DNA of 41,332 bases, taken from IMG/VR virus record IMGVR_UViG_3300024520_000174, positions 1 to 41,332 of that record; one strand, 5' to 3'. Positions 1 to 41,332 of the stretch are shown here, one piece after another. Each line of letters starts with the position of its first letter. The first letter of the stretch is position 1. Under the pieces are notes generated by a model. It saw only the letters and a list, made by a program, of their open reading frames with translations. It ran no database searches and was not told the DNA's origin. The stretch comes from a virus. The position numbers were made by a program, and so were the translations under genes.

Positions 1-293
1 AGATATTGGCTGCTTCGGTGGCAAATCTTCAGAGAACTTCTGTATCTGTGATAATGGCAGTAAGTACTTCCAATACAGAGCAAGGATTTATAGCTGTCGC
101 AAAAACACAGTCTCAGCCTGATTACTCGCATTGGAGAGTGAACGACAATAATAATTCAACAATTGAAACCGGTGAGTTCATTCGACCACCGGTGGATGTG
201 ACAGTAAGTGGTGTGGTCTATCGTGTTTACCGATGGGGCTACCGTTCTCCTTTGGTGGATACACTTACATTGCAAAGAACTGATAATGATTAA
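1..293 (+). CDS. 3' end of a probable tail or baseplate protein (partial)
   Basis: The reading frame is open from the left edge and ends at TAA 291-293, so only the last 95 or so residues are visible. The first possible initiator is a TTG at base 6, with no leader like those of the other genes, so the true start almost certainly lies outside the window. The visible part contains no membrane segment and is rich in Thr, Val and Ser (for example VDVTVSGVVYRVYRWGY), in keeping with a beta-rich virion protein. It is followed after 3 bases by the first fibre gene, so a baseplate or tail role is inferred from position. I do not recognise a named family. Confidence 0.6.
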   Translation, partial: ILAASVANLQRTSVSVIMAVSTSNTEQGFIAVAKTQSQPDYSHWRVNDNNNSTIETGEFIRPPVDVTVSGVVYRVYRWGYRSPLVDTLTLQRTDND

Positions 294-296
294 AAT

Positions 297-827
297 ATGG
301 CTATACCATTAAATACTAATTTTTTGCCTGGTGTACCGGCTCCGTTGGATGCACGTACTCAGGTTCAGACTTATGGGGATCTGGCTAATATCCCGGTTAA
401 ATATATAGGGCTTAAGGTATATGTGGTAGATGATGATACGGAGTACAGGTATTATGCCACTGGATGGGAAATATGGGCCACAATAGGTGGTGGAGGTGGA
501 GGTGGTGGTAGTGCCGTTTGGGGTTCTATCACAGGAACACTTGCCAACCAGACAGACTTGGTCAATGAACTTGCACTCAAGTTTGACAAGATAGGTGGAA
601 CCATTACAGGAAGAACGACGATACTTGCTGATGCTGAAGGGTATAATTTCATCTTGGTAGGTTCTTCTTTGTCTGGAGAGAGTTCACCTTACGCACGGGT
701 AGTGAGTGTACCTGCAAGTGCATCTGATCTGGGAGAATTAAATGATATAGCGTTTGATGCAAATTATTTATATATTTGTATAGCGACGAATACATGGATG
801 CGTGTAGCTATTGCAACATGGGTTTAA
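297..827 (+). CDS. short tail-fibre protein with shared N-terminal module
   Basis: A 176-residue protein whose first ~100 residues match, with gaps, the N-terminus of the large fibre at 7438. Shared elements are LNTNF, PAPxDxRxQVxTY, a Tyr-rich strand, AVWGxITG and NQTDL, then YNFILVGSS against INYILVGSD. A run of eight glycines (about residues 64-71) precedes AVWG and probably acts as a hinge. The C-terminal ~50 residues (SASDLGELNDIAFDANYLYI and on) look like a small beta domain and are not shared. A common N-terminus on two fibres of very different length is typical of an anchoring domain that docks to the same baseplate or tail component; that role is inferred. The ATG lies 3 bases after the previous stop. 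Confidence 0.75.
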   Translation: MAIPLNTNFLPGVPAPLDARTQVQTYGDLANIPVKYIGLKVYVVDDDTEYRYYATGWEIWATIGGGGGGGGSAVWGSITGTLANQTDLVNELALKFDKIGGTITGRTTILADAEGYNFILVGSSLSGESSPYARVVSVPASASDLGELNDIAFDANYLYICIATNTWMRVAIATWV

Positions 828-858
828 ATAAAATAAAGTATAATTAAAAACAACTATT

Positions 859-3800
859 ATGTCTAAGAGATTAAAAACAGATGGGAATACCTTTATAGTA
901 GAGGATACTGTAACTGGTATTGAAATAGAAGAAGCTGCAGTAGATCTACGCGTCAAACAAATAAGTGGAAGCGCAATATCATTTACACGCAGGGATGCCA
1001 CAAACGATTTTGTTCAGGTAGGTGAACCTTCATATGAAAGGGCTGATTGTATAAACGGAGATGCTGCTGATGCTGTTTTTAGCACTATGGCAGATCTCAC
1101 AACATATGTGAGGGCAATCGCGGGAAAGTCTAGCCCCGCGGTAGTCGGGGTATATCAATTACTATCTGAAAAGGGCCAAATAAGTGGATATGCTTCTCTT
1201 GATGGTTCAGGGTTAGTTCCCTCGGCGCAATTACCTTCTTACGTAGATGATGTAATAGAAGTTGCAGATTATGCTTCTTTACCAGTCACGGGTGAAACGG
1301 GTAAAATATATGTTACAATAGACACTGGGTTTTGTTATAGATGGACTGGTTCTGTCTATGTGCAGATTGCCGGCGATGTCACAAAAGTCGGAACACCAGT
1401 AAATAATCAAGTAGGAGTCTGGACAGGAGATGGTACTATTGAGGGAGATCCTTTAATGGTGTTTGGTACAAGTGGGGTAGGAATATTAACAATTGGACAA
1501 AATGATACTACGGTAGGACGTATTCAATTGTTTGGAGGAGGTGGTAATGATGGTGGTCAATTACAATTATTTATGGGAGGTGGTAATGATTCAGTAGACC
1601 AATCTATAGATATTAAAAGTTTAGCTGGTGGTTATTTTTCAATGGGTGGCTCTACATCAGGTTTATTTTTAACATATAGGACAACAACTGGAAATTTGGA
1701 TTTACCGACAAGTACAATTTCAATGAGCTCTTACGGTGGAGGAACAATCACAGGAACTCCAACATACTCACTAGCTGTTGACGTTTCAGGAAACATAATT
1801 GAAACTGCTGTAGTTACTGGTGATGTAACTAAAGTTGGAACTCCTGTAAATAATCAGATAGGAGTTTGGACAGGCGATGGGACAATTGAAGGTAATACAG
1901 GATTAACTTCCCCTAGTGCTAATACTTTGGATATAGGGGTAAGTGATACTTCTCAAGGATTGTTGAGATTATATGGTAGTAATACTACTGTTGGTGCAGA
2001 ATTAAGATTGTATAATGGTTCAAGTGCAGATGGTCAGACAAATACATACAAACTCAAAACAGGAACTCAAGGGCAATTTAGTATATTTTCAGATAATGAT
2101 GAATTTTTTACTTTTAAACCCTTGTCTGGTGACCAACTTGCTCTGCCTATGTATGGAGGTGGAACAATTACAGGAACTCCAACTTATACATTAAATGTAG
2201 ATGCTAGTGGTAATATTATAGAAGGAGCTGTAGCTACTGGACTAGTTAATTGGACAGAAGCAGTAAATATAGCAGCACCAAATGCTACTATACCTGTAGT
2301 TTCTTTTACTGCAACTAATGGTGCTACAAATGTTGATGCTGCTATTATACCAAAAGGTGGTGGAGCTATACTTGCTAGTATTCCTGATAATCTTATTTCA
2401 GGAGGAAATAAAAGGGGACAGTATGCGGTTGATTTACAAATGAGTAGGTCTACTCAATCGGAGGTTGCAAGTGGTCTTTATTCAACAATTATTGGAGGAC
2501 AATATAATACAGCTTCTGGAGAGGCTTCTGTTGCTGGAGGTTATTTTAATGTGTCCTCGGGAGGAAGAGGTTCAATTGCTCTTGGGAGAGATAATAATGC
2601 TACTGCATGGTATACAATGGCTATTGGGTTTAACAATACAGCTAGTGGAGTTGCATCTCATGCAATTGGGGCTAATAATGAAGCTTCAGGGACATATGCT
2701 TTTGCTGCAGGAGTGGATAACTTTTCAAGGTCAATGGGAGAGAACGCATTAGGGATGTTTGGGACAGATTATGCTCCAGCGGGAGTATCAACTTATGATG
2801 CTAGTGATAGATTACTGAATATAGGAAATGGAACTGGTACTGGTGCAAGGTCTGATGCATTTACAATTTTGAAGAGTGGGAGTACAACTTTACATTCTTA
2901 TGGTGGAGGAACTATTACAGGAACAGAAACTTATAACCTAGCTGTTGATGTTTCAGGGAATATAGTTGAGACAGCATTAGCAACAGGAGATGTCACTAAA
3001 GTGGGAACACCAGTTAATGACCAAGTGGGTATATGGACTGGGGATGGTACAATAGAGGGGCATCAAAGGTTTACTTATACTGATAGTAGTTTAAAGATAG
3101 GAGGTTCAAATGCAGTAGCTGGTTGGTTAACTTTGGAAGGTACGTTATCTGGTGCAGGTGGTGTACTTACAATTTATGGAAGTGGTGCTATGGTAGGTGA
3201 TGATTTATTCACAATTAGCACAGGTGTAGGAACAAATGGTGATTTTATAATAAGTGGAAATTCTACAGGAACATTTTTTAATAGAAATTCAACATCTAAA
3301 ATAATAACTTTTAATGATTATGGTGGAGGCACAATTACAGGAACAGGAACTTATGCTTTAGCTGTTGATGTGAGTGGTAATATTATTGAAGAACCATTAA
3401 CTATAGGTGATGTAGTTACGTCAGGTTCTCCATCTAGTAATCAAGTAGGTATTTGGACTGCAGGTCAATTAAAAGGAACCACTGGATTTACATCAAGTTC
3501 TAATGGTTTAGTAAGTTTTGGAATAAACAATAACTCATCTGGTCAAATACAAGTATTTGGTAATGCAGGTGCAAGTGGTGGAGTATTAGATATATATACT
3601 GGAGGTGCAACGGATGATGATGATGATTACTATAGAGTTAATGGGGGTAATGGGGTATTTTCATTAGGTGGAGCATCTACTGGAAACTTCTTAACATATA
3701 CATCTGCTACTCAAGTTATAGGAACATTAGGTGCAATTACATCTGACCAATCAGTTGCTAATATTGACTCTACAGGAAACACAGCTCTTACAACTAAAGA

Positions 3801-4482
3801 ATATGTAGATGCAGGTGATACACATAATCATGCAATGATGTATGATGAAGACAACACAGATGCTTATGTAGTAAATGCTACTTTAGATTTACATTCATAT
3901 CATACAAATGCATTAGCAGGAGCAAATCTATCTGGTTTCACTTTTGATGCTGGTGGTGCTGGTACATCTTTTCCAATAGCAAGTATAGCTGATGGTGTAG
4001 CTACAGGTGTTGATATTGAAGTTACTACTACAGGTTCTCACGGACTTGCAGTAGATGATATTGTATCTCACACTAATTTAGCTGATGCTGCATATACAGG
4101 TATATTCCAGGTTAAAGCAATTATATCAGCAACACAATATGAAGTGGCAGCAGTTTATACTGCTACTGGTACGGGGACAATGGATCAGGCAGCAACCCTT
4201 GAATCTGAAGTAGCAGGGACTATTGAAATTTCTTGGGGAGCTTCAGCAACATCTGCTACATCTAATGAAATTTTTGATTGGCAATTAATGAAGAACGCTT
4301 CTCATATAATAGGAAGTAAATCAAGAAGGAAATTTGGTACAGGTGCAGATTATGGTGAATTTGGTAAAACAGCTTTGGTCACTATAGCTGTAGGAGATAA
4401 AATATCATTTGCATTTGCAAATAATGATACTGCTGGAAATACAATTATAAGGAATTTTACACTGGTAATAACGGAGCTATAA
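859..4482 (+). CDS. large modular tail fibre with repeats and a YadA-like head segment
   Basis: A 1207-residue fibre. Residues ~1-170 form a non-repeated N-terminus. A unit beginning GDVTKVGTPVNNQ and ending GDGTIEG recurs at residues ~172, 321 and 710, with a diverged copy at ~850 (GDVVTSGSPSSNQVGIWT). A second unit, YGGGTITGTxTYxLxVDxSGN, occurs at ~292, 432, 681 and 821 and normally leads into the first. Residues ~532-628 carry the AxG/AxGxxNxAxG repeat of trimeric autotransporter (YadA, Hep/Hag) heads, followed by LLNIGNGTGTGARSDAFTIL. Near the C-terminus is TTKEYVDAGD and then a beta-rich ending. It is probably trimeric and receptor-facing. Synonymous codons differ between repeat copies, so the duplications are old or under exchange. 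The start is the ATG after the AT-rich leader AACAACTATT. Confidence 0.85.
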   Translation: MSKRLKTDGNTFIVEDTVTGIEIEEAAVDLRVKQISGSAISFTRRDATNDFVQVGEPSYERADCINGDAADAVFSTMADLTTYVRAIAGKSSPAVVGVYQLLSEKGQISGYASLDGSGLVPSAQLPSYVDDVIEVADYASLPVTGETGKIYVTIDTGFCYRWTGSVYVQIAGDVTKVGTPVNNQVGVWTGDGTIEGDPLMVFGTSGVGILTIGQNDTTVGRIQLFGGGGNDGGQLQLFMGGGNDSVDQSIDIKSLAGGYFSMGGSTSGLFLTYRTTTGNLDLPTSTISMSSYGGGTITGTPTYSLAVDVSGNIIETAVVTGDVTKVGTPVNNQIGVWTGDGTIEGNTGLTSPSANTLDIGVSDTSQGLLRLYGSNTTVGAELRLYNGSSADGQTNTYKLKTGTQGQFSIFSDNDEFFTFKPLSGDQLALPMYGGGTITGTPTYTLNVDASGNIIEGAVATGLVNWTEAVNIAAPNATIPVVSFTATNGATNVDAAIIPKGGGAILASIPDNLISGGNKRGQYAVDLQMSRSTQSEVASGLYSTIIGGQYNTASGEASVAGGYFNVSSGGRGSIALGRDNNATAWYTMAIGFNNTASGVASHAIGANNEASGTYAFAAGVDNFSRSMGENALGMFGTDYAPAGVSTYDASDRLLNIGNGTGTGARSDAFTILKSGSTTLHSYGGGTITGTETYNLAVDVSGNIVETALATGDVTKVGTPVNDQVGIWTGDGTIEGHQRFTYTDSSLKIGGSNAVAGWLTLEGTLSGAGGVLTIYGSGAMVGDDLFTISTGVGTNGDFIISGNSTGTFFNRNSTSKIITFNDYGGGTITGTGTYALAVDVSGNIIEEPLTIGDVVTSGSPSSNQVGIWTAGQLKGTTGFTSSSNGLVSFGINNNSSGQIQVFGNAGASGGVLDIYTGGATDDDDDYYRVNGGNGVFSLGGASTGNFLTYTSATQVIGTLGAITSDQSVANIDSTGNTALTTKEYVDAGDTHNHAMMYDEDNTDAYVVNATLDLHSYHTNALAGANLSGFTFDAGGAGTSFPIASIADGVATGVDIEVTTTGSHGLAVDDIVSHTNLADAAYTGIFQVKAIISATQYEVAAVYTATGTGTMDQAATLESEVAGTIEISWGASATSATSNEIFDWQLMKNASHIIGSKSRRKFGTGADYGEFGKTALVTIAVGDKISFAFANNDTAGNTIIRNFTLVITEL

Positions 4483-5010
4483 ACTAAAATAAAATAAAAT
4501 GAAAGACATAATACCAAAAAAACTTTTCGGGCATGATGCAGATAAACCTGCGTCAGATCTACCCGGATCAATATTCGTAGCTTTCGATACATATACTTTG
4601 TATGTGTATGACGTGAATGGGAAACCTCAGCCGGAAGGCGGCTCTGGTTCAACAATTACTTTGGATACTTCCAGCTTCAACGGGGCGTTGAGTGCAACTG
4701 AGGATAATGCTCAGAAAGCTTTCGATGTTCTTGATGATGATGTAGCATTGAATACAACTAATTCGGCTGCAAGTAAGATAATTACAGATTATATCACTGT
4801 TACAGGTGCAGTAGATCTGGATACTATGGTGACTGATGTAATCTCTCAGGTAGATGCTGAAGCTGGCACTGCAACGGATTCAAAAATATGGACAGCAGAA
4901 AGAGTGGCACAGGCTATTGCTGCTTTAGGTGGTACTGGTGATGTTACCAAGGTAGGTACTCCAGTTAATAATGAATTGGCTGTGTGGACTGGGGACGGTA
5001 CACTTGAAAG
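1372..5010 (+). repeat. GDVTKVG and YGGGT protein-level repeats across two fibre genes
   Basis: GDVTKVGTPVNNQ-type units start at about bases 1372, 1819, 2986, 3406 (diverged) and 4937 (second gene). YGGGTITGT units start at about 1732, 2152, 2899 and 3319. The protein repeats are strong, but third positions differ, so DNA identity is moderate. They delimit the variable segments of the fibres. Confidence 0.8.
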
Positions 5011-5545
5011 TGAAGATAATTTAACATTTTCTGGTTCTAATCTTTATGTAGGAAAATATGCTAATACAGTAGGATATATAGAATTAAATGGTGGTGGTAC
5101 CACAGTTGGAGGTGAATTAAGAATATGGAATGGTGCAACTGATGATGGAACTGAGCAATATTATAGAGTAAGAGCTAGTGATGAAATATTTAGATTAGCT
5201 GGAAATGCTACAGGAGATTTTTTAACTTATACAACAGCTACAGAAGTTGTAAATATTACAAAAGAACTTAATGTAGCTTCTGAAACAAAAACAGGTGTTG
5301 CATTAGATTTAGCTAGTGCTATTGGTAAATATTACAATATGGCTTCTGCTAATGCTGGTGAAACATACACATTTAGTGGTGCTGTTACAGGTGGTTGGGC
5401 ACAATCATTAATTAATACAACTAATGAGCCAGATGTTACAAATGCTACAAAAATAGGAGGTGCAACATTTGTAACAGCAACAAATATGTATTTAGTTGTA
5501 AGACATAATGGAACAACAACAGAATTTTGGTTTTTAGAAATATAG
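4499..5545 (+). CDS. tail fibre protein, one copy of the GDVTKVG module
   Basis: 348 residues. The N-terminus (PKKLFGHDADKPASDLPGSI) differs from the other fibres. A segment with SKIWTAERVAQAIAAL follows, then one copy of the repeat GDVTKVGTPVNNELAVWTGD at residue ~147. The next region (GELRIWNGATDDG, YYRV, FLTYTTATEV) parallels residues ~900-960 of the 1207-residue fibre, so the two genes share at least two modules. The C-terminus is a beta-rich domain ending FWFLEI. It is likely an additional or branch fibre. The leader is ACTAAAATAAAATAAA before ATG, a typical Bacteroidota start context. Confidence 0.8.
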   Translation: MKDIIPKKLFGHDADKPASDLPGSIFVAFDTYTLYVYDVNGKPQPEGGSGSTITLDTSSFNGALSATEDNAQKAFDVLDDDVALNTTNSAASKIITDYITVTGAVDLDTMVTDVISQVDAEAGTATDSKIWTAERVAQAIAALGGTGDVTKVGTPVNNELAVWTGDGTLESEDNLTFSGSNLYVGKYANTVGYIELNGGGTTVGGELRIWNGATDDGTEQYYRVRASDEIFRLAGNATGDFLTYTTATEVVNITKELNVASETKTGVALDLASAIGKYYNMASANAGETYTFSGAVTGGWAQSLINTTNEPDVTNATKIGGATFVTATNMYLVVRHNGTTTEFWFLEI

Positions 5546-5549
5546 AACA

Positions 5550-6341
5550 ATGATTCACCTACTTGAGAAATTAAGACAACAACAGAGTTCTGTAGTATTT
5601 GACGCAGATGCTCAAGCATTTATTACAAATGCTGGTATAACTGACCCTACACAGCAAGGAGCTATTAATACGTTGGTTGTGGGTTTGAAGGCTGATAGTT
5701 TATGGACTAAAATGAAAGCCATTTATCCTTTTGTGGGTGGTACAGCGACTACTCATAAATTTAATTTGAAAGATCCACAAGATACAGATGGTGCTTATAG
5801 ATTAACATTTAATGGTGGGTTTAATCATTCAAGCGATGGTTGTAGTGGAAATGGTACAGCAGGAACTTATGCTCACACACATTTAGCACCTAATAATATG
5901 GCTCAAAATTCAGTCCATATGTCATTCTATAATAAACAAGCTAACGACACATCAGGTAGTGTAGAAATTGGTTTATTATCAGGAAGTGTATTTTATTTAG
6001 CAATTAGTTATGTATTAGTTGGTTTAGATTTTATAAGTAATATAAATAATACTGGTTCATCATCCTATGCACATAGCTCAAACCAAGGGTTTTGGGTTTC
6101 AAGTAGAATTGTAAGTGGTTCATTAGATAAGTATAAAAATGGCTCATTAGTAGCTAATCCATCAGCCACTTCATCATCACCATCATCTTCTTTTATTACA
6201 TTATTTAGAAATACCGCGACTGAAAGAAGCAATAAACTATGTGCATTTGCAAGTATAGGAGATGGTTTAGATGGAACAGATGTAGCTAATTTAAATACAT
6301 TAGTACAAGCATATCAAACAACATTAAGTAGACAAGTATGA
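5550..6341 (+). CDS. tail structural protein with MIHLLEKLRQQQ N-terminus
   Basis: 263 residues. Residues 1-12 (MIHLLEKLRQQQ) are identical to those of the next gene. Residues ~18-60 (DADAQAFITNAGITDPTQQ, then INTLVVGLKADSLWTKMKAI) are a short helical region I recognise as recurrent in phage tail proteins. The rest (KFNLKDPQDTDGAYRLTFNG, then Ser/Asn-rich strands) looks like a beta-sandwich of lectin type. It is probably a tail-associated carbohydrate-binding or structural protein; the ligand is unknown. The gene starts 4 bases after the previous stop and its own end overlaps the next ATG (ATGA). Confidence 0.7.
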   Translation: MIHLLEKLRQQQSSVVFDADAQAFITNAGITDPTQQGAINTLVVGLKADSLWTKMKAIYPFVGGTATTHKFNLKDPQDTDGAYRLTFNGGFNHSSDGCSGNGTAGTYAHTHLAPNNMAQNSVHMSFYNKQANDTSGSVEIGLLSGSVFYLAISYVLVGLDFISNINNTGSSSYAHSSNQGFWVSSRIVSGSLDKYKNGSLVANPSATSSSPSSSFITLFRNTATERSNKLCAFASIGDGLDGTDVANLNTLVQAYQTTLSRQV

Positions 6342-7099
6342 TACATCTATTAGAAAAATTAAGACAACAGCAGATTCCATCTGGAAGTTTACTTCCTATT
6401 ACTAATTTATTTTATGATTTAGATGTAGCTGATGATGTTAGTTATGATGAAGGTGCAAAAATTTGGTTTGATTATGCTGGAAGTGGAGCTGGTAGTATAA
6501 ATCTTTGGAGAAATAATACTGTAAATAATGAAATGCCAACAAGAGTGGCTGGAACTCCAGATTATATAACTTGGATTCCAAATTGTTATGGTGAGAGGAG
6601 TACATATAAACCTGATTTTGGAAATGGTAATTTCACAATAAAAACTTGGGTTAAACCTATATATGCTCCTAATACATATGGTGGAAGAGCTATATTAGGA
6701 TGTTGGAATTTCCCTCAAGTTGCTGAAGATGGATTTTTTCTTTACATTACATATGCATCTACTACAGAATATAATCTTAAATTTACGTATTATGATGCAG
6801 TTGGACTTAAAGAAGTTACATCATCAACTACAACAACTCTTGGTAATTGGAATCAAATTTCTGTTACACGAAAAGATAATGTAATTAGTATTTTAGTAAA
6901 TGGGGTAGTAAAAAATACAATTGCTATTACAACAGCTATTGTTACTCCAACCTATTCTTTTAGATTAGCAATTTTAAATGGTCTTACTGATTATAGTTTT
7001 AATGGATTAATGAACCAAGTTCAATTCTATTCAGAGGGATTTACTCCAGCAGATATATTAGGGGATTTTAATATTGACAAAGCAAGATTTGGATTATGA
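6338..7099 (+). CDS. LamG-like (concanavalin A-like) tail protein
   Basis: 253 residues, with the same first 12 residues as its upstream neighbour. The body reads as a LamG or concanavalin-like lectin sandwich: NGNFTIKTWVKP, then ILGCWNFP, FFLYITYAST, GNWNQISVTRKDNVISILVN and FNGLMNQVQFYSEGFTP. The pattern of a 'W..ISV.....I.I.VNG' strand followed by 'F.G....V..Y....T..DI' is characteristic of LamGL domains. Binding of host glycans is the expected role but is inferred. The start overlaps the previous stop (ATGA) and the end overlaps the next start in the same way, so the three genes are probably translationally coupled. Confidence 0.75.
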   Translation: MIHLLEKLRQQQIPSGSLLPITNLFYDLDVADDVSYDEGAKIWFDYAGSGAGSINLWRNNTVNNEMPTRVAGTPDYITWIPNCYGERSTYKPDFGNGNFTIKTWVKPIYAPNTYGGRAILGCWNFPQVAEDGFFLYITYASTTEYNLKFTYYDAVGLKEVTSSTTTTLGNWNQISVTRKDNVISILVNGVVKNTIAITTAIVTPTYSFRLAILNGLTDYSFNGLMNQVQFYSEGFTPADILGDFNIDKARFGL

Positions 7100-7416
7100 A
7101 AAAATTAATATTTATAATATTCGTTCTAATAGCATTTCAAATGAGTGCACAAGATTCTACATATGTAGAACCACCTGTAGTTTATGGCTATTCTCATCAT
7201 CCAAAGTTGGGAAATACAGAACTTTGGCACAGAGCTTCAGAAACCAGATATGAATGTATATATTTAAGACTTGCTGTAGAAGCTGATGGGAATGTGTTTA
7301 AGTTGATTGAAATGGATCCAGATTACAGAATACTAAAAGAAAGTTGGAATTACAGTGTAATAAGTCAAGAAATAATAAGACTCACATTAAGGAGAACACC
7401 TTATTTGGGAGAATAA
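7096..7416 (+). CDS. small exported protein within the fibre array
   Basis: 106 residues with a clear signal peptide: KK, a hydrophobic core LIFIIFVLIAF, and a likely cleavage after MSAQ (residue ~19). The mature part (DSTYVEPPVVYGYSHHPKLG and on) has one Cys, many aromatic residues and no further membrane span. I do not recognise a family. An exported product between virion genes is unusual: it could be a periplasmic or outer-surface protein made late in infection, a lysis helper, or a cargo gene carried among the fibres. The ATG overlaps the previous TGA. Confidence 0.7.
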   Translation: MKKLIFIIFVLIAFQMSAQDSTYVEPPVVYGYSHHPKLGNTELWHRASETRYECIYLRLAVEADGNVFKLIEMDPDYRILKESWNYSVISQEIIRLTLRRTPYLGE

Positions 7417-7437
7417 AAACATTTTAAACAGTTAAGT

Positions 7438-10395
7438 ATGTCTATCCTTTTAAACACCAATTTCCACATACTTGCGCCTGCACCTATTGACGTACGGATG
7501 CAGGTTGCAACATATGCCGGACTGGATGCAATTGTCATCAAGTATGATCATATGATCTGTCATGTGATAGATGAAGAGTTGGACTATATCTATCATGCAG
7601 AAATACCTGAATGGGTTCCAAGGAACTATGGAGCAGTATGGGGAGAGATTACAGGTGATATTACAAATCAGACAGACCTTATAGACTATCTTGTTATCAA
7701 CTATGCACCTATTGACCACACTCATCCGTGTCCTGATCCAGTATGTCCACATGGACACTGGCCTGCTGATATTTATGATATAGATGGAATAGTGACTTGG
7801 GTAAGAGAACATGAAGCAATCAACTATATCTTGGTAGGTTCTGACGATTCAACTGGTGTTTTTCAAGGTACAATGAGTAACTTTACCATAACAGATGGTA
7901 CAAATTCAGCACTTATTGAAGATGGTGAGACCATAGAGTTCTCGCCTGATTTTTCATTGAACCCAACTACACAGGTAGTCAGTTATATTGAAACTGACCC
8001 TACTGTACCGGCACATGTAAAAGCAATTACAACTGGTGATATAAGTGAGTGGGATATGGCTTATGCACATGCTATCTCAAATCATAATTATGAATGGTGG
8101 TTAGATAATCCTGCAGGTGATGGGTACGTTCTTGTATCCACAGTAGCAGGAGTGAGAACTTGGGTAGATGCATCCACTATAGGTGTAACCGACCATACTC
8201 TGCTTACAAATATCGGAACCAATACTCATGTTCAGATTGATTCCCATATCGCAGACTCAACAATACATTTTCTGCTTTCTGATGCCTACTTTAATTTGCA
8301 AACTGATAGTGTGCAAAGAACTACTATAGGTGCAGGTGATATACTTGACATCATAGCAGGAACAGACATTACTGTATCTTATGGAGCTGGAGGAAAAGTG
8401 ACAATTAATTCCACGTCATCTGGAATTACAGACCACACACTTCTGACCAATATAGGTACAAATACTCATGTACAGATTGATACTCATATAGCTGACGGTT
8501 CTATCCATACGGATACATGGCAGGCAAACACACAAGCACAGGAAGGGTATGTATCTGCAGGAGGGTCAAATTATAATTACATGTGGGCAACTGATGGTGC
8601 AGGTAACCCGGCATGGAGACCATACATCTCTGCAGTATCAGGAGGAATGGTGGTACATGATCAGGACATTGCTTCACAGACATGGACCTTTGTACATGGA
8701 CTGGGATTTCAGAATCCTCAATTTTCAGTATGGGATGCAAAAACAGTTAATGGTGAAGTGGTATATCCTACATACATCAGGGCATTGAGTGATACTACTG
8801 CTGAGATATATTTTTCCACAGCAGCTACAGGACGGGCGACTGCAATGATTGGTGGTGTACCGGTTGGAGTATATGAACCGGTGCTAGGTAATCCATCTTC
8901 TGATGGAGACGTTCTTTCATCAACTATAGCTGGGTCAAGAACCTGGATAACACCACTCAGCAGTCCATTGACAACAAAAGGAGATATATGGACATATGAT
9001 TCAGCAGATCAAAGACTTGCAGTGGGTGCTACGTTGGGAATGGTATTGTCTGTTGATGCTACAGAACCTACAGGATTGAAATGGATTGTTCCTGCAACTG
9101 GTGGAGGTGGAACAGAATTATTGGATGAGGGTAATGGTGATGGTCTGGTAATTGCAGGTAGAACTGCTGGTAATTATGGAAACGTAGGACAATTCGCAGT
9201 AGATCTATCATACTCTAGTGGAGTTTCCAGTGTATTTGGAGCTACCGGATATGCATCTTTTGCAGCAGGAGAAGATGTAGAAGCATCAGGACAAAATGCA
9301 ACAGCAATAGGATATGGAACAGTTGCATCAGGAGATTATTCTGTAGCTATTGGGGATGGTGCAGAAGCTACAGCCTCAGATGCAATTGCATTTGGGTACA
9401 GTGCTTTATCAAGTGGATCAGAAAGTATAGCATTGGGTAGTGGTTCGGCCACATCTTCTTATGCTATTACTATTGGAGATGGTACATTGGCAGATGCAGT
9501 AAGTGCAGTAGCTATAGGTTCTTCAGCAGATGCAGGAGGAATAAATGCTGTAGCTTTTGGTAAAAACTCGGATGCTGGAGGAAATGATTCCATAGCAATT
9601 GGTGGTGGAGCAATTACTGGGGCAACGGTATCAAGTGCAGGCGCAGCAGGAGATGGAGCAATAGCAATAGGCTCAGGAGCATCAGTTGCTCAATCACAGG
9701 GAATTGCAATAGGTAAATCAGCTGCATCAGGTGGTACTGGTAGTGGTGGTATTGCCATAGGTGTCAGTTCAACTGCGTCAGGATACAGGTCAGTAGCTTT
9801 AGGTGCTTTTGCAGTATCGTCTGGTAGTAAATCTATTGCAATAGGTACTGATGGAGATACAAATGCCTACTCTTACTTTGAAATTTCAATGGGGCAATGG
9901 GGAACAGCTTACACTCCTGGTTCTACATTTGCATGGGATAATGATGATAGACTATTTAATATAGGAATAGGTACAGCAGTTGGAACAAGGCATGATGCTT
10001 TTACAATATTAAAAGGTGGAGAAATAGGAATTGGTTATGATAATTTTGAAGCGAGTCATAGTGGTCTTGTACAAGTTGAAATAGCAGGAGCTATACAGTC
10101 ACATAAAGCTGTAAGTGATGATGTTTCTACTACAAGAAATCTTGCATTAGCTGATAGAGATACAATTGTAACTATGAGTAATGCAGGTGCAATTTCATGT
10201 GTAATTCCTGCAAATGCTTCTGTTGCTTTTCCAATAGGAACTGAAATAGTATTAGCTAATAAAGGAACTGGGGTAGTAACTGTAAGTATAACTACAGATA
10301 CATTGAATACAGAATTAGGAGGTTTAACAATTCCTCAATATGGAATGAGAACAATTAGAAAAATAACAGCTACAAGTTGGTTATTAGGATATTAA
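7438..10395 (+). CDS. large tail fibre/adhesin with YadA-like head repeats
   Basis: 985 residues. Residues 1-90 are the shared fibre N-terminus (LNTNF, PAPIDVRMQVATY, AVWGEITG, NQTDL). Residues 94-107 (HTHPCPDPVCPHGH) form a compact His/Cys cluster that could bind metal. A TDHTLLTNIGTNTHVQIDxH unit occurs twice (DNA at ~8190 and ~8430). Residues ~590-804 are about a dozen AxGxxAxASGxxSxAIG repeats of the trimeric autotransporter head type, followed by RLFNIGIGTAVGTRHDAFTI. The C-terminal ~100 residues are a small beta domain (TTRNLALADRDTIVTMSNAG, then TLNTELGGLTIP). It is likely a trimeric receptor-binding fibre. The ATG follows a 21-base AT-rich gap. Confidence 0.85.
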   Translation: MSILLNTNFHILAPAPIDVRMQVATYAGLDAIVIKYDHMICHVIDEELDYIYHAEIPEWVPRNYGAVWGEITGDITNQTDLIDYLVINYAPIDHTHPCPDPVCPHGHWPADIYDIDGIVTWVREHEAINYILVGSDDSTGVFQGTMSNFTITDGTNSALIEDGETIEFSPDFSLNPTTQVVSYIETDPTVPAHVKAITTGDISEWDMAYAHAISNHNYEWWLDNPAGDGYVLVSTVAGVRTWVDASTIGVTDHTLLTNIGTNTHVQIDSHIADSTIHFLLSDAYFNLQTDSVQRTTIGAGDILDIIAGTDITVSYGAGGKVTINSTSSGITDHTLLTNIGTNTHVQIDTHIADGSIHTDTWQANTQAQEGYVSAGGSNYNYMWATDGAGNPAWRPYISAVSGGMVVHDQDIASQTWTFVHGLGFQNPQFSVWDAKTVNGEVVYPTYIRALSDTTAEIYFSTAATGRATAMIGGVPVGVYEPVLGNPSSDGDVLSSTIAGSRTWITPLSSPLTTKGDIWTYDSADQRLAVGATLGMVLSVDATEPTGLKWIVPATGGGGTELLDEGNGDGLVIAGRTAGNYGNVGQFAVDLSYSSGVSSVFGATGYASFAAGEDVEASGQNATAIGYGTVASGDYSVAIGDGAEATASDAIAFGYSALSSGSESIALGSGSATSSYAITIGDGTLADAVSAVAIGSSADAGGINAVAFGKNSDAGGNDSIAIGGGAITGATVSSAGAAGDGAIAIGSGASVAQSQGIAIGKSAASGGTGSGGIAIGVSSTASGYRSVALGAFAVSSGSKSIAIGTDGDTNAYSYFEISMGQWGTAYTPGSTFAWDNDDRLFNIGIGTAVGTRHDAFTILKGGEIGIGYDNFEASHSGLVQVEIAGAIQSHKAVSDDVSTTRNLALADRDTIVTMSNAGAISCVIPANASVAFPIGTEIVLANKGTGVVTVSITTDTLNTELGGLTIPQYGMRTIRKITATSWLLGY

Positions 10396-10407
10396 AGATA
10401 TAAAAAT

Positions 10408-12906
10408 ATGGCTTCGCATTATACATTAACAGTAATTGATACCTTATACGCTCTGGGGCTTGTAGATGCTCATGGGCAAGATGTCCTTGCAGCACGATTC
10501 ATTAAAGATGCTGCAGGTGCAGAGGATTTCCTTATGGGCGATGGAGCAAGTGGGAAATTAGTAGAAGGAACAGGTATCACATTTAATTGGGTAGGTTCTC
10601 AGCTTACCATTACAGCTTCAGGTGCAGGTGTTGCAAGTGTAACAGCAGGTGATGGACTGGTAGATACCGGTACGGCATCGGATCCGGTTGTTGATGTGGT
10701 ATCCCATGCAGGCTCAGCAGGTACGATAGGTACCATTGTGGTGGGCGCAGATTCAATTGGTGTGGCTCTTGGGGCTACCTCAACAGTTGCGGCACCCGGG
10801 GATCATACACATCCAGGTTATGTAAATTCAGGTCTGGAAGCTATTCAAGAACCTACAAATACAGGTTGGAGACTTATAGGAAGAAACCCTACACACTTTG
10901 GTAATATAGGAGATCAAGCCATAGATTTCAGTTCTCGATATGCTGACGTAACAGGATTGCTTGGAGCAACAGGTGCTTCTGCAGTAGCATTCGGAGAAGA
11001 TAATATTGCATCAGGGTGGGGGTCTTTTGTACAAGGTAATCTATGTGTTGCAAATGGAACATTGGCTTGGGCAGTTGGTCTTGAAAATACTGCTACTAAT
11101 TATAATAATTGGGCTATCGGATACAGTAGTAATGCTACAGGATTATTTGAGTGTTACACATTTGGGACCAATAATGATTCTTCTTCAGCTTCCTCTTTTA
11201 CAGCTGGGTTAAGTTTGAACAATGATGCAAACTGGGGCTCTGCTATGTTTGGAGCTGCCAATGAATTATATACAGGTGGTGGTGGTACACCATTAGCTAC
11301 TGATAGAATTCTTGTAGTGGGTAATGGTACATATTCAGGTTCAAATCCTTGGCCTGCAATAGTAAGAAGCAATGCATTCCATATACTACGAGCAGGAGAA
11401 CTTATAGCTCCATCACTTACTACTACAATGATTGATGCTGAGGCGACTGGTCGGGTTCTGGTGACCAGAGAGTATTTGACTGGGGCAGGGTATTCAAGCC
11501 CACTTACTACTCAAGGTGACATATTTTACTACAGTTCTTCAGATGACAGGTTGCCGATAGGTGCCAATGGTAAAGTTCTTACAGTTGTAGCAGGCGTACC
11601 ATCTTGGGAAACATCTCCTTTAGGTGTGACTGACCATACATTGCTTTCTAATATAGGATCTAATACACATGCTCAGATAGACTCACATATTGCTACAACA
11701 CATTATACCTCTTGGGCATTGTATGAAAATGGTGTACTCAAAGATAATATCACACAAGGAAACAATGTGGATTTCAGAGACGGAGATGGTGTTGAAGTAG
11801 TATGGTCCACTGGTACGGATTTGACATTCAACAATACAGATAAGGGTTCTTCTCAAAATATATTCAAGAACATTGCAGTTTCAGGACAATCTACAGTGGT
11901 TGCAGATAACAATGATGATGTACTTACTTTCGTATCAGGAACAGGTATGGATTCCATAACAACTTCTGCAGATACCATTACATTCAATGCAGTAGGGATT
12001 GCAAATCTTACAGCAGCATATACTACAACTACTGTAACCATTGAATCTGATACAGGTACCAATGCAGTAATAAATGCTGCTACCAATGCCTTGGCAGGAC
12101 TTGTCACTACTGGTGCTCAAACTTGGGCAGGTGTGAAAACCTTTGAGGATGTCACTGAGTCCACATCTTCTTCAACTGGAGCTGTTGTAATTGCAGGTGG
12201 ATTAGGTATCGGAAAAGACCTTAATGTGGACGGTGGGGATATATCGCTTACCAACGGAAACAATGCATACTTTAATTTTGAGATGTATGGTTCCTGGTCA
12301 GGTGGTGGAGGTACTTTTATCATGCGTCCAAACAATTATGGTTCACACACACCTGATGCAATTCAACCGGTAGACAGTATCCTGTACCGAAGAGGATTGA
12401 ACTATGAGCCGTTTGGCACTATACCGTTCGGCGTATACTCTTATAACGTAGGTGGTAATGGTAATGCAAGGGGAAATAAATTACTGCACGCAGGGTGGTT
12501 TACAGGTCGTCCAATAGGAAGCAGTATGTCAGTGGATATTGATCAGGATGTATTGCTTGCACCTGATATTGCAATGGTGGATATTGACAGGGGTGGAGAT
12601 AAAGCTCTTATCACAAAAGAGTATCTGGATGCTGCAATAACTGCTATAGCTGAAGTAAATGACCTGTCAGCTTCAGTGACTTGGGCAAATGTTCCAGATG
12701 CCAATATCACAGAGGCAAGTGTAACCCAACATGAAGCTGCACTGAGTATATCAACCAGTCAAATATCGGATGAGACAGAACTTGTGATGAATGATACAGA
12801 TACGTACTCATCTCATCCTGACGCACAAAAAATTATAACCCTTACATCAGCTGAGTATGGTGCAATAGGGACACCGGATGCCAACACCCTTTATTTTGTG
12901 ATATGA
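10408..12906 (+). CDS. large tail fibre/adhesin with degenerate YadA-like segment
   Basis: 832 residues. The N-terminus (YTLTVIDTLYALGLVDAHGQ) is unlike the other fibres. A GDHTHPGYV motif resembles the HxH metal-binding sites of fibre tips. Then comes HFGNIGDQAIDFSSRY and a degenerate YadA-like head region (residues ~185-290), ending in the same VGNGT...RSNAFHIL element as the other two large fibres. The TDHTLLSNIGSNTHAQIDSH unit occurs once more, matching the gene at 7438. The C-terminus (EYGAIGTPDANTLYFVI) is a frequent ending of tail proteins in this group. The last bases overlap the next start (ATGA). Confidence 0.82.
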   Translation: MASHYTLTVIDTLYALGLVDAHGQDVLAARFIKDAAGAEDFLMGDGASGKLVEGTGITFNWVGSQLTITASGAGVASVTAGDGLVDTGTASDPVVDVVSHAGSAGTIGTIVVGADSIGVALGATSTVAAPGDHTHPGYVNSGLEAIQEPTNTGWRLIGRNPTHFGNIGDQAIDFSSRYADVTGLLGATGASAVAFGEDNIASGWGSFVQGNLCVANGTLAWAVGLENTATNYNNWAIGYSSNATGLFECYTFGTNNDSSSASSFTAGLSLNNDANWGSAMFGAANELYTGGGGTPLATDRILVVGNGTYSGSNPWPAIVRSNAFHILRAGELIAPSLTTTMIDAEATGRVLVTREYLTGAGYSSPLTTQGDIFYYSSSDDRLPIGANGKVLTVVAGVPSWETSPLGVTDHTLLSNIGSNTHAQIDSHIATTHYTSWALYENGVLKDNITQGNNVDFRDGDGVEVVWSTGTDLTFNNTDKGSSQNIFKNIAVSGQSTVVADNNDDVLTFVSGTGMDSITTSADTITFNAVGIANLTAAYTTTTVTIESDTGTNAVINAATNALAGLVTTGAQTWAGVKTFEDVTESTSSSTGAVVIAGGLGIGKDLNVDGGDISLTNGNNAYFNFEMYGSWSGGGGTFIMRPNNYGSHTPDAIQPVDSILYRRGLNYEPFGTIPFGVYSYNVGGNGNARGNKLLHAGWFTGRPIGSSMSVDIDQDVLLAPDIAMVDIDRGGDKALITKEYLDAAITAIAEVNDLSASVTWANVPDANITEASVTQHEAALSISTSQISDETELVMNDTDTYSSHPDAQKIITLTSAEYGAIGTPDANTLYFVI

Positions 12907-13253
12907 GTATAAAGATAGGATCCACGGACATACCAGATATCAAACTGGGCTCTACACAAATAAGTGCTGTGTATCAGGGTTCTAACTTAATATGGGGAGG
13001 ACTTACATCTTTCTTAATGGGAAGTGGGGCTTGGACTACACCTACACAAGCTTGTGCTGATGCAGAAGATACTCAAATGTGGCATGATGGAGTTGGAGCA
13101 TACCCAGTTAATGGCGATATTATATATACAAATGCAGGTGGGTTGACAACACATCCCGGAAATGCAATTAAATATTACCAATTAGGTGGAGGGTCTCAAG
13201 GGAATATAGGATTAGGAACAGGGGTAGTGGCAAACAAATTTGCATGCCCATAA
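12903..13253 (+). CDS. small tail-tip-like protein
   Basis: 116 residues. The N-terminus repeats a 'GST' strand (IKIGSTDIPDIKLGSTQ, then ISAVYQGSNLIWGG), a pattern often seen at the start of tail-tip or fibre-associated proteins in Bacteroidota phages. The remainder is Gly-rich and ends IGLGTGVVANKFACP. There is no membrane segment. A virion role is inferred from position as the last gene of the fibre block and from the N-terminal repeat. The start overlaps the TGA of the preceding fibre gene. Confidence 0.6.
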   Translation: MSIKIGSTDIPDIKLGSTQISAVYQGSNLIWGGLTSFLMGSGAWTTPTQACADAEDTQMWHDGVGAYPVNGDIIYTNAGGLTTHPGNAIKYYQLGGGSQGNIGLGTGVVANKFACP

Positions 13254-13286
13254 AATTTAAATATTAATCGTAACTTGCATGCTATT

Positions 13287-13637
13287 ATGACACTACAAGG
13301 AACAAAGGATTTTACTAACAAAGTGTTAGATGTTACAGAGAAAAAAGTAACAAAACCTATTATTGATTTGCTGTTAGGTAAAACCATGAGCAGGAAATTG
13401 CAGGTTCTTATCATTGCAACCTGGCTTGTTGATGGGGGTAAGATCAGTGGTGACATGTGGGGTTTTATAGCGTTGCTTTATATACTTGGAATATACTGGC
13501 TCAATCATGTTCAGGCGATGGCCAAATTAGGCAAGGACTGGATGGGTAAAGCTAATAATAAATTTGGGGGTTCAGGTTCAGAGTCAGAATTTTATTCTGA
13601 AGATAATCCACATCATTCACATAAAAACAAACATTAA
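13287..13637 (+). CDS. holin-like membrane protein
   Basis: 116 residues from the ATG at 13287; a TTG at 13275 is in frame but has no supporting context. There is a weak hydrophobic stretch (LQVLIIATWLV) and a clear membrane span (FIALLYILGIYWL), then a polar, charged tail ending HHSHKNKH. A short protein with one or two spans and a charged C-terminus, directly before a candidate murein-acting gene, fits a holin. This is inferred from topology and position; no family motif is visible. The His-rich tail is unusual. Confidence 0.6.
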   Translation: MTLQGTKDFTNKVLDVTEKKVTKPIIDLLLGKTMSRKLQVLIIATWLVDGGKISGDMWGFIALLYILGIYWLNHVQAMAKLGKDWMGKANNKFGGSGSESEFYSEDNPHHSHKNKH

Positions 13638-13649
13638 AATATAAGGGAT

Positions 13650-13916
13650 ATGACACAAGCAACGAAAAATTATATCAAACAGAATTGGTTTTCAGGAATT
13701 AATTTAATATTACTTATAGGTATTATTATAAACTTATCTTCTTGGAAACAAAAGACTGATGATGATATTGAAGTACTGCAGGTACATGCAGGAGATGAAA
13801 CAGTTCATATGCCTTTCGAAAAGAAAATAGAAGTATTTGTACCTAGGATAGAACTTGAAAAAGAATTCAAGTATATAAAGGACCAATTAGACAGAATTGA
13901 AAATAAACTTGATTAA
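13650..13916 (+). CDS. small single-span membrane protein with coiled-coil tail (lysis cassette)
   Basis: 88 residues: a short N-terminus, one membrane span (INLILLIGIIINL, residues ~18-31), then an acidic, charged region ending in a heptad-like helix (LEKEFKYIKDQLDRIENKLD). This topology suits a holin, antiholin or adaptor that places its C-terminus on one side of the inner membrane. It lies 12 bases after the holin-like gene, and its stop overlaps the next ATG (TAATG). The exact role cannot be told from sequence. Confidence 0.6.
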   Translation: MTQATKNYIKQNWFSGINLILLIGIIINLSSWKQKTDDDIEVLQVHAGDETVHMPFEKKIEVFVPRIELEKEFKYIKDQLDRIENKLD

Positions 13917-14500
13917 TGAGTGCAGTAAGACAATTCACAGACAAAGAACTCTTGGAAAGAGTTGAAGAAGTAGGAGGAACTATTCCCAACAGAGGTAAAT
14001 ACCTTGTTATAGGGGTTCAATCATTGGAAGATTATTTCAATATATTTGATGATAAGTTCTATGTGTATGATGGATCTAAATTTGTCATGTGGAGTACCGG
14101 TACCACCAACGCAGGAAAGACAGTATTGTTCTACTTCAATCAATACAATTTGAGTGGAGCTGCAGTGTGGAAGACAAATCAATTTGTACTGGATTGTTTT
14201 AAGCCTGGCTACCATAAAGGAAGGATGAAGGCTCTTAGAGCCAACAAACCTATTTACTATTACAGGGATAGTGACAAGGATTCCAAGGCTGAAGAGCAGG
14301 GAAAACTATACTATGCGAATATATGGGCCAATATGCATGGAGTGGATTATGACCCTTTCAGTACAGCTATAAAACAAAATATCAATGGGTGGAGCTTTGC
14401 CTGTCAGGTCTGGAACAGAATGACTGATTACAGGGCTTTGATAAAAGCAACTTGGGCGCGAGCAAGAACTGTTGATTATGCACTTTTAAAAGAATGGTAA
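13916..14500 (+). CDS. candidate endolysin-like protein with L,D-transpeptidase-type His/Cys signature
   Basis: 194 residues with no signal peptide or membrane span. Notable blocks are GKYLVIGVQS (~28-36), DGSKFVMWSTGTTNAGK (~52-68), KGRMKALRANKPIYYYRD and, near the end, NMHGVDYDP (His141) followed by NGWSFACQVWN (Cys163). A His-Gly element followed by a Ser-x-x-Cys loop recalls the YkuD/L,D-transpeptidase active site (HG...S.GC), as found in some phage murein-active proteins; Ala replaces the usual Gly before the Cys. It lies between holin-like and spanin-like genes, which supports a lytic role. Family assignment is by motif reading only. It starts in a TAATG overlap. Confidence 0.55.
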   Translation: MSAVRQFTDKELLERVEEVGGTIPNRGKYLVIGVQSLEDYFNIFDDKFYVYDGSKFVMWSTGTTNAGKTVLFYFNQYNLSGAAVWKTNQFVLDCFKPGYHKGRMKALRANKPIYYYRDSDKDSKAEEQGKLYYANIWANMHGVDYDPFSTAIKQNINGWSFACQVWNRMTDYRALIKATWARARTVDYALLKEW

Positions 14501-14883
14501 TGAATAATTTAAAAAAATATTGGATATTATATGCTGTCTTGATGGCTGTGATAGGGGCTATTGGGTGGATTTTCACTCAGGGTGGAATTAGTGTAGAAAA
14601 AGAAAGTAGGTTATTTACTACACCAGAAAAGAGGATTGAAACTGAATCTTACATGGATCAACAACCTTCTCCTGCTCAAAACATGCGAGCTTATATTCTT
14701 GATAGTGTTGAAAAAACTCATAGGATAAAATCAAGAAACAAGAGAGATTCTCTCTATAAACTGGAAGTAGAATTACGATTGGAAGAAGCTAAAGCGAGAA
14801 AAAGAACAGATTCAATTGTAATATTGAATGCTGACCAAATGTATCAGATTAAAGATGAAATCAGACAACTCAAAGAACAATGA
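14500..14883 (+). CDS. inner-membrane spanin-like protein
   Basis: 127 residues if started at the TAATG overlap at 14500 (MNNLKKYW); an ATG two codons upstream (14494) is also in frame. There is one N-terminal span (ILYAVLMAVIGAIGWIF), then a periplasm-length, highly charged region with a long helix rich in Arg, Lys and Glu (RDSLYKLEVELRLEEAKARK). One span plus a periplasmic coiled coil is the i-spanin (Rz) plan. The next gene looks like its lipoprotein partner. The role is inferred from topology and order. Confidence 0.55.
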   Translation: MNNLKKYWILYAVLMAVIGAIGWIFTQGGISVEKESRLFTTPEKRIETESYMDQQPSPAQNMRAYILDSVEKTHRIKSRNKRDSLYKLEVELRLEEAKARKRTDSIVILNADQMYQIKDEIRQLKEQ

Positions 14884-15440
14884 AAAATTTATTTTATATA
14901 ATTATATTGGTAATATTCACTAATTGTTTAGGTTCTAAAACGGTTAGTGAATCTTCTATTGCTACAAAGGAAGTAGATAAATCTGAAAAGGTAAAAGACT
15001 CTGTTTCAACCAAGGATACCAACAAGGCAATTGATGATAAGATCGTCACACCAGTACCACAGACTGGTAACGCTGAGATGGATGCAAGATTTGATGCATT
15101 GCTTTCAGCTATGAATACGTCCAAGAGCTCAGGAGACAATTCCTACAAGCGTTACTACGACCAAAAGACACGAGAACTCATAGAAGAATTTAAGATCGGT
15201 GAGACATCCTCTGAGAAGACAGATGTCAATGAGAGTGAAAAGATTGAAAAGACTTTTGAAGAGCAGCAAAATGAATACTTTAAGAAGAAGATTACAACAA
15301 TGCCTTGGTATTTGTGGCTTGCTCTATTTATCTTTTTGTGGCCTACTATATGGAAGTTTTTAAAACCGATCATACAAGTAGCTACCGGACCTGCCAACAT
15401 AGTTACAGGAGTATCAAATCTTATAAAACCTAAGAAATAA
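14880..15440 (+). CDS. lipoprotein-like, o-spanin-like membrane protein
   Basis: 186 residues. The N-terminus (MKNLFYIIILVIFTNCLGS) resembles a lipoprotein signal with Cys at ~17, although Asn at -1 is not the classic lipobox. A charged, probably extended region follows (SEKVKDSVSTKDTNKAIDDK). Near the C-terminus is a hydrophobic segment (WYLWLALFIFLWPTIWKFL, ~140-158). Two membrane-interacting ends with a charged linker could bridge both membranes, like a unimolecular spanin, or pair with the upstream protein. The start overlaps the previous stop as ATGA. Confidence 0.5.
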   Translation: MKNLFYIIILVIFTNCLGSKTVSESSIATKEVDKSEKVKDSVSTKDTNKAIDDKIVTPVPQTGNAEMDARFDALLSAMNTSKSSGDNSYKRYYDQKTRELIEEFKIGETSSEKTDVNESEKIEKTFEEQQNEYFKKKITTMPWYLWLALFIFLWPTIWKFLKPIIQVATGPANIVTGVSNLIKPKK

Positions 15441-16927
15441 TGGCATATACTAATGCTGAGAACCAAGTATGGAATGATTTGCACGACGGCAAACGAGTCC
15501 CTATTAATGATACAGGGGTTCCGGGCAAGGGTTGTGCACTTCACGGTACCAGAGCAGACTGGAAGGAAGGTTCTGTAAACAAAGCTGTATACCATACATG
15601 GATTTTACATAATACTTTTCCTGCAGGCAGTCTAAGTGATGCTGAGAATGGCATCTTAGACCTGTTGAGGTGTACATATTTTGTGATCAGGGAGATGCTC
15701 TACGGTTTCAATGAAGATGCTCATCACAAGCGTCCCGGGGATATGATGGCATTCAGGGGATACCCGACAGCTACAGTAGCAGGCCATGCTCTTGAGAAGG
15801 TTCTTGCTACAAGTGGTAATGACTGGACATATGAAGGTGCAATAGGACCCAATTCAGGATTATATACCATTTGGGCACATAGCGTCACACTGAATTTGGC
15901 AATGCCTTATGCTTTCCAGTATACAATTACCTTTACACATCCTGACAGTTCCATAGAAGTATGGGAACTTCAAATAGCAGCAGGAGAAACAGTTACTTCA
16001 CATTATAGAGCAGTGGGTGCTTCAATATGGATACCACTTCCTAACAATAAGATGTATTTCTCTTCAGATATGAATGGACTTTCCGGTGATCAAGGAGCTG
16101 AAGTGGTGTACAGTCTGACTCTTCAAGAACCATATTATGGAGTTCTTCCTACTATCAGCACACTTATAACTGAAGCTGAATACAATCCAGTCTCACCAGA
16201 TCCGGCATATCCAATTGGTCAGGCTTACCATCAACCTCAGATAAATGACGTACCATGTATGGTCAATACATGTAATGAGATTGAAGATACAAGACTCTTT
16301 GCAGGTAATGGAGGTGTTCCTACACCTTTGTTCATATCTGATGGTGATACCTTTAATGTGGGTGCTCGTGTGTGGTTGGATGATGCTGCTACAGTACAAG
16401 CGCCTACAGGAATGTATGTCTGGGCTCATTATACTGATGAGTTTGAAACCATTACACCTGAAACCTTTGGAACTATGACAGCTCTTGTCACAAGTTATAC
16501 GAGTGGCTCAGCAAAGATTGTATGGGATGGAGCAGAGAATGCACCTAATGTAATTTCCATGATGGAATTCTTAACAGGACAATCATCTGCAGACCAGAGT
16601 ATAGAATACCCACTTATAGCAAGTGGATTTGATGCTTATGATTCAGGAATGATCAAGATATTTGATATAAATATAAATATTCTTTCAAGAGCTAAATGGG
16701 AATGGGACGGCTCACAATACTTCATATCACTTACAAATGTGACAGTCTCTCATGATTATCCTGGTGGTACAGGTGTACTGTTATGGTCTAACGGGGATTC
16801 TACCAACAATGTAATTTATACAATTACTCAATATATCTATGTGGATACCAACGGAGAAATAGGTACAGTCTATAAGAATATCATAGGAACTGGACCGGGT
16901 TGTTGGACTAATTCACCATGTACATAA
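15440..16927 (+). CDS. unassigned large protein at the end of the late operon
   Basis: 495 residues, no signal peptide and no membrane span. The N-terminus (NAENQVWNDLHDGKRVPIND, then CALHGTRADWKEGSVNKAVY) is partly helical. From ~residue 140 the sequence is aromatic and beta-rich (WAHSVTLNLAMPYAFQYTIT and similar), with several Cys near the middle and at the end (GCWTNSPCT). I do not recognise a family. Its size and composition suit a virion or host-surface-interacting protein. It follows the lysis genes (TAATG start) and is the last + strand gene before a terminator. Confidence 0.7.
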   Translation: MAYTNAENQVWNDLHDGKRVPINDTGVPGKGCALHGTRADWKEGSVNKAVYHTWILHNTFPAGSLSDAENGILDLLRCTYFVIREMLYGFNEDAHHKRPGDMMAFRGYPTATVAGHALEKVLATSGNDWTYEGAIGPNSGLYTIWAHSVTLNLAMPYAFQYTITFTHPDSSIEVWELQIAAGETVTSHYRAVGASIWIPLPNNKMYFSSDMNGLSGDQGAEVVYSLTLQEPYYGVLPTISTLITEAEYNPVSPDPAYPIGQAYHQPQINDVPCMVNTCNEIEDTRLFAGNGGVPTPLFISDGDTFNVGARVWLDDAATVQAPTGMYVWAHYTDEFETITPETFGTMTALVTSYTSGSAKIVWDGAENAPNVISMMEFLTGQSSADQSIEYPLIASGFDAYDSGMIKIFDININILSRAKWEWDGSQYFISLTNVTVSHDYPGGTGVLLWSNGDSTNNVIYTITQYIYVDTNGEIGTVYKNIIGTGPGCWTNSPCT

Positions 16928-16933
16928 AATGAG

Positions 16934-16962
16934 AAACCCTGCCATTGCTGACAGGGTTTATT
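16934..16962. terminator. terminator between convergent blocks
   Basis: AAACCCTG (16934-16941) and CAGGGTTT (16952-16959) form a perfect 8-pair stem with a 10-base loop, 6 bases after the TAA of the last late gene. The complement ends in TTT as well, so the hairpin could also stop - strand transcripts from the gene ending at 16985. Confidence 0.75.
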
Positions 16963-16984
16963 CACATAAATAAAATAAAATCAA

Positions 16985-17221
16985 CTACTTTTCAGCAGCA
17001 TCTTCTGTTGCCGGAGGATCATAAGGTTGAAATCCTCCATTAATGATGTCGAAAAAGACTTTTTTAGTATGTTCTTTTCCTAACAACAGTTCGTTTAGAG
17101 CACCTACCAGTGCTGTGACTGTTTGAGCAGGTACTAAATAATGTGTTGGTGCTTTTTGCGGCATTTGTTTTACCGGCGTTTCTTTTTTAACTGGGGCTTT
17201 TCTTCGCGCTTGTTTCGCCAT
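16985..17221 (-). CDS. small basic/Pro-rich N-terminus protein, unknown
   Basis: 78 residues. Residues ~1-25 are Lys/Arg/Pro-rich (KQARRKAPVKKETPVK). The second half is a compact, mainly helical region (TVTALVGALNELLLGKEHTK, VFFDII) ending in an acidic tail (ATEDAAEK). No family is recognised; the basic arm could bind nucleic acid. It is the last gene of the - strand block. It has its own well-formed promoter-like element 30-60 bases upstream, so it may be expressed separately from the small-gene array. Confidence 0.65.
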   Translation of the reverse strand: MAKQARRKAPVKKETPVKQMPQKAPTHYLVPAQTVTALVGALNELLLGKEHTKKVFFDIINGGFQPYDPPATEDAAEK

Positions 17222-17250
17222 GTTTTAAAATTTTAAGTTATTATTTAGAA

Positions 17251-17281
17251 CAAAAATACAAGAAATTATTTTCATAACAAA
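17251..17281 (-). promoter_or_regulatory. Bacteroidota-type promoter for the 16985-17221 gene
   Basis: On the - strand, TTTG (17281-17278), a 19-base spacer and TATTTTTG (17258-17251) match the Bacteroidota consensus TTTG-N19/20-TAnnTTTG. The predicted start of transcription (~17245) leaves a short AT-rich leader before the ATG at 17221. Confidence 0.65.
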
Positions 17282-17302
17282 ATTTATTATATTTTAATTT
17301 TA

Positions 17303-17334
17303 TTTGTGTATGAAAATATTTTATTATACATTTG
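17303..17334 (+). promoter_or_regulatory. Bacteroidota-type promoter facing right
   Basis: TTTG (17303-17306), a 20-base spacer and TACATTTG (17327-17334) match TTTG-N19/20-TAnnTTTG. It is divergent from the promoter at 17251-17281, with only 21 bases between the two elements. No + strand coding region follows; a hairpin terminator begins 53 bases downstream. Confidence 0.6.
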
Positions 17335-17339
17335 TACTT

Positions 17340-17420
17340 GTAAAGGATAAAATACTTTGATACATTCTTAGCATTCGTCACGCTATAAAGAGCCAGTTCT
17401 AACAACGCTGGCTCTTTTTT
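17340..17420 (+). ncRNA. putative ~80-nt untranslated RNA (unit 1)
   Basis: This is the interval between the predicted start downstream of TACATTFG-like box TACATTTG and the end of the T-run at 17420. It contains no credible open reading frame and no tRNA cloverleaf. Its 3' end is the 9-10 pair hairpin at 17387-17420, and the last two bases touch the stop codon of the opposing gene. It is inferred to be a small phage RNA transcribed against the surrounding - strand genes. The function is unknown, and expression is not shown by sequence alone. Confidence 0.4.
17387..17420. terminator. intrinsic terminator (bidirectional)
   Basis: AAAGAGCCAG (17387-17396) pairs with CTGGCTCTTT (17408-17417), loop of 11, followed by TTT to give six Ts on the + strand. 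On the - strand the same stem directly follows the TAA of the 17419-17712 gene and is followed by TTTAT, so it can serve both directions; the + strand T-run is better. Confidence 0.75.
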
Positions 17421-17712
17421 ATGGTGTTTCCTGTACTTGTGCAACTATTTTAGTCCACCCTTTTTCCGGGTTCTTTCTTATAATAGCGTACTTCTCATTG
17501 TTATTTGCTCCACAAGCAGTATACTTTTTAGAGATCTCGAAGAACAATGCAACTAATTCATCTGCTGTGTAAGTAATTTCTGTATACTCTACAAGTTCTG
17601 TAGCTAATGATTCAAAGCTGTGCTGAGCAATAACAGGTTGTCCTGCACATTCTTGTAGAGGATCCTGATGCCAGAGGAACTGTTCTTCTATTGTTAAGGT
17701 TTCTGTAGCCAT
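17419..17712 (-). CDS. small acidic protein, unknown
   Basis: 97 residues, acidic N-terminus (ATETLTIEEQFLWHQDPLQE) and a helical middle (YTADELVALFFEISKKYTA), with a C-terminal strand-like part (KYAIIRKNPEKGWTKIVAQV). There is no membrane span and no recognised motif. The ATG follows the AT-rich leader ATAAAAATC. The stop abuts the hairpin at 17387-17420. No good promoter is visible on its strand; the 162-base gap upstream holds an opposing transcription unit instead. Confidence 0.65.
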   Translation of the reverse strand: MATETLTIEEQFLWHQDPLQECAGQPVIAQHSFESLATELVEYTEITYTADELVALFFEISKKYTACGANNNEKYAIIRKNPEKGWTKIVAQVQETP

Positions 17713-17756
17713 GATTTTTATTTTAGGTAAAGTTATAACATTTAATTAAAATACAC

Positions 17757-17764
17757 TATATTTG
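17757..17764 (+). promoter_or_regulatory. possible -7 box of a second right-facing promoter
   Basis: TATATTTG matches the TAnnTTTG element. The expected -33 TTTG is absent at the right distance (TTAT or TATA there), so this is weaker than the promoter at 17303. A + strand-specific terminator lies 47 bases downstream. Confidence 0.4.
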
Positions 17765-17770
17765 TATAGT

Positions 17771-17838
17771 TCATAAGGTTTTAAGTTAAACAAAAAGTTA
17801 TTCTTGATTCAAAAGCTCTACTTCGGTGGGGCTTTTTC
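17771..17838 (+). ncRNA. putative ~68-nt untranslated RNA (unit 2)
   Basis: The interval from the predicted start after TATATTTG to the T-run at 17838. It has no open reading frame with a plausible start and no tRNA fold. The terminal hairpin carries a UUCG loop and is asymmetric in favour of the + strand, which is the strongest argument that a real right-facing transcript ends here. The arrangement (promoter-like box, ~70-80 nt, hairpin) copies unit 1, 420 bases to the left. Function unknown. Confidence 0.4.
17811..17838 (+). terminator. strand-specific terminator with UUCG tetraloop
   Basis: AAAAGCTCTAC (17811-17821), TTCG loop (17822-17825) and GTGGGGCTTTT form an uninterrupted 11-pair stem on the + strand RNA, including two G-U pairs, followed by Ts. 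On the - strand those two pairs become A-C mismatches, so the hairpin is specific to right-facing transcription. Confidence 0.75.
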
Positions 17839-17844
17839 AGTTTT

Positions 17845-17872
17845 GTCCAGTTTATTATCGAATTAACTGGAC
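17845..17872. repeat. 28-base dyad, copy 1
   Basis: GTCCAGTT, 12 bases, AACTGGAC. Arms are perfect inverted repeats of 8. It is 25/28 identical to the copy at 18417-18444. It begins 2 bases past the TAA of the 17875-18063 gene. It could be an operator-like dyad or an RNA hairpin. Confidence 0.7.
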
Positions 17873-17874
17873 AT

Positions 17875-18063
17875 TTACAAGAATAAAAATACCCATATTA
17901 AAATGTTACATAGTACTATAACTTTTAAAAAGGGCACTCTACCAAAAAATATATCAAATCCCCAGATCATCCATAACCATTCTTTTATTCCTATTGGATC
18001 ATTTGGAACTTTTAGTCGCAAAATTTTCCAATTTTTATTGTAATAATTTTTATTAACTTTCAT
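17875..18063 (-). CDS. small membrane protein of the early array
   Basis: 62 residues: a basic N-terminus (KVNKNYYNKNWKILRLK), an aromatic amphipathic stretch (IKEWLWMIWGFDIFFG) and a C-terminal membrane span (FLKVIVLCNILIWVFLFL). No family is recognised. The leader is a variant of the array motif (AAACTGTAAAT, then ten more bases before ATG). A small inner-membrane protein of this kind may act on the host envelope or exclude other phages, but this is only inference. Confidence 0.6.
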   Translation of the reverse strand: MKVNKNYYNKNWKILRLKVPNDPIGIKEWLWMIWGFDIFFGRVPFLKVIVLCNILIWVFLFL

Positions 18064-18082
18064 AATATTTAGTATTTACAGT

Positions 18083-18265
18083 TTATTTAGATTGTCTTTT
18101 AAAAATAAAAGTGTGGTTAGCAAATTCGTGTACATTATCCCTAAAGTTCTTTGATATGATATACACCAATTCCCAACCCTCTTTTCCTTTTTTGTTTAAA
18201 TACGTTTCCATATGTGAAAGATTTACTTCGTGAACTCCTTTATATTCAGTTTTATATTCCCACAT
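18083..18265 (-). CDS. DUF4177-like small protein
   Basis: 60 residues from the ATG at 18265, which lies in an exact ACTGTAATTATG. A longer frame to 18322 exists but would start inside the preceding gene without a leader. The sequence WEYKTEYKG, then YLNKKGKEGWELVYII and a final FIFKRQSK matches the plan of DUF4177 proteins (EYK strand, G-x-EGWELV turn, strand ending in FKR). Those are small proteins of unknown biochemical role. The gene starts 2 bases after the stop of the previous cassette. Confidence 0.7.
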   Translation of the reverse strand: MWEYKTEYKGVHEVNLSHMETYLNKKGKEGWELVYIISKNFRDNVHEFANHTFIFKRQSK

Positions 18266-18267
18266 AA

Positions 18268-18387
18268 TTACAGTATTAATGATAGTATTGATATAATTCC
18301 TATTACGATTGTAACCATACAACCACCACCACCAACTTTTTTATATCTTCTATTTTTCGCCTGTTTAGGACTTAATGATTTTTCCAT
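18268..18387 (-). CDS. 39-residue membrane protein of the early array
   Basis: The N-terminus is basic (EKSLSPKQAKNRRYKK), then GGGGC and one membrane span (MVTIVIGIISILSLIL) that runs to the end. The last codons, CTG TAA, are part of the ACTGTAATTATG of the next gene, so the C-terminal Leu-stop is dictated by the motif. Its own leader is a variant, ACTGTAATAATC before ATG. Too short for family assignment; supported by frame, leader and spacing. Confidence 0.55.
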   Translation of the reverse strand: MEKSLSPKQAKNRRYKKVGGGGCMVTIVIGIISILSLIL

Positions 18388-18416
18388 GATTATTACAGTT
18401 TTAAAATTATTCTTTT

Positions 18417-18444
18417 GTCCAGTTTTTTAACTAATTAACTGGAC
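18417..18444. repeat. 28-base dyad, copy 2
   Basis: GTCCAGTT, 12 bases, AACTGGAC, with 9 of the 12 central bases equal to copy 1 at 17845. It is preceded by TTTT as in copy 1 and again lies 3 bases past a stop codon (gene 18448-18573). On the + strand it is followed by TTTTT. Confidence 0.7.
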
Positions 18445-18447
18445 TTT

Positions 18448-18573
18448 TTAACAAATACTTGCACCACAATCTTTCTTACAAGGACTGTGTTTCAATACAA
18501 TATGTCGCCAACATCTTTTTTTAGCAAATTCTACCGTTACTCTTTTTTTGTAGTAGGTGAAATATTTTCTCAT
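18448..18573 (-). CDS. 41-residue basic, Cys-rich protein of the early array
   Basis: MRKYFTYYKKRVTVEFAKK followed by RCWRHIVLKH and SPCKKDCGASIC. Four Cys and two His lie in the last 22 residues, so a small metal-binding knuckle is possible. It starts in an exact ACTGTAATTATG and is followed by dyad copy 2. No family is recognised. The basic charge would suit nucleic acid binding, but nothing shows this directly. Confidence 0.55.
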   Translation of the reverse strand: MRKYFTYYKKRVTVEFAKKRCWRHIVLKHSPCKKDCGASIC

Positions 18574-18582
18574 AATTACAGT

Positions 18583-18666
18583 TTATTTGATTGTTGTTTT
18601 ATCGTCTGTTGTGGTATGATAATCTTCATACATCGTGAATTGCTCTATTTCTGGGAAATATGTCAT
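18583..18666 (-). CDS. 27-residue peptide of the early array
   Basis: MTYFPEIEQFTMYEDY then HTTTDDKTTIK, acidic and soluble. It is supported only by the exact ACTGTAATTATG at its start and by its stop placed 9 bases before the next ATG, as in other cassettes. It could be a real micro-peptide or a cassette remnant. Confidence 0.45.
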   Translation of the reverse strand: MTYFPEIEQFTMYEDYHTTTDDKTTIK

Positions 18667-18677
18667 AATTACAGTAT

Positions 18678-18757
18678 TTAGTCACATCCCTATCACATAG
18701 GTTTTGTGAGTGAATTTTCTCTATTTTACTCGCTTAGTCACATTACAGTCACATAAG
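18678..18757. repeat. pair of 24-base direct repeats in the array's only non-coding gap
   Basis: 18678-18701 and 18734-18757 share TTAGTCACAT, five variable bases and TCACATA (19 of 24 identical, 56 bases apart). On the - strand the same gap holds two unused copies of the ACTGTAAT leader, each leading to ATG followed at once by TGA. The 95-base gap 18667-18761 has no coding frame. Confidence 0.6.
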
Positions 18758-18761
18758 AATA

Positions 18762-18884
18762 TTACAGTTTTAAGTTATCTTTTATATCAGCCATAAATAG
18801 AATTACCTTATTTCTCAACTGATAATATTTTCTATATTTCCTATCTCTTTTTGCTCGTTCTTTCCACTTATTAGCAGTTTCCAT
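18762..18884 (-). CDS. 40-residue highly basic peptide of the early array
   Basis: METANKWKERAKRDRKYRKY then YQLRNKVILFMADIKDNLKL. Strongly basic helical N-terminal half, no Cys. It starts in an exact ACTGTAATTATG and ends with Leu-TAA formed by the following, decayed leader. It may bind nucleic acid or a host protein; no family is recognised. Confidence 0.5.
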   Translation of the reverse strand: METANKWKERAKRDRKYRKYYQLRNKVILFMADIKDNLKL

Positions 18885-18886
18885 AA

Positions 18887-19048
18887 TTACAGTTTAAAGT
18901 TAATAATTCCTTCTATTATTTTACAATGTCTAATCGGATGCCAACTCATTGCTGCACCCCACGATTTAGTCGGTAAAACATCATTACCACTTATTTTTTT
19001 TGCTATAAATATTCTACCTAAATAAAAATACATTTGTCCTTTCTTCAT
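18887..19048 (-). CDS. 53-residue protein of the early array
   Basis: Start taken at the ATG at 19048 inside an exact ACTGTAATTATG, 2 bases after the previous stop. A frame extending to 19126 would overlap the previous gene by 76 bases. Sequence: MKKGQMYFYLGRIFIAKK, then SWGAAMSWHPIRHCKIIEGI and a final NFKL. Aromatic, with an SWHPIRHC segment that could bind a metal ion. No known family. Confidence 0.55.
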   Translation of the reverse strand: MKKGQMYFYLGRIFIAKKISGNDVLPTKSWGAAMSWHPIRHCKIIEGIINFKL

Positions 19049-19050
19049 AA

Positions 19051-19191
19051 TTACAGTATTAATGTTATTATCATTATAGTTGCAACGCAAAACATCACTC
19101 CTATTATAAATCCATAGGTAAACCATTTTGCATTTAATTTTCTTCTAGTATTCCGAATAGCTTTGTCAATTATATTTACATCGTTTCCCAT
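19051..19191 (-). CDS. 46-residue single-span membrane protein of the early array
   Basis: A basic N-terminus (NDVNIIDKAIRNTRRKLNAK) is followed by one long membrane span (FTYGFIIGVMFCVATIMIIT) reaching the C-terminus. By the positive-inside rule the N-terminus would be cytoplasmic. It starts in an exact ACTGTAATTATG; its last codons CTG TAA belong to the next motif. No family; the plan matches the 39-residue protein at 18268-18387. Confidence 0.55.
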   Translation of the reverse strand: MGNDVNIIDKAIRNTRRKLNAKWFTYGFIIGVMFCVATIMIITLIL

Positions 19192-19200
19192 AATTACAGT

Positions 19201-19503
19201 TTATTTATATTTTGGTTTAAAAAATTCTATTGCTTTATGAAAATAAGACCAACTTACATACAAGAAATAATACTTGTTAGAAAAAAGTGTTAGCCATAAA
19301 TTATCAAATGAGTAATTAATCTCTTTTTTACCCATATCATATTCCCTATAATCTTTATTGGTTCTTAAATTACTTCTGTACGCTATTGAAATTTCTAACA
19401 GAGTTAATCCTTTAAACGTATATTGATAATCAAAAGACTTAAATAATGCTTTTTCTTTCACTCCTGTTTTAAATTCATTATTGTAATAACTCCACGTTCT
19501 CAT
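19201..19503 (-). CDS. 100-residue soluble protein of the early array
   Basis: The largest member of the ACTGTAATTATG group. Tyr/Phe/Lys-rich (YNNEFKTGVKEKALFKSFDY, then YNSFDN-like and WLTLFSNKYYFLYVSW stretches), no clear membrane span and no recognised motif. It lies 2 bases after the preceding stop, in an exact ACTGTAATTATG. Its own TAA precedes the next ACTGTAATTATG directly. Probably an early phage protein of unknown action. Confidence 0.6.
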   Translation of the reverse strand: MRTWSYYNNEFKTGVKEKALFKSFDYQYTFKGLTLLEISIAYRSNLRTNKDYREYDMGKKEINYSFDNLWLTLFSNKYYFLYVSWSYFHKAIEFFKPKYK

Positions 19504-19505
19504 AA

Positions 19506-19646
19506 TTACAGTTTTAGGTGTTTTTTATAATCTTCAAAATTTTCATATTTCCATTTTTCTTGTACAAAATCATTAAATCCATTTGGCATACCTGAATATG
19601 ACCTACCACTATTAAAAGCGTTTTTTAAATCTTGTTCTGTTATCAT
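19506..19646 (-). CDS. 46-residue protein of the early array
   Basis: MITEQDLKNAFNSGRSYSGM followed by PNGFNDFVQEKWKYENFEDY and KKHLKL. Acidic to neutral, probably helical. The leader is a one-base variant (GTGTAATTATG). The stop codon is embedded in the next exact motif (CTG TAA TT ATG). The 'F..F....W.YENF.DYKKHL' ending resembles small phage proteins of unknown function. Confidence 0.55.
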   Translation of the reverse strand: MITEQDLKNAFNSGRSYSGMPNGFNDFVQEKWKYENFEDYKKHLKL

Positions 19647-19653
19647 AATTACA

Positions 19654-19950
19654 CTAATTTTGTATTAATAATTTTCCTTTTTCAGTAATTTCAAAAGTAG
19701 AAATGCTAATATGGTTGCCGTTTTCATCCCACCTTGACCTTTTTGCCAATCCTAATATTTCGAGTTTAGATAAATAACTTCCTCCACACAACCAGCCCGC
19801 TTTACCTCTGGTAGCCCCATTTCCTTGATTTGACACTTTTTTATGCATATTACTATCAGTCCACATTCTTAATGCAAAATCTCTTGCTGAAACCTGTCTT
19901 TTACTTGCTAAAATTTCAAGTGCTTTTCTCTGTTTTGTCGTAATTTCCAT
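19654..19950 (-). CDS. winged-helix-like small protein
   Basis: 98 residues. TTKQRKALEILASKRQVSAR followed by DFALRMW suggests helices of a helix-turn-helix. Then GNGATRGKAGWLCGGSYLSK and LEILGLAKR resemble the recognition helix, and STFEITEKGKLLIQ the wing and last helix of a winged-helix fold ('..GL......G....YEIT..G'). It could be a regulator of the array or a host-directed DNA-binding protein. The leader is the variant ACTGTAGAATATG. Assignment is from pattern only. Confidence 0.6.
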   Translation of the reverse strand: MEITTKQRKALEILASKRQVSARDFALRMWTDSNMHKKVSNQGNGATRGKAGWLCGGSYLSKLEILGLAKRSRWDENGNHISISTFEITEKGKLLIQN

Positions 19951-19960
19951 ATTCTACAGT

Positions 19961-20176
19961 TTAATAAGAATGTGCATTTTGTGCGTTATCAATAGCTCGT
20001 TTTAATTGCTCAGCTAAAACAGTATATGTTTTACCATTCATTTCAACATTAACAAACTCTTTCCTATTCCAATGATTTGTAATTCTTATTTTAGGTCTTT
20101 CAGAACTAAGTCCTTTAGTTTCTGTTCCGTCAACTTCGTAAGTGTCAACCATGTTTATTGTTTCAAATTTGTTCAT
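19961..20176 (-). CDS. 71-residue small protein, unknown
   Basis: Beta-rich sequence: FETINMVDTYEVDGTETKGL, then KIRITNHWNRKEFVNVEMNG and KTYTVLAEQLKRAIDNAQNA. The alternating strand pattern with 'NGKTYTV.A..L..AI..A' at the end looks like a small beta-sheet plus helix domain. No family is recognised. The leader (AAATTTAAAGAAT before ATG) does not carry the array motif, so this marks the upstream border of the motif-bearing genes. Confidence 0.6.
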   Translation of the reverse strand: MNKFETINMVDTYEVDGTETKGLSSERPKIRITNHWNRKEFVNVEMNGKTYTVLAEQLKRAIDNAQNAHSY

Positions 20177-20195
20177 ATTCTTTAAATTTTACAAT

Positions 20196-20276
20196 TTAAT
20201 ATTTTAAAAATTCTTCTCTGTTAGAGTAGTCAATACTACAATCTGTAGCATAATTATACGGTATATTTTCTTTCAT
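20196..20276 (-). CDS. 26-residue peptide
   Basis: MKENIPYNYATDCSIDYSNR followed by EEFLKY. It lies between the nuclease gene and the 71-residue gene with an AT-rich leader (AACATACTTATT before ATG). It is supported only by frame and spacing. Confidence 0.35.
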   Translation of the reverse strand: MKENIPYNYATDCSIDYSNREEFLKY

Positions 20277-20308
20277 AATAAGTATGTTTTAATTTTATGT
20301 AATTTGTA

Positions 20309-20896
20309 TCAGTTTAACCAATTATCAATAGGTAATGCATTCCAATTTTTAATGCTTTTTGCTGTAAAGGTTTTGTCTGTAAAGAAATACCTTGTAGGTG
20401 TAAAGGTTCTCATCCAAAGATATGGGCCTTCTGCTTTAAACTTTCCTTTTTTAGTTTTACCCATAGGGTAGTTGTATACTTTATTTACATACAGTGCCAT
20501 TTTTTCCCATACCCATTTTTGTTTTACTCTAAAAGATGCATCTGAAGTATTTCGACCTCCGTAACCTGGTGGAGCTTTAACCTCTACTAATGAAAAGTAT
20601 TTTTCTGTTGTAGGTTCTTGATGTGCTATAAAATAAGTACCTTCAAATTGATCCATTGTAGACCAAATCTTATTCCATCCTTTTTGAGTCCACCATAGAA
20701 CCCTGTCAGGTTTATAGGTGATTGATTCAAGTATAACATAATTTCTTCCTTTAGCAGATTTAACTATTTTTTCGAAAAGTTTAATTACTCCATAATCTAC
20801 AGGAGTATCAACTCTTTCAATGAAACCGGCTTCTATCATTTCCTGACACCAGAAATCAAACCATTCTTCTTGTGTAGGATTATTTAATTTTTTCAT
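20309..20896 (-). CDS. PD-(D/E)XK nuclease, DUF1064-like
   Basis: 195 residues from the ATG in the TAATG overlap at 20896; a TTG at 20908 is in frame but less likely. The core reads ITYKPDRVLWW (Asp ~64), then FSLVEVKAPPG (Glu ~105, Lys ~107) and FRVKQKWVWEKM, which is the order of the PD-(D/E)XK fold. The spacing and the 'F..K.K..' helix resemble DUF1064 phage nucleases, thought to resolve or trim DNA. The N-terminal ~45 residues (TQEEWFDFWCQEMIEAGFIE) are helical. As part of the replication operon it may be a Holliday junction or flap nuclease; it could also act with the two modification-type genes upstream. Confidence 0.6.
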   Translation of the reverse strand: MKKLNNPTQEEWFDFWCQEMIEAGFIERVDTPVDYGVIKLFEKIVKSAKGRNYVILESITYKPDRVLWWTQKGWNKIWSTMDQFEGTYFIAHQEPTTEKYFSLVEVKAPPGYGGRNTSDASFRVKQKWVWEKMALYVNKVYNYPMGKTKKGKFKAEGPYLWMRTFTPTRYFFTDKTFTAKSIKNWNALPIDNWLN

Positions 20897-21699
20897 TACA
20901 TTGTCCAATCAGGAATATTTTTAGGTTCATAATTATTTTCTATAGCTGTTCTGACTTCTACAATAGCGAATTTATTTTTAAAGGTATGATTTATTTTTTG
21001 TTCAATTTCAATATACCGGTCTAATAATTCCGGGTTAGCTTTACCTGCTACAACCAGTGCATCAAATGGTGAGAAAATACAAAATACGCAAGATAGTCTC
21101 GGCATTTTCAAGTCATATGCATAATGATAAGGTAAACTATTGTGTTTGATAACTCTCCAGACTCGGTCAACTTTCCATGTATGTATAGGTAAATAATCAT
21201 CTACAGTTCTTCTTTTAGTAGTGAGCATTTTATTAGGAGCTAAAACTAATTTCTTACTTCTGGCTGGACTTTCTTCTTTCCTAAAACCAAATACATAAAG
21301 AACCTTACAAATTCCCATAGATTTTGTGAGCATAGTAACTACTCTGGCACCCGGTCCTCTTTTAAAGTCACTGGTACAATAGCGTTGTGCACTTGAAGGC
21401 CATTTTGCTCTTCGTTCTACATATTCCAACAGGTCTTCTTCATACCCATTTTTATCTCGTCTTTTGGAAATATAAATTCTAAGTCCAAACAGATGAGCTT
21501 GTTTTATAGCCAATTCCCGTGTACCTTTCCATTCCATTTCTCCAAGGTCTTGATGAGATACAACAATGTTCTTTTTACTGTAATTTTGTCTGGCTGCTAT
21601 ACTACAGATTTCAAAAATAGAGCAAAGACTGTCTTTTCCAGCACTGGAATTAATTATTATAAGATCGTATTGATGTAAATCAATTGTAGTTTTATCCAT
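20896..21699 (-). CDS. PAPS reductase/DndC-like ATP pyrophosphatase-fold protein
   Basis: 267 residues. NSSAGKDS (17-24) is the SGGKDS-type PP loop of N-type ATP pyrophosphatases. VVSHQDLGEMEW follows, then QRYCTSDFKRGP (Cys108), VFGFRKEES and RLSCVFCIFSP (Cys204, Cys207). The Cys pattern after the PP loop recalls the Fe-S-bearing DndC and PAPS-reductase-like proteins of phages rather than plain sulfate assimilation. Substrate unknown: sulfur activation, nucleotide or DNA modification are options. It is transcribed just after the cytosine methyltransferase and a 46-residue gene, and its stop overlaps the nuclease start. Confidence 0.75.
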   Translation of the reverse strand: MDKTTIDLHQYDLIIINSSAGKDSLCSIFEICSIAARQNYSKKNIVVSHQDLGEMEWKGTRELAIKQAHLFGLRIYISKRRDKNGYEEDLLEYVERRAKWPSSAQRYCTSDFKRGPGARVVTMLTKSMGICKVLYVFGFRKEESPARSKKLVLAPNKMLTTKRRTVDDYLPIHTWKVDRVWRVIKHNSLPYHYAYDLKMPRLSCVFCIFSPFDALVVAGKANPELLDRYIEIEQKINHTFKNKFAIVEVRTAIENNYEPKNIPDWTM

Positions 21700-21832
21700 A
21701 TTCTTCCAAAGTTATAGGTTTTTTACTGATAATAATAGGGTTAGAAAAAGTTTTCTTGAGTGTTGATAATTTACCATGCCAATATGCAAGTCCATCGGGA
21801 CCTATATATTCAATTCTTAGTTCTGATTCCAT
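21692..21832 (-). CDS. 46-residue protein between methyltransferase and PAPS-reductase-like genes
   Basis: MESELRIEYIGPDGLAYWHG followed by KLSTLKKTFSNPIIISKKPI and TLEEYG. The frame overlaps the next ATG by 8 bases (ATGGATAA). It has a small-domain look with 'EYIGPDGLAYW.GKL'. Not recognised. Tight coupling to its neighbour suggests a related job. Confidence 0.5.
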   Translation of the reverse strand: MESELRIEYIGPDGLAYWHGKLSTLKKTFSNPIIISKKPITLEEYG

Positions 21833-21856
21833 GTTATTTATATTTAAACCCTCTGC

Positions 21857-23431
21857 TTAAGCACAGAGGGAATTGTAATTTGCATTAATAAGTGCAACAG
21901 CTTGATCTACCTGTACAGCATTTCCAATGTGTTTTTTCTGTTCGGTAATAGTACCTCGCATCTTATAATCATCGGGAAAGCCTTGAATCCTTTTCAGTTC
22001 TAACAAATTTAGCATACGCATCTTGATATCTGTGATACCGTGTACACGCATGAAATGTTTTATCTTGAACATGATAAGAGAGTCATCAGGTAAAAACTCC
22101 ACTGTAGGTATACCTACCTCAGTCTTAATGTAGTAAGGTGGTTTTTTATCCATACGTGCAATAAGAGTAAAGGAAGGTTTATCCAAACTTTGTCCTACAC
22201 GCCCGTATTGAGTATCAGTGAGCCACTCGGGAGACACAATATATTTATGTTTTCTGCAGGCAAGCACTGTTGGTGATGGTTCTGTGACCGGAGTTCCAAC
22301 ATTTCTGAAACTTGGATCCATAAGCCATGTACTCATAAGTTTGTGCTTTGGATTTGTAGTTACAGTTCCAGCAGGTCTGTTGAGAAAACTTGCAGTAAAG
22401 TTAGAGTAGTCATACAGTAAATAATTAAGAGCAAATCGATCCTTGGTAACAACTGTTGGACAGGGCCTCTCAAGAGATTGCGCTCTACCATTGCCATAAT
22501 ATTCTGTGAGAAACAGTGGTTGTACAATTGCCTGATTGCATGCTGTTGTAAGTGTACCTGCAGGACGTTCAATACTTGTGACCTTTCCTTTAGGTCTGCC
22601 AGAGTAATATTTCTTCATAAAAGCAGTTTCACCTGCAAATTTCTGTAAACCGGCATAAATACGCTCAAGTGTATTGTCTACTAAATCTTTCTTACGTGTA
22701 AAAATACTGTTACCTTGATCGTGTAATTCAAGAACTTCCTTGACTGCTCTCCAAGGTTCTTTACCAAACTCAAACAGTCCATCTTTCCTCCTGAATTTTT
22801 TCGGATCATAATGAGTCCCTTCAGGAAAATCAATAGGCAGGTTACCATAAGCAAATACACCAAAGTATCTTCGACGTATTTGAGCAGCTCCATAATCAGC
22901 AGCATTCAGGATCCTGTAGTCATATGAGAATCCATATTGTTTTACAGCTTCTACCCATTTGGTATAATCACATCCTTTCTTCATTGAGATAGGACGTCCG
23001 TTCTCATCAAGTGGTCCCCAAGCCAAGAACTCTGCAACATTCTCAATATACAGGTAATCAGGTTTAAGGTGTTCAAGGTACATCAACAAATCCCATGCAA
23101 GAGTTCTACTGTCAGCATCCCGTGGTAGTCCTCCTTTTGCCTTTGAGTAGTTAGTACACTCAAGAGATGCCCAAATATTGATATGACAGCTCGGATCTCG
23201 TTCACGTAAGATTTTTACAAGTTTTTTAAGTTTCACCACAACAGCGAAATCTCTGATATCCTCAATGAAATGAAGACAGTCAGGATGGTTCTCCAGATGA
23301 GAAGCAATAGCTGTAGAGTCATGATTGACACAAGCTACCACTCCTGCATTGGCTTCTGCCAAGTGGATGCCGGTAGATGTACCACCGGCGCCACTGAACA
23401 GGTCTATCCAATATATAATTGGTTTACTCAT
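21857..23431 (-). CDS. DNA cytosine-C5 methyltransferase
   Basis: 524 residues. Motif I is IDLFSGAGGTSTG (9-21). Motif IV is WASLECTNYSKAKGG with catalytic Cys92; Glu91 stands where most C5 enzymes have Pro. Motif VI is IENV (129-132). AAQIRRRYFGVFAYG is motif VIII, and the final IQGFPDDY and HIGNAVQ are motifs IX and X. The region between VIII and IX (residues ~270-430), which holds target recognition, contains five repeats of an xRPxGTVT-type unit. The enzyme probably protects phage DNA from host restriction; the recognition sequence is not visible. The start overlaps a 50-residue gene. Confidence 0.9.
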   Translation of the reverse strand: MSKPIIYWIDLFSGAGGTSTGIHLAEANAGVVACVNHDSTAIASHLENHPDCLHFIEDIRDFAVVVKLKKLVKILRERDPSCHINIWASLECTNYSKAKGGLPRDADSRTLAWDLLMYLEHLKPDYLYIENVAEFLAWGPLDENGRPISMKKGCDYTKWVEAVKQYGFSYDYRILNAADYGAAQIRRRYFGVFAYGNLPIDFPEGTHYDPKKFRRKDGLFEFGKEPWRAVKEVLELHDQGNSIFTRKKDLVDNTLERIYAGLQKFAGETAFMKKYYSGRPKGKVTSIERPAGTLTTACNQAIVQPLFLTEYYGNGRAQSLERPCPTVVTKDRFALNYLLYDYSNFTASFLNRPAGTVTTNPKHKLMSTWLMDPSFRNVGTPVTEPSPTVLACRKHKYIVSPEWLTDTQYGRVGQSLDKPSFTLIARMDKKPPYYIKTEVGIPTVEFLPDDSLIMFKIKHFMRVHGITDIKMRMLNLLELKRIQGFPDDYKMRGTITEQKKHIGNAVQVDQAVALINANYNSLCA

Positions 23432-23576
23432 CTTCTAAATATTTTTGGTATCTTTTATCAAATTCTCTTTCAGAATCGAAATCCAACTCTCTATCAGCAC
23501 CATTCTCAGCTAACTCAATGTTTATATTATCTTCATTAGCTTCATACCACTCTTCAAAATTAAGTTTCTTGTTCAT
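23424..23576 (-). CDS. 50-residue acidic protein
   Basis: MNKKLNFEEWYEANEDNINI then ELAENGADRELDFDSEREFD and KRYQKYLEDE. Very acidic and helical. The start overlaps the previous stop (ATGA) and the end overlaps the methyltransferase start by 8 bases, so it is well placed in the operon. No family is recognised; DNA mimicry or a methyltransferase partner are possibilities only. Confidence 0.55.
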   Translation of the reverse strand: MNKKLNFEEWYEANEDNINIELAENGADRELDFDSEREFDKRYQKYLEDE

Positions 23577-23764
23577 AATTGAGTATTTTTAATCCAAGCA
23601 ACAAATTTATTCTTTGATGCAGTAGGAAGTTTAGTAAATTCATTAATTAAATTCCCTGTAAAAAGGTCTATTACCTGTGGACTCAGATTATCTTCTTCAA
23701 CAGTCACTTCTTGTGGATCTGATCCACCTCCAGTGCTTACATAATATGTGAATAATTTACTCAT
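23573..23764 (-). CDS. 63-residue small protein, unknown
   Basis: MSKLFTYYVSTGGGSDPQEV then TVEEDNLSPQVIDLFTGNLI and FTKLPTASKNKFVAWIK. Glycine/Ser loop followed by helices. Its start shares bases with the previous stop (TAATG) and its stop with the next start (ATGA). No family is recognised. Confidence 0.6.
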   Translation of the reverse strand: MSKLFTYYVSTGGGSDPQEVTVEEDNLSPQVIDLFTGNLINEFTKLPTASKNKFVAWIKNTQL

Positions 23765-24120
23765 TATCTATCAGTTAAATCTTCACCAAAATTCTCTTCA
23801 TCTAAACTCCACCCTTGATGTTGTATCAAGAGTTCTGCCTCAAAACTATGAGGTGGTTGTATTTTAGCTTCTTGCACCAAAATTCTAAGTAGTTCAACTA
23901 CTTGCTCTACTTGAAATTCTCCATTAGGTGTTCTATCAGCATACACATTACAATTAAGCATATCACCGTCTACATGAATTTCCTGTAAATTAAAATGTGC
24001 AGGTTCTTTTATTCGTTCAGAAGTCAACTCTTCTATTTTTTGAAGCTGTTTATATACTAAATCAGCATCTTCTTCAGTTTGGAACATTATTTGTATGTCC
24101 CCATTTGTACAAACTCCCAT
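23764..24120 (-). CDS. 118-residue protein, unknown
   Basis: Start taken at the ATG at 24120, 2 bases after the ligase stop; an in-frame TTG lies 6 bases upstream. Sequence IQIMFQTEEDADLVYKQLQK and later NGEFQVEQVVELLRILVQEA alternate strand and helix, like a small ferredoxin-like fold. The C-terminus is acidic (SLDEENFGEDLTDR). No family is recognised. Confidence 0.6.
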   Translation of the reverse strand: MGVCTNGDIQIMFQTEEDADLVYKQLQKIEELTSERIKEPAHFNLQEIHVDGDMLNCNVYADRTPNGEFQVEQVVELLRILVQEAKIQPPHSFEAELLIQHQGWSLDEENFGEDLTDR

Positions 24121-24122
24121 AA

Positions 24123-25178
24123 TCAATTTCTTAAATTTCCTTTAGTATAATGAGCATGTCTTGGACAACCACCAGGTTTAGTTGGTGCCATACCGGTAAA
24201 TTTGATACGTTTACCTACAATACTTGTAGCAGGTCCTCCTCCAAGCAATGCTCTTCTGTCAGCATGATTAAAGCCATTTAAAGATACAATAAGCTCATTG
24301 CCATCATCCATACGTACTCTGAATCCTTTAGCTAATCCTGATGGAATTCTATCTTCCTTGAGTTGAGATGTTTTACTACGTCCCAGTTCATTGATAGTTC
24401 TTTCAGCGCCAGCTCTGGCTTCAGTTCCTTCTTCTATTGCCACAATAACACCTTCAAAATCCTTGTTGGAATCCTTGATCTTGAATGCTTGGCCGGCGTT
24501 AAGAGTGTACCTGCCCATTTTATAAGCAGAGTCCTTGTGCATCATCACCAGTCCCTCACCACCATCAAGTATAGCCTGATCATAGGCTTGGTAGATAGCA
24601 TCAATATAAGAGAACTTCCATTGTTGGATAAGGATTCCATCATCTCCATGAACGTGTTGACGATTAAAGATGCGCTGTAATGCCATATATCTTTCCAGCT
24701 TGGTTCTGTCATCACCATCCATAAATACATGGTCAAATACGTAGAACTTAAGCTCAGGATGCCAAGTGGTAAGCCATTCAACTGTCCGTCCAGGGTATTT
24801 CCAGCCCTTTGCCGGATCTCCTTGCGTTTTCTCCCATAATTTAGTGTACTTAGCTATGGTTTTATCTGATGTTACATCTTCAGTCTTGAAGAAATGCATC
24901 AATTCAGAAAAGTTCATGTTAGGTGCATAGAACTCTGCCTCAATTACTCCTGAATGTTGAGTAAGCAAGGCAAAATCCTCTGCCATTCTATTGACATGCA
25001 AAGACGGCAATCCTTTCAGGCTTCTTCCTTTTACGGTTCCATCATGAAAGAGCTCAACTCTTGCACCATCAAATTTATGGGATATCATCCAATCCAATGG
25101 ATTTCCTATGCGTGATTCCCAATCTATAGATTCTCCTGCTTTATCGTTAGGCAGGAGTTGTGGTTTAAATTGTTTCAT
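24123..25178 (-). CDS. ATP-dependent DNA ligase
   Basis: 351 residues. KFDGAR (35-40, Lys35 the adenylated residue) is motif I. GVIEAEFYA (Glu82) is motif III, FYVFDHVF (145-152) motif IIIa, GGEGLVMM (206-213) motif IV and AFKIK (231-235) motif V. The C-terminal ~90 residues (GFRVRMDDGNELIVS, GKRIKFTG) form the OB-fold part. It is compact, with no N-terminal DNA-binding domain, as usual for phage ligases. It joins nicks left after primer removal by the flap nuclease encoded two genes upstream. The start overlaps the previous stop (ATGA). Confidence 0.93.
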   Translation of the reverse strand: MKQFKPQLLPNDKAGESIDWESRIGNPLDWMISHKFDGARVELFHDGTVKGRSLKGLPSLHVNRMAEDFALLTQHSGVIEAEFYAPNMNFSELMHFFKTEDVTSDKTIAKYTKLWEKTQGDPAKGWKYPGRTVEWLTTWHPELKFYVFDHVFMDGDDRTKLERYMALQRIFNRQHVHGDDGILIQQWKFSYIDAIYQAYDQAILDGGEGLVMMHKDSAYKMGRYTLNAGQAFKIKDSNKDFEGVIVAIEEGTEARAGAERTINELGRSKTSQLKEDRIPSGLAKGFRVRMDDGNELIVSLNGFNHADRRALLGGGPATSIVGKRIKFTGMAPTKPGGCPRHAHYTKGNLRN

Positions 25179-25477
25179 TTTTCTTTGTTATGTAAGTTTA
25201 AAATAACTTCTTTATTATGATATAATCCAGCCATACATAGTTCTAAAAATAATGAATTGTATAGTCGCCCTACTTCATTTTGAAAAACTTCTTCTGTCAT
25301 GTGAGGTGTAAGTATAGTTTCTTTCACTATAACAAGAGTATCTTTATAATATATTAAAATTTTATATCGATGTTCATTATTAGCTATACGTAATCTCCAT
25401 ATTTTAGAGTTTTCTACTACATTATTTAAGTTCTTTAATAAACCTTCAAGTCTATCATATCCTTCAGTTGCTTTCAT
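25175..25477 (-). CDS. 100-residue protein, unknown
   Basis: Sequence GYDRLEGLLKNLNNVVENSK, then WRLRIANNEHRYKILIYYKD and a helical second half (EEVFQNEVGRLYNSLFLELC). No motif is recognised and there is no membrane span. It sits directly upstream of the ligase with an ATGA overlap, so it may be co-translated with it. Confidence 0.6.
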   Translation of the reverse strand: MKATEGYDRLEGLLKNLNNVVENSKIWRLRIANNEHRYKILIYYKDTLVIVKETILTPHMTEEVFQNEVGRLYNSLFLELCMAGLYHNKEVILNLHNKEK

Positions 25478-25478
25478 G

Positions 25479-25997
25479 TTATTTTATTCTGTTTTCTATG
25501 AACCACGATTCATGTGGTCCATCTATTAGTTCATCACTTTCAGCTAAAGTTGTAACGCCCAGTTCATTTATCAAGAACCCTCTAAGAGTTTTGGTCTTAT
25601 CAAGTGCTTGAAGAACCGGATGTGACATGGTAAAGCTTCCCATGGTTTTATTATAAGGTAAAGTAGATGTATGATAAATTACCTGTTTGGCCTGTTTACG
25701 CATTTCTGAGTACTGACCTCTGATAAATAATTCTACATCTACTATAAATACAGATGGAACTGTAAAAATTACAAACAGTGTACCATCAATTACCATCTCA
25801 CTGATATAGTGAGGGTTGGTTCTGTAAGATGGAGCTACCATATTCTTTTTGAGTTCTACGTATATTTTTAAGCCTTCTTGATTTACATAAGAAGCTTTGA
25901 AGCAATTACCGAAAGATTTTCTGTTGAGTCCGACAAGTGGCAACACATAATAAGTTACAAGTGTATCGCCGTCTGGTATTAATAAGGACATATTCAT
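25479..25997 (-). CDS. 172-residue conserved-looking phage protein, unknown
   Basis: Begins MNMSLLIPDGDTLVTYYVLP and continues with strand-rich segments (YVNQEGLKIYVELKKNMVAP, DGTLFVIFTVPSVFIVDVEL), then a helical C-terminus ending ESWFIENRIK. No catalytic motif stands out. It lies between the flap nuclease (5 bases upstream) and the 100-residue gene, so a replication-linked role is plausible but unproved. Confidence 0.6.
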   Translation of the reverse strand: MNMSLLIPDGDTLVTYYVLPLVGLNRKSFGNCFKASYVNQEGLKIYVELKKNMVAPSYRTNPHYISEMVIDGTLFVIFTVPSVFIVDVELFIRGQYSEMRKQAKQVIYHTSTLPYNKTMGSFTMSHPVLQALDKTKTLRGFLINELGVTTLAESDELIDGPHESWFIENRIK

Positions 25998-26002
25998 GTT
26001 GT

Positions 26003-26863
26003 TTATGAATTAAATAAATTTTCACTGTTCGGTAAATCAAACATGGAGGATATATCATCGTCTTCAATAGGAATTGTTATATGATCCTCTTCAAATAGAA
26101 GAGTTTTCATTTCCTGTTTTGCATTGTCATTGATATATTCTGACCCATACTTTGAGAGCAACTTTACCATTTTATAGGTTCTGTTGGCTCGGATAAAACC
26201 TTCTTTAGACCCATACTTTTTGGTATAGGCTTGCTGAATGACCTTTGAGTATGGAGTTTCAACGTCAGCCTGGTCCAACAACTTAAGAGCTGTTGCAGGT
26301 CCGACACCTTCAATTCCACACATATTGTTGGGCATGTCTGTGGAGTCACCACATAATACCTGTATCCAAAAGAATTTTTCAGCTTCACTTCTCGTGACAG
26401 TTTTCCATCGTTGTTCAGGAGTCAAGTTCCTTTTATAAGGATTGTAATGAGTTCCAGGGATCTGGAACATGTCCTTATCCCCTGAAACTATTACACAATC
26501 CTTCCCGAATATCTCAGAATACAAAAATATTGCATCATCAGATTCTATGTATTTCAAAGCCTGAGCTCTGATATCCTTGAAAACCTTTATTATAACAGGT
26601 TTCCAAAGTAATACTGCTTCTGATGGTACGCGATGTTTCTTGTACTCAGGTAAGATTGTATTCCTGAAATTTTGATGATTCATGTCCTGATAGAACATGA
26701 TAGCAAATTGACAACCGGAATTTACAACCACTGAATTAACAAAGCGTTTTACATGTGCTTCAGTAATCATTGGGTTATCCCGATTGCCTGCTTTAAATTG
26801 AACTGGAGCAACAATATGAATAATGCTGTCCAGATCAATCAATGCTGTTTTTGCTCTGGTCAT
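26003..26863 (-). CDS. 5'-3' exonuclease / flap endonuclease (FEN family)
   Basis: 286 residues from the ATG at 26863, 4 bases after the rIIB-like stop; the in-frame TTG at 26881 would overlap that gene. Metal ligands appear in order: LIDLDS (Asp10, Asp12), YIESDDA (Asp109, Asp110), VSGDKDMF (Asp129, Asp131) and CGDSTD (Asp173, Asp176). GIEGVGPATA (183-192) is the helix-hairpin DNA-binding motif. YKKHR (74-78) lies in the helical arch. The polymerase at 37825 lacks a 5'-3' exonuclease domain, so this stand-alone protein likely removes primers before ligation. Confidence 0.9.
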   Translation of the reverse strand: MTRAKTALIDLDSIIHIVAPVQFKAGNRDNPMITEAHVKRFVNSVVVNSGCQFAIMFYQDMNHQNFRNTILPEYKKHRVPSEAVLLWKPVIIKVFKDIRAQALKYIESDDAIFLYSEIFGKDCVIVSGDKDMFQIPGTHYNPYKRNLTPEQRWKTVTRSEAEKFFWIQVLCGDSTDMPNNMCGIEGVGPATALKLLDQADVETPYSKVIQQAYTKKYGSKEGFIRANRTYKMVKLLSKYGSEYINDNAKQEMKTLLFEEDHITIPIEDDDISSMFDLPNSENLFNS

Positions 26864-26867
26864 ATTA

Positions 26868-28037
26868 TTACTCTTCAACAAGTTCTAAACTACCGGCATT
26901 GCGAGCATCGTTGATTCTTTGTGTTTCTTTGATTATGTCAACGTCATTTGCAACAGCTTCCTTGATAAGTTCATCTACTCTTTCAGCAGACATCTTACCG
27001 TAATCAGAAGAATGGTACATACCTTTTAAAGTAGCTTCTTCATCCCATACATTGTAAGGCATAAGTGCATCTACACGAATGGCATTTCCTTCAGATTGAA
27101 AAGAAAGAATGTCAGCAGGATCTACAAAACATGTAAGTACATGATTGTGGTCTCCACCTCTATAAAATTCAATATAGTTTAAGCCTCCTATATAAAGACC
27201 TCCACCACCATTGGAATTGTTAAGGTTTCTACGTGCATTTTTAGGTAATGATTGAACTTCACCAACTTTATACACATATCCTAGTTTGTTTCCTGAATAG
27301 AATTTATCTCCACTTTTCCATATTGCAGGTGTGAAAAGAAATTCTTCCAGATGTGCAGGCTTAATTATTTTTTCTTCTTCCAGTACAGTACCGGTTGTAG
27401 GATCAAGTACTGCAGGTATTACCTTGTACAAAGGATTTTGAACTTTGTGAAATACTCCATCAGCGTCAGCTTCCATAACCCATTTCCAAGTAACCATTTC
27501 AGCAACTTTATAAGTAGCCAACAATCCTTCTTGTGTGATGGCAATATCCTGATAGGTAGCTATATTGGTAGCAGTTTGTTCCTCCAAGGAATCATCTTCC
27601 ATAAGTCTGGTTTTTTCTGCTTTATCCAAATAACATGTGGAAATATAAGTAGAAAAATAAGATGCCATAGCAGGTGTGTATCTTGGATTGGTTAACAATC
27701 GCGCCCATGCTTTGAGAACTGGTAAGAAATCCAAATTCTTGTCATAAGATTCTTCAATGTATGCCTGTAATTGCCAAGGAATAGGTTGTTTAGACCTGAA
27801 TTTATCAAATTGTAGGTAATATTCTTTCGAGATAGGATTGAATATCAAATATTTACTTGAGCCTGCTATTTCCTGAGAATGCGTGCTCTTTACAAATTCC
27901 ATTACTTCATCAATTCCTGCATTGGAATCAGCAAATGTTTGTATGGCTTTTTCATTGTCTTCAGTACGTGCAATGTTAAACGGTTTTCCATCGACAGTTC
28001 CTACGATGGTAGATTCAAGATTTCTGAATGTTATCAT
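26868..28037 (-). CDS. rIIB: rIIB-like protein
   Basis: 389 residues. The C-terminal part, GGGLYIGGLNYIEFY (~285-300) then VLTCFVDPADILSFQSEG and AIRVDALMPYNV, matches the conserved end of T4-type rIIB ('GL..G...Y..........V.P.D..S.......RV..Y.V'). Residues ~150-260 hold a region that in rIIB relatives precedes this domain. The start overlaps the rIIA-like gene by 23 bases, the classic rIIA-rIIB pairing. In T4 the pair protects against prophage exclusion; how it acts here is unknown. Confidence 0.75.
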   Translation of the reverse strand: MITFRNLESTIVGTVDGKPFNIARTEDNEKAIQTFADSNAGIDEVMEFVKSTHSQEIAGSSKYLIFNPISKEYYLQFDKFRSKQPIPWQLQAYIEESYDKNLDFLPVLKAWARLLTNPRYTPAMASYFSTYISTCYLDKAEKTRLMEDDSLEEQTATNIATYQDIAITQEGLLATYKVAEMVTWKWVMEADADGVFHKVQNPLYKVIPAVLDPTTGTVLEEEKIIKPAHLEEFLFTPAIWKSGDKFYSGNKLGYVYKVGEVQSLPKNARRNLNNSNGGGGLYIGGLNYIEFYRGGDHNHVLTCFVDPADILSFQSEGNAIRVDALMPYNVWDEEATLKGMYHSSDYGKMSAERVDELIKEAVANDVDIIKETQRINDARNAGSLELVEE

Positions 28038-30537
28038 TATTCTGTGTTTTAAGTGTTATTAAGTCTTCAATTAAGTTTACGGCTTCTCCTGAAATTGTTT
28101 GAGTTTCAGGTATAAGGCCAAGTATTGGTTCAACAGATACTAACCTTTCAAGGTTCTCTCTTATTGATGTTATAAATTCCTCATCATATGAATCGATGTT
28201 GTGAATTTTATCGGAATTAAATAATTCTTTTGCTTTAGTGGCAATCTTTTTAGCGTTACCGGTCTTAACTACATGTTGAAATTCTGTGAGTCCTTCAAGA
28301 TATGCAAATATATCATCAAGAACCTTTGATTTCATATCATAATCCTCCTCTAAAATAGTTCGTGGATCATAATCAATGGCATCCCTGCTAAGAGTTTTTA
28401 TCTGTTTAAAATCAAGGGATGTAAAGTTACTGATTATATTGCTTTTTTGGGCAATATTAGGGTGTTTATCTACCAACTCTCTGAAGAGTCTTAAAGTATT
28501 TAAACCTCGGATGTGTTCTCCAATCATAAGTTCTCCTGTTTGTTCATTAACGGTTCTGAAATAATCTGTAATAAGGGTACCATAAGGTAGAAAATGCTTT
28601 ACATTGTCCTGAGACACGTAAATTATGTGTACATCTTCAAGTTCATTGAAAATAAAAGCTGTACATTCAACCAGTTTACCCAACATTTTGTAATTGCCGG
28701 TAGTAATGACAACTTTTTTACCTTTAAAGTGTTCTTCAAGATCTTTTATCTTGATAGTTGCTTTCCGGTATATATAACTGTAAGAATCATAGTTATCAGT
28801 TCTGTCAATATCTACATCTGAATAATACTGATACAGGACTTCCTTATTTTCCCGACGTTGTTTAGCCAGGGAAATCTTGGAACCACCTACTTCAGTACCA
28901 TCCAACTCTCCATCATCTTCCTTTATGACATATTCCGGATTGTAATCATCCAAATTCAAGTCAGCATATTTACCCAATAAATCAAATATATACGCATCAA
29001 TATCCTTTACATTATAATCTTTTCCGTGAAATTCAAGTACATATTTTTGCCTGTCAGTTCTCTGTCTTAGATACAGTATACTTCCTACTCCATATTCATA
29101 TTCCATGATGTGCTCAGCCAGACGTGGTCCCAGAGAAGTATCTTTGGCAAATACTATCTTGTACCCACGCATATCCTCAAAACTTTCTACAGTCTTTGTA
29201 GATGTAGTGACCCTGTCTTTATTATAATTCATTTTCACTCTTTTTACAGAAAAATTATAAAACAAGAATTCATATAGAAAATCATTCAAGGTAGCTTTAA
29301 CAGTTCTTGGAAAATGTTCACTGGTAATATTACATTTAGGACGTATGTTGAACATGCTCAAGAACTTCGAGAATACTGATGATATTGCATTCTCTCCTGT
29401 CATTCTTCCATAGGTATTATTAAGCTCAAAAAGGTTCTCAGTATTACTCACTTCCAATAAGGATGTGATATATTCCTGTGCTTCATCTTCAGCTCTTTTG
29501 ATAGCGTGCAGGATAACAAGTTTTGTCTTTTCTGTCCATTTCAAAGATTCTCTTGACTGAGTAATGTCTACATCAGTAGCATGTACTTTAATTGCAAGTT
29601 TACCTTTACGGTTCTCAAGTTCAAGTTCATCCCATGAAATAGGCCCATAGGCTATACCGTCCACTAGAATATGTGGTGTGGTATAGGTGGAATATTTAGG
29701 AATGAGCAGGTTTTCAGATTCATATAACGGCTTTTCATCAAGAAATTCCACACCATCAGGTGTAGAGAGTCTTACTTTACCGTTAAAATACTGAAATTGG
29801 TCTTTTACTGCGTCTATAAACGCGTTTTTATTGTGTTTTTTAACTTCAAGGATAATCTCTACAGAGTTATCCTTATGAGTTCTTTCCCAGAAAATAGATT
29901 TCTTGTGAGAAGTTCCATCAGACATCTTGACATTCCACACTTCTTCCTTACCTGTAGGTGTATTGATAGTGATTGCTTCATAATCATTCTTGAATATCAT
30001 AAAGGATGTCTTATATCCATTATAAGTGGTATTCATGATGAAATATTCCACTCCTGTTGCAAGTCCTGCCTTGGCTCCGGATCCAAATTTTCCTATCACG
30101 TTTTTCATGTTTCTCTTGGAAGAGTAACCCAATTTGAAAAACCCTTTCAAGCGTTCTCCACCAAGTCCTACACCAAAATCCTTTATACGAATATTGTCTC
30201 TTGGTGAATCTACATGGTATTCAACATGAACCATATCATCAGATGATAAATGCTTTTCACTGTAATAAGATTCATCATATTCAGAATCTTTCAGTAATTT
30301 ACCGTCTTGTTGTTGTCTGTAGAATCTTTCTACAGGATGTCCGTGTTGAATGTCTTTGTGAATACCTCTTTCGATAATCGCATCAAGTCCATTGCTGATC
30401 GCTTCTCTTACAAAGCTTTTTATAGGATAAGAATAAATGTCTTCTTGGATAGCTTGGAATACAAGGTCAATTGCTCCTTCGTCTATTTCCTTAAGTATGC
30501 CGGGACGTTGTTGTTCGACAACTTTAAGTTCTGCCAT
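28015..30537 (-). CDS. rIIA: rIIA-like protein with GHKL ATPase domain
   Basis: 840 residues. The N-terminal GHKL (Hsp90/gyrase B/MutL type) ATPase site is intact: REAISNGLDA (N box, Glu45, Asn49), KDFGVGLGG (G1, Asp120) and GKFGSGAKAGLA (G2, 149-160). Residues ~330-345 (ATDVDITQSRESLKWTE) fit the second ATPase-associated domain. The long C-terminal half has no recognised motif and a helical end. Size and pairing with the rIIB-like gene support rIIA rather than topoisomerase or MutL. It starts 3 bases after the primase stop. Confidence 0.85.
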   Translation of the reverse strand: MAELKVVEQQRPGILKEIDEGAIDLVFQAIQEDIYSYPIKSFVREAISNGLDAIIERGIHKDIQHGHPVERFYRQQQDGKLLKDSEYDESYYSEKHLSSDDMVHVEYHVDSPRDNIRIKDFGVGLGGERLKGFFKLGYSSKRNMKNVIGKFGSGAKAGLATGVEYFIMNTTYNGYKTSFMIFKNDYEAITINTPTGKEEVWNVKMSDGTSHKKSIFWERTHKDNSVEIILEVKKHNKNAFIDAVKDQFQYFNGKVRLSTPDGVEFLDEKPLYESENLLIPKYSTYTTPHILVDGIAYGPISWDELELENRKGKLAIKVHATDVDITQSRESLKWTEKTKLVILHAIKRAEDEAQEYITSLLEVSNTENLFELNNTYGRMTGENAISSVFSKFLSMFNIRPKCNITSEHFPRTVKATLNDFLYEFLFYNFSVKRVKMNYNKDRVTTSTKTVESFEDMRGYKIVFAKDTSLGPRLAEHIMEYEYGVGSILYLRQRTDRQKYVLEFHGKDYNVKDIDAYIFDLLGKYADLNLDDYNPEYVIKEDDGELDGTEVGGSKISLAKQRRENKEVLYQYYSDVDIDRTDNYDSYSYIYRKATIKIKDLEEHFKGKKVVITTGNYKMLGKLVECTAFIFNELEDVHIIYVSQDNVKHFLPYGTLITDYFRTVNEQTGELMIGEHIRGLNTLRLFRELVDKHPNIAQKSNIISNFTSLDFKQIKTLSRDAIDYDPRTILEEDYDMKSKVLDDIFAYLEGLTEFQHVVKTGNAKKIATKAKELFNSDKIHNIDSYDEEFITSIRENLERLVSVEPILGLIPETQTISGEAVNLIEDLITLKTQNNDNIQKS

Positions 30538-30540
30538 AAT

Positions 30541-31587
30541 TTATTTTAGTTTATGTGTTATTAAATTCTCTAAATATTTAAGGGCTAAATCTCTTTGGCC
30601 TCTTCTTTTTGCCTGTGTGAACAGGTCTGTAGGATCTTTCTCCTTTATACTGTCATGAAACACTATCGGTTCCAGCCACGGGTACTGTTCAATGTATCGA
30701 CTTTGAGCTGCTGCCCCGGCTTTATCCGGATCAAGCCAGATAAATACACGTTTATATTGTTTGTGTAGAACTTCCTTCATGAAATAAGGATTGATAGGTG
30801 TATTTTCAGACTTTCCTGCTATACACTCCCACTTAAAATGTTCCCAAAAGAATATGCATTCCTTGGTACTCTTGGTTATGATTGCAAAATCTTTCTTAAA
30901 TGGTAACTGTATTGCCCCTTCAACATAAGTGTCCAGATAATCATTTCGGAATTTGTATTTCCTGTCACCAAAAGGTTGGTAGGTCTTATAGTGCCCGAGG
31001 ATCTCATAACTTATTGTCAGGTCTTTGGGAACTATTGTTATATGGGAATCATCATGTTTATAATGAATCACACGTACATTTCTAGTGTAATACCTTTGTA
31101 GTGTAGCACTGCTTACTTCAAGGAAATTCCAGTAATCCACATACTCTTTAGTGGGTATGGGATGTGCTGTGATCTCAATTTTAGTAGGACTTTTCTTGGG
31201 GGGTGCTTTTTTCAAGAGTTTAGGTTTGAAATCCTTTACCTCTTCATCTGTAAGCCCCAGTCCAAAATCACTGTTTATCTGCAACAGTACAGTTTTCATT
31301 GGTGGCAGTTCACCATTCTCCATAAGTTCTTGCACAAAATCGAATACATCTCCGTACTTACCGGTACTCTGGTCTTTGAAAAGTATCTTATCTTCCCTGT
31401 ATTTACTGTAATAAATAGAGAAGCTAGGGTCGTCATCCCCTTTGCGTAAAGGTGAGCTATACTTGGTATACAGTTCCAATTCTTCTCCTATATATTTACT
31501 GTAAATGGAATAATCGTCTACATACCTGAGAATTGCTTTTTTACTAAGGGCGTTTTTGTCTACATAGCTTTGTAAAATATCGTCCAT
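30541..31587 (-). CDS. DNA primase-like protein with degenerate zinc ribbon and TOPRIM
   Basis: 348 residues from the ATG at 31587; a TTG at 31605 lies inside the terminator stem. Residues ~40-85 keep the frame of a DnaG CHC2 zinc ribbon (YSSPLRKGDDDPSFSIYY, then YGDVFDFVQ) but with none of the Cys/His ligands. The TOPRIM-like part reads AIITKSTKECIFF (~235-247), with Lys-Ser where the catalytic Glu-Gly is expected, and VFIWLDPDKAGAAA (281-294), where the DxD is intact. It is likely the phage primase or a primase-derived accessory factor. A hairpin in its leader may limit expression. Confidence 0.75.
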   Translation of the reverse strand: MDDILQSYVDKNALSKKAILRYVDDYSIYSKYIGEELELYTKYSSPLRKGDDDPSFSIYYSKYREDKILFKDQSTGKYGDVFDFVQELMENGELPPMKTVLLQINSDFGLGLTDEEVKDFKPKLLKKAPPKKSPTKIEITAHPIPTKEYVDYWNFLEVSSATLQRYYTRNVRVIHYKHDDSHITIVPKDLTISYEILGHYKTYQPFGDRKYKFRNDYLDTYVEGAIQLPFKKDFAIITKSTKECIFFWEHFKWECIAGKSENTPINPYFMKEVLHKQYKRVFIWLDPDKAGAAAQSRYIEQYPWLEPIVFHDSIKEKDPTDLFTQAKRRGQRDLALKYLENLITHKLK

Positions 31588-31591
31588 AGTC

Positions 31592-31622
31592 AAAAAAAGC
31601 GTCAACTTAAAGCTGACGCTTT
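31592..31622 (-). terminator. hairpin terminator/attenuator in the primase leader
   Basis: On the - strand, AAAGCGTCA (31622-31614) and TGACGCTTT (31604-31596) form a 9-pair stem with a 9-base loop, followed by a run of seven Ts ending 4 bases before the primase ATG. It lies 10 bases past the stop of the upstream gene. It is the only intrinsic terminator I see inside the replication operon. Confidence 0.8.
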
Positions 31623-31631
31623 AAGTATATG

Positions 31632-32444
31632 TTATTCTTTTTCAGCTTTGAACAAATCAGGTTTTTCTGATTTATCTTCTACAGCTTCATTTTTGTCAGT
31701 TACAACTTCAGATTCTTTTTCTTCTGTTGTGTCTGAATCAGCATTGAACAGATTGTCTGCTTTCTTGACATCTTTCTTGGTAGATTGCTTGTCATCGGCT
31801 TTACCAGGATTTGGATCATTTCTCTTGTTTTTGATTTCCCATTCAGAGAAAGCTATCTTGGATTGCTCTGCAGTAATGGTCATAGGCTCTATCCAAACAT
31901 CAAATGTTGAGTTAGGAATAACAGCAAAGTTCTTGTCTTTTGACTGACGTAAGAATTTTTGTCTGAAGAGTACTTTTCCATTGAAAGCATCCAGTTTTTT
32001 AAGAAAGGCTACAAATTTATTGGCAAGATTTGTACAAATCTTATGTAGAAATTTCTCTTGGTTCAGCATAGTCAATGCTTTTGGATAATCTGCAGGTGGA
32101 ATACCTAATCCTTCAAACATTACCGTACCACCTAATTCCTTATCAACTACTTCTTTGGTAGTATACAACAGTGCATATTGCATGAACTGATACCTCATCA
32201 CCAACAGTTCTTTGCCAATATCGGCCGCTGTTTTCTTATTCTTTTCAAAATCTGTAAGAGATGGTGGATAGAACCTTAATGAAGATTCCATTGTATCGAG
32301 TACAGTACTGTTCTGGAAAGCTTCCATAAGAGCATCTTCTGATTCGACATTACCTATTACAAGTTCTAAAGTTCCGTGTTCGTTTATCTTGGTTTTTGAA
32401 GATAAAACTAAATTTTCGTGGATACCCACTTTAATTAATGACAT
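31632..32444 (-). CDS. possible ssDNA-binding/recombination-associated protein with acidic tail
   Basis: 270 residues. The first ~215 form a folded domain (NEHGTLELVIGNVESEDALM, VLFRQKFLRQSKDKNFAVIP, FDVWIEPMTI). The last ~55 are low-complexity and charged, with many Asp and Glu (SDTTEEKESEVVTDK, AVEDKSEKPDLFKAEKE). An acidic C-terminal tail is typical of phage ssDNA-binding proteins, and the gene follows the Sak4-like ATPase, a common partner. The fold is not recognisable by eye, so the call is by context. Confidence 0.45.
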   Translation of the reverse strand: MSLIKVGIHENLVLSSKTKINEHGTLELVIGNVESEDALMEAFQNSTVLDTMESSLRFYPPSLTDFEKNKKTAADIGKELLVMRYQFMQYALLYTTKEVVDKELGGTVMFEGLGIPPADYPKALTMLNQEKFLHKICTNLANKFVAFLKKLDAFNGKVLFRQKFLRQSKDKNFAVIPNSTFDVWIEPMTITAEQSKIAFSEWEIKNKRNDPNPGKADDKQSTKKDVKKADNLFNADSDTTEEKESEVVTDKNEAVEDKSEKPDLFKAEKE

Positions 32445-32473
32445 ATTTTATTTTAAGTATTAAAGGTTATTAA

Positions 32474-33202
32474 TTATTTCCATTCTACCTTGACTTTTCC
32501 ACTACGGAAGTCATCAATTCTATCAAGAATAGGTTTCAGGTCATTTGGTAATTTCATTTCTTTGAAGCATCCATAAGGTGTTTTAGCTTGTCTTATGGTG
32601 TCTTTGTTGGTTTGGATAAGATAACGAGTTCCTGACTCTCCATCTTCTACAATTCCATGTAAAGCATATACAAAATAGCTTGGAACATCAATAGTATTGT
32701 CAAGCAATCTGCCCGGAGACTTAAACCCTATAGTACCATTGTCCTTTACATCAGTATGATGCAGGATGATAATGTACAGGTCATCTCTGAGATCCTGAGA
32801 TTTTTCGAAAATGGCTTGAAATACATCAGCTCCAAACTGATTCCAACGCTGAAAAGCAGCATTACCTGTATTCTGTGCCAGAAAAGAATCTGAAAATATT
32901 CTCGCAGAGAAGAAATGTGTAAAATCTTCTATGACAAGATATTTCTTTTTGGTATTGTCAGCAACCTGCTTGATGAAATCCTGAACATCTAGTTTTTCAA
33001 GTTCATTCTGAGGTGTATCAGAGCCATCTTTCAGGTTATTGTTTACAAATAGATTTGTTCCTCTGACATAATTATTTCCACCGGGAAATGGCAACGATTT
33101 GCCGTTAGGTGTCAATATGATAGTGTCTTCTGGTGGTAAATTTCGTAGCGATGTGGATTTACCTACTCCACTGTCCCCTATATAGAGAATTAGTTCTGCC
33201 AT
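32474..33202 (-). CDS. Sak4-like RecA-fold ATPase (phage recombinase)
   Basis: 242 residues. YIGDSGVGKSTS (7-18) is the Walker A motif at the very N-terminus. KYLVIEDFTHFF (87-98) is Walker B. IIILHHTDVKDNG (~145-157) fits the sensor strand. Single-domain, N-terminal P-loop ATPases of this length that begin with 'ELILYIGDSGVGKST' belong to the Sak4/AAA_24 group, linked to single-strand annealing. It precedes the acidic-tailed protein with a 29-base gap and probably takes part in recombination-dependent replication or repair. Confidence 0.75.
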   Translation of the reverse strand: MAELILYIGDSGVGKSTSLRNLPPEDTIILTPNGKSLPFPGGNNYVRGTNLFVNNNLKDGSDTPQNELEKLDVQDFIKQVADNTKKKYLVIEDFTHFFSARIFSDSFLAQNTGNAAFQRWNQFGADVFQAIFEKSQDLRDDLYIIILHHTDVKDNGTIGFKSPGRLLDNTIDVPSYFVYALHGIVEDGESGTRYLIQTNKDTIRQAKTPYGCFKEMKLPNDLKPILDRIDDFRSGKVKVEWK

Positions 33203-33246
33203 GATTTTAAGTTGTTTAAAAAGTTATTAAATATACGACTTTTTTG

Positions 33247-34473
33247 TTAAAGTCCTTGTCTGATTTTCATATAAATTTCACTCATTTTAGCTTCATCGTC
33301 AGGGAACGGCAAGGTTTCAAAATAGTTTGATTCTCCTAAGAACTTCAAACCGTATTTGGCACCATTAGGCCCAAATGAGTTCTTCAGTATGTGTACCGAT
33401 CGAAATCGTCCATGTCCTGAAGGTGTTTGCATACTCCCTGTTATGCCATCATCTCCCTGTTTGACAATATATCCGTCGTACCTGCCTTCTGAATCGTACG
33501 CTTTGTATTGTAACGGGTCAAACAACCCGAGAACCAAGTCAGCGTCAAATCCCATCTGGGAAGATTTGAATATATCCTCAAGTTGAGGTGAAAGGTCTTC
33601 TCCATGTAATTTCAATCTTTGAATATCACCCAACGATCTATTTTGTTGTGTGACTATTACAGGGGAAAAGCCAAATTTATCTCTTGCATCTGCAACTTCT
33701 ACACTTATAGTGTCAATGACATCCTTACTTCCTAAAAGGTTGATACCATCAATTACTATAAATATGAATGTTTTAGGGTTCTTCATAAAATATTTGTAGT
33801 CATCTTCATACAATCGGAATTTCTTCCCTTGATGTTCCCACAATATATATTTACGGTCTCCCGTCTTGGTTTTCTTTACAAGGTTCTCATCACTGAATAC
33901 CTTGACATAAGATTCATCTTCTCCTATACATAATCCTATTTCATCAGTATAGTAATAAGTTCCTAGGTCATGTGCTCTTCTGTTGATGGCTCTGCGAACT
34001 ACTTCAGCAGATACTTTACCATCATAAATTTGCATATGGTCCAAAAGGTTGGTCATTTCCTCATCATAAGAACGTACAATCTGGTATCCTGCACTGTTCA
34101 AAGCTCCCTCTTCACCCCATCCCATGATTTGATCAGGTCCCACTTGCATTCCTTTGTCTCTGTACAGCATCCATGAGATCCATTTAGCATGTTTGAACAT
34201 TTGTTTACGTTCCAGAGAAAAATACAGAACTTCCCAATGGATGTTCTCAGTATTGTTCTTGAGATAATCATATGGGCGCAATACAAAAGTTTCATCTGCA
34301 ATACTGGTCTTACCGGCACCTGTAGCTCCAAAAATAAGCGTGTACCTTGATTGCATAAGATTAAAGGATTTGCCAATACGTTCAAGATGAATAGGAATAT
34401 AAGTCACTTCCCCTCTCTGAGAAGCTTCAAGCTGTGCAAGGAATCCATCCTTGTACTTGTCATTTAATTCCAT
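33247..34473 (-). CDS. DnaB-like replicative helicase (RecA-fold)
   Basis: 408 residues. LIFGATGAGKTSIADE (46-61) is Walker A, VLYFSLERK (82-90) matches the H1a 'SLE' element of DnaB, FIFIVIDGINLL (236-247) is Walker B, and PVIVTQQNRS (271-280) the Q/R-containing H3 motif. The N-terminal helical domain of bacterial DnaB is absent. Residues ~110-230 are an insertion between H1a and Walker B, longer than usual. The start lies 10 bases inside the upstream gene, so the two are translationally coupled. Confidence 0.85.
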   Translation of the reverse strand: MELNDKYKDGFLAQLEASQRGEVTYIPIHLERIGKSFNLMQSRYTLIFGATGAGKTSIADETFVLRPYDYLKNNTENIHWEVLYFSLERKQMFKHAKWISWMLYRDKGMQVGPDQIMGWGEEGALNSAGYQIVRSYDEEMTNLLDHMQIYDGKVSAEVVRRAINRRAHDLGTYYYTDEIGLCIGEDESYVKVFSDENLVKKTKTGDRKYILWEHQGKKFRLYEDDYKYFMKNPKTFIFIVIDGINLLGSKDVIDTISVEVADARDKFGFSPVIVTQQNRSLGDIQRLKLHGEDLSPQLEDIFKSSQMGFDADLVLGLFDPLQYKAYDSEGRYDGYIVKQGDDGITGSMQTPSGHGRFRSVHILKNSFGPNGAKYGLKFLGESNYFETLPFPDDEAKMSEIYMKIRQGL

Positions 34474-35006
34474 TTCTGTGAAGTATTGTCTTTAGGTTTG
34501 ATGTTCTTTATCAATGTACCCTTGATATATTCATGGTACAAGTTGATGACTTCTCCTTCCAAGAGTAAATTCTTGAAGGATTTAGGCATTTCCGTGTACT
34601 TGTAATATATCTCAATGGCTTTTATCATTGATATAGGGCTTACATCTTTATTGTTTATAATGTTATCTATAATGGTCAAACATTCTTTTGGTAAACCTCT
34701 CAGGCGATATACTCTGGGAGCAATACCACCCATCTCAGGGATGTTCGCAGCATTCATGAATGCTTCTGCACGAGTTCTTCCTGTAGTGTGTTCAATGTCG
34801 GAAGGCCAGGATGTGGCACTTCCATCAGTGTTCAAAATTTCATCATAATCCAAGAGCTGTTTGTTTACAGGTATCTCGGATTTCAATGGTATAGTGGCAG
34901 CTTTACTTAAAAGCTCCTTATACTTTTCCGTAATAAAATACATAGAGTTAATAACTGTTATCAACCCTAAAGACTCTAGTTTTTTTAATATTTCATCTTT
35001 GGTCAT
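34464..35006 (-). CDS. putative helicase-associated protein, unknown
   Basis: 180 residues. The N-terminus (MTKDEILKKLESLGLITVIN) looks like a small helical or winged-helix domain. The middle has TGRTRAEAFMNAANIPEMGG, and the end is helical (KAIEIYYKYTEMPKSFKNLL). No P-loop is present. It overlaps both the SF2 helicase upstream (14 bases) and the DnaB-like gene downstream (10 bases); that position is where a helicase loader or adaptor would be expected, but there is no direct motif evidence. Confidence 0.5.
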   Translation of the reverse strand: MTKDEILKKLESLGLITVINSMYFITEKYKELLSKAATIPLKSEIPVNKQLLDYDEILNTDGSATSWPSDIEHTTGRTRAEAFMNAANIPEMGGIAPRVYRLRGLPKECLTIIDNIINNKDVSPISMIKAIEIYYKYTEMPKSFKNLLLEGEVINLYHEYIKGTLIKNIKPKDNTSQKWN

Positions 35007-36330
35007 TGGTTTTATTTTCTTTCACTATCCGGTAGTCCCAGACAGCATATGATTTAATGGTTGTACTGCGAAGCATATTGGTAGCCCATTTAACTTGTTG
35101 AGTTTCCTGAACAGTAAACTTCGCGCGTTTTTTGAAACTTTCATCATCTTCATTCTTACGTTGACGTTCTTCTCGCATGTAATATGGCAAAAGAACATAT
35201 ATAGTAGCCATCTCATCAGGTTTCAGTCTCATCATCCTTCCAAACCGTTGAGTAGCTTGTGTGTCAGAACCGTAAAAGGTTTCCAGAATTGCTATATTCA
35301 ATTCATCTATATTGACACCACGGTTTACCTTGTCACAAACGCCCAAATACCTTAAGAGTCCATTCTTGAAATCAAGGAAATTTTGATTGGCTCTCTTCTT
35401 TGGTATCAGTCCGTTGTACATATTGTCATCTCCACAGATAGCCTGTGACTGCAGAGTCCTCTTCGAAAAGATTATGATCTTACTGTCAGGCTGTGTTCCC
35501 AGAAGATATTTAAGCAGTTTCCTTGTCATACGTTGAGAACTCTTGGAATTAAGCAAAAGGTCTCCACGTTTCATGGAAGCCATCTTCATCTTATACTCCA
35601 AAGAGTTGTTCTCACGCATAAAGTCCTGGATATCAATATCACCGGATAACAGTTCCTTGCGAAGTTCTGACATCTTTATAAGAACACTTTGAACTTGTTT
35701 GTTCTGATAATCATAGGCGTTATTCTCACTGCGAGTAAAGGACTTTGTCTGTCCTGCACGCTTGTATTCTATTACAACATCACTGGGATTGTCAGATAAA
35801 TCATATTTGACAAATACAAAATGAAGATTGTTCAGGATTCCCTGATCCTGTGCATCAGCGGCCGTTAGTTCAGTTAACACTGGAAGATAAGTTTTAAACC
35901 ACTCTTTCTTTCCATCGGTTATAAAACCTGTAAGCCCTAAAGTCTTGTTATACGGATATTGATAGAAGAACTTTGCCAATTCATCAGTATCTCCTGCGAA
36001 ATCCACCTCATCAGCTATTACAAAAGTATCTGTCAAATCCACTTCAGATGCTTTCCACTTATATGCAGCCTGATACGTAACCAGTTGGGTTCTTGAAAAA
36101 AGGTCCATAGCATCAAACTTCTCAAATTCAGCTTTCCAGTTGTAATCTCTCAAAATGGTAGAGTTTACCAAGATGATGATTGCTACCGGATCCTCTTCTT
36201 TAAGAATATCAATGGCTATTTTACTTTTTCCAAGTCCCGTACTGAGTACCAGAGTACATTTAAGTGGTGCACGCTGATGATAGAGTTGAACAACCTTTTG
36301 CTGTTCATCATGTCGTATATCCTGTTCCAT
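34993..36330 (-). CDS. superfamily 2 DNA helicase
   Basis: 445 residues. LVLSTGLGKSKIA (27-39) is motif I, VIADEVDF (104-111) motif II with DEVD in the DEAD-box place, LGLTGF (131-136) motif III, and QATQRFGRMMRL (~355-370) motif VI. VTYQAAYKW is motif Ia/Ib-like. The order and the ~450 length fit small phage SNF2/SF2 helicases that act in replication initiation, fork restart or recombination. It starts at a TAATG overlap with the upstream coiled-coil gene. Confidence 0.87.
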   Translation of the reverse strand: MEQDIRHDEQQKVVQLYHQRAPLKCTLVLSTGLGKSKIAIDILKEEDPVAIIILVNSTILRDYNWKAEFEKFDAMDLFSRTQLVTYQAAYKWKASEVDLTDTFVIADEVDFAGDTDELAKFFYQYPYNKTLGLTGFITDGKKEWFKTYLPVLTELTAADAQDQGILNNLHFVFVKYDLSDNPSDVVIEYKRAGQTKSFTRSENNAYDYQNKQVQSVLIKMSELRKELLSGDIDIQDFMRENNSLEYKMKMASMKRGDLLLNSKSSQRMTRKLLKYLLGTQPDSKIIIFSKRTLQSQAICGDDNMYNGLIPKKRANQNFLDFKNGLLRYLGVCDKVNRGVNIDELNIAILETFYGSDTQATQRFGRMMRLKPDEMATIYVLLPYYMREERQRKNEDDESFKKRAKFTVQETQQVKWATNMLRSTTIKSYAVWDYRIVKENKTNDQR

Positions 36331-36809
36331 TAATTTTCTTTCTTATTTTCAGTATGTATTCTTGTTTCAGAACCAAGATTAGGTTCATAACTTTGACTAC
36401 CATCAGTATTGTAATGAGTTATACCTCTTACATTATCAGTACTCATAAATGTAACAGCTTTAGGATTTTTCATAAGCAGTCCAACTAAATTGTTCATTAG
36501 ATTAACTTTTTCTCCCTGCATTAAAACTTTCAATTCACTGACTTGTTTATCAACGGCAAATACTTTTTGATCATTGTCAAGAGCTTTTCTGCTTTTTGCA
36601 ATAGCTGCTTTTTCATTTATGATATACTTCAAATCATCACGTTTAATGGTCATAAGTCGAAGATTTTCTTTAAGAGTTGCATTTTCTTTTCCTGCAGCTT
36701 CTAATCTAGTTTCCTTTAATTCAAGGTCTTTGAGACGTTCAAGAAGAACTCCACTCATCTGAGATGACAGAGATTCTTCAATTGCTTTTCTAATTTTTTC
36801 GTTTATCAT
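36330..36809 (-). CDS. coiled-coil protein, unknown
   Basis: 159 residues. Residues ~1-110 are almost wholly charged helix with heptad spacing (LKDLELKETRLEAAGKENAT, then KENLRLMTIKRDDLKYIINE). The tail (GITHYNTDGSQSYEPNLGSE) is polar and flexible. It may be a scaffold or partner of the helicases that follow. No family is recognised. TAATG overlaps at both ends. Confidence 0.65.
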   Translation of the reverse strand: MINEKIRKAIEESLSSQMSGVLLERLKDLELKETRLEAAGKENATLKENLRLMTIKRDDLKYIINEKAAIAKSRKALDNDQKVFAVDKQVSELKVLMQGEKVNLMNNLVGLLMKNPKAVTFMSTDNVRGITHYNTDGSQSYEPNLGSETRIHTENKKEN

Positions 36810-36970
36810 TAGATTTTTTGTTTTAAATATTGTTCAATTGCTATATAAATATCAGTATCATTACTAAAATCATGAGCTTTGAGATATACTTCAAAATCAT
36901 CTTGAGTTGTAGGTCCATAAACTTCATCTACAAGTGCCATTATTTCATTGATAGTTAAATTGTACTTCAT
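36809..36970 (-). CDS. 53-residue small acidic protein
   Basis: MKYNLTINEIMALVDEVYGP then TTQDDFEVYLKAHDFSNDTD and IYIAIEQYLKQKI. Helical, acidic. The start and stop codons share bases with both neighbours (TAATG), which supports a real gene. No family is recognised. Confidence 0.6.
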   Translation of the reverse strand: MKYNLTINEIMALVDEVYGPTTQDDFEVYLKAHDFSNDTDIYIAIEQYLKQKI

Positions 36971-37131
36971 TATTGTTTATTTACAAGTTCTACATTATCA
37001 GGATGAGCAAATGGTACTTTGGTTTTTCCAAATCCAATTATACACCAGACCATATCTTTTGTACATCTGATAACAGTACCTTTTTGGTTGTACTTTATTA
37101 ATTTTACTTCATCCCCTTTTTTGAATTTCAT
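36970..37131 (-). CDS. 53-residue SH3/KOW-like small protein
   Basis: FKKGDEVKLIKYNQKGTVIR followed by DMVWCIIGFGKTKVPFAHPD and NVELVNK. The pattern 'F..GD.V.L.......G.V.......V..........V...NLE.V' is that of a small SH3-like or KOW-type barrel, often seen in phages as an accessory nucleic acid or protein-binding unit. It begins in an ATGA overlap with the CAP-domain gene. Confidence 0.6.
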   Translation of the reverse strand: MKFKKGDEVKLIKYNQKGTVIRCTKDMVWCIIGFGKTKVPFAHPDNVELVNKQ

Positions 37132-37640
37132 TTCACTGTCTTTTCATTAACAAATATTACCACATCAATCCAATGTCCGTGTTCATCCTGAATACAGGCA
37201 ATACCCACATAATCATATTTGATGTTCATGATAGCTTTTCTATGGCCATCAGAATTCATCCAACCATATACAGTGTTCTTACCTGAACTAAAAGCATATC
37301 CTATTATCTCACCCATTCCATCAGCACCTTTTTCAGTACCCATGATAAATATCTTACCAGCTCCATTATGGCTTATCTTATCTGCAATATCCATTTGGAT
37401 TGCACGACTTTCTGCCCACATAGTAGCTGTTTCATCAGCCTTAATGACTGTATCAAATGATCGTTTCTGTTCAGCCTTTAAAGCTTTCAGTATTCGTTGT
37501 CTACGTGACCCTGTTTCATATACGACAGGTATATGGGGATACACTATATTTTTAGACTCCTTCTTCTTTTTAAGTAGTTTGGAAACACCATATACAACTA
37601 TGGCACCACCTACTGCGTAACCTATTATTTCAACTCCCAT
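37128..37640 (-). CDS. membrane-anchored CAP/SCP-domain protein
   Basis: 170 residues. Residues ~3-20 (VEIIGYAVGGAIVVYGVSKL) are a membrane anchor, then KKKKESK. The rest is a CAP domain: TMWAESRAIQMDIADKISHN (His in 'SHN'), GMGEIIGYAF (Glu), VYGWMNSDGHRKAIM (His in 'GHR') and YDYVGIACI. These His/Glu residues form the typical CAP cavity. Role in a phage is unclear; CAP proteins act outside the cytoplasm, so an envelope or superinfection function is more likely than one in replication. It lies among replication genes and overlaps the next start (ATGA). Confidence 0.8.
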   Translation of the reverse strand: MGVEIIGYAVGGAIVVYGVSKLLKKKKESKNIVYPHIPVVYETGSRRQRILKALKAEQKRSFDTVIKADETATMWAESRAIQMDIADKISHNGAGKIFIMGTEKGADGMGEIIGYAFSSGKNTVYGWMNSDGHRKAIMNIKYDYVGIACIQDEHGHWIDVVIFVNEKTVK

Positions 37641-37642
37641 GA

Positions 37643-37843
37643 TTATTTGTGTTTTGTGTGATCTATTTCTGCATGTGCATTAGCTAGATTTTCCATTTTT
37701 CTATCTATATAATCTGCGTCAATTTTAGGAAAACCAGTTAACATAAAAGGCTCTGCTAAATCATGTTTTACCATAAAGTAATGGATATCAGCTCCGTCAT
37801 ATCCTTTATCAATTAACTTTTCAACTAATGTGCTTCTGCCCAT
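37643..37843 (-). CDS. 66-residue protein, unknown
   Basis: MGRSTLVEKLIDKGYDGADI, then HYFMVKHDLAEPFMLTGFPK and YIDRKMENLANAHAEID. Helical and His-rich at the end. The start is 19 bases inside the 3' end of the polymerase gene, in another frame, so it depends on translation of the polymerase or on re-initiation. No family is recognised. Confidence 0.55.
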   Translation of the reverse strand: MGRSTLVEKLIDKGYDGADIHYFMVKHDLAEPFMLTGFPKIDADYIDRKMENLANAHAEIDHTKHK

Positions 37844-40074
37844 GACTTTCCTGATTTGGCACTTGCCTTGACATCAAATCCTGCAACGCGTGCAGCCAAC
37901 ATCATATAATGTGCTACTTTCTCTTTGGCCAGAGTAGTGAACGCCGGTAAAGATTGAGCTATTGTCTCATCATGATATGGCATAAGCAATTTGATATTAT
38001 GCTGATGGTTATTTTGGTTGATCCACCTGCGCATAAGTACAAATGCTATCTTCAGAATGGCTGAGCCTGCTGATTGAATAGGTGTATTGAAAGCTGCTCT
38101 TTCAATAGAACCATGTTCTTTGGGTACAGCTAACTTCCACTTATCAAAATAACGTATACGTCCGAAGACTGGTTCAATAATATGACCAGTATCCAATGCG
38201 TAAGCTCCAAAGCGATCCATCATGTCTGCAATAGCAGGAACAATTTCGAAGAACCTCTGTAATATGAACTTGGCTCTTCCTTCTGATATCTTTAATTGAA
38301 ATGCCAGTGACAGATAACTGATTCCATAAATAGAACCAAATGATACTGCCTTGGAATTATCCCTCATATCTACATGTCCTTCACATTCACATTTTTTATA
38401 TGCATATCCAATTATGTCGTCTCCCTCATAAAAAGCACATCCTTTTTCAGTGGCTTTATTCCACTCGTCACCAAATATAAGCTCAGAGTTCTTACTGTGC
38501 AGGTCATACCCTTTTTCCAAGTATTCAAGCCATGATTTCTCATTGGCTATATTTGCAACAATAACAAGTTCCTGACCATCATAATCTGCATCGATCATTT
38601 CAAACCCTGGATCCGGGATGAATGCCGTTCGATATACTTTTATCTTACGTGGTATATTCAGTAAATTAGGACTGACAGATGACAGGCGACCTGTTTGCAA
38701 CACTTGGTTGTAACGAGTTCTGTGCTTCCCATCCAATTCTACATGGTTGTCGTAAAATCTTCTGCCAAAGTTCTTTAACTGATACTCTACTTCACTCCAC
38801 TTAAGGTAGTGTTGTATAATGACGTGAGAACTGATATAGTCTTCTAAAACTTCCTTGCCAGTGGATTCAATAGCAGGATTGATTGCCTGGAATATCTTAA
38901 GGCGCTGTATAGGTGAAGCCCAATTAAGACTCAGCGTGTTAGCTGGCCGTAACCAACCTTGCTCTATACAATATTGTTTCATATTAGTGAGTAAGAACCC
39001 ATCAAGAGCTTTATGTACATACTCTTTGTTATCTTTGCTGTCCAACACCAATAACTTCAATATGGAAAACTTTCCCTGAAGTGTAGTCGGATAGTCTGAG
39101 TCTTCCCATGATTTACCTGATAGCTTCAAACCTGAAGGAAAATCAGGGTCGTACTGCTCAAGATATTTCTTAAGTTCAGTCTTAGCTGTTTTCTCTATCT
39201 CAAAGTCATACACCTTATCAAGTATGAGTTTCTTCTTTTTGGAAGATGACCATATAGGTTCTACGAACTCATCTTTGTCTGATATCCAGTTGTTGGCTAT
39301 AAGAGTATCCCAGAAATCTTCTACAACTTTATCGTTGAGGTATTTGAGCTCTGTGTCAAATATGGGACGTATATCATCTTCAATGGCGTACCATTTATCC
39401 TTGTCTATACGAACACCTTCATATTCCATGTCAGCTACAACTTTCACGAACTCATTTTCCCACCAAAGGGTCTTCATGAGTCCTCTGTTTCCACGCTGAT
39501 TGATGCGTTTGTCAACAGCTCTGGCTTCCTTTATCTGAATTTTTCGTAGAAGTCCTAGTTTAAGGACGTCTATTGCGGCGTACTGTATTTGCTTATCATT
39601 ATAAGGACCTTGTCCAAAGGTTAATTGTTCTTCCTTCGATATATTGATGTTAAATCGTCGAAGGTAAATGGCTTGGAGACCGTGGAATCCTTTCTCTGCA
39701 GAAAGTCCATTGGTAAGAACCTGCTCGGCAAGCATAGTGTCCCATACCTTTTCAAGTATGCAACCTAGTTTCTTTAAAACCTGATAATCAAAGGATACAT
39801 TTTGAATAATGCATAGTTTCTTAGGCAATTGCTCTAATATCCATTGCTGTTCATTCAAACGCATATATTCCCAGTCAAACACATAGATAACGTCACCGTT
39901 CACATCTGAAATAGCCATCACCTTAAGATGTCTCTCGAGTATAGATTCTACCACATTAGTTTCTGTATCAAAACCGATTATCTTCTGTTTGTCAAACCAT
40001 TCCATAAAAGCAACAAAAGAACTGCTCTTGTAGGAGCAGTCCTCTGTATTACCTATAAATTTGAGAGTAGCCAT
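37825..40074 (-). CDS. family A DNA polymerase with 3'-5' exonuclease
   Basis: 749 residues. The proofreading domain is complete: GFDTET (Asp36, Glu38), NVSFDYQVL (Asp96) and YAAID (Tyr165, Asp169). The polymerase motifs are DADYDGQEL (495-503, motif A), RDNSKAVSFGSIYG (571-584, motif B with Arg, Lys, Phe and Tyr in place) and PYHDET (699-704, motif C). There is no 5'-3' nuclease domain. Between A and B, residues 546-567 contain Cys546, Cys562, Cys564 and His567, unusual for the family. It should be the phage replicase. The start overlaps the upstream stop (TAATG). Confidence 0.95.
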   Translation of the reverse strand: MATLKFIGNTEDCSYKSSSFVAFMEWFDKQKIIGFDTETNVVESILERHLKVMAISDVNGDVIYVFDWEYMRLNEQQWILEQLPKKLCIIQNVSFDYQVLKKLGCILEKVWDTMLAEQVLTNGLSAEKGFHGLQAIYLRRFNINISKEEQLTFGQGPYNDKQIQYAAIDVLKLGLLRKIQIKEARAVDKRINQRGNRGLMKTLWWENEFVKVVADMEYEGVRIDKDKWYAIEDDIRPIFDTELKYLNDKVVEDFWDTLIANNWISDKDEFVEPIWSSSKKKKLILDKVYDFEIEKTAKTELKKYLEQYDPDFPSGLKLSGKSWEDSDYPTTLQGKFSILKLLVLDSKDNKEYVHKALDGFLLTNMKQYCIEQGWLRPANTLSLNWASPIQRLKIFQAINPAIESTGKEVLEDYISSHVIIQHYLKWSEVEYQLKNFGRRFYDNHVELDGKHRTRYNQVLQTGRLSSVSPNLLNIPRKIKVYRTAFIPDPGFEMIDADYDGQELVIVANIANEKSWLEYLEKGYDLHSKNSELIFGDEWNKATEKGCAFYEGDDIIGYAYKKCECEGHVDMRDNSKAVSFGSIYGISYLSLAFQLKISEGRAKFILQRFFEIVPAIADMMDRFGAYALDTGHIIEPVFGRIRYFDKWKLAVPKEHGSIERAAFNTPIQSAGSAILKIAFVLMRRWINQNNHQHNIKLLMPYHDETIAQSLPAFTTLAKEKVAHYMMLAARVAGFDVKASAKSGKSWAEAH

Positions 40075-40859
40075 TATGCTTTAGCTTCTTCTTTTTTGTC
40101 TGTGGTTTCTTTATCCTTTGCCCCTAAATCCTTTGCCCAGTCAGCACCAGGATCAGTAGTTCCATTAGAATCCTTTTTATCCAATTCAGGTGCATTTTCA
40201 GCAGGTGCATCAATAGGTGCTTTAGCCTTTACAGAATGTACAATAAGTGGACATATTGTAAGGTTCTCTCTTCTGATGTAATCAGCTTTCCCTTTATGTT
40301 TCCCGGTGGATACAATTTTAGGAAGGTGATACAATCCATTAGGAGATGCGATAACCTGATCTTCCACAAATGTCATATCCACATATTCAGTTTCATTCCA
40401 GTTAATACCATAGATATCAGCTATCATTGGAACCAGTCTGTCCTTGGCAAAAGTGTTTGCCCCTTGAGTGAACACAGAAGCTTTAGGCTCATTCTCTTCA
40501 GTATATTTAGTGGAAGCCCACATATCTACTTTAGGTAATGCTTTTTCAACCGGTGCACAGAAAAGTAATTCTTCAGGAAGTTGTCCTTTTATCATACCCC
40601 AATCCTTTGAAGAGAATATTTCCAATCCGTTTCCAACAACAACAGTTGGTTCAGAACCTCCGTCAAGGACTTCTTTAGGTTTGAATTCCAAATTGTGTGC
40701 TTCTACAAATTTGGCACTTGGGTACACTCGACCATTACTGAATACTCTAAGATCTGCATCTGTAGGTAATTTAGGTGTTGATGTTCTTGATTTAGCTGCT
40801 ACTTTTTTTACAGCTTCCAGTTCTACATCTTGTAGAAAAGATAAATCCATTGTTTTCAT
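40074..40859 (-). CDS. unassigned protein preceding the polymerase
   Basis: 261 residues. A folded central part (~40-210: GRVYPSAKFVEAHNLEFKPK, YHLPKIVSTGKHKGKADYIR, NLTICPLIVHSVKAK) is followed by a low-complexity charged tail rich in Lys, Asp, Pro and Ala (DKETTDKKEEAKA). It has no catalytic motif. Location directly before the polymerase with a shared start/stop suggests a replication accessory or ssDNA-binding role; this is inference. The first ATG (40859) is used; another lies three codons later. Confidence 0.55.
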   Translation of the reverse strand: MKTMDLSFLQDVELEAVKKVAAKSRTSTPKLPTDADLRVFSNGRVYPSAKFVEAHNLEFKPKEVLDGGSEPTVVVGNGLEIFSSKDWGMIKGQLPEELLFCAPVEKALPKVDMWASTKYTEENEPKASVFTQGANTFAKDRLVPMIADIYGINWNETEYVDMTFVEDQVIASPNGLYHLPKIVSTGKHKGKADYIRRENLTICPLIVHSVKAKAPIDAPAENAPELDKKDSNGTTDPGADWAKDLGAKDKETTDKKEEAKA

Positions 40860-40902
40860 TTGTTAAGTTTTTAAAAAATTATTAATAATTATTTTACGTA
40901 TT

Positions 40903-41103
40903 CTATTTCATGTGTCCTCTGGATCTCATAATGTCTTCCAGACGTTTTATCTCATCATTGATAACTCTGCGCACTACTTCATAATGCAGGTCCAATCTGA
41001 TTGATATAGCCCTGTCTCCGTTCTCACCACCTTTGTAAAACTCTTCGAGTATCAATGCTTTTTCTATTTCAGTAGCTTTTGGGTGTGCATAAAGTGATCT
41101 CAT
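40903..41103 (-). CDS. small helix-turn-helix protein
   Basis: 66 residues, nearly all helical: EIEKALILEEFYKGGENGDR, then AISIRLDLHYEVVRRVINDE and IKRLEDIMRSR. The segment 'RAISIRLDLHYEVVRRVINDEI' reads as a helix-turn-helix of sigma-70 region 4 or transposase-like type ('A..LGL....V...I..EI'). It could be a transcriptional regulator of the operon that begins here. The start overlaps the upstream stop by ATGA. Confidence 0.55.
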   Translation of the reverse strand: MRSLYAHPKATEIEKALILEEFYKGGENGDRAISIRLDLHYEVVRRVINDEIKRLEDIMRSRGHMK

Positions 41104-41332
41104 GATTTTATAAGTTTTAGTGCTTCTTGTAATCCTTTTTCTAATGCTTGTTCATAAGTTTTAAACCTACCATCGATTGTTGTAGAACTATTTATTCTAT
41201 CATCTGTAACTTCACATTGATATTCTAAAGTTTTATTTTTTCTCCTGCCTTCTGCAAAAGGGTAAACTTCTATCCAATAAACCTCTCTCAACCACTTTTG
41301 AAGTAGTGATTGAGTTGGAAATTTTACATTAC
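41100..41332 (-). CDS. small conserved phage protein, 5' end beyond the window
   Basis: The frame is open to the right edge and the visible part has 76 residues. The only internal start offered, a TTG at 41291, would cut a continuous and characteristic block, VKFPTQSLLQKWLREVYWIE, so the true start is taken to lie outside the window. The C-terminus FKTYEQALEKGLQEALKLI also has the look of a recurrent phage family of unknown function (PTQSLLQ.WLRE at the start, TYE.ALE.GL..AL at the end). It leads the visible - strand operon. Confidence 0.65.
   Translation of the reverse strand, partial: NVKFPTQSLLQKWLREVYWIEVYPFAEGRRKNKTLEYQCEVTDDRINSSTTIDGRFKTYEQALEKGLQEALKLIKS

Follow-up and report, generated by a model that had tools for sequence, protein, structure and literature searches.

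What does a short sequence do that stands, nearly letter for letter, at the start of one small and unrelated gene after another? The question is raised by a block of ~2.4-2.5 kb on the minus strand of an incomplete phage record, in which about a dozen mini-genes are packed from ~20176 (perhaps 20276) down to 17875. The record holds 41 of about 95 kb, the capsid region lying outside the window, by which we mean the whole stretch of DNA analysed (41,332 nucleotides). The leader shared by these genes is probably a common start (and stop) signal for mini-proteins. The reading argued for here, to which we give a probability of roughly 0.5, is that it resembles the start-associated sequences (SAS) of certain mycobacteriophages, with a role in translation initiation and coupling, while doubling as the joint between gene cassettes.

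A repeated leader and the genes behind it

Seven perfect copies of ACTGTAATTATG are found in the 41,332-base record, every one of them on the minus strand at 18263-19512, and neither strand has it anywhere else; a second-order Markov model predicts 0.012 copies for the minus strand and 0.006 for the plus strand (~0.02 in total). The ATG of every copy opens a reading frame, of 60, 41, 27, 40, 53, 46 and 100 aa, and four more genes start behind the variants AGTGTAATTATG (19646), ACTGTAGAATATG (19950), ACTGTAATAATCATG (18387) and ACTGTAAATACTAAATATTATG (18063). That all 11 array frames should be open has a joint chance of ~1e-27 in sequence of the same composition, so the genes are taken as real despite their tiny size, and the repetition of the leader is real and well outside chance. 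The scan of the whole record thus bears out the count of seven exact leaders and four variants at gene starts given by the first-pass annotation. Finding the motif away from start codons had been named in advance as an outcome that would speak against the idea, and no exact copy lies away from one. In the variant leaders the distance from core to ATG ranges from 9 to 19 nt, which counts against a rigid initiation element and shows that what is conserved at the joint is the core AAACTGTA(A/G), not strictly a 12-mer.

Followed in the direction of transcription, the array opens with a 71-aa gene (19961-20176) behind the degenerate leader ATTGTAAAATTTAAAGAAT-ATG, unless a possible 26-aa gene without the motif (20196-20276) is its first member. 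The lower end of the array, 17875, is the one first proposed; the upper end reaches beyond the 19950 first assigned to it. Next come a 98-aa gene (19654-19950; ACTGTAGAAT-ATG) with a winged-helix look, judged from sequence, and a 46-aa gene (19506-19646) whose leader AGTGTAATTATG carries one mismatch. Exact leaders precede the 100-aa gene (19201-19503; leader 19501-19512), for which no relatives were found, a second 46-aa gene with a hydrophobic C-terminal stretch (19051-19191; 19189-19200), a 53-aa gene (18887-19048; 19046-19057) and a basic 40-aa gene (18762-18884; 18882-18893). After these lies a segment without a gene (18676-18768), followed by a 27-aa gene (18583-18666; exact leader 18664-18675), a basic 41-aa gene with four Cys (18448-18573; exact leader 18571-18582) and a stem-loop (18417-18444). 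The array closes with a 39-aa gene with a hydrophobic C-terminus (18268-18387; ACTGTAATAATC-ATG), a 60-aa gene (18083-18265; exact leader 18263-18274), a 62-aa gene hydrophobic in its C-terminal half (17875-18063; ACTGTAAATACTAAATATT-ATG) and a second stem-loop (17845-17872). At the gene-less joint a motif copy, ACTGTAATATTCTTATGTGA at ~18768, has no proper gene behind it: the degenerate sequence ACTGTAATATTCTTATG-TGA, with an ATG directly followed by TGA, runs into TGTGACT repeats, and the segment may be an emptied cassette.

Stops and starts are interlocked along the array. At 9 of the 11 joints the upstream stop lies inside the motif, as CTG-TAA, or touches it. Five genes (both 46-aa genes and those of 53, 40 and 39 aa) end on the TAA of the motif itself, confirming what had been described for several cassettes, and four of these five ends leave two bases ahead of the next ATG. 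At five others the stop, TAA or TAG, abuts the beginning of the motif or runs slightly into it; the TAA stops of the 100-aa and 27-aa genes touch the next motif. Both the 27-aa and the 39-aa gene have the leader with no gene abutting them, so it is independent of an adjacent stop.

The two stem-loops, GTCCAGTT-N12-AACTGGAC, are 28-nt inverted repeats unique in the record; they stand past the 41-aa and 62-aa genes and fold well (z -4.3 and -6.3), and an Rfam search gave no match. The regions around them (17841-17885 and 18413-18457) are 82% identical over 45 nt and have no T-run on the transcribed strand, and they might divide the operon or stabilise its RNA. Such a layout invites the thought that the motif is a processing site at which a polycistronic message is cut between cistrons, since it stands at cistron boundaries, including ends without a following gene, and the stem-loops divide the array; yet a cut inside the leader would strip the next gene of its ribosome landing site, and no nuclease candidate was identified, leaving this explanation very unlikely.

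The genes between the joints are mutually unrelated. Similarity between flanks stops sharply at the core and the 8 A/T-rich bases preceding it, and further out pairs of flanks are no more alike than chance (P(max) 0.31 upstream beyond -8 and 0.17 downstream). This suggests that the joint itself is under constraint and speaks against recent segmental duplication, which was rejected for want of significant flanking similarity. The encoded proteins are orphans apart from the 60-aa product, which matches the DUF4177/Sp36-like family PF13783 at 26.9 bits (cut-off 25; NF053529 falls below its cut-off), and the 98-aa protein, whose single relative lies in a virus contig of 180 kb. None of the others belongs to a named family, three tiny proteins searched against phage records had no matches, and PADLOC, mainly a defence library, had none for ten array proteins; the suggestion of a host-takeover or anti-defence locus is therefore unsupported. 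As a separate observation, the 53-aa protein is similar over 24 residues to the C-terminal end of the conserved 195-aa product of 20309-20896 (37.5%; E 6e-4, the database being tiny) and is perhaps a captured fragment of it.

A variable site in a probably crAss-like genome

By its replication genes the phage appears to be crAss-like. A DNA polymerase search returned six virus contigs, one of which (L140) is nearly the same sequence as the window, although it does not include the array region. Three contigs have the same replication genes, G002 and G004 (94-95 kb) and the shorter G003 (34 kb); their DNA polymerases are 55-67% identical to that of the window. The capsid protein of G002 best matches crAss-like phages, at 38-39% identity, with portal and terminase families matching too. 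Three relatives span the array site, and a further search with a four-sequence alignment returned the same three; the PAPS-reductase relatives (L128-L133) proved to be other phages without the array.

The site is bounded by the 195-aa gene (20309-20896, ATG start) and a 97-aa gene (17419-17712), both on the minus strand and both with homologues in all three relatives. There the two lie 20 to about 510 bp apart, with one 133-aa gene between them in G002; here the distance is 2.6 kb. The relatives lack the array and, bar one single-mismatch copy in G003, the motif, so genes and leaders came or went together, and small genes kept by relatives without the motif, the other outcome named in advance as adverse, are not what is seen. 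That the neighbouring genes lack the leader holds, as none lies outside the array, but they do not share its base composition as had been stated (28.1% GC in the array, 33-38% in flanking genes). The array is best explained as a hypervariable insertion of ~2.5 kb with which the replication operon of this apparently crAss-like phage ends on its 3' side, and the proposal of a modular array with the leader as common joint is supported; cassettes would have been added or lost at that joint.

A joint of this kind could also be all that the leader is. On that account it is a recombination joint or relic of cassette expansion, copied repeatedly as new small genes were captured and serving just adequately as a start. 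The 2.5-kb insertion missing from three relatives and its deviant composition (28% GC) fit such a history, as do a Sak4-like annealing protein encoded by the phage and joints without a gene, both at ~18768 and in a second virus. A first scan for two-copy patterns found none, and a second found, among virus contigs, only G011, a virus with phage structural genes that carries a two-gene version of the array with leaders ACTGTAATTATG and ACTGTAGTTATG and a terminal copy, ACTGTAGG, behind which there is no gene. These gene-less copies, one in the window and one in G011, weigh against the translation-start explanation. Against the relic stand the unrelated genes between joints, whose flanks have no significant similarity past the core and the A/T-rich 8 nt: amid such full divergence the leaders would hardly stay identical unless the copying were very recent. 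We regard the relic as possible though unlikely. The G011 mini-array (L033/L171, at ~82.8-83.7 kb of its contig) is preceded by a stretch of ~300 bp that is itself flanked by inverted copies of a AATAATTTATAAAAAGGG-like sequence. A match in genome contigs (L172), a GC-richer intergenic repeat near a putative TetR-type regulator and efflux transporter identified by eye, is unrelated.

The array occupies the promoter-distal end of the replication operon and not a recognised early region, a position that bears on whether each copy might be a promoter yielding short or leaderless mRNAs, read by a crAss-like virion RNA polymerase or a phage-modified polymerase. The variable 9-19 nt between core and ATG would be accounted for in this way. 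Moreover, a virion polymerase that crAss-like phages bring with them serves their early genes (PMC8375218), and giant genes are present in G002. However, promoters of a virion polymerase should be common to the relatives, which, with DNA polymerases as close as 55-67%, are without the motif in all of their sequence that was covered, and the array follows same-strand replication genes. None of the joints has the host-type -7 box TAnnTTTG, whose single minus-strand occurrence from 17.3 to 20.4 kb falls inside the 98-aa gene, and neither host-type nor sigma-70 promoters are enriched at the joints. A promoter at each copy thus seems highly improbable.

Two start contexts in one phage

The array leaders can be compared with 25 other starts of the same phage, which have A at -13 in 19 cases, at -6 in 17 and at -3 in 17, and no Shine-Dalgarno sequence. 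This is the pattern of Flavobacterium johnsoniae, in which A-12/-13, A-6 and A-3 have been measured as determinants of initiation (PMC6847099), and the match supports a Bacteroidota host. The eight best array leaders are identical at -9 and from -7 to -1 (8/8), with C-8 in seven. Like the Kozak-like start of Bacteroidota, the leader ACTGTAATT has A-3, upstream A-richness and no AGGAG or other Shine-Dalgarno sequence; it differs in its invariant G-6, T-7 and T-5 and its nearly invariant C-8. The Bacteroidota combination of A at -3, -6 and -12/-13 is present in the phage's other genes and broken in the array leader by G-6, found in all eight where the other starts prefer A. A G fixed where A is preferred means that the array leader is not simply the optimum of the ordinary start signal, and it constitutes a second, distinct start context within one genome. 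In predicted mRNA accessibility the array starts are no different from those of other genes (0.57 unpaired in the array, 0.58 elsewhere), a point against the initiation reading.

It might nonetheless be held that the leader is simply a strong ribosome-start context preferred by the host and selected gene by gene, given the A at -3 and the A-rich stretch from -9 to -13, as in Flavobacterium. This is improbable, as the phage prefers A at -6 in its 25 other starts and fixes none of C-8, T-7 and G-6 there, and in other virus contigs the motif is not enriched at starts above AATTATG: the 14-mer AAACTGTAATTATG lies at a gene start in 15 of 102 cases, compared with 80 of 456 for AATTATG. The 120 loci with the exact motif across virus contigs are likewise nearly all due to chance. 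The leader is not a general signal but particular to this phage and G011.

The preferred reading, a SAS-like sequence acting at initiation, would work as follows. Each joint would carry a start-associated sequence with the core AAACTGTAAT(T)-ATG. The genes would be translated from one polycistronic mRNA in which the motif holds a stop codon and the next start follows 2-9 nt on, with ribosomes terminating and re-initiating. The fixed non-Shine-Dalgarno context, C-8 T-7 G-6 T-5 before A-4 A-3, would separate the array from the A-rich starts, and the simplest reason for such a context would be a common trans-acting factor, either an RNA or an RNA-binding protein of phage or host, by which the gene set would be switched together. 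The idea that the array has its own way of initiating translation is thus plausible and fits the contrast with the phage's other starts. More tentative, and on balance doubtful, is a specific form of it, in which the phage of a Shine-Dalgarno-free host encodes a factor that reads ACUGUAAUU-AUG and so switches the translation of an exchangeable array of mini-genes as a second start class.

Comparison with known leader systems

A survey of about 140 contigs and genomes for identical leaders, with mycobacteriophage TM4 as control, recovered the SAS of TM4 (9 starts, as GATAGGAGC), this window (6 starts by the survey rule) and an unrelated virus, L110 (IMGVR_UViG_3300032324_000566, 387-2588). In L110 seven genes of 39-75 aa each stand behind an identical GGAGGTAACAAATG, a perfect Shine-Dalgarno leader (AAAGGAGGTAACAAATG), and upstream stops (TAA or ATGA) fall inside the leader; some joints there have a longer common repeat ending in CGAAACATACGGAGGTAACAAATG. 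The layout therefore recurs, once with a perfect Shine-Dalgarno sequence and once, in this array, without, and its presence in both the TM4 SAS and the L110 leader points to an element placed in the ribosome-binding position. Elsewhere, presumed-early small genes of G004 (L162, ~27-34 kb) often have AACACAC-rich leaders, possibly another genome-specific leader, and in the second half of the crAss-like phage cr118_1 (L196) TTATCAAAG stands just ahead of several starts, perhaps by chance.

Leader repeats such as these can point out real genes of 27-60 aa, a size class routinely missed in annotation, and a 2.4-kb array is small enough for simple reporter tests. They also bear on a question that has stayed open since 2011, the function of SAS, partly because the Shine-Dalgarno core confuses the issue; where the same arrangement occurs in a phage with Shine-Dalgarno-free starts, any effect of the fixed bases has another source.

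Other phages place repeated signals near small or early genes. The operators of the T4 repressor RegA are A+U-rich, lie across the AUG of many early mRNAs or immediately before it, are bound by one protein and sometimes include the upstream UAA (PMC3014915). They resemble the array leaders in their position at the AUG and in the contained upstream stop, but are only loosely similar among themselves. In the PeSL (promoter early stem-loop) cassettes of T4-type phages, a repeated control sequence is tied to the shuffling of small orphan genes and consists of an early promoter and stem-loop within the intergenic space, whereas in the array it is the very context of the start codon that repeats.

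The closest likeness is to the SAS of cluster K mycobacteriophages such as TM4 and Adephagia, a short asymmetric repeat just ahead of the starts of many unrelated non-structural genes, which has one orientation, sometimes holds the upstream stop codon and is rare outside cluster K. Its role was unknown in 2011 and still described as 'not known' in the cluster K phage literature of 2024. Shared with the array is the near-identical short repeat directly upstream of many unrelated starts (seven exact and four variant copies here). The SAS, however, contains a Shine-Dalgarno core (AGGAG) within the 13-bp GGGATAGGAGCCC, neither of which the array leader has, and is scattered over half of a genome, in most cases ahead of genes separated by >50 bp, whereas in the array the ATG is part of the repeat and the genes abut one another within a single 2.4-kb block. 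The extended SAS, 17-bp imperfect inverted repeats upstream of about half of the SAS genes, has no counterpart at the array leaders, the stem-loops here following gene ends instead. On this comparison, the leader is best read as a start-associated sequence like that of cluster K.
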